A stretch of DNA of 64,000 nt from Anadara kagoshimensis (taxonomy: Eukaryota > Mollusca > Bivalvia > Arcoida > Arcidae), in contig CM037872.1 of the NCBI GenBank assembly GCA_021292105.1, forward strand, positions 15,464,791 through 15,528,790, in the 5' to 3' direction. Made by a program: the position numbers and the translations under genes. This document shows, piece by piece, positions 1 through 64,000 of the stretch. A model generated the notes under the pieces. It was not told the DNA's origin. It ran no database searches and saw nothing but the letters and a program-made list of their open reading frames with translations. Each line of letters starts with the position of its first letter. Position 1 is the stretch's first letter.

Positions 1-2024
1 ACCAATACAGTAAAATCTGCCAACAAAAGCCATTTGAAGGACTGGTTGAAAATGGTCTTTGTTGACAGGTGAATTTTGTAGACAGGGTCCATATTTCCAT
101 GACCAGTTACTTTCCTTGATTTGCATTTGGCATATTAGGTAGTTTTCCTGTCCATTGTAAAAGTCATTAATTGAATTTATTTATTTAATTCACATTCGAT
201 TTAAGTTAAATAAAATCAAAAAACATTGCAGTAACATCTGTTGTTTTATATGAATATTTTAGGGATATTTAAAATGAAAAATATGCATAAGGTGACCTAG
301 TTAGCTTCAAAGTAACCATTCTTGCAATACCTTTAGCCCCTAGGCTTATAATTTGGATTTCTTCTTTCTACAAAAGGAATGGTGTAAACGATGGTGTTGG
401 TTGGTTTGATAATCCTCTGCAACAATACAATTACTACTATTATTATTTGTCAATTAAGCATCTGTGTTTAATGTTTTGTATTTCATGTTATGCATATTGA
501 ATTCATAAGCCTAATTAAATGTAAAAACATAACTGTTCTGCAGTCCTCTGGTTTTGCTCTACATACTGAAAAAGTTGTTTTCCATGCATTGCACATATAC
601 CCTTCCTTTATCTGTGCCTTGTATGCAAATTTTGAGCATTGAAGGGTAATTCTTATACATTTACATTTTGTATGAGTAAAATCCATACCACACATCAGAA
701 AGACAACCTTGTTTTACACTTGTGATTACAATTAGTATACAGGTCAACCAGGTTTGATTTACACCCACCTGAGGTACATTAAGGTATATATACTATACAT
801 TGGTTTTTCTCTGCTGAAGAAAGCCAAAATATACTTGTTTTGTAATACAATTCCAGGTCTACAAACCTTATATTTTTGGTATGTAATATGATATAAATTA
901 CAGAAATGTCAAAATAAGATTACAATATTTGATTTTATATTAAAGATAAATAGACTACATCTATCTAAGTTACCTGTAACAATAGTAGTATTTGTAATTA
1001 AAATATACACATTTACAATGGTCTTTTAGAAAAATATTGTTACTATTTGTACATGTCCAGGTAACTTAATTACATTGTCAGTCCTATTGAAAGGTGATAA
1101 AAAATCAATACTTCAGAAGAATCAGACACTGCTATTAATAGACTTTTGGAAAAAATAAGGAAAATTAATAAAGAAGAACATAAATAACTGTAACAAATTA
1201 ATGATAATTAATTTCTATGTTAAATGTAAGTGATCAAAATGTTAAATTGAAATACTTTTCAAATCCATCCAAAACACTGAGGGGTTAAATGTCAAAGCAA
1301 CAACACAGTAAAGTTTGTCTTGAAATTGCACTGGTTAAAAGCTTATTTCTCATTTTTGGCTGGGTTGCACGGAGTGCAAATCCGGTTTATAGTATGGTGA
1401 ATGTCAGGCGGGTGGGGAAAATAGGGTACCAACGGGGTACCTACTTTGTGAACTCAACTCCTCCTACAGTTTTCAAGCAAAAACCTTGAAACTTCACAGA
1501 ATGTTTCTATATATATTGAAGATGTGCACCCGACTTTATGGAAATTTTTCAAGATTGTTTCCCCATTTTTCCAGACTTTGAAACTTAGTCACTTTGTACT
1601 GTATATATCAAAAGATTATCAAAGAAATGGCAACCTGACCCATTGAGTCTTTGACTCATTTTTGACATTAATCTGACATTATCATTAGAATTTATCAGTT
1701 TCTTTGCTGCCATCTTGCGTCTGAATGTGCAGAAGGTTTGAGGTTTATACTAACACACATTGATTGAAACTATTATTTCATTTTTGTATCACTATTATAT
1801 AAGGTGTTATGATTTCTTCAATAATTTATTGATGAGGATTTTGTTTCCGAGGATGCCATTTAGTGATCATTGTAGACAAGGAATCAATCAGGCAGCTGTA
1901 AAGGTGGCCGCTCATCACATTTGGCTGGTGGCTAATCTTCAGAAGTTATTTATGTAGTAAAACTGTAAGGAACAGATTAGGACCTAGTGCTATTGATAAG
2001 CAACTGCTCAGCGTGGGGGGATGG

Positions 2025-2027
<3 letters not shown>
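1..2027. other. AT-rich non-coding stretch, no gene seen
   Basis: I see no convincing coding region on either strand; the open frames are under 70 codons and show no recognisable motif. If the thiolase exon at 9747 belongs to a gene whose other exons lie further left, this stretch is probably intron. Around 1355-1520 the text (a pile of clauses around 'cctcctacagttttcaag') reads like a worn interspersed repeat, but I cannot define its ends. Confidence 0.5.

Positions 2028-2062
<35 letters not shown>
2028..2062. repeat. (GT)n microsatellite
   Basis: An uninterrupted GT dinucleotide run of about 17 units. It explains the run of alternating Val/Cys codons in a short open frame here, which is not a gene. 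Confidence 0.95.
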
Positions 2063-2065
<3 letters not shown>

Positions 2066-3205
2066 TAATTGCTACTCCAGGTTTTACTGTATTGTGATAT
2101 GGTTTTTATATAACTGTCAATATCATGGTATGGCATTGTTAGTCTGTACGTCTGTCCATCCCGTCTGTCAGCATGGTCAGGGCTGTGGGTTTAAGTAGTC
2201 CCACAGTTTTCCACCGATTGTTTTCAAATTTCATTTAAAAAAATGTGAAGACATGCATATCGTAAAATAACGATGCTGCATGAAATTTTACAAGAGTTAT
2301 AGCTCTTTGAGTGCCAAATAAGGAAATAATACAGAAAATGCAAATACTTTTTAATTCCTTTAAACTTGGTATGAATTTACAACAAGTAACAATCTTTAAC
2401 ATTTAGAGCAGGTTTTTGTTTGGCATTTCAATTTTTTTGAGAATTGGAGTTAAGTTCTTTGCATTAAGTTTCTGTATATATGGATTTTTGTGTAGCATTT
2501 CAACTTTCCCCAAAATTGTACTTGGGGTTCTCCTATCTTGTGTTTAATTTTAAACATGGGCTTTTATCACCCCGCTCAACATTGCTATTGTTACCTTCCC
2601 TTGCTGTGGCTCTTTTTGTTGTGTGGGGAGTAAGTGTAAGTGACTGTGGGTACAAATCCAATCTTGCTTAGACAGGTTTACAGATGAAAATCTGTTGATG
2701 AGATGTTTTGATTTTTTTTGTAAAAGAAAGATTAATTTAGAATTCATGAAGGAACATGATGAAATAAGCCCTTTTTAACACGGTGGGGGTTACCTTTAAG
2801 TTTGTTTTGATGTAATATTTATAGCCTACAGGTATACATGTAACCACATCAAAAGACTTGTTCAATTTATAATGTAACACTTATCACCCGTGATTTTCTT
2901 ACTTTTTCATGCTTGAATTCCATATAAACAATTTTGCTTGTCAGATATATGACCCAGTGTACGAGTAGAAACACTTTTTGCATAAAATTTAAAAATGGTT
3001 CAATGTAAAACTAAGATGTTGTGGAAGGCATTGGGTTTAGGGATTTTGAAGTTGAACATGAGCTACAAAAGATTGTAAAACAAGTGAAAGATATGAGCTG
3101 TAACATTTCCATTGCTTCTCTGAATCGGATTAAACCTTGCAAAGGTATTTCTTGCAATATCAACCAGAAATTAGGTGAAAAGTTAAAATACAATGTTACC
3201 GACAG
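2063..3205. other. Non-coding stretch with a worn repeat and one unexplained short ORF
   Basis: No recognisable gene. About 2130-2420 looks like an old interspersed repeat. Positions 3021-3205 are open on the + strand, with a fairly protein-like composition (a Glu/Lys-rich start, then Cys-containing text), and the frame then runs into a tRNA-derived SINE head. The antisense strand is open over the same bases. I recognise no family, so this could be chance or a scrap of a dead gene. Confidence 0.35.
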
Positions 3206-3306
3206 TGTATCAGGAAAGAGAAAAAATGCAGGGTTGGACCGGGGATCGAACCCAGGACCTTCCACACTATAGCCTAGTGCTCTACCACTGAGCTACCCAG
3301 ACCGCT
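3206..3306 (-). repeat. tRNA-derived SINE head (copy 1)
   Basis: Read on the minus strand this starts like a tRNA: a GGGTAGCTCAGTGG box A near 3285-3300 and a GGTTCGATCCCCGG box B near 3237-3250, the two halves of an RNA polymerase III internal promoter. The acceptor stem does not pair fully, and the 3' side runs into a CATTTTTTCTCTTTC tract that is shared with the second copy near 5230. A functional tRNA is therefore unlikely; a SINE head fits better. Confidence 0.75.
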
Positions 3307-3325
3307 ACATTCCTCCCTTCCTTTT

Positions 3326-5124
3326 TAGCTCACCTGACCGAAAGGTCATGTGAGCTTATGGCATAGTGCAGCATGTGTATGTGCGTGCATGCGTGCATGT
3401 GTGCGTGCGTCATTAACACCTATTTTCGACATCTCCTCTGAAACTACAAAACAGATTTCAATGAAACTTGGTGAGAAGTATATATGGCCGGGTGCAATTT
3501 AGATTTGTTTGTGGCGTTGCCATGGCCACCATAACTAAGTCAAGGTGACCTAGGGGTGCAAAAATCTTAAAAAATCTTCTTTTCGGAAACCAAGTATTGG
3601 AGAAAACTTCTGATATGATATTTGGCTTCTCTAGGGTCTTAAGCCTATAGTTTGTTCAATTTGTAAAATTCGAACGAAAAATAGGTTACGCGTTTTTGCG
3701 TTTAATTTTGAAAAAATCGTAAATAGCTTCAAATTGTTATAATATGATTATTTGACCAGATAATGACATAGGGTTTTCAGTTTTGACATATTGATATATT
3801 GCAAAATGAGGTCAAGGTCAATTGTGAAGGTCATGACCTATTTTTTTGGCCTCGATTTTAATTATTATCTGAAAAACTACAAAATGTTTGTATAGACATG
3901 TATATGAAATTGTTGTAGATATTGATACAACGATCATTTTGATATATAGATTAATTCATGAGTTCAAAGGTCAAGGTCACAGATGCAAAAGAATACTGAA
4001 ATGGTTAATTATCTTGAAAACTATTGACTTTTTGTATAGGCATGTATATTAAAATGTTGTAGGTATTGATACAACGATCATTTTGATGTTTAGGAAAAGG
4101 TCATGAGTTCAAAAGTCAAGGTCACAGATGCGAAACAATACCGAAATGGTTAATTATCTCAAAAACTATAAACTTTTTATATAGACATGTATATTAGAAT
4201 ATTGTTGGTATTGATGTAACGATCATTTTGATATATAGATTAAGGTCATGGGTTCAAAGGTCAAGGTCATAGATGCAAAAGAATACTGAAATAGTTAATT
4301 ATCTCGAAAAGTATTTACTTTTTGTATATGCATGTATATTAAAATATTGTAGGTATTGATACAACAATCATTTTGATGTATAGGAAAAGGTCATGAGTTC
4401 AAAGGTCAAGGTCACAGATGCAAAACAATACCGAAATGGCTAATTATCTTGAAAACTATAAATTTTTGTATAGACATGTATATTAGAATATTGTTGGTAT
4501 TGATGTAACAATCATTTGATATATAGATTAAGGTCATGGATTCAAAGGTCAAGGTCATAGATGCAAAAGAATACTGAAATGGTTAATTATCTCTAAAACT
4601 ATAAACTTTTTGTATAGACATATATTTCAGAATATTGTTAGTATTGATGTAACGATCATTTTGGAATATAAATTAAAACCATGAGTTCAAAGGTCAAATT
4701 CACAGAGAAATGGTTAATTATCTTGAAAAGTATTACCTTTTTGTATAGGCATGTATATTAGAATTCATACAATGATCATTTTGATTTATTGAAAAAGGTC
4801 ATGGGTTCAAAGGTCAAGGTCACAGATGCAAAACAATATTGAAATGGTTAATTTTTTCAAAAAACTATAAACTCTTTGTATAGGCATGTATATTAAAAGA
4901 TTAGGTATTGGCCTCAGAAAGATTTTGATATATTAATAAAGGCCATACGTTTAAGGGTCAAGGTGACAGATACCAAAAAAATCCCAAAATAGCCTTTTTT
5001 TTTTTTTACTTTTGTACTTTTGTTTTTACTATTTTAGCCTCAAATTGTTAATATTATGAAAGAATTTGACATTTGAGCTATTATTTATCAGGTGAGTGTA
5101 TAAGGCCCAATGGGCCTCTTGTTT
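3326..5124 (+). repeat. 1.8 kb interspersed repeat element with internal tandem repeats
   Basis: The element opens with a small hairpin (TCACCTGACC gaaa GGTCATGTGA) and closes with AAGGCCCAATGGGCCTC followed by TTGTTT. I remember this start-and-end style (AGCTCACC... to ...CCTCTTGTTT) from many bivalve genomic sequences, but cannot name the family without a Dfam or Repbase search. Between the ends lie a G/T-rich tract (about 3375-3412), text such as 'aaacttggtgagaagta', and a long internal tandem array. No open frame of useful length is present, so it is non-autonomous. A diverged second copy begins near 63180. A SINE head lies on each side. Confidence 0.65.
3880..4990 (+). repeat. Internal tandem array, about 145 bp period, about 8 copies
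   Basis: The phrase 'ggtcaaggtcacagatgc' or a close variant recurs near 3967, 4112, 4258, 4403, 4546, 4691, 4813 and 4955. Spacing is about 145 bp, with one shortened unit of about 122 bp. Each unit also carries 'ttgatacaacgatcatttt' and 'tttgtataggcatgtat'. The last unit is the most diverged. This array makes up most of the element that contains it. Confidence 0.85.
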
Positions 5125-5149
5125 CGATTCAACTCCCTTGAATCGAAAC
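5121..5149. repeat. Short perfect hairpin at the element edge
   Basis: Two 12-base arms (GTTTCGATTCAA and its complement TTGAATCGAAAC) enclose a 5-base loop. It sits exactly where the 1.8 kb repeat ends and the next SINE body begins, so it may be the terminal hairpin of either element. Confidence 0.6.
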
Positions 5150-5318
5150 CACCAGGTTCCACCCTAGAACCAACCTGTTGGTCGACTACTTCCCAGGGTC
5201 GGACGAGCCCCCAAATCTAACAAGAAAGAGAAAAAATGCAGGGTTGGACCGGGGATCAAAACCAGGACCTCCCCCACTATAGGCGAGTGCTCTACCACTG
5301 AGCTACCCAGACCATTAC
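5150..5318 (-). repeat. tRNA-derived SINE (copy 2)
   Basis: On the minus strand a tRNA-like head (box A near 5297-5311, box B near 5249-5262) is followed by the same CATTTTTTCTCTTTC tract as copy 1, then a G/C-rich body down to about 5150. Box B carries a change relative to copy 1 (gatcaaaacc against gatcgaaccc), so this copy is probably old. A functional tRNA is not supported. Confidence 0.65.
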
Positions 5319-6168
5319 AACAGCATTTATTTAATGTAACAGAAAGTAAGACCAACAAACCAACACAATTTTGTTTTCTTTTTAAAACATTTAATTTAAA
5401 AAAAATTAACAATAATTTCTAATTACAAAATGTACAATTAATTTACAGACCTGATTTAAATATAAAAGTCCATCAAATTATTGATATTTATCTGTATCCT
5501 TAAATCCTTGGTAGTAGATCCTATTATCTAAATGTCTGATTCAGCCTCGTAATAAAGTTCACAGTTAATTTTCAGGTAATAATTCCAAATAAGTATAATC
5601 CAGTTTTGAATAAATATTGTTAGTTCTTTTAAAGTTCACACAGTCTTACAATCCAATTGTTTGAATCGAGCAGCTCCCAAAGTACAGTTTGTAAATGTGA
5701 CTGCGACTGGGAAAATGGGTCCAGTTGCGCTCTGATGTCAAACTGAGGAAATTGGACAGAAAGTTTGATGTCACCAAATTGTGCACCTTGCACTGAAATT
5801 TATTAATGGAGTTCAAACACAAAATCAAGTAAATAAACAGGCGCATTTGATGAACTGATGCTTCATTTTTATATGTATTAAATTATAGAGTTTCAAAATT
5901 ATATTCGATACCTTTATAGAATAAAATAATATATTTACATTTATGATGTTTGATTGTATTAAACTCTGTTTTAGACCAAATGAAGTTATAGGACTATAAT
6001 TACATTTGCTAATGTGATGTCACTCATTTCTTGCTGACACCTATGCTCGTGATGTCATTGATAGGCTGTTCCGGAATTGGAATTGCTTGTCGTATACGAC
6101 AGTGTTTTAAATTTATTTCATGATTCAAAAACAAAAATATGATTTTCAAAAAATGCGAAATGTAAATA
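5319..6168. other. Non-coding stretch, nothing recognised
   Basis: AT-rich, with only short open frames and no motif that I can name on either strand. Confidence 0.5.
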
Positions 6169-6322
6169 TAACCATTGAACTGTCTAGAAATGGCGTTTAT
6201 AGTGCTGTAACTTCCATTGCCGTGCAAAGCAAACTAGTCATAACGCGCGTTATTCGGTTTGCTTTGCACGGCAATGGAAGTTATAGCACTATAAACGCCA
6301 TTTCTAGACAGTTTAATGGTTA
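6169..6322. repeat. 154 bp near-perfect palindrome (foldback element)
   Basis: Arms of about 66 bp (6169-6234 and 6257-6322) are reverse complements with about two mismatches. The centre is itself palindromic (ATAACGCGCGTTAT, 6240-6253). Transcribed, it would form one long hairpin. It looks like a solo foldback/MITE-type element. I see no clear target duplication, and the arms differ from those of the hairpins near 20.3 and 34.6 kb. Confidence 0.9.
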
Positions 6323-6676
6323 AGAATTTGTGTACACACTAACTGTTAGATTATTAATCTAATATAGAAATCCAAATAAACAGAATACAATATCTAAATA
6401 CACATAAAATGACTCTACAAAACTTCTCAAAAACTCTCTCTTTTCATACCAAATATCTATACAATATTACCAGTCACATGACTAATATATGTAAACACAC
6501 TAGTTCTATAAATTGTAGGTAAAACTTCATTCAAAACATAAACAGCTTTCTATAACAAAGAACACTCTATCTAAAGATTAAACTTGACACTTCATGACAA
6601 GTCATGACCGCTTATCCTTTAAAAAGTACACATGAATCTAATCCTCAAGAATTCTATTTATAGTATATACTTTATT

Positions 6677-6713
6677 CACACACACACACACCACACACAC
6701 ACACACACACACA
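6677..6713. repeat. (CA)n microsatellite
   Basis: CA dinucleotide run with one interruption (ccac). Confidence 0.95.
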
Positions 6714-6729
6714 TAAATATAACAAAAAA

Positions 6730-7400
6730 AAGTCTCGCATCAGCTACTCCTGATGCCATCAGAAAATACGCCTTATGATAAATAGAATTATCCCAATGGG
6801 AGTTAGCTATAAAGTGTGATGTTTCCGTTGGAACTGTAAATAGAATTATTAGTGGTCTACCCAACACTAGACTATGTAAGAAGCATCTAGTCCTCCAAAA
6901 ACTAAATGATGCACAAATCAAGAAATGACATGCTTGAGCATGGCGCCTTTATCTCCGTTTAAATAACAGCAAATGGGAAAAAAACGACATGGGTGGCAGT
7001 ATTGACGGTAGAAAAGTATATTACATCCATGGAAATCAATATGATCGACAAAAGGTTAAGTTTGTTTAATGTGATGCTTTTGCACCCGAATTTATGATTT
7101 GGTCTGGCATCAGTTTTCATGGCAAACCATCGCTGAGAATCATTAACAAAGGTGTAAAAGTTAATTCGGACTATTACATGTATAAATTCTGTTCTTAAAC
7201 CATTTCTTAATAATTAAGAAATTAAAAATTTTCCAAGATTGTTATAAAAATGAAAATGATATGGTGTTTCATCAGGATTCAGCGTCTAGTCAACCATTGC
7301 ATTTCTGAAGAAACGTAAAGTCAGTTAAATTACACCGTCTGAGTGGATGCCAAAAAGTCCCGATTTAGGAGTGGTATGGCGTGTCAGAAAATAGCTCCCA
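6730..7400 (+). pseudogene. Decayed Tc1/mariner-type transposase relic
   Basis: Three blocks in the + direction read as transposase, in the right order but broken by stops and frame changes. At 6800-6926 is a helix-turn-helix-like stretch (AIKCDVSVGTVNRII). At 7072-7185 the text includes FMIWSGISFHGK and then GVKVNSDYY, typical of the catalytic core. At 7260-7385 come HQDSA, carrying the second catalytic Asp, and EWMPKSPDL, which precedes the third acidic site in this family. In-frame stops (for example just before the core block) rule out an active enzyme. Terminal inverted repeats were not found. The copy is old and probably sits in the ACAA1 intron. Confidence 0.8.
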
Positions 7401-7734
7401 TAGTTTTTTTGTGCTCCATAGTATTTTTGTGCTAAAATTGATATTTTGTTGTTTTGCTTTGACAGGGGGTGCTATTGGAAAAAAATGGGGTTCACATTTT
7501 CCCACCCTTAAACATTTTGACACCTAACAACACATTTTTTCAATGCATCTTGTGTAATATGATGTGTGATTTCGTAGATTTTATATATTGTTGTTTTCTA
7601 AAACTGTTATTTTTGTGTATAATAACCGAGTTTTGATCAATGAATCACAAAATGATGGTGTTGAATTTATTTTTTTACCCCTGCTTCTTTTTACTTTTTA
7701 TGAAAGGGGGCGGGCAAATGTACACATAACCTTG
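7401..7734. other. Non-coding stretch, nothing recognised
   Basis: T-rich text with no coding signal. It may contain the remaining 3' end of the decayed transposon to its left. Confidence 0.4.
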
Positions 7735-8045
7735 GATTATCTTCAATAAAAACACATGTTAAGCTCTTAAGATTCATACATTCCTTTAATTTTTTATATT
7801 GAGACACCGAATGACCTGTAAATAAAAACTGATCAATTTCAACCCCATAACTTGTCTTCTTCCGTTTATGTAAATTGTGCATTTTCTTTGAATAACAACA
7901 AATGTTTAACTCTTAAATTCGTATGTTCCTTTTATTTTTTATATTGAAATATGATTAACTTTTAAACTTAAACTGATCAATTTAAACCCCATAACTTCAC
8001 CGAAAGTGGCTACTGTCTGCTTCCGGTGACGTAAATTGTGTTTAT
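7735..8045. repeat. Two-copy degenerate tandem duplication, about 160 bp period
   Basis: Two successive blocks share, in the same order, an 'acaacaaatgtttaactctta'-like phrase, 'ttttttatattga', 'aaactgatcaattt', 'aaccccataactt' and 'gtaaattgtg'. The copies are clearly diverged, which points to an old local duplication. Confidence 0.65.
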
Positions 8046-8154
8046 GCCCTTCTTCTTCAGTTTACTTAGTTTTGCTTTATGCCACTTCACATTTCATACT
8101 AATAATGATTTCTTGTTGTTTTACCAGTTCCTGGTTTAAAGATATTGTTGTGGT

Positions 8155-8211
8155 CTACTTTATTAACGTTTACCTACTTTATTAACGTTTACCTACATTG
8201 TTAACGTTTAC
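8155..8211. repeat. 19 bp minisatellite, three copies
   Basis: CTACTTTATTAACGTTTAC occurs twice exactly, and a third time with two changes. Confidence 0.9.
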
Positions 8212-8221
8212 CCTGCATGCA

Positions 8222-8254
8222 GGGGGGGGGGGTGGGTGGGTGGGTGGGCGGGGT
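8222..8254 (+). repeat. G-rich tract with G-quadruplex potential
   Basis: A run of 11 G is followed by four GGGT-type steps and a final GGGG. It contains many more than four runs of three G with one-base loops, the pattern expected of a very stable G-quadruplex in the + strand. No gene start is visible nearby, so a regulatory role is not shown. Confidence 0.8.
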
Positions 8255-8768
8255 GATTTTCTTATAATATCATTATCTTAAAACTTAGATAAAAAGATAA
8301 AAATTCGAATGGAAGTTGTAAAACTCATATACGCTCACGAATATTCCAGGTATAGAATGTATTTTAACATCTGGTTAGTTTTAGGAAAAACTCATAGGGG
8401 TGATATGATGATGTTAAACCGCCCGTTTATGACCAATGTTTGAGTCACTGCACATAATTTGGAGCTGGACAGCTGACAGTCTGTTCAGTGGTTCTTTGAT
8501 ATTTTTCATAGATTCAATATATTGTTTCATGGAGGTTGTTCTAGTCCCAAATTGTTACTTTTGAATTATTTGCTATAGTTCTATTCAAGTGAAGTGTTCG
8601 TGTTAGTCTCTTCTATGCCTTCTCTATCTACTGTATATCCCGAAGTTGACTCTGACTAGTTCTGATAATCATTATCATCTAAGCTGGGTTTATTTCAGAA
8701 ATCCAAGTAACCAACCATCTCACACTGTGATGTCAATTATTATTTCCTTTACATTCTAACCGAAGTTA

Positions 8769-8770
<2 letters not shown>

Positions 8771-8803
<33 letters not shown>
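8771..8803. repeat. (TA)n microsatellite
   Basis: TA dinucleotide run of about 14 units after an ACATACA lead-in. Confidence 0.95.
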
Positions 8804-9734
8804 GGTACTAATGTTCATTTTATTTCAACATTGATACAATTTCTCAAATAGAAAGCTAATTGTTTTTATATGCCAGCTAATCTGTAAGTTCTCCTAAAAT
8901 ATCCTGGTGCCCTTTAACTCAGAATAAGTCTTAATAAAAGGCATGATGTTCGAGTAATTTTTGTCAAGAAGATTCTTTGAGAAAGATGAGAAGATTCTTG
9001 GTGTTAAATTCTGAAGATTTGACTAGCTAATGGGGCGCATTGAATGAAGGATACTAATAATGAAACGTAGAGGATCCTTATGCTAAATTCTGTCAGTGAT
9101 GTGACTATAACAATTCCACATTGATATCTGTTGGTAAGAGTCGCTTATCCACACCCAATACCATAAAACTGGAGATTGTACAACAATGTGTTTGTCCCTA
9201 TATTCATCATCGTCTACTATTACTAGGAAGTGCTTACCCTTACGGAGCACCCGGCCTCACTTCTCTGGTGGAAGTTTACGTGTCTAACCTTACTTGTCAG
9301 TTCCAAAGTTTTTACTTTGCTTCTGGATTGTGATTGGGACATGGATTAATAGAATCTATCGCTACTGTTCCTATGAGATAGGGAAATCTCAACCCAAGGT
9401 CTTTTATATTTGGTCTAGATCAAGACTTAAATATATAAGATGTTATCTGGGGATTCCTAAAATGTTGTCTTCAGAAACGAAAGATCTGGTCTTAAGAGAG
9501 CTGTCAAAGACATATGGAAGAAGCTGGAACAGAGCTACATAAATAAGACTATTTCAAGTTGGGCAAAGCGTTGTAGAATGGTATATTACTGTCTGGGTTT
9601 ACAAATTTGTTGTATTGAAATCTGAATTATTAAAGATGATTTTGTAAATTAAAAGTATTAGGTTATAAATTGAACAGGTATGGTACACATGTTTTGAATA
9701 ATGATTTTATATTCATTTTGATTTACACATATAA
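8804..9734. other. Presumed last intron of ACAA1
   Basis: No thiolase-like sequence precedes the exon at 9747. I looked by eye for the conserved Gly-His-Pro and Gly-Cys-Thr-Gly stretches of the preceding exon and did not find them anywhere in 1-9746. An 82-codon open frame at 9294-9542 matches nothing I know and is probably chance. Confidence 0.45.
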
Positions 9735-9746
9735 TTTATTTTTCAG
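9735..9746 (+). promoter_or_regulatory. 3' splice acceptor of the last ACAA1 exon
   Basis: A T-rich tract (ttatttttcag) ends in AG immediately before the thiolase reading frame opens. The exon starts with one base that completes a split codon, so the intron is in phase 2. Confidence 0.8.
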
Positions 9747-9825
9747 GGCCTATGGTGTTGTATCTATGTGTATTGGAACAGGTATGGGAGCTGCAGCGGT
9801 GTTTGAATACCCTGGAAGAATGTAA
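9747..9825 (+). CDS. ACAA1: Peroxisomal 3-ketoacyl-CoA thiolase, last coding exon (partial)
   Basis: ACAA1 cleaves 3-ketoacyl-CoA with free CoA, the last step of peroxisomal beta-oxidation. Only the C-terminal 25 or so residues are here: after a split codon the frame reads AYGVVSMCIGTGMGAAAVFE, then Tyr-Pro-Gly-Arg-Met and a TAA stop (9823-9825). From memory this is almost the same as the C-terminus of vertebrate ACAA1, which ends one residue after Tyr-Pro-Gly. The Cys in CIGTGMG is the family's second catalytic cysteine. The residue pattern differs from mitochondrial thiolases (ACAA2, HADHB, ACAT1). An upstream splice acceptor argues against a processed copy. All other exons must lie left of the window; the peroxisomal import signal, which is N-terminal in this family, cannot be checked. 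The satellite array begins only about 1.6 kb downstream. Confidence 0.9.
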
Positions 9826-10155
9826 CAAATGGCTTATCATAAACAAAATACAGTGGAACATTGATCTAACATATGTTAATCTTGTGTTTTTGAATACTAC
9901 ATCATTATGTAGCTCCAAACTCCGAATATCCTTATGACCTCCTGAAATATCAATGCACTAATCAAAGATTTACTGTCTATTTTCCACTTATTTGCTCAAT
10001 TGGCTAGATATTAGTCATATTACAAGCTCATTGGATCAAAGCAATTTGTTTACAATGGATATATTTGGCCTTTGAACAATGGTAATGCAGCAAATATTTG
10101 AATAATTTCTGTTGCACTACAACATGTACAAGGAATAAAGTGAAATTTAGTTTTT
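9826..10155 (+). other. Probable ACAA1 3' UTR with polyadenylation signal
   Basis: Non-coding text follows the stop. An AATAAA hexamer at 10134-10139 is the first strong polyadenylation signal, which would give a 3' UTR of about 330 bases. A second AATAAA at 10437-10442 could serve a longer form. The part from 10036 on recurs after the N gap. Confidence 0.6.
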
Positions 10156-10586
10156 ATAGATGTAGTAAAATTATAAAATGACTTTTGAAACAATGCAATA
10201 GTCCTCCTTGTACTGCCTTGAACGCTTGTCCACTGTACTTACTACATAATATGAGCAAAACTGCTGTCATTTGTGATACATGCCCAGTGTATTTTACTTT
10301 ACAAATTGTAAACATTATCATAGTAAATGGATTAAATTTTGATTTCATTAAATGTCATATTCAGAAATAATATTTATTAATTTTTTTATTGGCTGTTTGA
10401 TTAATTTATGAAATATTATAAATTATACATTTGTTGAATAAAAATCAATCATAAAACTATTATTATTAATTAATCATTATCATAATGTAAAGTTTAATGC
10501 TTTTAAAACCTCCATAATTATTATTTTTATTGGTTAGCAATAACATGACTTTAATAAAATACTACATGATTGATCGGTCTCACTAT

Positions 10587-10640
10587 TATAACCTGGGTGA
10601 CTCAGTGGTAGAGTATTGGGTCATAACCAGGTCATACAGA
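10587..10640 (+). repeat. tRNA-like relic (D arm and anticodon arm only)
   Basis: CTGGGTGACTCAGTGGTAGA resembles a tRNA D-arm/box A. It is followed by an anticodon-like arm in which TTGG and CCAG enclose the loop GTCATAA, with CAT in anticodon position. No T arm or box B follows, so this is a fragment of a tRNA pseudogene or SINE. The same relic recurs near 30687-30740. Confidence 0.45.
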
Positions 10641-10672
10641 CAACTTTAAAAATTGAAATACTCATTTTTTGC

Positions 10673-10731
10673 CTGTAAATAACACACCACTGGTTGTAAA
10701 ATAAGTGGAATAGTTGAACGCTGTCTAATAC
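10673..10731 (+). repeat. Solitary satellite monomer outside the array
   Basis: One 59 bp unit of the array family (the 'ggttgtaaaataagtggaa' type) stands alone, about 700 bp before the array, between the tRNA-like relic and the SINE. It has small changes (gaacgctg, and an extra base in aatacagta). A copy occurs at 30773-30831. Confidence 0.9.
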
Positions 10732-10761
10732 AGTAGAACATCGATGGTGGCTCGAAGTCCA

Positions 10762-11106
10762 TGGAGTTGAGTTGAGTAATGGTGTTTAACGTCCCAGTCA
10801 AGAATATTTCACTTATATCGAGACATCGCCATCTATAGGCGAAGGAGCAGAAATTTTGCCTGTGCGTTGCGCTGATGGCATTATACAGCAGGGTTCTTTA
10901 GCGTGTCAAGCCTACCGTGACACGGGACCTCGTTTATTTTAAGTTCCCATCCGAAAGAACCGTGACTTTCATTTCGTAATGCCAAGTGCTTGGTGAAAGA
11001 ACAGTCACTACCCACTTTTAAGTCTTGGGTCAGACTCGGCCGGGGATCGAACCCATGACCTTCCACTTACGGAGCGAGCACTCTACCAACTGAGCTACCG
11101 CAGTGG
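10762..11106 (-). repeat. tRNA-derived SINE flanking the array on the left
   Basis: On the minus strand a tRNA-like head starts near 11106, with box A TAGCTCAGTTGG (11087-11098) and box B GGGTTCGATCCCCG (11041-11054). A body of about 260 bases follows, including conserved-looking text such as 'cacgggacctcg' and 'gcgttgcgctgatgg'. The same SINE, in opposite orientation and diverged, lies at 60517-60775. This family of long-bodied tRNA SINEs is, from memory, common in molluscs. It is duplicated at about 30862-31203. Confidence 0.85.
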
Positions 11107-11137
11107 TACTGAACTTTGGCCAAATATTCAAGCCATC

Positions 11138-11161
11138 GGGGGGGGGGGGGGGGGGGGGGGG
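11138..11161 (+). repeat. Poly-G tract, 24 G
   Basis: A homopolymer of 24 G just left of the array. The matching tract in the right copy has only 13 G (31235-31247). Confidence 0.95.
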
Positions 11162-11442
11162 TTGAGCGACCGAACACCGAGAGACAATCTTCATTAGATC
11201 TAGTGTCCAGGTTCCTGTTTAATCAACAGTCATAAGATAGTGAAAATTGAAAAACGTCATGGAAAATAAAATGTCCCTTAAAAATTCATGATGATATCTC
11301 GAAGTTTTCAAACTTCATTTGAAAATAAAATGTTGAACTTCGAACTGGAAATCTATTGATATCCACAGTTCAATTGAATTAAATAATTTTGGTTGAAAGT
11401 TAAAGTAAATAAAAACAGCTGATGATAGATAGTTCTACTGCA

Positions 11443-14400
11443 GTAGTAAATAACACACTACTGATTGTAAATAATTGGAATAGTTGAAAGCTGTCTAATA
11501 GTAGAAAATAACACACCACTGGTAAAATGATTGGAGTAGTTGAAGGCTGTATAATAGTAGTAAATAATACACCACTGGTTGTAAAATGATTGGAGTAGAT
11601 GAAGGCTGTCTGATAATAGTAAATAACACACCACTGGTTGTAAAATGATTGGAGTAGATGGAGGCTATCTGATAGTAGTAAATAACACACCAGTGGTTGT
11701 AAAATAAGTGGAATAGTTGAAGGCTGTCTAAAAGTAGTAAAGGTTGTAAAATTGGAATAGTTGAAGCCAACTTGAAGGCTGTCTAATAGTAGTAAATAAC
11801 ACACCACTGGTTGTAAAATAAGTGGAATAGTTGAAGGCTGTCTAATAGTAGTAAATAACACACCACTGGTTGTAAAATGATTGGAGTAGTTGAAGGCTGT
11901 ATAATAGTAGTAAATAACACACCACTGGTTGTAAAATGATTGGAGTAGATGGAGGCTATCTGATAGTAGTAAATAACACACCACTGGTTGTAAAATGATT
12001 GGAGTAGACAAAGGCTGTATAATAGTAGTAAATAACACACCACTGGTTGTAAAATGATTGGAGTAGACAAAGGCTGTCTAATAGTAGTAAATAACACACC
12101 ACTGGTTGTAAAATGATTGGAGTAGTTGAAGGCTGTATAATAGTAGTAAATAACACACCACTGGTTGTAAAATGATTGGAGTAGACAAAGGCTGTCTAAT
12201 AGTAGTCAATAACACACCACTGGTTGTAAAATGATTGAAGTAGTTGAAGGCTGTCTAATAGTAGTAAATAACACACCACTGGTTGTAAAATGATCGGAGT
12301 AGTTGAAGGCTGTCTAATAGTAGTAAATAACACACCACTGGTTGTAAAATGATAGGAATAATTCAAGGCTGTCTAATAGTAGTAAATAACACACCACTGG
12401 TTGTAAAATGATTGGAGTAGTTGAAGGCTGTCTAATAGTAGTCAATAACACACCACTGGTAAAATGATTGGAATAGTTGAAGGCTGTCTAATAGTAGTAA
12501 ATAACACACCACTGGTAAAATGATTGGAGTCGTTGAAGGCTGTCTAACAGTAGGAAAGCCAAGTCCAAATTGTGCGTTGGCCGGGTTGGCTATCCTTCTG
12601 TAATAGTAGTAAATAACACAGCACTGGTAAAATGATTGGAATAGTTGAAGGCTGTCTAATAGTAGTAAATAACACAGCACTGGTAAAATGATTGGAATAG
12701 ATCAAGGCTGTTTAAAACTAGTAAAACACACACCACTGGTAAAATGATTGGAGTAGACGAAGGCTGTCTAACAGTAGTCAATAACACACCACTGGTAAAA
12801 TGATTGGAGTAAATGAAGGCTGTCTAATAGTAGTCAATAACACACCACTGGTAAAATGATTGAAGTAAATGAAGGCTGTCTTATAGTAGTAAATAACCCA
12901 CCACTGGTTGTAAAATAAGTGGAATAGTTGAAGGCTCTCTAATAGTAGTAAATAACACCACTGGTTGTAAAATGATTGGAGTAGATGAAGGCTGTCTAAT
13001 AGTAGTAAATGACACACCACTGGTTGTAAAACGATTGAAGTAGATGAAGGCTGTCTTATAGTAGTAAATAACACACCACTGGTTGTAAAATAAGTGGAAT
13101 AGTTGAAGGATGTCTAATAGTAGTAAATAATAAACCACTGGTTGTAAAATAAGTGGAATAGTTGAAAGCTGTATAATAGTTGTAAATAACACACACCTGG
13201 TTGTAAAATTGTTGGAGTAGAAGAAGGCTGTCTAATAGTAGTAAATAACACCACTGGTTGTAAAATAATTGGAATAGTTGAAGGCTGTCTAATAGTAGTA
13301 ATTAACACACCACTGGTTGTAAAATGATTGCAATAGTTGAAGGCTGTCTAATGGTAGTAAATACCACACCACTGGTTGTAAAATGATTGGAATAGTTGAA
13401 GGCTGTCTAATGGTAGTAAATAACACATCTCTGGTTGTAAAATGATTGGAGTAGATAAAGGCTGTCTAATAGTAGTCAATAACACACCACTGGTAAAATG
13501 ATTGGAGTAAATGAAGGCTGTCTAATAGTAGTCAATAACACACCACTGGTAAAATGACTGGAGTAAATGAAGGCTGTCTATAGTAGTCAATAACACATCA
13601 CCGATAAAATGATTGCAGTAAATGAAGGCTGTCTAATAGTAGTCAATAACACATCACTGATAAAATGATTGGAGTATATGAAGGCTGTCTAATAGTAGTC
13701 AATACCACATCACTGGTAAAATGATTGGAGTAGTTGAAGGCTGTCTAATAGTAGTCAATAACACACCACTTGTAAAATGATTAGAGTAAATGAAGGCTGT
13801 CTAATAGTAGTCAATAACACATCACTGGTAAAATGATTGGAGTAGTTGAAGGCTGTCTAATAGTAGTCAATAAAACACCACTGGTAAAATGATTGGAGTA
13901 GATGAAGGCTGTTTAAAAGTAGTGAAACACACACCACTGGTAAAATGATTGGAGTAGACGAAGGCTGTCTAATAGTAGTCAATAACACACCACTGGTAAA
14001 ATGTTTAGAGAAGTTGAAGGCTGTCTAATAGTAGTCAATAACACACCAATGGTAAAATGATTGAAGTAAATGAAGGCTGTCTTATAGTAGTAAATAACCC
14101 ACCACTGGTTGTAAAATAAATGGAATAGTTGAAGGCTGTATAATAGTAGTAAATAAAACACCACTAGTGGTAAAATGATTGGAGTAGGTGAAGGCTGTCT
14201 AATAGTAGTCAATAACACACCACTGGTAAAATGATTGGATTAGTTGAAGGCTGTTTAAAATTAGTCAATAACACACCACTGGTAAAATGATTGGAATAGT
14301 TGAAGGCTGTCTAGTAGTAGTATATAACACACCACTGGTAAAATGATTGGAGTAGATGAAGGCTGTCTAATAGTAGTAAATAACACCACTGGTTGTAAAA

Positions 14401-17400
14401 TGATTGGAGTAGTTGAAGGCTGTTTAATAGTAGTAAATAACAAACAACTGGTTGTAAAATTATTGGAGTAGTTGAAGGCTGTCTAATAGTAGTAAATAAC
14501 ACATCACTGGTTGCAAAATGATTGGAGTAGATGAAGGCTGTCTAGTAGTAGTAAATAATACACCACTGGTTGTAAAATGATTGGAGTAGAAGAAGGTTGT
14601 GTAATATTAGTAAATAGCACCACTGGTTGTAAAATCAGTGGAATAGTTGAAGGATGTCTAATAGTAGTCAATAACACACCACTGGCTGTAAAATGATTGA
14701 AGTAGATGAAGGCTGTCTAATAGTAGTAAATAACACCATTTGTTTTAAAATGATTGAAGTAGATGAAGGCTGTCTGATAGTAGTAAATAACACACCACTG
14801 GTAAAATGATTGGAGAAGTTGAAGGCTGTCTAATAGTAGTCAATAACACACCACTGGTAAAATGATTGGAGAAGTTGAAGGCTGTCTAATAGTAGTCAAT
14901 AACACACCACTGGTAAAATGATTGGAGAAGTTGAAGGCTGTGTAATAGTAGTCAATAACACACCACTGGTAACACGATTGGAGTAAATGAAGGCTGTCTT
15001 ATAGTAGTAAATAATCCACCACTGGTTGTAAAATAAGTGGAATAGTTGAAGGCTGTATAATAGTACTAAATAAAACAACACTGGTTGTAAAATGATTGGA
15101 GTAGATGAAGGCTGTATAACATTAGTGAATAACACACTACTGGTTGTAAAATAATTGGAATAGTTGAAGTCTGTCTAATAGTAGTAAATAACACACCGCT
15201 AGTAAAATGATTGGATTAGTTGAAGGCTTTGTAATGGTAGTAAATAACACACCACTTTTAAAATGATTGGAATAGTTGAAGGCTGTCTAATAGTAGTAAA
15301 TAACACACCGCTAATAAAATGATTGGATTAGTTGAAGGCTTTGTAATGGTAGTAAATAACACACCACTTTTAAAATGACTGGAATAGTTGAAGGCTGTCT
15401 AATAGTAGTCAATAAGACACCACTGGTAAAAAGATTGGAGTAAATGAAGGCTGTCTAATAGTAGTCAATAACACACAACCGGTAAAATGATTGGAGTAAA
15501 TGAAGGCTGTCTAATAGTAGTCAATAACACACCACTGGTAGAATGATTGGAGTAAATGAAGGCTGTCTAATAGTAGTCAATAACACATCACTGATAAAAT
15601 GATTGCAGTAAATGAAGGCTGTCTAATAGTAGTCAATAACACATCACTGATAAAATGATTGGAGTAAATGAAGGCTGTCTAATAGAAGTCAATAACACAT
15701 CACTGGTAAAATGATTAGAGTAAATGATTGCTGTCTAATAGTGGTCAATAACAGACCACTTGTAAAATGATTGAAGTAGTTGAAGGCTGTCTAATAGTAG
15801 TCAATAACACACCACTGATAAAATGATTGGAGTAAATGAAGGCTGTCTAATAGTAGTCAATAACTCATAACTGGTAAAATGATTGGAGTAAATGAAGGCT
15901 GTCTAATAGTAGTCAATAAAACACCACTGGTAAAATGATTGGAGTAAATGAAGGATGTCTAATAGTAGTAAATAACACACCACTGGTAAAATGATTAGAG
16001 TAGTTGAAGGCTGTCGAATAGTAGTCAATAACACACCACTGGTAAAATGATTGGAGTAAATGAAGGCTGTCTAATAGTAGTCAATAACACACCACTGGTA
16101 AAATGATTGGAGTAAATGAAGGCTGTCTAATAGTAGTCAATAACACACCACTGGTAAAATGATTGGAGTAAATGAAGGCTGTCTAATAGTAGTCAATAAC
16201 ACACTACTGGTAAAATGATTGGAGTAAATGAAGGCTGTCTAATAGTAGTCAATAAAACACCACTGGTAAAATGATTGGAGTAAATGAAGGCTGTCTAATA
16301 GTAGTCAATAACACACTACTGGTTGTAAAATAATTGGAGTATTTGAAGGCTGTCTAATAGTAGTCAATAACACACCACTGGTAAAATGATTGCAGTAAAT
16401 GAAGGCTGTCTAATAGTAGTCAACAACACATCACTGGTAAAATGATTGGCGTAAATGAAGGCTGTCTAATAGTAGTCAATAACACACCACTGGTAAAATG
16501 ATTGGAGTAAATGAAGGCTGTCTAATAGTAGTCAATAACACACCACTGGTAAAATAATTGGAGTAAATGAAGGCTGTCTAATAGTAGTCAACAACACATG
16601 ACTGGTAAAATGATTGGCGTAAATGAAGGCTGTCTAATAGTAGTCAATAACACACCACTGGTAAAATGATTGGAGTAAATGAAGGCTGTCTAATAGTAGT
16701 CAATAACACACCACTGGTACAATGATTGGAGAAAATGAAGGCTGTCTAATAGTAGTCAATAACACACTACTGGTAAAATGATTGGAGTAAATGAAGGCTG
16801 TCTAATAGTAGTCAATAACACACCACTGGTAAAATGATTGGAGTAAATGAAGGCTGTCTAATAGTAGTCAATAACACACCACTGGTAAAATGATTGGAGT
16901 AAATGAAGGCTGTCTAATAGTAGTCAATAACACACCACTGGTAAAATGATTGAAGTAAACGAAGGCTGTCTTATAGTAGTAAATAACACACCACTGGTAA
17001 AATGACTGGAGTAAATGAAGGCGGTCTAATAGTAGTCAACAACACATCTCTGGTAAAATGATTGGCGTAAATGAAGGCTGTCTAATAGTAGTCAATATCA
17101 CACCACTGGTAAAATGATTGGAGTAGTTGAAGGCTGTCTAATAGTAGTGAATAACACACCACTGATAAAATGATTGGAGTAAATGAAGGCTGTCTAATAG
17201 TAGTCAATATCACACCACTGGTAAAATGATTGGAGTAAATGAAGGCTGTCTAATAGTAGTCAATAACACACCACTGGTAAAATGATTGGAGTAAATGAAG
17301 GCTGTCTAATAGTAGTCAATAACACACCACTGGTAAAATGATTGGAGTAAATGAAGGCTGTCTAATAGTAGTCAATAACACATCACTGGTAAAATGATTA

Positions 17401-19029
17401 GAGTAAATGATGGTTGTCTAATAGTAGTCAATAACACATCACTGGTAAAATGATTGGAGTAAATGAAGGCTGTCTAATAGTAGTCAATAACACATCACTG
17501 GTAAAATGATTGGAGTAAATGAAGGCTGTCTTATAGTAGTAAATAAGATACCACTGGTTGTAAAATAAGTGGAATAGTTGGATGCTGTATAATAGTAGTA
17601 AATAACACACCACCGGTTGTAAAATGATTGGAGTATATGAAGGCTGTCTAATAGTAGTAGATAACATACCACTGGTAAAATGATTGGTGTAGATGAAGGC
17701 TGTCTAAAAGTAGTAAAACACACACCACTGGTAAAATGATTGGTGTAGATGAAGGCTGTCTAAAAGTAGTAAAACACACACAACTGGTAAAATGATTGGA
17801 GTAGATGAAGGCTGTCTAATAGTAGTAGATAACATACCACTGGTAAAATGATTGGTGTAGATGAAGGCTGTCTAAAAGTAGTAAAACACACACAACTGGT
17901 AAAATGATTGGAGTAGATGAAGGCTGTCTAATAGTAGTAGATAACATACAACTGGTAAAATGATTGGAGTAGATGAAGGCTGTCTTATAGTAGTAAATAA
18001 CATACCACTGGTTGTAAAATAAGTGGAATAGTTGGAGGCTGTATAATAGTAGTAAACAACACACTAGTGATTGTAAAATAATTGGAATAGTTGAAGTCTG
18101 TCTAATAGTAGTAAATAAAATACAATTGGTAAAATGAATGGAGTAGTTGAAGGCTGTCTAATAGTAGTTAATAACACATCACTGGTAAAATGATTGGAGT
18201 AGTTGAAGGCTGTCTAATAGTAGTCAATAACACACCACTGGTAAAATGATTGGAGTAAATGAAGGCTGTCTTATAGTAGTCAATAACACACCACTGGTAA
18301 AATGATTGGAGTAAATGAAGGCTGTCTAGTAGTAGTAAATAACACAGCACTGGTAAAATGATTGGAATAGTTGAAGGCTGTCGAATAGTAGTAAATAACA
18401 CACCACTGGTAAAATGATAGGAGTCGTTGAATGCTGTCTAATAGTAGTAAATAACATACCACTGGTAAAATGATTGGAGTAGATGAAGGCTGTTTAAAAG
18501 TAGTAAAACACACACCACTGGTAAAAGTATTGGAGTAGATGAAGGCTGTCTAATAGTAGTTAATAACACACCACTGGTAAAATGTTTGGAGTAGTTGAAG
18601 GCTGTCTAATAGTAGTAAATAACACACTACTGGTTGTAAAATGATTGGAATAGTTGAAGGCTGTTATATAGTAGTAAAAAACACACCACTGTTTGTAAAA
18701 TTATTGGAGTATTTGAAGGCTGTCTAATAGTAGTCAATAACACACCACTGGTAAAATGATTGGAGTATGTGAAAGCTGTCTAATAGTAGTTAATAACACA
18801 CCACTGGTAAAATGATTGGAGTAAAGGAAGGCTGTCTAATAGTAGTAAATAACATACCACTGGTTGTAAAATAAGTGGAATAGTTAAAGGCTGTCTAATA
18901 GTAGTAAATAACACCACTGGTTGTAAAATGATTGGAGTAGATGAAGGCTGTCTAATAGTAGTGAATAACACACCACTGGTTGTAAAATGATTGGAGTAGA
19001 TGAAGGCTGTCTAATAGTAGTAAATAACA
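11443..19029 (+). repeat. Satellite array, block 1
   Basis: Head-to-tail monomers. Two main forms alternate in runs: a 59 bp form with 'agtagtaaataacacacc' and 'actggttgtaaaatg', and a 56 bp form with 'agtagtcaataacacacc' and 'actggtaaaatg'. The part up to about 12.4 kb is mostly the 59 bp form; 15.4-17.5 kb is mostly the 56 bp form; elsewhere they mix. Monomers differ by scattered substitutions and small indels. No transcription or protein function is shown; antisense open frames follow from the repeat itself. Confidence 0.97.
12554..12600. repeat. Non-satellite spacer inside the array (left copy)
   Basis: About 47 bases of unrelated, GC-richer text ('ccaagtccaaattgtgcg' and 'ggccgggttggctatcc') interrupt one monomer. 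The same interruption with one substitution occurs at 32287-32333, which ties the two array copies together. Confidence 0.85.
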
Positions 19030-19424
19030 TTATTACCACTTTGGTAAAATACTTACAATCTGATTGGTTAAAATCTTATTTATACTATTCCATATATTTA
19101 ATTTTCCAAGGCAATACGGTCGCTTGAACGGGTAATACGGATACCACGTGATCGGGTAATACGGAGCTTCAAACCTGTCGGGTTATGGCCGCCCCCATGG
19201 TCCGCTTCAAGTATTGCAGTATATTTTTAACCTGTTGGTTTTCAAAGAAGTATTAAAAGTAACAAACGATTTTTAATTTTATAAATTACAGAATATATTA
19301 AAATTAAAATTTTGTGAATAAGATTCAAAATTCGAGAGTTAAAAGTTCGTATCTGCGGCTAAAGGGGAACAACTCGCATAGAAACGTCGTTTGCAAAGTG
19401 CAGATAGATCACTACCCTTGTATA

Positions 19425-19789
19425 AGTGATTGCGATTTATGGAAATTATACTCTAGCATTCACATGAATCCAAATACGCCCACGGGACTGTTTAATAAAG
19501 TACATTTTAATAACGTTTATATTTCTGTCGTCGGGGTGGTGAAAACATTCCTGAAATGTCGAAATCTACTTTTTCTGTGGCTACAGATTACTCTACAGGG
19601 GCCAAATTTGTAAAGAAAACTGTAGATGAGTTAAAAAAAAATCGTCGCGAAAATGAAAAGGAGAAATACACAGGAATAATGCCTGCTGACAACACGCCAA
19701 TGTGTCCTGTAGCTTCCTACGAAAAGTACATGTCCGTTTACTCTGCTGGAGAGAAAGGAACAACGCTAATATTTCAAAGATTTGAATGA
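19425..19789 (+). pseudogene. Frameshifted fragment of a Crypton/DUF3504-type tyrosine recombinase
   Basis: Two overlapping frames together read as the N-terminal half of the DUF3504 recombinase domain found in Cryptons and in Crypton-derived host genes. The first frame gives DLWKLYSSIHMNPNTPTGL and then a KVHFNN stretch. About 19515-19522 the homology moves to another frame, which gives YFCRRGGENI, TKF-like text, VDELKKNRREN and CPVASYEKYM, ending at a TGA at 19787-19789. The Arg in RRG fits the first catalytic arginine of the family. The second catalytic block and the active-site tyrosine are absent. This is a truncated, broken copy inside insert A. It may belong to the element or be captured cargo. 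Confidence 0.65.
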
Positions 19790-20285
19790 CACGGTTAAAA
19801 ATAAATCAATTAATCATTTACTTACATTAGGCGAGTCGTTACTAACAATCCTAATTTCGATCTAGTCCATACATTATAACTCCTTTAATGCACCAAAACG
19901 TATTTTTGGATGAGTGTTTACAATGGGAAAAATTTTGACAAAATGGCGGTGTCTTTCGTGTGACGTAATGATGACGGAAGAATTTATTCTTTACGTAGGT
20001 TTGCAAGGGGTACAATGAAGGGTAGCTCCAGTTTGAAGAGTTATAATTTTTAATCGGATAAACGGCATTTTTTAAACTAACTTATCTCAGAAATGTTTAA
20101 TAAATTTAATATTTCCGTATTTTCAATTAATTAAAATTTGATAGAAAAGATTAACTTGTTGAGTTGTTCCAATTTAATTATTTTATACTAATATTTTAAA
20201 CCACATTACAATATTCCAGTAACTGCAGCATAAGCTTAAAGTTTTCAAATGTTGATCGAAATCAGACCAAAGTGGTAATAAATTC

Positions 20286-20421
20286 GTTATTTGAGATTTT
20301 CCCGGGGTATACGGGATGGTATGACCGTCTTGGGTTTAGTATTCCTTCGGCTGCGCCTCAGGAAATACGAAACCCAAGACGGTCATACCATCCCGTATAC
20401 CCCGGGAAAATCTCGAATAAC
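20286..20421. repeat. Hairpin tail of insert A
   Basis: Arms of about 60 bp (20286-20345 and 20361-20421) pair with about three differences around a 15-base loop, TTCGGCTGCGCCTCA. The arms include CCCGGGGTATACGGGATGG. The loop motif TCGGCT(G/T)CGCCTC recurs in the hairpin at 34614-34737 although the arms there are unrelated. Confidence 0.92.
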
Positions 20422-20425
20422 TAAT

Positions 20426-22222
20426 ATACCACTGGTAAAATGATTGGTGTAGATGAAGGCTGTCTAATAGTAGTAAATAACACACTACTGGTTGTAAAAT
20501 AATTGGAATAGTTGAAGTCTGTCTAATAGTAGTAAATAAAATACAATTGTTAAAATGATTGGAGTAGTTGAAGGCTGTCTAATAGTAGTCAATAACACAT
20601 CACTGGTAAAATGATTGGAGTAAATGAAGGCTGTCTTATAGTAGTCAATAACACACCACTGGTAAAATGATTGGAGTAAATGAAGGCTGTTTAGTAGTAA
20701 TAAATAACACAGCACTGGTAAAATGATTGGAATAGTTGAAGGCTGTCGAATAGTAGTAATTAACACACCACTGGTAAAATGATAGGAGTCGTTGAAGGCT
20801 GTCTAATAGTAGTAAATAACATACCCCTGGTAAAATGATTGGAGTAGATGAAGGCTGTTTAAAAGTAGTAAAACACACACCACTGGTAAAATTATTGGAG
20901 TAGATGTAGGCTGTCTCATAGTAGTCAATAACACACCACTGGTAAAATGTTTGGAGTAGTTGAAGGCTGTCTAATAGTAGTAAATAACACACTACTGGTT
21001 GTAAAATGATTGGAATAGTTGAAGGCTGTCAAATAGTAGTAAATAACACACCACTGGTTGTAAAATGATTGGAGTATGTGAAGGCTGTCTAATAGTAGTC
21101 AATAACACATCACTGGTAAAATTATTGGAGTAGTTGAAGGCTGTCTAATAGTAATAAATAACACCACTGGTTGTAAAATAATTGGAGTATTTGAAGGCTG
21201 TCTAATAGTAGTAAATAACACACCACTGGTAAAATGATTGGAGTAAATGAAGGTTGTCTAATAGTAGTCAATAACACACAACTGGTAAAATGATTGGAGT
21301 AAATGAAGGCTGTCTAATAGTAGTCAATAACACACCACTGGTAAAATGATTGGAGTAAAGGAAGGCTGTCTAATAGTAGTCAATAACACACCACTGGTAA
21401 AATGATTGGAGTAAAGGAAGGCTGTCTAATAGTAGTCAATAACACACCACTGGTAAAATGATTGGAGTAAATGAAGTCTGTCTAATAGTAGTCAATAACA
21501 CACCACTGGTAAAATCATTGGAGTAAATGAAGGCTGTTTAGTAGTAATAAATAACACAGCACTGGTAAAATGATTGGAATAGTTGAAGGCTGTCGAATAG
21601 TAGTAAATAACACACCACTGGTAAAATGATAGGAGTCGTTGAAGGCTGTCTAATAGTAGTAAATAACATACCACTGGTAAAATGATTGGAGTAGATGAAG
21701 GCTGTTTAAAAGTAGTAAAACACACACCACTGGTAAAATTATTGGAGTAGATGTAGGCTGTCTAATAGTAGTCAATAACACACCACTGGTAAAATGTTTG
21801 GAGTAGTTGAAGGCTGTCTAATAGTAGTAAATAACACACTACTGGTTGTAAAATGATTGGAATAGTTGAAGGCTGTCAAATAGTATTAAATAACACACGA
21901 CTGGTTGTAAAATGATTGGAGTATGTGAAGGCTGTCTAATAGTAGTCAATAACACATCACTGGTAAAATTATTGGAGTAGTTGAAGGCTGTCTAATAGTA
22001 ATAAATAACACCACTGGTTGTAAAATAATTGGAGTATTTGAAGGCTGTCTAATAGTAGTCAATAACACACCACTGGTAAAATGATTGGAGTAAAGGAAGG
22101 CTGTCTAATAGTAGTCAATAACACACCACTGGTAAAATGATTGGAGTAAATGAAGTCTGTCTAATAGTAGTCAATAACACACCACTGGTAAAATGATTGG
22201 AGTAAATGAAGGCTGTCTAATA
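20426..22222 (+). repeat. Satellite array, block 2
   Basis: The same monomer family continues. Within it a segment of about 550 bp starting near 20640 recurs near 21486, an offset of about 847 bp, including the private marker 'tttagtagtaataaataac'. This is a local higher-order duplication of about 15 monomers. Confidence 0.95.
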
Positions 22223-23209
22223 CCGTAAATCGGGAAATTTTGGCTGTAGTTTAATTTTGGTTTATTTGGCACCCAACTTAAAAGTGCCAAAATTAAACAC
22301 ACCAAAATAATACATATTCTAAAAAAAGAAATGCCAATATTTACCTGAAAATCGATGTTCCGTAATAGAGCACATTTATCTTAATCTGCCGGAAAACGGT
22401 CATATTTGCCAGACTTGTCCGATAAAAATTTATTTTGACCGACGTGAAAAATCACCAATTGGACATGTTTTGTTTTCGGACATTTTCAATTTTACAACAG
22501 GAATATAAACGGACTAATCAGTTTTCGGTCCGACAAAAATAAACTAGCGCTAGTCTGTCTGCCGGTCTTTAAAACCCTACCCGACTTCATTAAGTATATC
22601 CTACGATATTGTCCTTACCGCGTGTTTACCTGTCATCTAATCAGGTGATTGTTTATTAATCAGTAAATACTTATGGACTTAAGTAGTCGCGTGTCTATTT
22701 CTTTTGTTTCCCAGTTAGAATCATCATAACTTTCTTTAAACGTGTGTTTGTTTAATTGTAAAATGTGTTGATTACGGAAGCCATAACGAGTGTCGGTCAA
22801 GGGTGATAAGGTTCGACGCGGGGTGTTGAAAATTAACTACTACGCGCTTCGTAATTGTTTCATTATTAATGAACTGTCCCCTTATACATTACTTCTGTCT
22901 TTAACTTGCATATATAGTATATACCGATAAATCGGTATTTCAATTTGAATTATCGTTATTTTATGAAACCCGGAAGGCTTAATTGTGCATTCCATTTCAT
23001 CTCTAATTTATAAATTACAACACTTCCGGTTTTTAATCAGCATAATCCGTTTGTCTTGTGGTTGTTTGTTAACATCTTATTCAATGAAGTGCCAAAAATA
23101 AAACGCCTTATTCAGTGAAGTGCCAAATTTAAACACACCAAAATCAAACATCCACATTTTGGGAGAAAACCGCCAAATTATCCCGACGCCAAAATTTCCC
23201 GATTTACGG
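22223..23209. mobile_element. Insert C: TA-flanked DNA transposon, non-autonomous
   Basis: A 987 bp insert has perfect 22 bp terminal inverted repeats (22223-22244 and 23188-23209), beginning CCGTAAATCGGG. Satellite flanks are gtctaa-TA on the left and TA-gtagtc on the right, so the uninterrupted monomer is restored by removing the insert and one TA. A TA duplication is typical of Tc1/mariner-like elements. Near both ends a 'gtgccaaa...aaacacaccaaaat' phrase recurs. No transposase frame is visible, so it would need an enzyme from elsewhere. It is absent from the array right of the gap. Confidence 0.88.
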
Positions 23210-26200
23210 TAGTAGTCAATAACACACCACAGGTAAAATGATTGGAGTAAAGGAAGGCTGTCTAATAGTAGTCAATAACACACCACTGGTAAAATGATTG
23301 GAGTAAATGAAGTCTGTCTAATAGTAGTCAATAAAACACCACTGGTAAAATGATTGGAGTAAATGAAGGCTGTCTAATAGTAGTCAATAACACACCACTG
23401 ATAAAATGATTGGAGTAAATGAAGGCTGTTTAATAGTAGTCAATAACAAACCACTGGTAAAATGATTGGAGTAAATGAAGTCTGTCTAATAGTAGTCAAT
23501 AAAACACCACTGGTAAAATGATTGGAGTAGTTGAGGCTGTCTAATAGTAGTCAATAACACACCACTGGTAAAATGATTGGAGTAAATGAAGGCTGTCTAA
23601 TAGTAGTCAATAACACACCACTGGTAAAATGATTGGAGTAAAGGAAGGCTGTCTAATAGTAGTCAATAACACACCACTGGTAAAATGATTGGAGTAAATG
23701 AAGTCTGTCTAATAGTAGTCAATAACACACCACTGGTAAAATGATTGGAGTAAATGAAGGCTGTCTAATAGTAGTCAATAACACACACAGGTAAAATGAT
23801 TGGAGTAAAGGAAGGCTGTCTAATAGTAGTCAATAACACCACTGGTAAAATGATTGGAGTAAATGAAGTCTGTCTAATAGTAGTCAATAAAACACCACTG
23901 GTAAAATGATTGGAGTAAATGAAGGCTGTCTAATAGTAGTCAAAACACCACTGATAAAATGATTGGAGTAAATGAAGGCTGTTTAATAGTAGTCAATAAC
24001 ACATCACTGGTAAAATGATTGGAATAAATGAAGGCTGTCTAATAGTGGTCAATAACACACCACTGATAAAATGATTGGAGTAAATGAAGGCTGTCTAATA
24101 GTAGTAAATAACACAGCACTGGTCAAATGATTGGAGTAAATGAAGGCTGTCTAATAGTAGTCAATAACACACCACTGGTAAAATGATTGGAGTAAATGAA
24201 GGCTGTCTAATAGTAGTCAATAACACACCACTGGTAAAATGATTGGAGTAAATGAAGGCTGTCTAATAGTAGTCAATAACACATCACTGGTAAAATGATT
24301 GGAGTAAATGATGGTTGTCTAATAGTAGTCAATAACACACCACTGGTAAAATGATTGGAGTAAATGAAGGCTGTCTAATAGTAGTCAATAACACATCACT
24401 GGTAAAATGATTGGAGTAAATGATGGTTGTCTAATAGTAGTCAATAAAACACCACTGGTAAAATGATTAGAGTAGTTGAAGGCTGTCTAATAGTGGTCAA
24501 TAACACACAACTGGTAAAATGATTGGAGTAAATGAAGGCTGTCTAATAGTAGTAAATAACACACCACTGGTTGTAAAATAAGTGGAATAGTTGGAGGCTG
24601 TATAACAGTAGTAAATAACACACCACTGGTTGTAAAATGATTGTAGTAGATGAAGGCTGTCTAATAGTAGTAAATAACACACTACTGGTTGTAAAATAAT
24701 TGGAAGAGTTGAAGTCTCTCTAATAGTAGTAAATAAAATACAATTGGTAAAATGATTGGAGTAGTTGAAGGCTGTCTAATAGTAGTCAATAACACATCAC
24801 TGGTAAAATGATTGGAGTAAATAAAGGATGTCTTATATTAGTCAATAACACACCACTGGTAAAATGATTGGAGTAAATGAAGGCTGTCTAGTAGTAGTAA
24901 ATAACACAGCACTGGCAAAATGATAGGAGTCGTTGAAGGCTGTCTAATAGTAGTAAATAAAACACCACTGGAAAAATGATAGGAGTCGTTGAAGGCTGTC
25001 TAATAGTAGTAAATAACATACCACTTGTAAAATGATTGGAGTAGATGAAGGCTGTTTAAAAGTAGTAAAACACACACCACTGGTAAAATTATTGGAGTAG
25101 ATGAAGGCTGTCTAATAGTAGTCAATAACACACCACTGGTAAAATGATTGGAGTAGATGAAGGCTGTCTAATAGTAGTAAATAACACACTACTGGTTGTA
25201 AAATTATTGGAGTAGAAGAAGGTTGTCTAATAGTAGTAAATAACACACCACTGGTTGTAAAATTATTGGAGTAGAAGAAGGCTGTCTAATAGTAGTAAAT
25301 AACACACCACTGGTAAAATGATTGGAGTAGTTGAAGGTTGTGTAATAGTAGTCAATAACACACCACTGGTAAAATGATTGGAGTAGTTGAAGGCTGTCTT
25401 ATAGTAGTAAATAACATACCACTGGTTGTAAAATAAGTGGAATAGTTGAAGGCTGTATAATAGTAGTAAATAACACACCACTGGTTTTAAAATGGTTGGA
25501 GTAGATGAAGGCTGTCTAATAGTAGTAAATAACACACTACTGGTTGTAAAATAATTGGAATAGTTGAAGTCTGTCTAATAGAAATAAATAAAACACCAAT
25601 GGTAAAATGATTGGAGTAGTTGAAGGCTGTCTAATAGTAGTCAATAACACACCACTGGTAAAATGATTGGAGTTAATTAAGGCTGTCTTATAGTAGTAAA
25701 TATCCCACCACTGGTTGTAAAATAAGTGGAATAGTTGAAGGCTGTATAATAGTAGTAAATAAAACACCACTGGGTGTAAAATGATTGGAGTAGTTGAAGT
25801 CTGTCTAATAGTAGTAAATAACACACCACTGGTAAAATGATTAGATTAGTTGAAGGCTTTCTAATGGTAGTCAATAACACACCACTGGTAAAATGATTGG
25901 AATAGTTGAAGGCTGTCTAACAGTAGTAAATAACACACCACTGGTAGAATGATTGGAATAGTTGAAGGCTGTCTAATAGTAGTAAATAACACACCACTGG
26001 CAAAATGATAGGAGTCGTTAAAGGCTGTCTAATAGTAGTAAATAACACACGACTGGTTGTAAAATGATTAGAGTAGATGAAGGCTGTTTAAAAGTAGTGA
26101 AACACACACCACTGGTAAAATGATTGGAGTAGATGAAGGCTGTCTAATAGTAGTCAATAACACACCACTGGAAAATGTTTGGAGTAGTTGAAGGCTGTCT

Positions 26201-29135
26201 AATAGTAGTAAATAAACACCACTGGTTGTAAAATGATTGAAGTATACGATGGCTGTCTAATAGTAGTAAATAACACACCACTGGTTGTAAAATAAGTGGA
26301 ATAGTTGAAGGCTGTCTAATAGTAGTAAAAAACACACCACTGGTTGTAAAATTATTGGAGTAGTTGAGGGCTGTCTAATAGTAGTAAATAACAGCACTGG
26401 TTGTAAAATGGTTTGAGTAGTTGAAGGCTGTCTAATAGTAGGAAATAACACACCACTGGTTGTAAAATGATTGGAGTAGATAAAGGCTGTCTAATAGTAG
26501 TAAATAACACACCACTGGTTGTAAAATGATTGGAGTAGATAAAGGCTGTCTAATAGTAGTAAATAACACACCACTGGTTGTAAAACGATTGAAGTAGATA
26601 AAGGCTGTCTAATAGTAAATAACACACCACTGGTTGTAAAATGATTGGAGTAGATAAAGGATGTCTAATAGTAGTAAATAACACACCACTGGTTGTAAAA
26701 TAAGCGGAATAGTTAAAGGCTGTCTAATAGTAGTAAATAACACACCACTGGTTGTAAAATGATTGTAGTAGTTGAAGGCTGTCTAATAGTAGTAAATAAC
26801 ACACCACTGGTTGTAAAATGATTGTAGTAGTTGAAGGCTGTCTGATAGTAGTAAATAACACACCACTGGTTGTAAAATGATTGTAGTAGTTGAAGGCTGT
26901 CTAATATTAGTAAATAACACACCACTGGTTGTAAATTGATTGTAGTAGTTGAAGGCTGTCTAATAGTAATAAATAATACACCACTGGTTGTAAAATAAGT
27001 GGAATAGTTGAAGGCTGTCTAATAGTAGTAAATAACACACCACTGGTTGTAAAATTATTGGAGTAGAAGAAGGCTGTGTAATAGTAGTAAAAAACACCAC
27101 TGGTTGTAAAATGATTGGAGTAGATGAAGGCTGTCTAATAGTAGTATATAACACACCACTGGTTGTAAAATGATTGGAGTAGTTGAGGGCTGTGTAATAG
27201 TAAATAACACACCACTGGTTGTAAAATGATTGGAGTAGATAAAGGATGTCTAATAGTAGTAAATAACACACCACTGGTTGTAAAATAAGTGGAATGATTA
27301 AAGGCTCTCTAATAGTAGTAAATAACACACCACTGGTTGTAAAATGATTGTAGTAGTTGAAGGCTGTCTAACACACCACTGGTAAAATAATTGGAATAAA
27401 TGAAGGCTGTCTTATAGTAGTAAATAACATACCACTGGTTGTAAAATAAGTGGAATAGTTGAAGGCTGTATAATAGTAGTAAATAACACACCACTGGTTT
27501 TAAAATGGTTGGTGTAGATGCAGGCTGTCTAATAGTAGTAAATAACACATTACTGGTTGTAAAATAATTGGAATAGTTGAAGTCTGTCTAATAGTAGTAA
27601 ATAAAACACCACTGGTAAAATGATTGGAGTGGTTGAAGGCTGTCTAATAGTAGGCAATAACACAACACTGGTAAAATGATTGGAGTAGTTGAAGGCTGTC
27701 TAATAGTAGTCAATAACACATCACTGGTAAAATGATTGGAGTAAATGAAGGCTGTCTAATAGTAGTAAATAACACACCACTGGTTGTAAAATAAGTGGAA
27801 TAGTTGAAGGCTGTATAATAGTAGTAAATAAAACACCACTGGTTGTAAAATGATTGGAGTAGTTGAAGGCTGTCTAATGGTAGTCAATAACACACCCCTG
27901 GTAAAATGATTGGAATAGTTGAAGGCTGTTTTTAAAATGGTTGGAGTAGATGAAGGCTGTCTAATAGTAGTAAATAACACACTACTGGTTGTAAAATAAT
28001 TGGAATAGTTGAAGTCTGTCTAATAGAAATAAATAAAACACCAATGGTAAAATGATTGGAGTAGTTGAAGGCTGTCTAATAGAGTCAATAAAACACCACT
28101 GGTAAAATGATGGAGTTAATTAAGGCTGTCTTATAGTAGTAAATATCCCACCACTGGTTGTAAAATAAGTGGAATAGTTTGAAGGATGTATAATAGTAGT
28201 AAATAAAACACCACTGGGTGTAAAATGATTGGAGTAGTTGAAGTCTGTCTAATAGTAGTAAATAACACACCACTGGTAAAATGATTAGACTTAGTTGAAG
28301 GCTTTCTAAATGGAGTCAATAAACAACACTGGTAAAATGATTGGAATAGTTGAAGGCTGTCTAACAGTAGTAAAAACACACCATGGTTAAAATGATTGGA
28401 ATAGTTGAAGGCTGTCTAATAGTAGTAATAACACACCACTGGCAAAATGATAGGATTCGTTGAAGGCTGTCTAATAGTAGTAAATAACACACCATGGTTG
28501 TAAAATGATTAGAGTAGATTGAAGGCTGTTTAAAGTAGTGAAACACACACCCACTGGTAAAATGATTGGAGTAGATGAAGCTGTCTAATAGTAGTCAATA
28601 ACACACCACTGGAAAATGTTTGGAGTAGTTGAAGGCTGTCTAATAGTAGTAAAAAACACCACTGGTTGTAAAATGATTGAAGTATACGATGGCTGTATAA
28701 TAGTAGTAAATAACACACCACTGGTTGTAAAAATAAGTGGAATAGTTGAAGGCTGTCTAATAGTAGTAAAAAACACACCACTGGTTGTAAAATTATTGGA
28801 GTAGTTGAGGGCTGTCTAATAGTAGTAAATAACAGCACTGGTTGTAAAATGGTTTGAGTAGTTGAAGGCTGTCTAATAGTAGGAATAACACACCACTGGT
28901 TGAAAATGATTGGAGTAGATAAAGGCTGTCTAATAGTAGTAAATAACACACCACTGGTTGTTAAAAACGATTGAAGTAGATAAAGGCTGTCTAATAGTAA
29001 ATAACACACCACTGGTTGTAAAATGATTGGAGTAGATAAAGGATGTTAATAGTAGTAAATAACACACCAACTGGTGTAAAATAAGCGGAATAGTTAAAGG
29101 CTGTCTAATAGTAGTAAATAACACACCACTGGTTG
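23210..29135 (+). repeat. Satellite array, block 3
   Basis: Mostly 56 bp monomers to about 24.5 kb, then a mixture. A cassette with 'gattgaagtatacgatggctg' is near 26.2 kb and again near 28.68 kb. From about 27930 to the gap the text repeats about 25490-26740 but with many one-base deletions and insertions (for example 'aatagagtcaat' and 'gatggagtt'), which suggests poor consensus at a contig end. Confidence 0.95.
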
Positions 29136-30135
29136 NNNNNNNNNNNNNNNNNNNNNNNNNNNNNNNNNNNNNNNNNNNNNNNNNNNNNNNNNNNNNNNNN
29201 NNNNNNNNNNNNNNNNNNNNNNNNNNNNNNNNNNNNNNNNNNNNNNNNNNNNNNNNNNNNNNNNNNNNNNNNNNNNNNNNNNNNNNNNNNNNNNNNNNNN
29301 NNNNNNNNNNNNNNNNNNNNNNNNNNNNNNNNNNNNNNNNNNNNNNNNNNNNNNNNNNNNNNNNNNNNNNNNNNNNNNNNNNNNNNNNNNNNNNNNNNNN
29401 NNNNNNNNNNNNNNNNNNNNNNNNNNNNNNNNNNNNNNNNNNNNNNNNNNNNNNNNNNNNNNNNNNNNNNNNNNNNNNNNNNNNNNNNNNNNNNNNNNNN
29501 NNNNNNNNNNNNNNNNNNNNNNNNNNNNNNNNNNNNNNNNNNNNNNNNNNNNNNNNNNNNNNNNNNNNNNNNNNNNNNNNNNNNNNNNNNNNNNNNNNNN
29601 NNNNNNNNNNNNNNNNNNNNNNNNNNNNNNNNNNNNNNNNNNNNNNNNNNNNNNNNNNNNNNNNNNNNNNNNNNNNNNNNNNNNNNNNNNNNNNNNNNNN
29701 NNNNNNNNNNNNNNNNNNNNNNNNNNNNNNNNNNNNNNNNNNNNNNNNNNNNNNNNNNNNNNNNNNNNNNNNNNNNNNNNNNNNNNNNNNNNNNNNNNNN
29801 NNNNNNNNNNNNNNNNNNNNNNNNNNNNNNNNNNNNNNNNNNNNNNNNNNNNNNNNNNNNNNNNNNNNNNNNNNNNNNNNNNNNNNNNNNNNNNNNNNNN
29901 NNNNNNNNNNNNNNNNNNNNNNNNNNNNNNNNNNNNNNNNNNNNNNNNNNNNNNNNNNNNNNNNNNNNNNNNNNNNNNNNNNNNNNNNNNNNNNNNNNNN
30001 NNNNNNNNNNNNNNNNNNNNNNNNNNNNNNNNNNNNNNNNNNNNNNNNNNNNNNNNNNNNNNNNNNNNNNNNNNNNNNNNNNNNNNNNNNNNNNNNNNNN
30101 NNNNNNNNNNNNNNNNNNNNNNNNNNNNNNNNNNN
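29136..30135. other. Assembly gap, exactly 1000 N
   Basis: A round 1000 N is normally a placeholder of unknown size between scaffolded contigs. The two long open frames that span it consist of undefined residues and mean nothing. Confidence 0.98.
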
Positions 30136-31528
30136 GGATCAAAGCAATTGTTTACAATGGATATATTTGGCCTTTGAACAATGGTAATGCAGCAAATATT
30201 TGAATAATTTCTGTTGCACTACAACATGTACAAGGAATAAAGTGAAATTTAGTTTTCATAGATGTAGTAAAATTATAAAATGACTTTTGAAACAATGCAA
30301 TAGTCCTCCTTGTACTGCCTTGAACGCTTGTCCACTGTACTTATACATAATATGAGCAAGACTGCTGTCATTTGTGATACATGCCCAGTGTATTTTACTT
30401 TACAAATTGTAAACATTATCATAGTAAATTGATTAAATTTTGATTTCATTAAATGTCATATTCAGAAATAATATTTATTAATTTTTATTGGCTGTTTGAT
30501 TAATTTATGAAATATTATAAATTATACATTTGTTGAATAAAAATCAATCATAAAACTATTATTATTAATTAATCATTATCATAATGTAAAGTTTAATGCT
30601 TTTAAAACCTCCATAAATATTATTTTTATTGGTTAGCAATAACATGACTTTAATAAAATACTACATGATTGATCGGTCTCACTATTATAACCTGGGTGAC
30701 TCAGTGGTAGAGTATTGGGTCATAACCAGGTCATACAGACAACTTTAAAAATTGAAATACTCATTTTTTGCCTGTAAATAACACACCACTGGTTGTAAAA
30801 TAAGTGGAATAGTTGAACGCTGTCTAATACAGTAGAACATCGATGGTGGCTCGAAGTCCATGGAGTTGAGTTGAGTAATGGTGTTTAACGTCCCAGTCAA
30901 GAATATTTCACTTATATCGAGACATCGCCATCTATAGGCGAAGGAGCAGAAATTTTGCCTGTGCGTTGCGCTGATGGCATTATACAGCAGGGTTCTTTAG
31001 CGTGCCAAGCCTACCGTGACACGGGACCTCGTTTATTTTAAGTTCCCATCCGAAAGAACCGTGACTTTCATTTCGTAATGCCAAGTGCTTGGTGAAAGAA
31101 CAGTCACTACCCACTTTTAAGTCTTGGGTCAGACTCGGCCGGGGATCGAACCCATGACCTTCCACTACGGAGCGAGCACTCTACAACTGAGCTACCGCAG
31201 TGGTACTGAACTTTGGCCAAATATTCAAGCCATCGGGGGGGGGGGGGTTGAGCGACCGAACACCGAGAGACAATCTTCATTAGATCTAGTGTCCAGGTTC
31301 CTGTTTTAATCAACAGTCATAAGATAGTGAAAATTGAAAAACGTCATGGAAAATAATATGTCCCTTAAAAATTCATGATGATATCTCGAAGTTTTCAAAC
31401 TTCATTTGAAAATAAAATGTTGAACTTCGAACTGGAAATCTATTGATATCCACAGTTCAATTGAATTAAATAATTTTGGTTGAAAGTTAAAGTAAATAAA
31501 AACAGCTGATGATAGATAGTTCTACTGC
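30136..31528. repeat. Right copy of the duplicated segment (matches 10036-11442)
   Basis: This restarts at the equivalent of 10036, inside the ACAA1 3' UTR, so it has the polyadenylation signal (AATAAA at 30236-30241) but not the coding exon. It repeats the tRNA-like relic (about 30687), solitary monomer (30773-30831), SINE on the minus strand (about 30862-31203) and poly-G tract (13 G). Single-base losses relative to the left copy, for example in the SINE head near 31167 and 31184, fit an unpolished contig end. Confidence 0.95.
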
Positions 31529-34500
31529 AGTAGTAAATAACACACTACTGATTGTAAAATAATTGTAATAGTTGAAAGCTGTCTAATAGTAGAAAATAAC
31601 ACACCACTGGTAAAATGATTGGAGTAGTTGAAGGCTGTATAATAGTAGTAAATAATACACCACTGGTTGTAAAATGATTGGAGTAGATGAAGGCTGTCTG
31701 ATAGTAGTAAATAACACACCAGTGGTTGTAAAATAAGTGGAATAGTTGAAGGCTGTCTAAAAGTAGTAAAGGTTGTAAAATTGGAATAGTTGAAGCCAAC
31801 TTGAAGGCTGTCTAATAGTAGTAAATAACACACCACTGGTTGTAAAATAAGTGGAATAGTTGAAGGCTGTCTAATAGTAGTAAATAACACACCAGTGGTT
31901 GTAAAATAAGTGGAATAGTTAAAGGCTGTCTAATAGTAGTAAATAACACATCACTGGTTGTAAAATGATTGGAGTAGTTGAAGGCTGTCTAATAGTAGTC
32001 AATAACACACCACTGGTTGTAAAATGATTGAAGTAGTTGAAGGCTGTCTAATAGTAGTAAATAACACACCACTGGTTGTAAAATGATAGGAATAATTCAA
32101 GGCTGTCTAATAGTAGTAAATAACACACCACTGGTTGTAAAATGATTGGAGTAGTTGAAGGCTGTCTAATAGTAGTCAATAACACACCACTGGTAAAATG
32201 ATTGGAATAGTTGAAGGCTGTCTAATAGTAGTAAATAACACACCACTGGTAAAATGATTGGAGTCGTTGAAGGCTGTCTAACAGTAGGAAAGCCAAGTCC
32301 AAATTGTGCGTTGGCCGGGCTGGCTATCCTTCTGTAATAGTAGTAAATAACACAGCACTGGTAAAATGATTGGAATAGTTGAAGGCTGTCTAATAGTAGT
32401 AATTAACACAGCACTGGTAAAATGATTGGAATAGTTGAAGGCTGTCTAATAGTAGTAATTAAAACACCACTGGTAAAATGATTGGAGTAGACGAAGGCTG
32501 TCTAATAGTAGTCAATAACACATCACTGGTAAAATGTTTAGAGAAGTTGAAGGCTGTCTAATAGTAGTAAATAACACACCACTGGTAAAATGATTGGAGT
32601 AGACGAAGGCTGTCTAATAGTAGTCAATAACACACCACTGGTAAAATGTTTAGAGAAGTTGAAGGCTGTCTAATAGTAGTAAATAACACACCACTGGTAA
32701 AATGATTGGAGTAGATAAAGGCTGTCTAATAGTAGTCAATAACACACCACTGGTAAAATGATTGGAGTAAATGAAGGCTGTCTAATAGTAGTCAATAACA
32801 CACCACTGGTAAAATGACTGGAGTAAATGAAGGCTGTCTAATAGTAGTCAATAACACATCACTGATAAAATGATTGCAGTAAATGAAGGCTGTCTAATAG
32901 TAGTCAATAACACATCACTGATAAAATGATTGGAGTATATGAAGGCTGTCTAATAGTAGTCAATACCACATCACTGGTAAAATGATTGGAGTAGTTGAAG
33001 GCTGTCTAATAGTAGTCAATAACACACCACTTGTAAAATGATTAGAGTAAATGAAGGCTGTCTAAAAGTAGTCAATAACACATCACTGGTAAAGTGATTG
33101 GAGTAGTTGAAGGCTGTCTAATAGTAGTCAATAAAACACCACTGGCAAAATGAATGGAGTAAATGAAGGCTGTCTAATAGTAGTCAATAACACACCACTG
33201 GTAAAATGATTGGAGTAAATGAAGGCTGTCTAATAGTAGTAAATAACACATCACTGGTAAAATGATTGGAGTAAATGAAGGCTGTCTAATAGTAGTCAAT
33301 AACACATCACTGGTAAAATGTTTAGAGAAGTTGAAGGCTGTCTAATAGTAGTAAATAACATACCACTGGTAAAATGATTGGAGTAGATGAAGGCTGTTTA
33401 AAAGTAGTAAAACACACACCACTGGTAAAATTATTGGAGTAGACGAAGGCTGTCTAATAGTAGTCAATAACACACCACTGGTAAAATGTTTAGAGAAGTT
33501 GAAGGCTGTCTAATAGTAGTCAATAACACACCAATGGTAAAATGATTGAAGTAAATGAAGGCTGTCTTATAGTAGTAAATAACCCACCACTGGTTGTAAA
33601 ATAAATGGAATAGTTGAAGGCTGTATAATAGTAGTAAATAAAACACCACTGGTGGTAAAATGATTGGAGTAGGTGAAGGCTGTCTAATAGTAGTCAATAA
33701 CACACCACTGGTAAAATGATTGGATTAGTTGAAGGCTGTCTAATAGTAGTCAATAACACACCACTGGTAAAATGATTGGAATAGTTGAAGGCTGTCTAGT
33801 AGTAGTATATAACACACCACTGGTAAAATGATTGGAGTAGATGAAGGCTGTTTAAAAGTAGTCAATAACACACCACTGGTTGTAAAATGATTGGAGTAGT
33901 TGAAGGCTGTCTAATAGTAGTAAATAACACACTACTGGTTGTAAAATGATTGGAGTAGTTGAAGGCTGTTAAATAGTAGTAAATAACACACCACTGGTTG
34001 TAAAATGATTGGAGTAGAAGAAGGTTGTGTAATATTAGTAAATAGCACCACTGATTGTAAAATCAGTGGAATAGTTGAAGGATGTCTAATAGTAGTAAAT
34101 AACACACCACTGGCTGTAAAATGATTGAAGTAGATGAATGCTGTCTAATAGTAGTAAATAACACCATTTGTTTTAAAATGATTGAAGTAGATGAAGGCTG
34201 TCTGATAGTAGTAAATAACACACCACTTGTAAAATGATTGGAGTAGTTGAAGGCTGTCTAATAGTAGTAAATAACACAGCACTGGTAAAATGATTGGAGA
34301 AGTTGAAGGCTGTCTAATAGTAGTCAATAACACACCACTGGTAAAATGATTGGAGAAGTTGAAGGCTGTCTAATAGTAGTCAATAACACACCACTGGTAA
34401 AATGATTGGAGAAGTTGAAGGCTGTCTAATAGTAGTCAATAACACACCACTGGTAACACGATTGGAGTAAATGAAGGCTGTCTGATAGTTGTAAATAACA

Positions 34501-34602
34501 CACCACTGGTAAAATGATTGGAGAAGTTGAAGGCTGTCTAATAGTAGTCAATAACACACCACTGGTAAAATGATTGGAGTAGATGAAGGCTGTCTGATAG
34601 TA
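31529..34602 (+). repeat. Satellite array, block 4
   Basis: Starts at the same junction as block 1 (just after 'ttctactgcagtag') and follows its monomer order for about the first 600 bp, then with deletions relative to it; for example a 59 bp-rich stretch at about 12.7-13.4 kb has no counterpart at this point. A monomer run with 'tttagagaagttg' matches about 13.9-14.2 kb. Confidence 0.95.
32287..32333. repeat. Non-satellite spacer inside the array (right copy)
   Basis: Matches the spacer at 12554-12600 with one substitution (ccgggctgg against ccgggttgg). Confidence 0.85.
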
Positions 34603-35073
34603 TATAAATATTACATTTCTGATAGGGTGACAGTCCATATTGTCACCCCGAGAAATTTCATTGTCAAACGAGGCGAAGCCGAGGTTGACAATGAATTTCG
34701 AGGGGTGACAATATGGACTGTCACCCTATCAGAAATGCAATTTATTTTATTATACCGATTGTTCGTGATTATAATACTATGCAACCAAAGTATACTGGAT
34801 TGAAATCATGATAAGCAATGAGCAATTTGTAAGACGCTTGTAACATTGATCATATTTAACATTACTTTAGAAAAGCGGTTTACTGATTAAGAAGACGAAT
34901 GTGTTCGAACCGCATACGCAGTTTTTCTGCGCATGTGACATTTTTGTAATGTCAACCGCTCACGTAATGTCACCCTGTGACGTCAGATTTTCTTAAGTCC
35001 GAGGGTGACATTAAATTTACGCAAACGCTTATTAACCAATCAAATTTCGAGAAATTTACAAAAGGTATAATAA
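34603..35073 (-). mobile_element. Insert B: short relative of insert A with hairpin and inverted repeats
   Basis: A 471 bp block interrupts the array between TA and TA (34601-34602 and 35074-35075), a possible target duplication. Read on the minus strand it starts TTATTATACC (35073-35064), has TGATTGGTTAA from base 32, an inner complement of the 10 bp repeat at 34747-34756, then the hairpin (34614-34737), then TAATAT. This is the same order as in insert A. The core is only about 310 bp and carries no open frame of note, so it would be a non-autonomous form. It has no counterpart in block 1. Confidence 0.78.
34614..34737. repeat. Hairpin tail of insert B
   Basis: Arms of about 54 bp (34614-34667 and 34685-34737) pair with a few differences, including GATAGGGTGACAGTCCATAT. 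The loop at 34668-34684 reads, on the minus strand, CCTCGGCTTCGCCTCGT, sharing TCGGCT(G/T)CGCCTC with the hairpin of insert A. Confidence 0.92.
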
Positions 35074-36109
35074 TAGTAAATAACACACCACTGGTAAAAT
35101 GATTGGAGTAGTTGAAGGCTGTCTAATAGTAGTCAATAACACACCACTGGTAACACGATTGGAGTAAATGAAGGCTGTCTGATAGTTGTAAATAACACAC
35201 CACTGGTAAAATGATTGGAGAAGTTGAAGGCTGTCTAATAATAGTAAATAACACACCACTGGTAAAATGATTGGAGTAGTTGAAGGCTGTCTAATAGTAG
35301 TCAATAACACACCACTGGTAACACGATTGGAGTAAATGAAGGCTGTCTTATAGTAGTAAATAATCCACCACTGGTTGTAAAATAAGTGGAATAGTTGAAG
35401 GCTGTATAATAGTAGTAAATAAAACACAACTGGTTGTAAAATGATTGGAGTAGATGAAGGCTGTATAACATTAGTGAATAACACACTAGGTTGTAAAATA
35501 ATGGAATAGTTGAAGTCTGTCTAATAGTAGTAAATAACACACGCTAGTAAAATGATTGGATTAGTTGAAGGCTTTGTAATGGTAGTAAATAACACACCAC
35601 TTTTACAATGATTGGAATAGTTGAAGGCTGTCTAATAGTAGTAAATAACACACCGCTAGTAAAATGATTGGATTAGTTGAAGGCTTTGTAATGGTAGTAA
35701 ATAACACACCACTTTTAAAATGATTGGAATAGTTGAAGGCTGTCTAATAGTAGTCAATAAGACACCACTGGTAAAAAGATTGGAGTAAATGAAGGCTGTG
35801 TTATAGTAGTAAATAACCCACCACTGGTTGTAAAATTATTGGAGTATTTGAAGGCTGTCTAATAGTAGTAAATAACACCACTGGTTGTAAAATGATTGGA
35901 GTAGATTAAGGCTGTCTAATATTAGTAAAAGACACACCACTGGTTGTAAAACGATTGAAGTAGATGAAGGCTGTCTAATAGTAGTAAATAACACACCACT
36001 AGTTGTAAAATGATTGGAGTAGTTGAAGGCTGTCTAATAGTAGTCAATAACACACCACTGGTTGTAAAATGATTGAAGTAGTTGAAGGCTGTCTAATAGT
36101 AGTAAACAA

Positions 36110-39100
36110 TAAACCACTGGTTGTAAAATAAGTGGAATAGTTGAAAGCTGTATAATAGTTGTAAATAACACACACCTGGTTGTAAAATTGTTGGAGTAGA
36201 GGAAGGCTGTCTAATAGTAGTAAATAACACCACTGGTTGTAAAATAACTGGAATAGTTGAATTCTGTCTAATAGTAGTAAATAACACACCACTGGTTGTA
36301 AAATGATTGGAACAGTTGAAGGCTGTCTAATAGTAGTAAATAACACCACTGGTTGCAAAATTATTGGAATAGTTGAAGGCTGTCTAATGGTAGTAAATAA
36401 CACACCTCTACTTGTAAAATGATTGGAGTAGAAAGAATGTCTAATAGTAGTCAAAACACACCACTGGTAAAATGATTGGAGTAAATGAAGGCTGTCTAAT
36501 AGTAGTCAAAAACATCACTGATAAAATGATTGGAGTAAATGAAGGCTGTCTAATAGTAGTCAATAACTCATCACTGTAAAATGATTGGAGTAAATGAAGG
36601 CTGTCTAATAGTAGTCAATAACTCATCACCGGTAAAATGATTGGAGTAAATGAAGGCTGTCTAATAGTAGTCAATAACACACAACCGGTAAAATGATTGG
36701 AGTAAATGAAGGCTGTCTAATAGTAGTCAATAACACACCACTGGTAGAATGATTGGAGTAAATGAAGGCTGTCTAATAGTAGTCAATAACACATCACTGA
36801 TAAAATGATTGCAGTAAATGAAGGCTGTCTAATAGTAGTCAATAACACACGACTTGCAAAATGATTAGAGTAAATGATTGCTGTCTAATAGTGGTCAATA
36901 ACAGAACACTTGTAAAATGATTGAAGAAGTTGAAGGCTGTCTAATAGTAGTCAATAACACACCACTGATAAAATGATTGGAGTAAATGAAGGCTGTCTAA
37001 TAGTAGTCAATAACACACCACTGGTAAAATGATTGGAGTAAATGAAGGCTGTCTAATAGTAGTCAATAAAACACCACTGGTAAAATGATTGGAGTAAATG
37101 AAGGATGTCTAATAGTAGTCAATAACACACCACTGGTAAAATGATTAGAGTAGTTGAAGGCTGTCTAATAGTAGTCAATAACACACCACTGGTAAAATGA
37201 TTGGAGTAAATGAAGGCTGTCTAATAGTAGTCAATAGCACACACTGGTAAAATGATTGGAGTAAATGAAGGCTGTCTAATAGTAGTCAATAGCACACCAC
37301 TGGTAAATGATTGGAGTAAATGAAGGCTGTCTAATAGTAGTCAATAACACACTACTGGTAAAATGATTGGAGTAAATGAAGGCTGTCTAATAGTAGTCAA
37401 TAACACACCACTGGTAAAATGATTGGAGTAAATGAAGGCTGTCTAATAGTAGTCAATAACACACCACTGGTAAAATGATTGGAGTAAATGAAGGCTGTCT
37501 AATAGTAGTCAATAACACACCACTGGTAAAATGATTGGAGTAAATGAAGGCTGTCTAATAGTAGTCAACAACACATCACTGGTAAAATGATTGGCGTAAA
37601 TGAAGGCTGTCTAATAGTAGTCAATAACACACCACTGGTAAAATGATTGGAGTAAATGAAGGCTGTCTAATAGTAGTCAAAACACACCACTGATAAATGA
37701 TTGGAGTAAATGAAGGCTGTCTAATAGTAGTCAATAACACACATGGTAAAATGATTGGAGTAAATGAAGGCTGTCTAATAGTAGTCAATAACACACCACT
37801 GATAAAATGATTGGAGTAAATGAAGGCTGTCTAATAGTAGTCAATAACACACCACTGGTAAAATGATTGGAGAAAATGAAGGCTGTCTAATAGTAGTCAA
37901 TAACACACTACTGGTACAATGATTGGAGTAAATGAAGGCTGCCTAATAGTAGTCAATAACACACCACTGTAAAATGATTGGAGTAAATGAAGGCTGTCTA
38001 ATAGTAGTAAATAACACACCACTGGTTGTAAAATGATTGGAGTAGTTGAAGGCTGTCTAATAGTAGTCAATAACACCACTGGTTGTAAAATGATTGAAGT
38101 AGTTGAAGGGTGTCTAATAGTAGTAAACAATAAACCACTGGTTGTAAAATAAGTGGAATAGTTGAAAGCTGTAATAGTTGTAAATAACACACACCTGGTT
38201 GTAAAATTGTTGGAGTAGAAGAAGGCTGTCTAATAGTAGTAAATAACACCACTGGTTGTAAAATAATTGGAATAGTTGAAGGCTCTCTAATGGTAGTAAA
38301 TAACACATCAGTGGTTGTAAATGATTGGAATAGTTGAAAGCTGTCTAATAGTAGTAAATAACACCACTGGTTGTAAAATTATTGGAATAGTTGAAGGCTG
38401 TCTAATGGTAGTAAATATCACACCTCTGGTTGCAAAATGATTGGAGTAGATAAAGGCTGTCTAATAGTAGTCAATAACACATCACTGATAAAATGATTGG
38501 AGTAAATGAAGGCTGTCTAATAGTAGTCAATAACACACGACTTGCAAAATGATTAGAGTAAATGATTGCTGTCTAATAGTAGTCAATAACACACCACTGA
38601 TAAAATGATTGGAGTAAATGAAGGCTGTCTAATAGTAGTCAATAACTCATAACTGGTAAAATGATTGGAGTAAATGAAGGCTGTCTAATAGTAGTCAATA
38701 AAACACCACTGGTAAAATGATTGGAGTAAATGAAGGATGTCTAATAGTAGTCAATAACACACCACTGGTAAAATGATTAGAGTAGTTGAAGGCTGTCTAA
38801 TAGTAGTCAATAACACACCACTGGTAAAATGATTGGAGTAAATGAAGGCTGTCTAATAGTAGTCAATAGCACACCACTGGTAAAATGATTGGAGTAAATG
38901 AAGGCTGTCTAATAGTAGTCAATAGCACACCACTGGTAAAATGATTGGAGTAAATGAAGGCTGTCTAATAGTAGTCAATAACACACTACTGGTAAAATGA
39001 TTGGAGTAAATGAAGGCTGTCTAATAGTAGTCAATAACACACCACTGGTAAAATGATTGGAGTAAATGAAGGCTGTCTAATAGTAGTCAATAACACACCA

Positions 39101-42100
39101 CTGGTAAAATGATTGGAGTAAATGAAGGCTGTCTAATAGTAGTCAATAACACACACTGGTAAAATGATTGGAGTAAATGAAGGCTGTCTAATAGTAGTCA
39201 ACAACACATCACTGGTAAAATGATTGGCGTAAATGAAGGCTGTCTAATAGTAGTCAATAACACACCACTGGTAAAATGATTGGAGTAAATGAAGGCTGTC
39301 TAATAGTAGTCAAAACACACCACTGATAAAATGATTGGAGTAAATGAAGGCTGTCTAATAGTAGTCAATAACACACCACTGGTAAAATGATTGGAGTAAA
39401 TGAAGGCTGTCTAATAGTAGTCAATAACACACCACTGGTAAAATGATTGGAGTAAATGAAGGCTGTCTAATAGTAGTCAATAACACACCACTGGTAAAAT
39501 GATTGGAGAAAATGAAGGCTGTCTAATAGTAGTCAATAACACACTACTGGTAAAATGATTGGAGTAAATGAAGGCTGTCTAATAGTAGTAAATAACACAC
39601 CACTGGTTGTAAAATGATTGGAGTAGTTGAAGGCTGTCTAATAGTAGTCAATAACACACCGCTGGTTGTAAAATGATTGAAGTAGTTGAAGGGTGTCTAA
39701 TAGTAGTAAACAATAAACCACTGGTTGTAAAATAAGTGGAATAGTTGAAAGCTGTATAATAGTTGTAAATAACACACACCTGGTTGTAAAATTGTTGGAG
39801 TAGAAGAAGGCTGTCTAATAGTAGTAAAAACACCACTGGTTGTAAAATAATTGGAATAGTTGAAGGCTCTCTAATGGTAGTAAATAACACATCAGTGGTT
39901 GTAAAATGATTGGAATAGTTGAAAGCTGTCTAATAGTAGTAAATAACACACACCTGGTTGTAAAATTGTTGGAGTAGAAGAAGGCTGTCTAATAGTAGTA
40001 AATAACACCACTGGTTGTAAAATAATTGGAATAGTTGAAGGCTCTCTAATGGTAGTAAATAACACATCAGTGGTTGTAAAATGATTGGAATAGTTGAAAG
40101 CTGTCTAATAGTAGTAAATAACACCACTGGTTGTAAAATTATTGGAATAGTTGAAGGCTGTCTAATGGTAGTAAATATCACACCTCTGGTTGTAAAATGA
40201 TTGGAGTAGATAAAGGCTGTCTAATAGTAGTCAATAACACACCAATGGTAAAATGATTGGAGTAAATGAAGGCTGTCTAATAGTAGTCAATAACACATCA
40301 CTGATAAAATGATTGGAGTAAATGAAGGCTGTCTAATAGTAGTCAATAACTCATCACTGGTAAAATGGTTGGAGTAAATGAAGGCTGTCTAATAGTTCTC
40401 AATAACACACAACTGGTAAAATGATTGGAGTAAATGAAGGCTGTCTTATAGTAGTAAATAACACAGCACTGGTTGTAAAATGATTGGAGTAAATGAAGGA
40501 TGTCTAATAGTAGTAAATAATAAACCACTGGTTGTAAAATAAGTGGAATAGTTGAAAGCTGATAATAGTTGTAAATAACACACACCTGGTTGTAAAATTG
40601 TTGGAGTAGAGGAAGGCTGTCTAATAGTAGTAAATAACACCACTGGTTGTAAAATAATTGAATAGTTGAATTCTGTCTAATGTAGTAAATAACACACCTC
40701 TAGTTGTAAAATGATTGGAGTAGATAAAGAATGTCTAATAGTAGTCAATAACACACCACTGGTAAAATGATTGGAGTAAATGAAGGCTGTCTAATAGTAG
40801 TCAATAACACATCACTGATAAAATGATTGGAGTAAATGAGGCTGTCTAATAGTAGTCAATAACTCATCACTGGTAAAATGATTGGAGTAAATGAAGGCTT
40901 CTAATAGTAGTCAATAACTCATCACGGTAAAATGATTGGAGTAAATGAAGGCTGTCTAATAGTAGTCAATAACACACAACCGGTAAAATGATTGGAGTAA
41001 TGAAGGCTGTCTAATATAGTCAATAACACACCACTGGTAGAATGATGGAGTAAATGAAGGCTGTCTAATAGTAGTCAATAACACATCACTGATAAAATGA
41101 TTGCAGTAAATGAAGGCTGTCTAATAGTAGTCAATAACACACGACTTGCAAAATGAATAGAGTAAATGATTGCTGTCTAATAGTGGTCAATAACAGAACA
41201 CTTGTAAAATGATTGAAGTAGTTGAAGGCTGTCTAATAGTAGTCAATAACACACCACTGATAAAATGATTGGAGTAAATGAAGGCTGTCTAATAGTAGTC
41301 AATAACTCAAACTGGTAAAATGATTGGAGTAAATGAAGGCTGTCTAATAGTAGTCAATAAAACACCAATGGTAAAATGATTGGAGTAAATGAAGGATGTC
41401 TAATAGTAGTCAATAACACACCACTGGTAAAATGATTAGAGTAGTTGAAGGCTGTCTAATAGTAGTCAATAACACACCACTGGTAAAATGATTGGAGTAA
41501 ATGAAGGCTGTCTAATAGTAGTCAATAACACACCACTGGTAAAATGATTGGAGTAAATGAAGGCTGTCTAATAGTAGTCAATAGCACACCACTGGTAAAA
41601 TGATTGGAGTAAATGAAGGCTGTCTAATAGTAGTCAATAACACACTACTGGTAAAATGATTGGAGTAAATGAAGGCTGTCTAATAGTAGTCAATAACACA
41701 CCACTGGTAAAATGATTGGAGTAAATGAAGGCTGTCTAATAGTAGTCAATAGCACCACACGTAAAATGATTGGAGTAAATGAAGGCTGGTCTAATAGTAG
41801 TCAATAACACACTACTGGTAAAATGATTGGAGTAAATGAAGGCTGTCTAATAGTAGTCAATAAAACACCAATGGTAAAATGATTGGAGTAAATGAAGGAT
41901 GTCTAATAGTAGTCAATAACACACCACTGGTAAAATGATTAGAGTAGTTGAAGGCTGTCTAATAGTAGTCAATAAACACACTGGTAAAATGATTGGAGTA
42001 AATGAAGGCTGTCTAATAGTAGTCAATAACACACCACTGTAAAATGATTGGAGTAAATGAAGGCTGTCTAATAGTAGTCAATAGCACACCACTGGTAAAA

Positions 42101-43860
42101 TGATTGGAGTAAATGAAGGCTGTCTAATAGTAGTCAATAACACACTACTGGTAAAATGATTGGAGTAAATGAAGGCTGTCTAATAGTAGTCAATAACACA
42201 CCACTGGTAAATGATTGGAGTAAATGAAGGCTGTCTAATAGTAGTCAATAACACACCACTGGTAAAATGATTGGAGTAAATGAAGGCTGTCTAATAGTAG
42301 TCAATAACACACCACTGGTAAAATGATTGGAGTAAATGAAGGCTGTCTAATAGTAGTCAACAACACATCACTGGTAAAATGATTGGCGTAAATGAAGGCT
42401 GTCTAATAGTAGTCAATAACACACCACTGGTAAAATGATTGGAGTAAATGAAGGCTGTCTAATAGTAGTCAATAACACACCACTGATAAAAGATTGGAGT
42501 AAATGAAGGCTGTCTAATAGTAGTCATAACACACCACTGGTAAAATGATTGGAGTAAATGAAGGCTGTAATAGTAGTCAATAACACACCACTGGTAAAAT
42601 GATTGGAGTAAATGAAGGCTGTCTAATAGTAGTCAATAACACACACTGTAAAATGATTGGAGAAAATGAAGGCTGTCTAATAGTAGTCAATAACACACTA
42701 CTGGTACAATGATTGGAGTAAATGAAGGCTGCCTGATAGTAGTCAATAACACACCACTGGTAAAATGATTGGAGTAAATGAAGGCTGTCTAATAGTAGTA
42801 AATAACACAACACTGGTTGTAAAATGATTGGAGTAGTTGAAGGCTGTCTAATAGTAGTCAATAACACACCACTGGTTGTAAAATGATTGAAGTAGTTGAA
42901 GGGTGTCTAATAGTAGTAAACAATAAACCACTGGTTGTAAAATAAGTGGAATAGTTGAAAGCTGTATAATAGTTGTAAATAACACACACCTGATTGTAAA
43001 ATTGTTGGAGTAGAAGAAGGCTGTCTAATAGTAGTAAATAACACCACTGGTTGTAAAATAATTGGAATAGTTGAAGGCTCTCTAATGGTAGTAAATAACA
43101 CATCAGTGGTTGTAAAATGATTGGAATAGTTGAAAGCTGTCTAATAGTAGTAAATAACACCACTGGTTGTAAAATTATTGGAATAGTTGAAGGCTGTCTA
43201 ATGGTAGTAAATATCACACCTCTGGTTGTAAAATGATTGGAGTAGATAAAGGCTGTCTAATAGTAGTCAATAACACACCACTGGTAAATGATTGGAGTAA
43301 ATGAAGGCTTGTCTAATAGTAGTCAATAAACACACTGATAAAATGATTGGAGTAAATGAAGGCTGTCTAATAGTAGTCAATAACTCATCACTGGTAAAAT
43401 GATTGGAGTAAATGAAGGCTGTCTTATAGTAGTAAATAACACAGCACTGGTTGTAAAATGATTGGAGTAAATGAAGGATGTCTAATAGTAGTAAATAATA
43501 AACCACTGGTTGTAAAATAAGTGGAATAGTTGAAAGCTGTATAATAGTTGTAAATAACACACAACTGGTTGTAAAATTGTTGGAGTAGAGGAAGGCTGTC
43601 TAATAGTAGTAAATAACACCACTGGTTGTAAAATAATTGGAATAGTTGAATTCTGTCTAATGGTAGTAAATAACACACCACTGGTTGTAAAATGATTGGA
43701 ACAGTTGAAGGCTGTCTAATAGTAGTAAATAACACCACTGGTTGCAAAATTATTGGAATAGTTGAAGGCTGTCTAATGGTAGTAAATAACACACCTCTAG
43801 TTGTAAAATGATTGGAGTAGATAAAGAATGTCTAATAGTAGTCAATAACACACCACTGGT
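36110..43860 (+). repeat. Higher-order cassette amplified within the array
   Basis: A multi-monomer cassette recognised by 'aataaaccactggttg', then 'agctgtataatagttg', 'cacacacctggttg' and 'aaaattgttggagtag' begins near 36110, 38130, 39715, 40520, 42922 and 43500. Runs of 56 bp monomers separate the copies. Block 1 has a single copy near 13130. The cassette with its neighbours was therefore duplicated several times in this copy of the array. Confidence 0.8.
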
Positions 43861-46800
43861 AAAATGATTGGAGTAAATGAAGGCTGTCTAATAGTAGTCA
43901 ATAACACATCACTGATAAAATGATTGGAGTAAATGAAGGCTGTCTAATAGTAGTCAATAACTCATCACTGGTAAAATGATTGGAGTAAATGAAGGCTGTC
44001 TAACAGTAGTCAATAACTCATCACCGGTAAAATGATTGGAGTAAATGAAGGCTGTCTAATAGTTGTCAATAACACACAACCGGTAAAATGATTGGAGTAA
44101 ATGAAGGCTGTCTAATAGTAGTCAATAACACACGACTGGTAGAATGATTGGAGTAAATGAAGGCTGTCTAATAGTAGTCAATAACACATCACTGATAAAA
44201 TGATTGCAGTAAATGAAGGCTGTCTAATAGTAGTCAATAACACACGACTTGCAAAATGATTGGAGTAAATGAAGGCTGTCTAATAGTAGTCAATAACTCA
44301 TAACTGGTAAAATGATTGGAGTAAATGAAGGCTGTCTAATAGTAGTCAATAAAACACCACTGGTAAAATGATGGAGTAAATGAAGGATGTCTAATAGTAG
44401 TCAATAACACACCACTGGTAAAATGATTAGAGTATGAAGGCTGTCTAATAGTAGTCAATAACACACCACTGGTAAAATGATTGGAGTAAATGAAGGCTGT
44501 CTAATAGTAGTCAATAACACACCACTGGTAAAATGATTGGAGTAAATGAAGGCTGTCTAATAGTAGTCAATAGCACACCACTGGTAAAATGATTGAGAAA
44601 TGAAGGCTGTCTAATAGTAGTCAATAACACACTACTGGTAAAATGATTGGAGTAAATGAAGGCTGTCTAATAGTAGTCAATAACACACCACTGGTAAAAT
44701 GATTGGAGTAAATGAAGGCTGTCTAATAGTAGTCAATAACACCACTGGTAAAATGATTGGAGTAAATGAAGGCTGTCTAATAGTAGTCAATAACACACCA
44801 CTGGTAAAATGATTGGAGTAAATGAAGGCTGTCTAATAGTAGTCAACAACACATCACTGGTAAAATGATTGGCGTAAATGAAGGCTGTCTAATAGTAGTC
44901 AATAACACACCACTGGTAAAATGATTGGAGTAAATGAAGGCTGTCTAATAGTAGTCAATAACACACCACTGATAAAATGATTGGAGTAAATGAAGGCTGT
45001 CTAATAGTAGTCAATAACACACCACTGGTAAAATGATTGGAGTAAATGAAGGCTGTCTAATAGTAGTCAATAACACACCACTGGTAAAATGATTGGAGTA
45101 AATGAAGGCTGTCTAATAGTAGTCAATAACACACCACTGGTAAAATGATTGGAGTAAATGAAGGCTGTCTAATAGTAGTCAATAACACACCACTGGTAAA
45201 ATGATTGGAGAAAATGAAGGCTGTCTAATAGTAGTCAATAACACACTACTGGTACAATGATTGGAGTAAATAAAGGCTGCCTAATAGTAGTCAATAACAC
45301 ACCACTGGTAAAATGATTGGAGTAAATGAAGGCTGCCTAATAGTAGTCAATAACACACCACTGGTAAAATGATTGGAGTAAATGAAGGTTGTCTAATAGT
45401 AGTCAAGAACACACCACTGGTAAAATGATTGGAGTAAATGAAGGCTGTCTAATAGTAGTCAACAACACATCTCTGGTAAAATGATTGGCGTAAATGAAGG
45501 CTGTCTAATAGTGGTCAATAACAGACCACTTGTAAAATGATTGAAGTAGTTGAAGGCTGTCTAATAGTAGTCAATAACACACCACTGATAAAATGATTGG
45601 AGTAAATGAAGGCTGTCTAATAGTAGTCAATATCACACCACTGGTAAAATGATTGGAGTAAATGAAGGCTGTCTAATAGTAGTCAATAACACACCACTGG
45701 TAAAATGATTGGAGTAAATGAAGGCTGTCTAATAGTAGTCAGTAACACACCACTGGTAAAATGATTGGAGTAAATGAAGGCTGTCTAATAGTAGTAAATA
45801 ACACCACTGGTTGTAAAATGATTGAAGTATACGATGGCTGTCTAATAGTAGTAAATAACACACCACTGGTTGTAAAATAAGTGGAATAGTTGAAGGCTGT
45901 CTAATAGTAGTAAATAACACACCACTGGTTGTAAAATTATTGGAGTAGTTGAGGGCTGTCTAATAGTAGTAAATAACAGCACTGGTTGTAAAATGATTTG
46001 AGTAGTTGAAGGCTGTCTAATAGTAGGAAATAACACACCACTGGTTGTAAAACGATTGAAGTAGATAAAGGCTGTCTAATAGTAAATAACACACCACTGG
46101 TTGTAAAATGATTGGAGTAGATAAAGGCTGTATAATAGTAGTAAACAACGCACTAGTGGTTGTAAAATAATTGGAATAGTTCAAGTCTGTCTAATAGTAG
46201 TAAATAAAATACAATTGGTAAAATGAATGGAGTAGTTGAAGGCTGTCTAATAGTAGTCAATAACACATCACTGGTAAAATGATTGGAGTAGTTGAAGGCT
46301 GTCTAATAGTAGTCAATAACACACCACTGGTAAAATGATTGGAGTAAATGAAGGCTGTCTAGTAGTAGTAAATAACACAGCACTGGTAAAATGATTGGAA
46401 TAGTTGAAGGCTGTCTAATAGTAGTAAATAACACACAACTGGTAAAATGATAGGAGTCGTTGAATGCTGTCTAATAGTAGTCAATAACATACCACTGGTA
46501 AAATGATTGGAGTAGATGAAGGCTGTTTAAAAGTAGTAAAACACACACCACTGGTAAAATTATTGGAGTAGATGTAGGCTGTCTAATAGTAGTCAATAAC
46601 ACACCACTGGTAAAATGTTTGGAGTAGTTGAAGGCTGTCTAATAGTAGTAAATAACACACTACTGGTTGTAAAATGATTGGAATAGTTGAAGGCTGTCAA
46701 ATAGTAGTAAATAACACACACTGGTTGTAAAATGATTGGAGTATGTGAAGGCTGTCTAATAGTAGTCAATAACACATCACTGGTAAAATTATTGGAGTAG

Positions 46801-49800
46801 TTGAAGGCTGTCTAATAGTAATAAATAACACCACTGGTTGTAAAATAATTGGAGTATTTGAAGGCTGTCTAATAGTAGTCAATAACACACCACTGGTAAA
46901 ATGATTAGAGTAGTTGAAGGCTGTCTAATAGTAGTCAATAACACACCACTGGTAAAATGATTGGAGTAAATGAAGGCTGTCTAATAGAAGTCAATAACAC
47001 ACCACTGGTAAAATGATTGGAGTAAATGAAGGCTGTCTAATAGTAGTCAATAGCACACCACTGGTAAAATGATTGGAGTAAATGAAGGCTGTCTAATAGT
47101 AGTCAATAACACACTACTGGTAAAATGATTGGAGTAAATGAAGGCTGTCTAATAGTAGTCAATACACACCACTGGTAAAATGAATGGAGTAGTTGAAGGC
47201 TGTCTAATAGTAGTCAATAACACATCACTGGTAAAATGATTGGAGTAGTTGAAGGCTGTCTAATAGTAGTCAATAACACATCACTGGTAAAATGATTGGA
47301 GTAGTTGAAGGCTGTCTAATAGTAGTCAATAACACACCACTGTAAAATGATTGGAGTAAATAAGGCTGTCTAGTAGTAGTAAAAACACAGCACTGGTAAA
47401 ATGATTGGAATAGTTGAAGGCTGTCTAATAGTAGTAAATAACACACAACTGGTTAAAATGATAGGAGTCGTTGAATGCTGTCTAATAGTAGTAAATAACA
47501 TACCACTGGTAAAATGATTGGAGTAGATGAAGGCTGTTTAAAAGTAGTAAAACACACACCACTGGTAAAATTATTGGAGTAGATGTAGGCTGTCTAATAG
47601 TAGTCAATAACACACCACTGGTAAAATGTTTGGAGTAGTTGAAGGCTGTCTAATAGTAGTAAATAACACACTACTGGTTGTAAAATGATTGGAATAGTTG
47701 AAGGCTGTCAAATAGTAGTAAATAACACACCACTGGTTGTGAAATGATTGGAGTATGTGAAGGCTGTCTAATAGTAGTCAATAACAAATCACTGTAAAAT
47801 TATTGGAGTAGTTGAAGGCTGTCTAATAGTAATAAATAACACCACTGGTTGTAAAATAATTGGAGTATTTGAAGGCTGTCTAATAGTAGTCAATAACACA
47901 CCACTGGTAAAATGATCAGAGTAGTTGAAGGCTGTCTAATAGTAGTAAATAGCACACCACTGGTAAAATGATTGGAGTAAATGAAGGCTGTCTAATAGTA
48001 GTCAATAACACATACTGGTAAAATGATTGGAGTAAATGAAGGCTGTCTAATAGTAGTCAATACACACCACTGGTAAAATGATTAGAGTAAATGATGGTTG
48101 TCTAATAGTATTCAATAACACATCACTGGTAAAATGATTGGAGTAAATGAAGGCTGTCTAATAGTAGTCAATAACACACCACTGGAAAATGTTTGGAGTA
48201 GTTGAAGGCTGTCTAATAGTAGTAAATAACACCACTGGTTGTAAAATGATTGAAGTATACGATGGCTGTCTAATAGTAGTAAATAACACACCACTGGTTG
48301 TAAAATAAGTGGAATAGTTGAAGGCTGTCTAATAGTAGTAAATAACACCCACTGGTTTGTAAAATTATTGGAGTAGTGAGGCTGTCTAATAGTAGTAAAT
48401 AACAGCACTGGTTGTAAATGATTTGAGTAGTTGAAGGCTGTCTAATAGTAGGAAATAACACACCACTGGTTGTAAAATGATTGGAGTAGATAATGGCTGT
48501 CTAATAGTAGTAAATAACACACCACTGGTTGTAAAATTATTGGAGTAGTTGAGGGCTGTCTAATAGTAGTAAATAACAGCACTGGTTGTAAAATGATTTG
48601 AGTAGTTGAAGGCTGTCTAATAGTAGGAAATAACACACCACTGGTTGTAAAATGATTGGAGTAGATAAAGGCTGCTAATAGTAGTCAATAACACACCACT
48701 GGTAAATGATTGGAGTAAATGAAGGCTGTCTAATAGTAGTCAATAACACACCACTGGTAAAATGATTGGAGTAAATGAAGGCTGTCTAATAGTAGTCAAC
48801 AACACATCACTGGTAAAATGATAGGCGTAAATGAAGGCTGTCTAATAGTAGTCAATAACACACTGGTAAAATGATTGGAGTAAATGAAGGCTGTCTAATA
48901 GTAGTCAATAACACACCCTGATAAATGATTGGAGTAAATGAAGGCTGTCTATAGTAGTCAAAACACACCACTGGTAAAATGATTGGAGTAAATGAAGGCT
49001 GTCTAATGTAGTCAATAACACACCACTGGTAAAATGATTGGAGTAATGAAGGCTGTCTAATAGTAGTCAATAACACACCACTGGTAAAATGATTGGAGTA
49101 AATGAAGGCTGTCTAATAGTAGTCAATAACACACCACTGGTAAAATGATTGGAGAAAATGAAGGCTGTCTAATAGTAGTCAATAACACACTACTGGTACA
49201 ATGATTGGAGTAAATGAAGGCTGCCTAATAGTAGTCAATAACACACCACTGGTAAAATGATTGGAGTAAATGAAGGCTGTCTAATAGTAGTCAATAACAC
49301 ACCACTGGTAAAATGATTGGAGTAAATGAAGGTTGTCTAATAGTAGTCAAGAACACACCACTGGTAAAATGATTGGAGTAAATGAAGGCTGTCTAATAGT
49401 AGTCAACAACACATCTCTGGTAAAATGATTGGCGTAAATGAAGGCTGTCTAATAGTGGTCAATAACAGACCACTTGAAAATGATTGAAGTAGTTGAAGGC
49501 TGTCTAATAGTAGTCAATAACACACCACTGATAAAATGATTGGAGTAAATGAAGGCTGTCTAATAGTAGTCAATATCACACCACTGGTAAAATGATTGGA
49601 GTAAATGAAGGCTGTCTAATAGTAGTCAATAACACACCACTGGTAAAATGATTGGAGTAAATGAAGGCTGTCTAATAGTAGTCAATAACACACCACTGGT
49701 AAAATGATTGGAGTAAATGAAGGCTGTCTAATAGTAGTCAATAACACATCACTGGTAAAATGATTAGAGTAAATGATGGTTGTCTAATAGTATTCAATAA

Positions 49801-52800
49801 CACATCACTGGTAAAATGATTGGAGTAAATGAAGGCTGTCTAATAGTAGTCAATAACACACCACTGGAAAATGTTTGGAGTAGTTGAAGGCTATAAATAG
49901 TAGTAAATAACACCACTGGTTGTAAAATGATTGAAGTATACGATGGCTGTCTAATAGTAGTAATAAACACACCACTGGTTGTAAAATAAGTGGAATAGTT
50001 GAAGGCTGTCTAATAGTAGTAAATAACACACCACTGGTTGTAAAATTATTGGAGTAGTTGAGGGCTGTCTAATAGTAGTAAATAACAGCACTGGTTGTAA
50101 AATGATTTGAGTAGTTGAAGGCTGTCTAATAGTAGGAAATAACACACCACTGGTTGTAAAATGATTGGAGTAGATAATGGCTGTCTAATAGTAGTAAATA
50201 ACACACCACTGGTTCTAAAACGATTGAAGTAGATAAAGGCTGTCTAATAGTAAATAACACACCACTGGTTGTAAAATGATTGGAGTAGATAAAGGCTGTA
50301 TAATAGTAGTAAACAACACACTAGTGGTTGTAAAATAATTGGAATAGTTGAAGTCTGTCTAATAGTAGTCAATAACACACCACTGGTAAAATGATTGGAG
50401 TAAAGGAAGGCTGTCTAATAGTAGTCTATAACACACCACTGGTAAAATGATTGGAGTAAATGAAGGCTGTCTAATAGTAGTCAATAACACACCACTGGTA
50501 AAATGATTGGAGTAAAGGAAGGCTGTCTAATAGTAGTCAATAACACACCACTGGTAAAATGATTGGAGTAAATGAAGTCTGTCTAATAGTAGTCAATAAC
50601 ACACCACTGGTAAAATGATTGGAGTAAATGAAGGCTGTCTAATAGTAGTAAATAACACACTACTGGTTGTAAAATAATTGGAATAGTTGAAGTCTGTCTA
50701 ATAGTAGTAAATAAAATACAATTGTTAAAAATGATTGGAGTAGTTGAAGGCTGTCTAATAGTAGTCAATAACACACCACTGGTAAATGATTGAGTAAATG
50801 AAGTCTGTCTAATAGTAGTCAAAAAACACCACTGATAAAATGATTGGAGTAATGAAGGCTTCTAATAGTAGTCAATAAACACACCACTGATAAAATGATT
50901 GGAGTAAATGAAGGCTGTCTAATAGGTCAATAACACACCACTAGTAAAATGATTGGAGTAAATGAAGTCTGTCTAATAGTAGTCATAAAACACACTGGTA
51001 AAATGATTGGAGTAAATGAAGGCTGTCTAATAGTAGTCAAAAACACCACTGGTAAATGATTGAGTAAAGGAAGGCTGTCTAATAGTAGTCAATAACACAC
51101 CACTGGTAAAATGATTGGAGTAAATGAAGTCTGTCTAATAGTAGTCAATAACAACCACTGGTAAAATGATTGGAGTAAATGAAGTCTGTCTAATAGTAGT
51201 CAATAACACACCACTGATAAATGATTGGAGTAATGAAGGCTGTTTAATAGTAGTCAATAACACACCACTGGTAAAATGATTGGAGTAAATGAAGTCGTCT
51301 AATAGTAGTCAATAAAACACCACTGGTAAAATGATTGGAGTAAACGAAGGCTGTCTAATAGTAGTCAATAACACACCACTGGTAAAATGATTGGAGTAAA
51401 TGAAGGCTGTCTAATAGTAGTCAATAACACACCACTGGTAAAATGATTGGAGTAAAGGAAGGCTGTCTAATAGTAGTCAATAACACACCACTGGTAAAAT
51501 GATTGGAGTAAATGAAGTCTGTCTAATAGTAGTCAATAACACACCACTGGTAAAATGATTGGAGTAAATGAAGGCTGTCTAATAGTAGTCAATAACACAC
51601 CACAGGTAAAATGATTGGAGTAAAGGAAGGCTGTCTAATAGTAGTCAATAACACACCACTGGTAAAATGATTGGAGTAAATGAAGTCTGTCTAATATTAG
51701 TCAATAAAACACCACTGGTAAAATGATTGGAGTAAATGAAGGCTGTCTAATAGTAGTCAATAACACACCACTGATAAAATGATTGGAGTAAATGAAGGCT
51801 GTTTAATAGTAGTCAATAACACATCACTGGTAAAATGATTGGAATAAATGAAGGCTGTCTAATAGTGGTCAATAACACACCACTTGTAAAATGATTGAAG
51901 TAGTTGAAGGCTGTCTAATAGTAGTCATTAACACACCACTGATAAAATGATTGGAGTAAATGAAGGCTGTTTAATAGTAGTAAATAACACAGCACTGGTA
52001 AAATGATTGGAGTAAATGAAGGCTGTCTAATAGTAGTCAATAACACACCACTGGTAAAATGATTGGAGTAAATGAAGGCTGTCTAATAGTAGTCAATAAC
52101 ACACCACTGGTAAAATGATTGGAGTAAATGCAGGCTGTCTAATAGTAGTCAATAACATATCACTGGTAAAATGATTGGAGTAAATGATGGTTGTCTAATA
52201 GTAGTCAATAACACACCACTGGTAAAATGATTGAAGTAGTTGAAGGCTGTCTAATAGTGGTCAATAAAACACCACTGGTAAAATGATTAGAGTAGTTGAA
52301 GGCTGTTTAATAGTAGTAAATAACACAGCACTGGTAAAATGATTGGAGTAAATGAAGGCTGTCTAATAGTAGTCAATAACACACCACTGGTAAAATGATT
52401 GGAGTAAATGAAGGCTGTCTAATAGTAGTCAATAACACACCACTGGTAAAATGATTGGAGTAAATGAAGGCTGTCTAATAGTAGTAAATAACACAGCACT
52501 GGTAAAATGATTGGAGTAAATGAAGGCTGTCTAATAGTAGTCAATAACACACCACTGGTAAAATGATTGGAGTAAATGAAGGCTGTCTAATAGTAGTCAA
52601 TAACACACCACTGGTAAAATGATTGGAGTAAATGAAGGCTGTCTAATAGTAGTCAATAACATATCACTGGTAAAATGATTGGAGTAAATGAAGGCTGTCT
52701 AATAGTAGTAAATAACATACCACTGGTTGTAAAATAAGTGGAATAGTTGGAGGCTGTATAATAGTAGTAAATAACACCACTGGTTGTAAAATTATTGTAG

Positions 52801-55800
52801 TAGATGAAGGCTGTCTAATAGTAGTAAATAACACACTACTGGTTGTAAAATAATTGGAAGAGTTGAAGTCTGTCTAATAGTAGTAAATAAAATACAATTG
52901 GTAAAATGATTGGAGTAGTTGAAGGCTGTCTAATAGTAGTCAATAACACATCACTGGTAAAATGATTGGAGTAAATAAAGGTTGTCTTATAGTAGTCAAT
53001 AACACACCACTGGTAAAATGATTGGAGTAAATGAAGGCTGTCTAGTAGTAGTAAATAACACAGCACTGGCAAAATGATAGGAGTCGTTGAAGGCTGTCTA
53101 ATAGTAGTAAATAACACACCACTGGTAAAATGATAGGGGTCGTTGAAGGCTGTCTAATAGTAGTAAATAACATACCACTTGTAAAATGATTGGAGTAGAT
53201 GAAGGCTGTTTAAAAGTAGTGAAACACACACCACTGGTAAAATGATTGGAGTAGATGAAGGCTGTCTAATAGTAGTCAATAACACATCACTGGTAAAATG
53301 ATTGGAATAGTTGTAGGCTGTCTAATAGTAGTAAATAACACCACTGGTTGTAAAATGATTGAAGTATACGATGGCTGTCTAATAGTAGTAAATAACACAC
53401 CACTGGTTGTAAAATAAGTGGAATAGTTGAAGGCTGTCTAATAGTAGTAAATAACAGCACTGGTTGTAAAATGATTTGAGTAGTTGAAGGCTGTCTAATA
53501 GTAGGAAATAACACACCACTGGTTGTAAAATGATTGGAGTAGATAAAGGCTGTCTAATAGTAGTAAATAACACACCACTGGTTGTAAAACGATTGAAATA
53601 GATAAAGGCTGTCTAATAGTAAATAACACACCACTGGTTGTAAAATGATTGGAGTAGATAAAGGATGTCTAATAGTAGTAAATAACACACCACTGGTTGT
53701 AAAATAAGCGGAATAGTTTAAGGCTGTCTAATAGTAGTAAATAACACACCACTGGTTGTAAAATGATTGTAGTAGTTGAAGGCTGTCTAATAGTAGTAAA
53801 TAACACACCACTGGTTGTAAAATGATTGTAGTAGTTGAAGGCTGTCTAATAGTAGTAAATAACACACCACTGGTTGTAAAATGATTGTAGTAGTTGAAGG
53901 CTGTCTAATATTAGTAAATAACACACCACTGGTTGTAAATTGATTGTAGTAGTTGAAGGCTGTCTAATAGTAAAATAATACCACTGGTTGTAAAATAAGT
54001 GGAATAGTTGAAGGCTGTCTAATAGTAGTAAATAACACACCACTGGTTGTAAAATTATTGGAGTAGAAGAAGGCTGTGTAATAGTAGTAAAAAAACCACT
54101 GGTTGTAAAATGATTGGAGTAGATGAAGGCTGTCTAATAGTAGTAAATAACACACCACTGGTTGTAAAATGATTGGAGTAGTTGAAGGCTGTGTAATAGT
54201 AGTCAATAACACACACCACTGGTAAAATAATTGGAATAAATGAAGGCTGTCTTATAGTAGTAAATAACATACCACTGGTTGTAAAATAAGTGGAATAGTT
54301 GAAGGCTGTATAATAGTAGTAAATAACACACCACTGGTTTTAAAATGGTTGGTGTAGATGAAGGCTGTCTAATAGTAGTAAATAACACATTACTGGTTGT
54401 AAAATAATTGGAATAGTTGAAGTCTGTCTAATAGTAGTAAATAAAACACCAATGGTAAAATGATTGGAGTGGTTGAAGGCTGTCTAATAGTAGGCAATAA
54501 CACAACACTGGTAAAATGATTGGAGTAGTTGAAGGCTATCTAATAGTAGTCAATAACACATCACTGGTAAAATGATTGGAGTAAATGAAGGCTGTCTTAT
54601 AGTAGTAAATAACACACCACTGGTTGTAAAATAAGTGGAATAGTTGAAGGCTGTATAATAGTAGTAAATAAAACACCACTGGTTGTAAAATGATTGGAGT
54701 AGTTGAAGGCTGTCTAATGGTAGTCAATAACACACCCCTGGTAAAATGATTGGAATAGTTGAAGGCTGTCTAACAGTAGTAAATAAAACACCAATGGTAA
54801 AATGATTGGAGTAGTTGAAGGCTGTCTAATAGTAGGCAATAACACAACACTGGTAAAATGATTGGAGTAGTTGAAGGCTGTCTAATAGTAGTCAATAACA
54901 CACCACTGGCAAAATGATTGGAGTAAATGAAGGCTGTCTTATAGTAGTAAATAACCCACCACTGGTTGTAAAATAAGTGGAATAGTTGAAAGCTGTATAA
55001 TAGTAGAAATAAAACACCACTGGTTGTATATTGATTGGAGTAGATGAAGGCTGTATAATAGTAGTAAATAACACACCACTGGTAAAATGATAGGAGTCGT
55101 TGAAGGCTTTCTAATAGTAGTAAATAACACACCAATGGTAAAATGATTAGACTAGTTGAAGGCTTTCTAATAGTAGTAAATAACACACCACTGGTAAAAT
55201 GATTGGAAAAGTTTAAGGCTTTCTAATAGTAGTAAATAACACACCACTGGTAAAATGATTGGAATAGTTGAAGGCTGTCTAATAGTAGTAAATAACACAG
55301 CACTGGTAAAATGATTGGAATAGTTGAAGGCTGTCTAACAGTAGTAAATAACACAGCACTGGTAAAATGATTGGAATAGTTGAAGGCTGTCTAATAGTAG
55401 GCAATAACACAACACTGGAAACTGTTTGGAGTAGTTGAAGGCTGTCTAATAGTAGTAAATAACACTACTGGTTGTAAAATGATTGCAGTATACGAAGGCT
55501 GTCTAATAGTAGTAAATAACACACCACTGGTTGTAAAATAAGTGGAATAGTTAAAGGCTCTCTAATAGTAGTAAATAACACACCACTGGTTGTAAAATGA
55601 TTGTAGTAGTTGAAGGCTGTCTAATAGTAGTAAATAACACACCACTGGTTGTAAAATGATTGTAGTAGTTGAAGGCTGTCTAATAGTAGTAAATAACACA
55701 CCACTGGTTGTAAAATGATTGTAGTAGTTGAAGGCTGTCTAATAGTAGTAAATAACACACCACTGGTTGTAAAATGATTGGAGTAGTTGAAGGCTGTCTA

Positions 55801-56579
55801 ATAGTAGTAAATAATACACCACTGGTTGTAAAATAAGTGGAATAGTTGAAGGCTGTCTAATAGTAGTAAATAACACACCACTGGTTGTAAAATTATTGGA
55901 GTAGAAGAAGGCTGTGTAATAGTAGTGAAAAACACCACTGGTTGTAAAATGATTGGAGTAGATGAAGGCTGTCTAATAGTAGTAAATAACACACCACTGG
56001 TTGTAAAATGATTGGAGTAGTTGAAGGCTGTGTAATAGTAGTCAATAACATACCACTGGCAAAATAATTGGAATAAATGAAGGCTGTCTTATATTAGTAA
56101 ATAACATACCACTGGTTGTAAAATAAGTGGAATAGGTGAAGGCTGTATAATAGTAGTAAATAACACACCACTGGTTTTAAAATGGTTGGAGTAGATGAAG
56201 GCTGTCTAATAGTAGTAAATAACACACTACTGGTTGTAAAATATTTGGAATAGTTGAAGTCTGTCTAATAGAAGTAAATAAAACACCACTGGTAAAATGA
56301 TTGGAGTAGTTGAAGGCTGTCTAATAGTAGGCAATAACACAACGCTGGTAAAATGATTGGAGTAGTTGAAGGCTGTCTAATAGTAGTCAATAACACACCA
56401 CTGGTAAAATAATTGGAGTAAATGAAGACTGTCTTATAGTAGTAAATATCCCAACACTGGTTGTAAAATAAGTGGAATAGTTGAAGGCTGTATAATAGTA
56501 GTAAATAAAACACCACTGGTTGTAAAATGATTGGAGTAGTTGATGTCTGTCTAATAGTAGTAAATAACACACCACTGGT

Positions 56580-59230
56580 AAAATGATTGGAATACTTAAA
56601 GGCTGTCTAACAGTAGTAAATAACACACCACTGGTAAAATGATAGGAGTCGTTGAAGGCTGTCTAACAGTAGTAAATAACACACCACTGGTAAAATGATA
56701 GGAGTCGTTGAAGGCTGTCTCACAGTAGTAAATAACACACCACTGGCAAAATGATAGGAGTAGTTGAAGGCTGTCTAACAGTAGTAAATAACACACCACT
56801 GGTAAAATGATAGGAGTCGTTGAAGGCTGTCTAACAGTAGTAAATAACACACCACTGGTAAAATGATAGGAGTCGTTGAAGGTTGTCTAACAGTAGTAAA
56901 TAACACACCACTGGTAAAATGATTGGAGTAGTTGAAGGCTGTCTAACAGTAGTAAATAACACACCACTGGTAAAAAGATAGGAGTCGTTGAAGGCTGTCT
57001 AACAGTAGTAAATAACACACCACTGGTAAAATGATTGGAGTAGTTGAAGGCTGTCTAACAGTAGTAAATAACACACCACTGGTAAAATGATAGGAGTCGT
57101 TGAAGGCTGTCTAACAGTAGTAAATAACACACCACTGGTAAAATGATTGGAGTCGTTGAAGGCTGTCTAATAGTAGTAAATAACACACGACTGGTTGTAA
57201 AATGATTGGAGTAGATGGAGGCTGCTTAAAAGTAGTAAAACACACACCACTGGTAAAATGATTGGAGTAGATGAAGGCTGTTTAAAAGTAGTAAAACACA
57301 CACAACTGGTAAAATGATAGGAGTCGTTGAAGGCTGTCTAATAGTAGTAAATAACACACGACTGGTTGTAAAATGATTGGAGTAGATGGAGGCTGTCTAA
57401 TAGTAGTCAATAACACACCACTGGTAAAATGATTGGAGTAGATGAAGGCTGTTTAAAAGTAGTAAAACACACACCACTGGTAAAATGATCGGAATAGTTG
57501 AAGGCTGTCTAACAGTAGTAAATAACACACCACTGGTAAAATGATAGGAGTCGTTGAAGGCTGTTTAAAAGTAGTAAAACACACACAACTGGTAAAATGA
57601 TTGGAGTAGATGAAGGCTGTTTAAAAGTAGTAAAACACACACCACTGGTAAAATGATCGGAATAGTTGAAGGCTGTCTAACAGTAGTAAATAACATACCA
57701 CTTGTAAAATGATTGGAGTAGATGCAGGCTGTTTAAAAGTAGTAAAACACACACCACTGGTAAAATGATCGGAATAGTTGAAGGCTGTCTAACAGTAGTA
57801 AATAACATACCACTGGTAAAATGATTGGAGTAGATGAAGGCTGTTTAAAAGTAGTAAAACACACACCACTGGTAAAATGATCGGAATAGTTGAAGGCTGT
57901 CTAACAGTAGTAAATAACACACCACTGGTAAAATGATAGGAGTCGTTGAAGGCTGTCTAACAGTAGTAAATAACACACCACTGGTAAAATGATTGGAATA
58001 GTTGAAGGCTGTCTAACAGTAGTAAATACCACACCACTGGTAAAATGATTGGAATAGTTGAAGGCTGTCTAATAGTAGAAAATAAAACACCACTGGTAAA
58101 ATGATTCGAATAGTTGAAGGCTGTGTAACAGTAGTAAATAACACACCACTGGGAAAATGATTGGAGTAGATGAAGGCTGTCTAATAGTAGTAAATAACAC
58201 ATCACTGATAAAATGATTGGAGTATATGAAGGCTGTCTAATAGTAGTCAATACCACATCACTGGTAAAATGATTGGAATAGTTGAAGGCTGTGTAACAGT
58301 AGTAAATAACACACCACTGGTAAAATGATTGGAGTAGATGAAGGCTGTCTAATAGTAGTAAATAACACACCACTGGTAAAATGATTGGAATAGTTGAAGG
58401 CTGTCTCATGGTAGTAAATAAAACACCACTGGTAAAATGATTGGAATAGTTGAAGGCTGTCTAACAGTAGTAAATAACACACCACTGGTAAAATGATTGG
58501 AGTAAATGAAGGCTGTCTTATAGTAGTAAATAACACATCACTGGTAAAATGATTGGAGTAAATGAAGGCTGTCTTATAGTAGTAAATAACACATCACTGG
58601 TAAAATGATTGGAATAGTTGAAGGCTGTCTCATGGTAGTAAATAAAACACCACTGGTAAAATGATTGGAATAGTTGAAGGCTGTCTAACAGTAGTAAATA
58701 ACACACCACTGGTAAAATGATTGGAATAGTTGAAGGCTGTCTAACAGTAGTAAATAACACACCACTGGTAAAATGATTGGAGTAGATGAAGGCTGTCTAA
58801 TAGTAGTAAATAACACACACTGGTAAAATGATTGGAATAGTTGAAGGCTGTCTAACAGTAGTAAATAAAACACCACTGGTAAAATGATTGGAGTAGTTGA
58901 AGGCTGTCTAACAGTAGTAAATAACACACCACTGGTAAAATGATTGGAATAGTTGAAGGCTGTCTAACAGTAGTAAATAACACACCACTGGAAAATGATT
59001 GGAATAGTTGAAGGCTGTCTAACAGTAGTAAATAACACACCACTGGTAAAATGATTGGAGTAGATGGAGGCTGTCTAATAGTAGTAAATAACACACCACT
59101 GGTAAAATGATAGGAGTCGTTGAAGGCTGTCTAATAGTAGTAAATAACACACGACTGGTTGTAAAATGATTGGAATAGTTGAAGGCTGTCTAACAGTAGT
59201 AAATAACACACCACTGGTAAAATGATTGGA
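56580..59230 (+). repeat. Distinct satellite subfamily with a two-monomer higher-order repeat
   Basis: Monomers here carry 'gtctaacagtagtaaataac' and often 'gataggagtcgttgaagg', rare elsewhere. Near 57.48-57.87 kb 'aaaatgatcggaatag' recurs at spacings of 168, 112 and 112 bp, that is three and then two monomers, alternating with a 'gtttaaaagtagtaaaac' monomer. This is the most homogeneous part of the array and probably the most recently amplified. Confidence 0.8.
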
Positions 59231-60222
59231 GTAGATGTAGGCTGTCTAATAGTAGTCAATAACACACCACTGGAAAATGTTTGGAGTAGTTGAAGGCTGT
59301 CTAATAGTAGTAAATAACACTACTGGTTGTAAAATGATTGGAGTATACGAAGACTGTCTAATAGTAGTAAATAACACACCACTGGTTGTAAAATTATTGG
59401 AGTAGTTGAAGGCTGTCTAATAGTTGTAAATAACACACCACTGGTTGTAAAATGATTGAAGTAGATAAAGGATGTCTAATAGTAGTAAATAACACACCAC
59501 TGGTTGTAAAATGATTGTAGTAGTTGAAGGCTGTCTAATAGTAGTAAATAACACACCACTGGTTGTAAAATGATTGTAGTAGTTGAAGGCTGTCTAATAG
59601 TTGTAAATAACACACCACTGGTTGTAAAATGATTGTAGTAGTTGAAGGCTGTCTAATAGTAGTAAATAACACCACTGGTTGTAAAATGATTGGAGTAGAC
59701 AAAGGCTGTCTAATAGTAGTCAATAACACACCACTGGTTGTAAAACGATTGAAGTAGATAAAGGCTGTCTAATAGTAAATAATACACCACTGGTTGTAAA
59801 ATGATTGGAGTAGATAAAGGATGTCTAATAGTAGTAAATAACACACCACTGGTTGTAAAATTATTGGAGTAGACGAAGGCTGTGTAATAGTAGTAAATAA
59901 CAGCACTGGTTGTAAAATAATTGGAGTAGATGAAGGCTGTCTAATAGTAGTAAATAACACACCAGTGGTTGTAAAATGATTGAAGTAGTTGAAGGCTGTC
60001 TAATAGTAGTAAATAATACACTACTGGTTGTGAAAGAAGTGGAATAGTTGAAGGCTGTCTAATAGTAGTAAATAACACACCACTGGTTGTAAAATGATTG
60101 AAGTAGATTAAGGCTGTCTAATAGTAGTAAATAACACACCACTGGTTGTAAAATGATTGGAGTAGATGAATGCTAATAGTAGTAAATAACACACCACTAG
60201 TTGTAAAATAAGTGGAATAGTT

Positions 60223-60516
60223 TATTTAAAAAACTAGAGTACGTATTTATGGAATCTATTAATAAATACAATAAACTATTCATATGGTATGCTTTCAACA
60301 TTCACAAGCATATAGTGCCATGATAGACCATAACAATAATTTTCTAAAGCACAGACCAGAGAAATATGCCATTTCAGACTCAACTATTTGACAAAACGGG
60401 AATATAATGACCAACAATGAAATGACTTGAAAACACTCTAGAAGTTTTAAATTCGTGTTTTTTTGGTTTGTTTTGTAAATTATAGTTTAAATTTTATAGC
60501 TTTTTAGTGCAAAAAC
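60223..60516. other. Non-coding right flank, nothing recognised
   Basis: AT-rich text between the end of the satellite and the SINE, with no coding signal. Confidence 0.5.
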
Positions 60517-60775
60517 CGTTGCAGTAGCTCAGCTAGTGGAGTGCTCGCTTTGTAAGTGGAAGGTTGTGGGTTCAAACCACGATCGGGTCTGAACCAAAAC
60601 TTGGATGTGGGTAGTGTCTGTTCTTTCGACAAGCACCCGGCATTAGGAAATGAAAGTCACAGTTCTTTCGGATGGGAGTTTAGAATAAACTAGATCCCAT
60701 GTCACGGTAGGCGCGGTACGATAAAGAACCCTGCTGTATAATGCGATCAGTGCAACGCACAGAATGACCGTAGGT
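60517..60775 (+). repeat. tRNA-derived SINE flanking the array on the right
   Basis: A tRNA-like head with box A TAGCTCAGCTAGTGG (60525-60539) and box B GGGTTCAAACC (60568-60578) is followed by a body homologous to the minus-strand SINE at 10762-11106 ('ttctttcggatggga', 'cacggtagg', 'aaagaaccctgctgtataatg'). The two copies differ at many positions, so they are separate old insertions of one family. Confidence 0.85.
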
Positions 60776-63126
60776 GTAGCTAAGTTTGTAATTTACGCAC
60801 TGTGGACAGGTGGACGTGAAAGTAGGGGTTTATGATGGATGTATATTTAATGAAATTTTAGCCACTGTCTACAAAAAATGACCAATAAATGAAATAATAA
60901 TACAAGAGGAAAATTTGCACCTCAAAAACATGTACTAGCGAAGAATCAATGCATTTATAATTTCCCTTCTTAAGTCCATTACTGCACCCGAACCTGGCAT
61001 CAGTTCATAGGTCATTCCTTAACTCAGAGTTACCTAAACTTCAATCTGGCAAATAAAATACTTTCTAAAAAATTAAAAATATCGATGTACTATGCTTACT
61101 GTACGCTTCATTATCACACATTAATTTCATGTTCATTTCATCAATACGATCATTTATCCAAAATGCCTCATTTCAGTTAAGAAAAAATTTTCCTGACCAC
61201 TGAACCCTGATCAATACTCACCCAGAACTTAACAATGCACTTGGTCAACTTACAATCCTGCTGCATGTTCCTTACTGTATAGCAAATTGACAGCTTGTAC
61301 AAGTGATACAACTTTTTCAAATGCTTACCTGCTTAGTGCTACCACCAACACCTTTTTCCCAACTACGTCGTACATCAGTATGGCAGTGCTATGTTTTGCT
61401 TTTGCTTTTTGTTTAATAGTGTTTTGGAAGCGTTTAGATTTTCTTTTCTTCTCAAACCTTTCCTTATATATTTGTTTTGCATGTATGGCTATTGTCAAAC
61501 GTAAGCAAAACGTTACAAAATATGAAATATGAAATATCACATGAGGAATGTAAGAGTAGAATGATAAGCCTAATTGTTAGTTTTACTTTAATAAATCGTT
61601 AGGGTTGATACAAGTTGAATTTGTCATTACTTTTGCTCATATAAGGGTGACATAACTTCTGCTCCGGGGCTGTATATTTCCAACCACAACAATATTACGT
61701 AGAATTAGTTACACGACAAAATAACATAATTTATAAAGAAATACATAGTAATACATATTATACCAGTTTTAATTTTACAGTTCAAGACGGTCGTTTCGGA
61801 ATACAAATTCTTATCAGTAGTGCTTGGACGAAAAGCTTGCTTGGACCAAAAGCTTTTCTTCAACGGGTTAAAAATATGAATATGCAAAGAACTAAGATAT
61901 AGCTCACCGAATTTAGCTAGGAAAATATTTTGCATAAAGGGTAACAAACACAATTATTATGATATTGTGATAAATCTATACCATTAGACGCATCAACATC
62001 AACACTAAACAATAAATAACGACTTGTTGACTTTTCATATTTAAAATTGATTTAAAATTAAGTAAAACATGTGCCTTTGCCATTAATAAATTTGTAAGAT
62101 TAAGACTGCAATCTTTTGACAAAGACAAATTGAACATGTTGATGAAAAGGTCGAAATATCATTGTTAAAATTAAATCAACATTAAGTTCTATTTCATCAA
62201 TGATTGTAAGCTCATTGAAACGAAAACAATAAATTACTCTTGACATTCATATCCTTTAATTTAATTGATAACTTATTAAGCTAAAACTGTATGTACGTAT
62301 CAGTCGCGTATCTATTTCTAGGAATTATTAATTCAAAACTCGTTAGTCATTACTGTTTGTTGGATTTCGAATGACTGTGCCATATACAATTTTAATCTGC
62401 ATCTATACCTTTATATTTTAATTTGGTCAGTTGATTTAGAGGGTTGGGGAAGAAATCGGCATCTCAAATGAAAAATTTCTCAAACATCCGATTTTTTATG
62501 TTGAATGTTACTTTATCTGCTATTTGCTATAAGAATATCGGTTGAAAACTGAAGGTGCAGTGGTACATCGGATCTTTTTACTGTAAAGTAGTGATTACAA
62601 CGACCCACACGGAGAAAGACATGCTTTAACAGAACAAAAATATTACAAATGTAAATAAAAAGAATTGGTATCAAAAACAAGCATACTGATCTATGTTAAA
62701 ATCAGACACTGTACTCTTTCGATTTGCAAATTTACCACTTGGTACTTTTGTAAATAAATTTTAGAATTATTTATTACAGATTGTAGTCCAAAGAACTAAG
62801 AACACAACACAACTAAACAAGTCACAGGATAAAGCTATATTGAGACTACTGGTTAGAAAACTGATGATTTTGTTAAGGAATTGTTATCCCACTTGTAGTA
62901 CTTGTAATGGTAAAAGTACTTTTTGCATGTGTACTGATACAATGCATATAATAGACTGATGCTAAACAGATTTTAACATTTTTCAGAATAATTATTTTTC
63001 AGTTTTTTTAAATTTATGTTTGTTTGATAAACTATACCTGGAGAGAAGTTTGAACATCTGAATCATGTCAGCTCTTTTGTACTTGTACTAATACAGTACA
63101 TATACTAGTAATACATGGAATATATG

Positions 63127-63127
<1 letters not shown>
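60776..63127. other. Non-coding right flank, no gene recognised
   Basis: AT-rich. An 81-codon open frame at 61287-61532 has a hydrophobic stretch that could be a membrane segment, but the bases are simple and T-rich and the protein matches nothing I know. No splice-bounded exon was recognised on either strand. Confidence 0.45.

Positions 63128-63172
<45 letters not shown>
63128..63172. repeat. (TA)n microsatellite
   Basis: TA dinucleotide run of about 22 units. Confidence 0.95.
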
Positions 63173-63174
<2 letters not shown>

Positions 63175-63179
63175 CTAAA

Positions 63180-63650
63180 GCCAGATGAGCTATTGGCATG
63201 ATGCGTGTGTGCGTGCGTGCGTCTGTTAACAGTAAAAACTTTGAACATTACCGGCCTTTTGAAACCTAATTTGCTGTGTAAGGTCCTGGCTAGAGTACGA
63301 CTGTTGTTTGTACAAATCATGGCGATTGGATATCCAAGATGGCTGTCATTACTAAAAATAGAAAAAACCTAAAAAAATCTTCTTCTCTAGAACCAGTCAT
63401 TGGAGGCAAAATCTGATTTAATATCTGTCTTCTAGATGGTCTTAACCTCTAAGTTTGTACATTTCGTGGAATTCTGACAAAAAATAGGCTACGCGTTTTT
63501 CCGTTTAATTTTGCAAAAATCGTAAAATATTTTCAAATTGTTATTTGATCAGATAATGACATGGGTTTTTCAGTTTTGACATATTCTTGTAATTACCTTC
63601 AAAATGCGGTCAAGGTCAATTGTGAAGGTCATGACCTAATTTTTTACCTT
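63180..63650 (+). repeat. Diverged copy of the 1.8 kb repeat element (5' part)
   Basis: The order of phrases matches 3350-3845: 'gagctattggcatgatgcg', a GTGCGTGCGTGC tract, 'aaaaatcttcttctc', 'aggctacgcgttttt', 'gatcagataatgacatggg' and 'ggtcaaggtcaattgtgaag'. It stops before the 145 bp internal array and passes into a different repeat. Confidence 0.75.
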
Positions 63651-63659
63651 TCTGATTTT

Positions 63660-64000
63660 TTTTACCCCATCCCCCGCCACCAGTGGTGAGGGGGATATAA
63701 TAATACCGCTGTGTATGTGTGTGTGTGTCCCAATTGGTTTCCGTGCATTTAAAAGAGAATCGTACATCCGATTGAGCTGAAACTTGGTCAGTTGATTTGT
63801 TATGGTGGTGAGTGGTGTGGGATTGCTCGACGGCGTAATCGTGCATCCAAGATGGCCGCCGTTACTAAAAATGGACTTTTTCTCCCAATTTAAGGTTTCC
63901 GTGCATTTAAAAGAGAACCGTTCATCCAATTGAGCTGAAACTTGGTCAGTTGATTTGTTATGACGGTGGGTGGTTTGGGATTGCTCGACGGCGTAATCGT
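63660..64000 (+). repeat. Interspersed repeat with 158 bp internal period, cut by the window end
   Basis: After a GTGTGTGTGT tract, 'ggtttccgtgcatttaaaag' begins at 63736 and again at 63894. Each is followed by 'gagctgaaacttggtcag' and 'gattgctcgacggcgtaatc'. The text 'ccaagatggccgccgttac' resembles a phrase in the preceding element, so the two share modules. Confidence 0.75.

Follow-up and report, generated by a model that had tools for sequence, protein, structure and literature searches.

What kind of mobile element has inserted into the satellite DNA of this locus, and by which enzyme it was moved, is the question raised by two inserts, here called A and B, in a window of 64,000 nucleotides (the whole stretch of DNA analysed) from the bivalve Anadara kagoshimensis. 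The most probable answer is that both are non-autonomous Crypton-type elements mobilised, by way of a folded strand, by a tyrosine recombinase of the DUF3504 class.

Anatomy of the Two Inserts

The ends of A were set from 31 copies and those of B from 38. The parts of A are the following:

19030..20426, + strand: insert A, a non-autonomous element of 1397 bp
19030..19045, + strand: R, the 5′ terminus and left recombination arm, 16/16 bp (100%) complementary to the inner copy
19061..19071, + strand: TGATTGGTTAA block at base 32
19553..19789, + strand: remnant of a tyrosine recombinase gene (DUF3504-like), 78 aa
20266..20281, + strand: R′, the inner inverted copy of the terminus
20282..20286, + strand: inner 5-nt spacer ATTCG, from R′ to the hairpin foot
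20287..20420, + strand: hairpin, with foot L′ (from 20287), long arms, apex, and foot L ending in GAATAA at 20420; arms 20279–20343 and 20364–20428 are 94% complementary
20347..20359, + strand: conserved apical loop TCGGCTGCGCCTC, reading GA-GGC-GCA-GCC-GA on the bottom strand
20421..20426, + strand: outer 6-nt spacer CTAATA, carried by the element (30/31 A copies)

Those of B are:

34601..35073, − strand: insert B, a non-autonomous element of 473 bp
35058..35073, − strand: R (TTATTATACC...)
35032..35042, − strand: TGATTGGTTAA block at base 32
34747..34762, − strand: R′, 88% complementary to R
34610..34741, − strand: hairpin, with arms 34610–34657 and 34694–34741 94% complementary
34670..34682, − strand: apical loop TCGGCTTCGCCTC, reading GA-GGC-GAA-GCC-GA on the bottom strand
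34601..34606, − strand: outer 6-nt spacer TATATA, in the best reading of a register ambiguous by 1–3 nt (36/38 copies)

The layout originally described for both inserts, with terminus, base-32 block, inner inverted copy and hairpin, is borne out by complementarity and by the genome counts given below, as are the one-sided position of the hairpin tail and the conserved loop in both hairpins (at 20347 in A and 34670 in B). The limits, first placed at 19030–20425 and 34603–35073, were corrected by means of the junctions and of empty sites within the window: the joined flanks of A (a 20-mer) are met 12 times in the window as satellite without an insert, and those of B (a 29-mer) 4 times. These exact empty sites reveal no target duplication. 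The letters TAATAT, noted after both hairpins, are indeed there, but do not form a shared block, being in A the CTAATA end plus one target base and in B a part of the element's interior. A search of the window against Rfam gave no match.

Families Sharing the Architecture

The genome search by terminus and loop that had been proposed found, in the 1.1-Gb genome, 86 exact A-type 5′ ends (terminus TTATTACC plus TGATTGGTTAA), three of which belong to two further families, C and F, and 319 exact B-type 5′ ends (terminus TTATTANNCC plus TGATTGGTTAA), nearly all B-like among the 100 listed. The loop core was matched 74 times for A and 183 times for B. Since the reversed-pattern controls for both searches gave 0 every time, the layout of A and B is not due to chance. 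Copies of A are dispersed over many contigs.

The same architecture, namely a 5′ R, TGATTGG at base 32, and at the 3′ side R′, 5 nt, a looped hairpin and 6 nt, has been found in at least five families (A–E), a sixth (F) being known only in part; the single family originally envisaged thus becomes several families of one shared design. The TGATTGG motif is common to A, B, C, D and E. The hairpin arms, described as unrelated, are so on visual comparison of A, B, D and E, but those of the decayed family C (L118), which retains the R–R′ pairing and only part of the hairpin, resemble the arms of A.

The Recombinase

Elements of families D and E are 2.0–2.2 kb long, and the single long frame of each, lying between matching ends, encodes a recombinase: 452 aa in D (444 from the first ATG; L122) and 456 aa in E (452 from the first ATG; L123). 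The D protein matches the Pfam model DUF3504 above its cut-off (1.4e-8) and Phage_integrase below it (5.9e-4), the latter model spanning residues 271–337; a search with the E protein retrieves D-type proteins at 44–55% identity, with 49% to the D protein itself. The R-H-R-Y tetrad of Cryptons is present. H297xxR300 and Y332 are invariant in all four rows of the alignment, and the first R (in VRLYFCRR) was placed by visual inspection in D, E and L124; the aligned piece of L121 is without this stretch and has GDKS in place of the GHKS of the others. Among PDB profiles the best match was the tyrosine recombinase XerA, which is not significant (E=0.29), and a single-sequence PDB search found nothing.

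For A, the evidence is confined to the 78-aa remnant, which matches DUF3504 under the model's cut-off (E=0.026) and has relatives with long open frames in the genome, and to L121, an A-type copy whose recombinase gene is broken by a frameshift. Because two families of the same architecture encode an intact copy, the enzyme can be named as a Crypton-type tyrosine recombinase; for D and E this identification has good support, and for A a Crypton-type identity is strongly implied. Elements of the DIRS/Ngaro type would need a reverse transcriptase beside the recombinase and were rejected, D and E having the recombinase frame alone.

Junctions, Targets and Spacers

At the junctions, the order is element arm, 6-nt spacer, target arm. 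The left spacers of A are 31 different 6-mers in 31 copies and belong to the target, and the right spacer is CTAATA in 30 of them; the same CTAATA is found in 11 of the 13 pattern-matching right ends of D. B has 32 different left spacers in its 38 copies and TATATA on the right in 36. Both targets are degenerate palindromes, with arms ATAY (18/31) and RTAT (23/31, each against a background of ~0.02) in A and TGACAW..WTGTCA in B. For 4-mers compared at a fixed offset across the ends, the highest match is 0.75 in A, where the element's own end takes part, and 0.61 in B.

A constant right spacer together with a variable left one fits the signature of a one-strand exchange, and would fit equally well any enzyme whose transfer always involves one given strand and leaves the target unduplicated. 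The head-to-tail junction L-CTAATA-R, exactly as predicted, occurs in D (L122); B has L-TATATA-R (L056, L066), and for A and E the circle junction is a prediction.

A Recombination Site that May Fold

The inner site of A reads GAATAA-CGAAT-TTATTACC, so that the spacer is CGAAT inside and CTAATA outside; the corresponding pairs are TATT and TATATA in B, CGAAT and CTAATA in D, CTTTT and CTTATA in E. In these four families the inner site therefore repeats the predicted circle junction in inverted form, its spacer being shorter by 1–2 nt. The spacer model was derived from A and then fitted to B. CGAAT, the reverse of ATTCG, stands in 41 of the 43 rows of the pattern search, several of these rows coming from a single array. 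Two D loci have no usable 3′ end (L132, L134) and L138 is without part of the spacer; in the B of this window and in 11 further B loci the hairpin foot or the inner site is changed and the B inner-site pattern is unmatched.

Inner inverted terminus and hairpin form a single unit, an inverted copy of the whole recombination site. Such a copy of the junction allows a single strand of the ends to form, by folding, a double-stranded recombination site, and the ends of A, B, D and E do fold with R pairing R′ and L pairing L′. We infer from this a folded-strand mechanism. The element would exit as a circle joined L-spacer-R; R/R′ and L/L′ would pair on one strand to give a double-stranded site whose spacer holds an unpaired base or two; strand exchange with the target by the recombinase would be limited to the bottom strand, and the insertion would then be finished by replication. 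The folded ends would thus act like the attC site of an integron cassette, and a GNA or GNNA mini-hairpin loop on the bottom strand may start the fold or label that strand.

The bottom-strand loops of the families, GCA, GAA, GTCA and GTAA, fit the mini-hairpin rule described for GNA/GNNA loops (PMC4686876). The predicted energy difference between the strands of the loop is small for A and B with flanks (−1.6 vs −1.2 kcal/mol) and zero for their bare cores. In 20 hairpins, arm similarity is 0.959 within a copy and 0.957 between copies; since arms of one copy are no more alike than those of different copies, there is no sign of copy-by-copy maintenance of the fold, and concerted evolution of the arms was discarded for lack of signal. 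The original suggestion that the loop and the ability to fold matter to the mobilising enzyme agrees with the fold, which may be functional.

A recognisable loop is missing from 12 of 42 A-type inner sites, some of the 12 retaining pieces of an inverted loop, and in 6 more, all in one array (L039), the loop is inverted. A loop-less derivative that transposes (4 genome matches) was considered and rejected: the two that could be placed, L038 and L042, stand apart in the tree among copies with a normal loop. Recurrent deletion, with independent decay in L038 and L042, seems the likelier cause of the loss.

The folded strand has to be weighed against an ordinary double-stranded exchange of both strands by the same Crypton-type recombinase, with hairpin and inner copy serving as regulatory sites or as a transcription terminator. 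We hold this to be unlikely, though the recombinase, the 6-nt spacer and the palindromic target are what any tyrosine recombinase would lead one to expect. Exchange of two strands between unlike spacers should leave either one at either end, which is at odds with the one-sided constancy of CTAATA in A, and does not explain why both arms are copied inside, with a shorter spacer, in four families.

Still less probable is that B alone is served by a different enzyme and resembles A only through shared end motifs. The target and the spacer register of B are unlike those of A, and no listed recombinase match falls inside a B element when coordinates are compared by eye for 100 of the 319 B-type termini. 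Two C12 recombinase matches do lie 4–5 kb from B copies (L065, L074); they were rejected as partners, the two loci being one duplicated segment and the strands differing. Against a separate enzyme, B shares with A the base-32 block, the loop design and the inner-copy rule, and has its own constant 6-nt right end and exact L-spacer-R tandems.

Comparison with Known Systems

With defined ends, a rule for the target, a spacer of 6 nt and intact genes for the recombinase, the transposition of animal Cryptons becomes directly testable. As in animal Cryptons (CryptonA), the only recognised gene is a DUF3504-type tyrosine recombinase, the target is not duplicated and non-autonomous derivatives are plentiful. 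The terminal direct repeats of 4–6 bp of CryptonF and CryptonS, with none in animals, are not found, left and right spacers being different. The 2011 survey states that Cryptons lack both terminal inverted repeats and long direct repeats, and it found terminal repeats of no kind in those of animals (Kojima and Jurka, 2011; PMC3212892); on that description the present elements are a new Crypton variant. Unlike those described there (PMC3212892), they have inverted repeats that are asymmetric, a 3′ hairpin whose loop is conserved and, inside, a second, inverted copy of the recombination site.

The folded-strand reading calls for comparison with other systems based on tyrosine recombinases. Integron cassettes are bacterial, have their integrase encoded elsewhere and use an attI platform; unlike them, D and E encode their own enzyme, and insertion is at many chromosomal sites. 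An attC site is described as a single strand folded so that two core sites lie antiparallel, with a central spacer that is imperfect, extrahelical base(s) and a terminal stem that varies; only the bottom strand is used, and the shape is better conserved than the sequence (PMC2727003). As far as that description goes, the anatomy, fold and spacer pattern seen here fit it on sequence alone (PMC2727003). That animal transposons work like integron cassettes, with a tyrosine recombinase on an attC-like folded strand, the strand chosen by spacer bulges and perhaps by the GNA loop, and one-strand integration completed by replication, we put at an even chance. If so, an integron-type strategy arose in, or was inherited by, animal transposons.

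The SE elements of Vibrio, in the account of their circularisation, are strand-biased, with a spacer that comes from the left flank of the donor and ends at one fixed end (PMC9345347). They share with the present elements tyrosine recombinases, a 6-bp spacer and terminal inverted motifs, and their one-strand circularisation resembles the exchange proposed here; they differ in being bacterial, in having two recombinases, in their donor-derived spacer, which is constant in the present elements, and in targets described as without inverted-repeat structure, those of A and B being degenerate palindromes (PMC9345347).

Helentrons and HINEs, rolling-circle transposons whose subterminal inverted repeats are asymmetric and whose 3′ side bears a palindrome, were the initial hypothesis and are now very improbable: their described layout and abundant non-autonomous copies match (PMC7492417, PMC4067079), head-to-tail copies are seen and the genome holds 104 Helitron Rep matches, but D and E, which share the architecture, each encode a tyrosine recombinase in one long frame, Pfam finds no Rep/helicase or Helitron model in the D protein, and the target is not TT (T at −1 in 64% of 39 A ends and after CTAATA in 9% of 34). 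It was on the recombinase-encoding families and the target that the hypothesis was dropped. As described, Helentrons and HINEs differ in enzyme, target and hairpin length (PMC4067079, PMC7492417), and the likeness is a convergent look. Subterminal inverted repeats with a 3′ palindrome are present here all the same, so this outline is not diagnostic: an asymmetric inverted repeat and a 3′ hairpin alone are no proof of a Helentron, and some annotated HINEs might be misfiled. None of 30 Rep loci holds the loop or TGATTGGTTAA, a weak result given that ~1.5 kb was covered on each side. For two A termini the distance to a Rep gene is 14.8 and 16.6 kb; one of them, at C1:30588832, is that of an ordinary A element of ~1.3 kb.

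Inserts and Copy Numbers in the Genome

The layout originally predicted to be common to inserts A and B, with a terminus, an inverted inner copy of it and a hairpin in each, was borne out, B lying on the minus strand. The features of the window concerned are:

11442–60198, 56-bp satellite array with several inserts within it
19553–19789, apparent DUF3504-like protein fragment in insert A (E = 0.026, below the cut-off)
20266–20281, inverted repeat copy of the 16-bp terminus of insert A
20279–20428, hairpin of insert A

In the source genome (1.115 Gb, 36 contigs), which its repeats and the DUF3504 type suggest is that of an animal, probably a mollusc, the A sequence has at least 101 matches (best 40 of 1757 first-look candidates scored), with 41 long copies (≥880 bp), the window's own counted among them, and the B sequence at least 97 (best 40 of 1069 candidates scored), with 42 full or near-full copies. 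Loop motif and terminus are both abundant: there are 86 exact TTATTACC termini accompanied by TGATTGGTTAA, of which 83 are A-like, while the TTATTANNCC-type terminus was found 319 times (nearly all B-like among the 100 listed) and the two loop types 74 and 183 times; reversed-pattern controls for termini and loops gave no genome match in any case. On contigs C1–C5, an exact B-type terminus lies 200–1300 bp away on the correct side of 25/40 B-type loops (chance expectation 0.01) and 25/87 B-type termini have an exact loop partner; the remaining 15 loops and 62 termini on these contigs have none. All eight loop matches chosen, from the 74, away from A termini (L138–L145) lie in hairpins of the type found in a related family, D.

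Recombinase-Encoding Relatives

The DUF3504-like fragment of A has at least 149 genome matches (best 150 of 884 candidates scored), comprising both A copies and longer frames. Two complete elements were recovered, one of family D (L122, 2238 bp) with an open frame of 452 aa, 444 from the first ATG, and one of family E (L123, 2008 bp) with a frame of 456 aa, 452 from the first ATG. Each has TGATTGG at base 32 and an inner inverted terminus; the hairpins of these families have arms of 64–71 bp, with TCGGCTGCGCCTC or TCGGCTGACGCCTC as the loop, while the elements end in CTAATA or CTTATA. The D protein scores 1.4e-8 against the DUF3504 profile and 5.9e-4 against Phage_integrase; according to PMC3212892, DUF3504 originates from Crypton recombinases and is not matched by those of DIRS/Ngaro elements. 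For the E protein there are at least 101 genome matches, some of which retain long, intact frames (best 93 of 916 candidates scored). Among the genome recombinase matches no autonomous partner of B was identified.

L121 is an A-type element cut off at the hairpin loop, whose recombinase is frameshifted into 110-aa and 202-aa frames. Since A retains a DUF3504-like fragment and L121 a broken A-type recombinase, A is best read as an internal-deletion derivative of such a recombinase-encoding element. Similar stretches, presumably reverse-transcriptase-like, lie beside the recombinase copy in L121 (~694–1213, minus strand) and inside an element of the decayed family C (L118, ~960–1500); they may reflect chance insertion.

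Ends, Flanks and Target

For A, 41 loci (L001, L009–L047, L120) and for B, 39 loci (L048–L086) were fetched with flanks, and strict patterns matched both ends in 31 and 38 copies, respectively. In A, ATAY occupies positions −10 to −7 of the left flank in 18/31 copies and RTAT is present in the right flank in 23/31 (outer-flank background ~0.02 for each). The hexamer to the left of the element is distinct in all 31, whereas the final hexamer of the element is CTAATA in 30. Among the 38 B copies, which are partly non-independent (L065 and L074 have both flanks in common, L079 and L084 nearly so), there are 32 distinct left hexamers, whereas the right one is TATATA in 36. CA at −9/−8 and TGT in the right flank were each found in 22 of 34 B copies (backgrounds 0.06 and 0.035), the filter having removed the tandem copies L056, L059 and L066 and, unintentionally, L051.

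The joined flanks of A (20-mer) and B (29-mer) are found uninterrupted 12 and 4 times in neighbouring satellite units, so both elements inserted precisely, with no target bases duplicated or lost; for A this presumes that the target was the CATACC satellite variant, rarer than the common CACACC (14 exact vs. 306), and had A entered the common form, one base would be changed. Alignment of the ends, proposed with the original prediction as a check for target duplications, disclosed none, and empty sites are present in the satellite.

Inner Site, Predicted Folding and Proposed Strand Exchange

In A, B, D and E, the inner site (R', the inverted copy of the 5' terminus R, then a spacer and L', the first of the two hairpin feet L' and L), when reverse-complemented, equals the predicted circle junction L-spacer-R with a shortened spacer. 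In A, the inner GAATAA-CGAAT-TTATTACC corresponds to the outer GAATAA-CTAATA-TTATTACC, CGAAT being present in 41/43 rows, which are not independent copies (seven come from the L039 array). The counterparts are CCAGATAA-CGAAT-TTATC vs. CCAGATAA-CTAATA-TTATC in D, CCATGTAA-CTTTT-TTACCC (three rows) vs. CCATGTAA-CTTATA in E, and GTAATATT-TATT-TTATTATACC (27/28 internal rows) vs. GTAATATT-TATATA-TTATTATACC in B, where the inner pattern was not matched in the window's own copy (foot ATTGC) and 11 further loci. The outer junction is directly visible in head-to-tail copies of D (L122) and B (L056, L066), while for A and E it is a prediction. With R' limits set by eye, the complementary positions between R and R' number 16/16 in A, 14/16 in B, 14/16 in C, 12/18 in D (a gapless count) and 14/17 in E. 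When the 3' end is joined to the 5' end and folded, R-R' and L-L' pairing is predicted for A, B, D and E, interrupted close to the spacer by a bulge or mismatch; in the modelled fold of C, R-R' is retained and the hairpin is partial.

A sixth family of 5' ends, F, was seen at L117 (C13:54341000–54342832). Its inner copy lies ~225 bp in and, like that of E, is followed by AAAAG; inspection by eye revealed no hairpin there.

Tyrosine recombinases cut at opposite spacer edges on the two strands. Exchange of the bottom strand only would give the left junction the target spacer and the right junction the element spacer, and would restore an identical spacer on the circle, while two-strand exchange would mix left and right spacers. 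As the left spacer is the target's and the right one is constant, the pattern points to bottom-strand exchange. D and E agree with this: no two of the five single-copy left spacers in D are alike, and 11/13 matched rows have CTAATA on the right (L138, with its pattern unmatched, is outside this count), the other two being the inverted hairpins L141 and L145; E has three distinct left spacers and CTTATA on the right in 3/3.

The folded ends have a plan in common with integron attC sites, described in PMC2727003 as two antiparallel core sites with an unpaired central spacer, extrahelical bases and a variable terminal structure, recombined through the bottom strand only. The Vibrio SE elements (PMC9345347) are another one-strand precedent, with a 6-bp spacer. 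An integron-like mechanism is attractive but unproven. Cryptons are characterised in PMC3212892 as lacking terminal inverted repeats and long direct repeats, and animal Cryptons as lacking terminal repeats, unlike the A–E ends with their inverted R/R' and hairpin. No account of hairpin-tailed or attC-like Cryptons was found among the open-access listings and abstract openings searched, and the word "Crypton" is absent from a bivalve transposon paper (PMC10294476). The elements are best read as a Crypton-type transposon lineage whose end structure has no earlier description that we found in that literature.

The Apical Loop

The bottom-strand loop reads GA-GGC-GCA-GCC-GA in A and D and GA-GGC-GAA-GCC-GA in B, where the flanking mismatches may be tandem G.A; E has GTCA or GTAA. 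According to PMC4686876, DNA mini-hairpins with a GNA or GNNA loop are unusually stable when they have two or more G-C pairs. In modelling, the two strands differ little in energy when flanks are included, and not at all for the bare cores of A and B. Because attC strand choice depends chiefly on an extrahelical base, the terminal structure playing no part (PMC2727003), the spacer bulge is by analogy the likelier strand signal, ahead of the loop, which may have another function.

Among 42 A-type inner sites scanned, the loop is normal in 24, unrecognisable in 12 (with inverted-loop pieces at L018, L033, L034 and L041) and inverted in six, all from one array, L039. B loops are normal in 39/40 and missing in one (a separate scan gave 2/39 inverted), those of D (n = 13) normal in ten, inverted in two (L141, L145) and missing in one, and one of three in E is inverted (L125). 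Missing and inverted loops across families indicate that the apex of a hairpin is at times lost or inverted; judged by their place in the tree, two of the losses look like separate events. In 20 hairpins, the arms of one copy are no closer to each other than to those of other copies. In L141, L145 and L125 the loop is opposite to the element orientation, and the apex can thus flip between arms. At L039 (C7:7222852–7226563), A-type hairpin ends recur with a period of ~196 bp, some in one orientation and some in the other.

Other Features of the Window and Genome

Helitron_like_N has 104 matches in the genome, and in many of them the frame is open, for up to ~2600 aa; Helitron-type elements, which look recently active, are present beside the Crypton type. 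Within the satellite, 22223–23209 is another insert. Its ends, CCGTAAATCGGGAAATTTTGGC, are inverted, TA was probably duplicated, and it resembles an ordinary miniature DNA transposon, one of a different type. Two ~760-bp stretches (10675–11441 and 30774–31528) are 98% identical, the second soon after a 1000-N gap (29136–30135); the pair is either an array-edge duplication or an assembly artefact. A 145-bp tandem repeat of 7.4 copies occupies 3864–4910.
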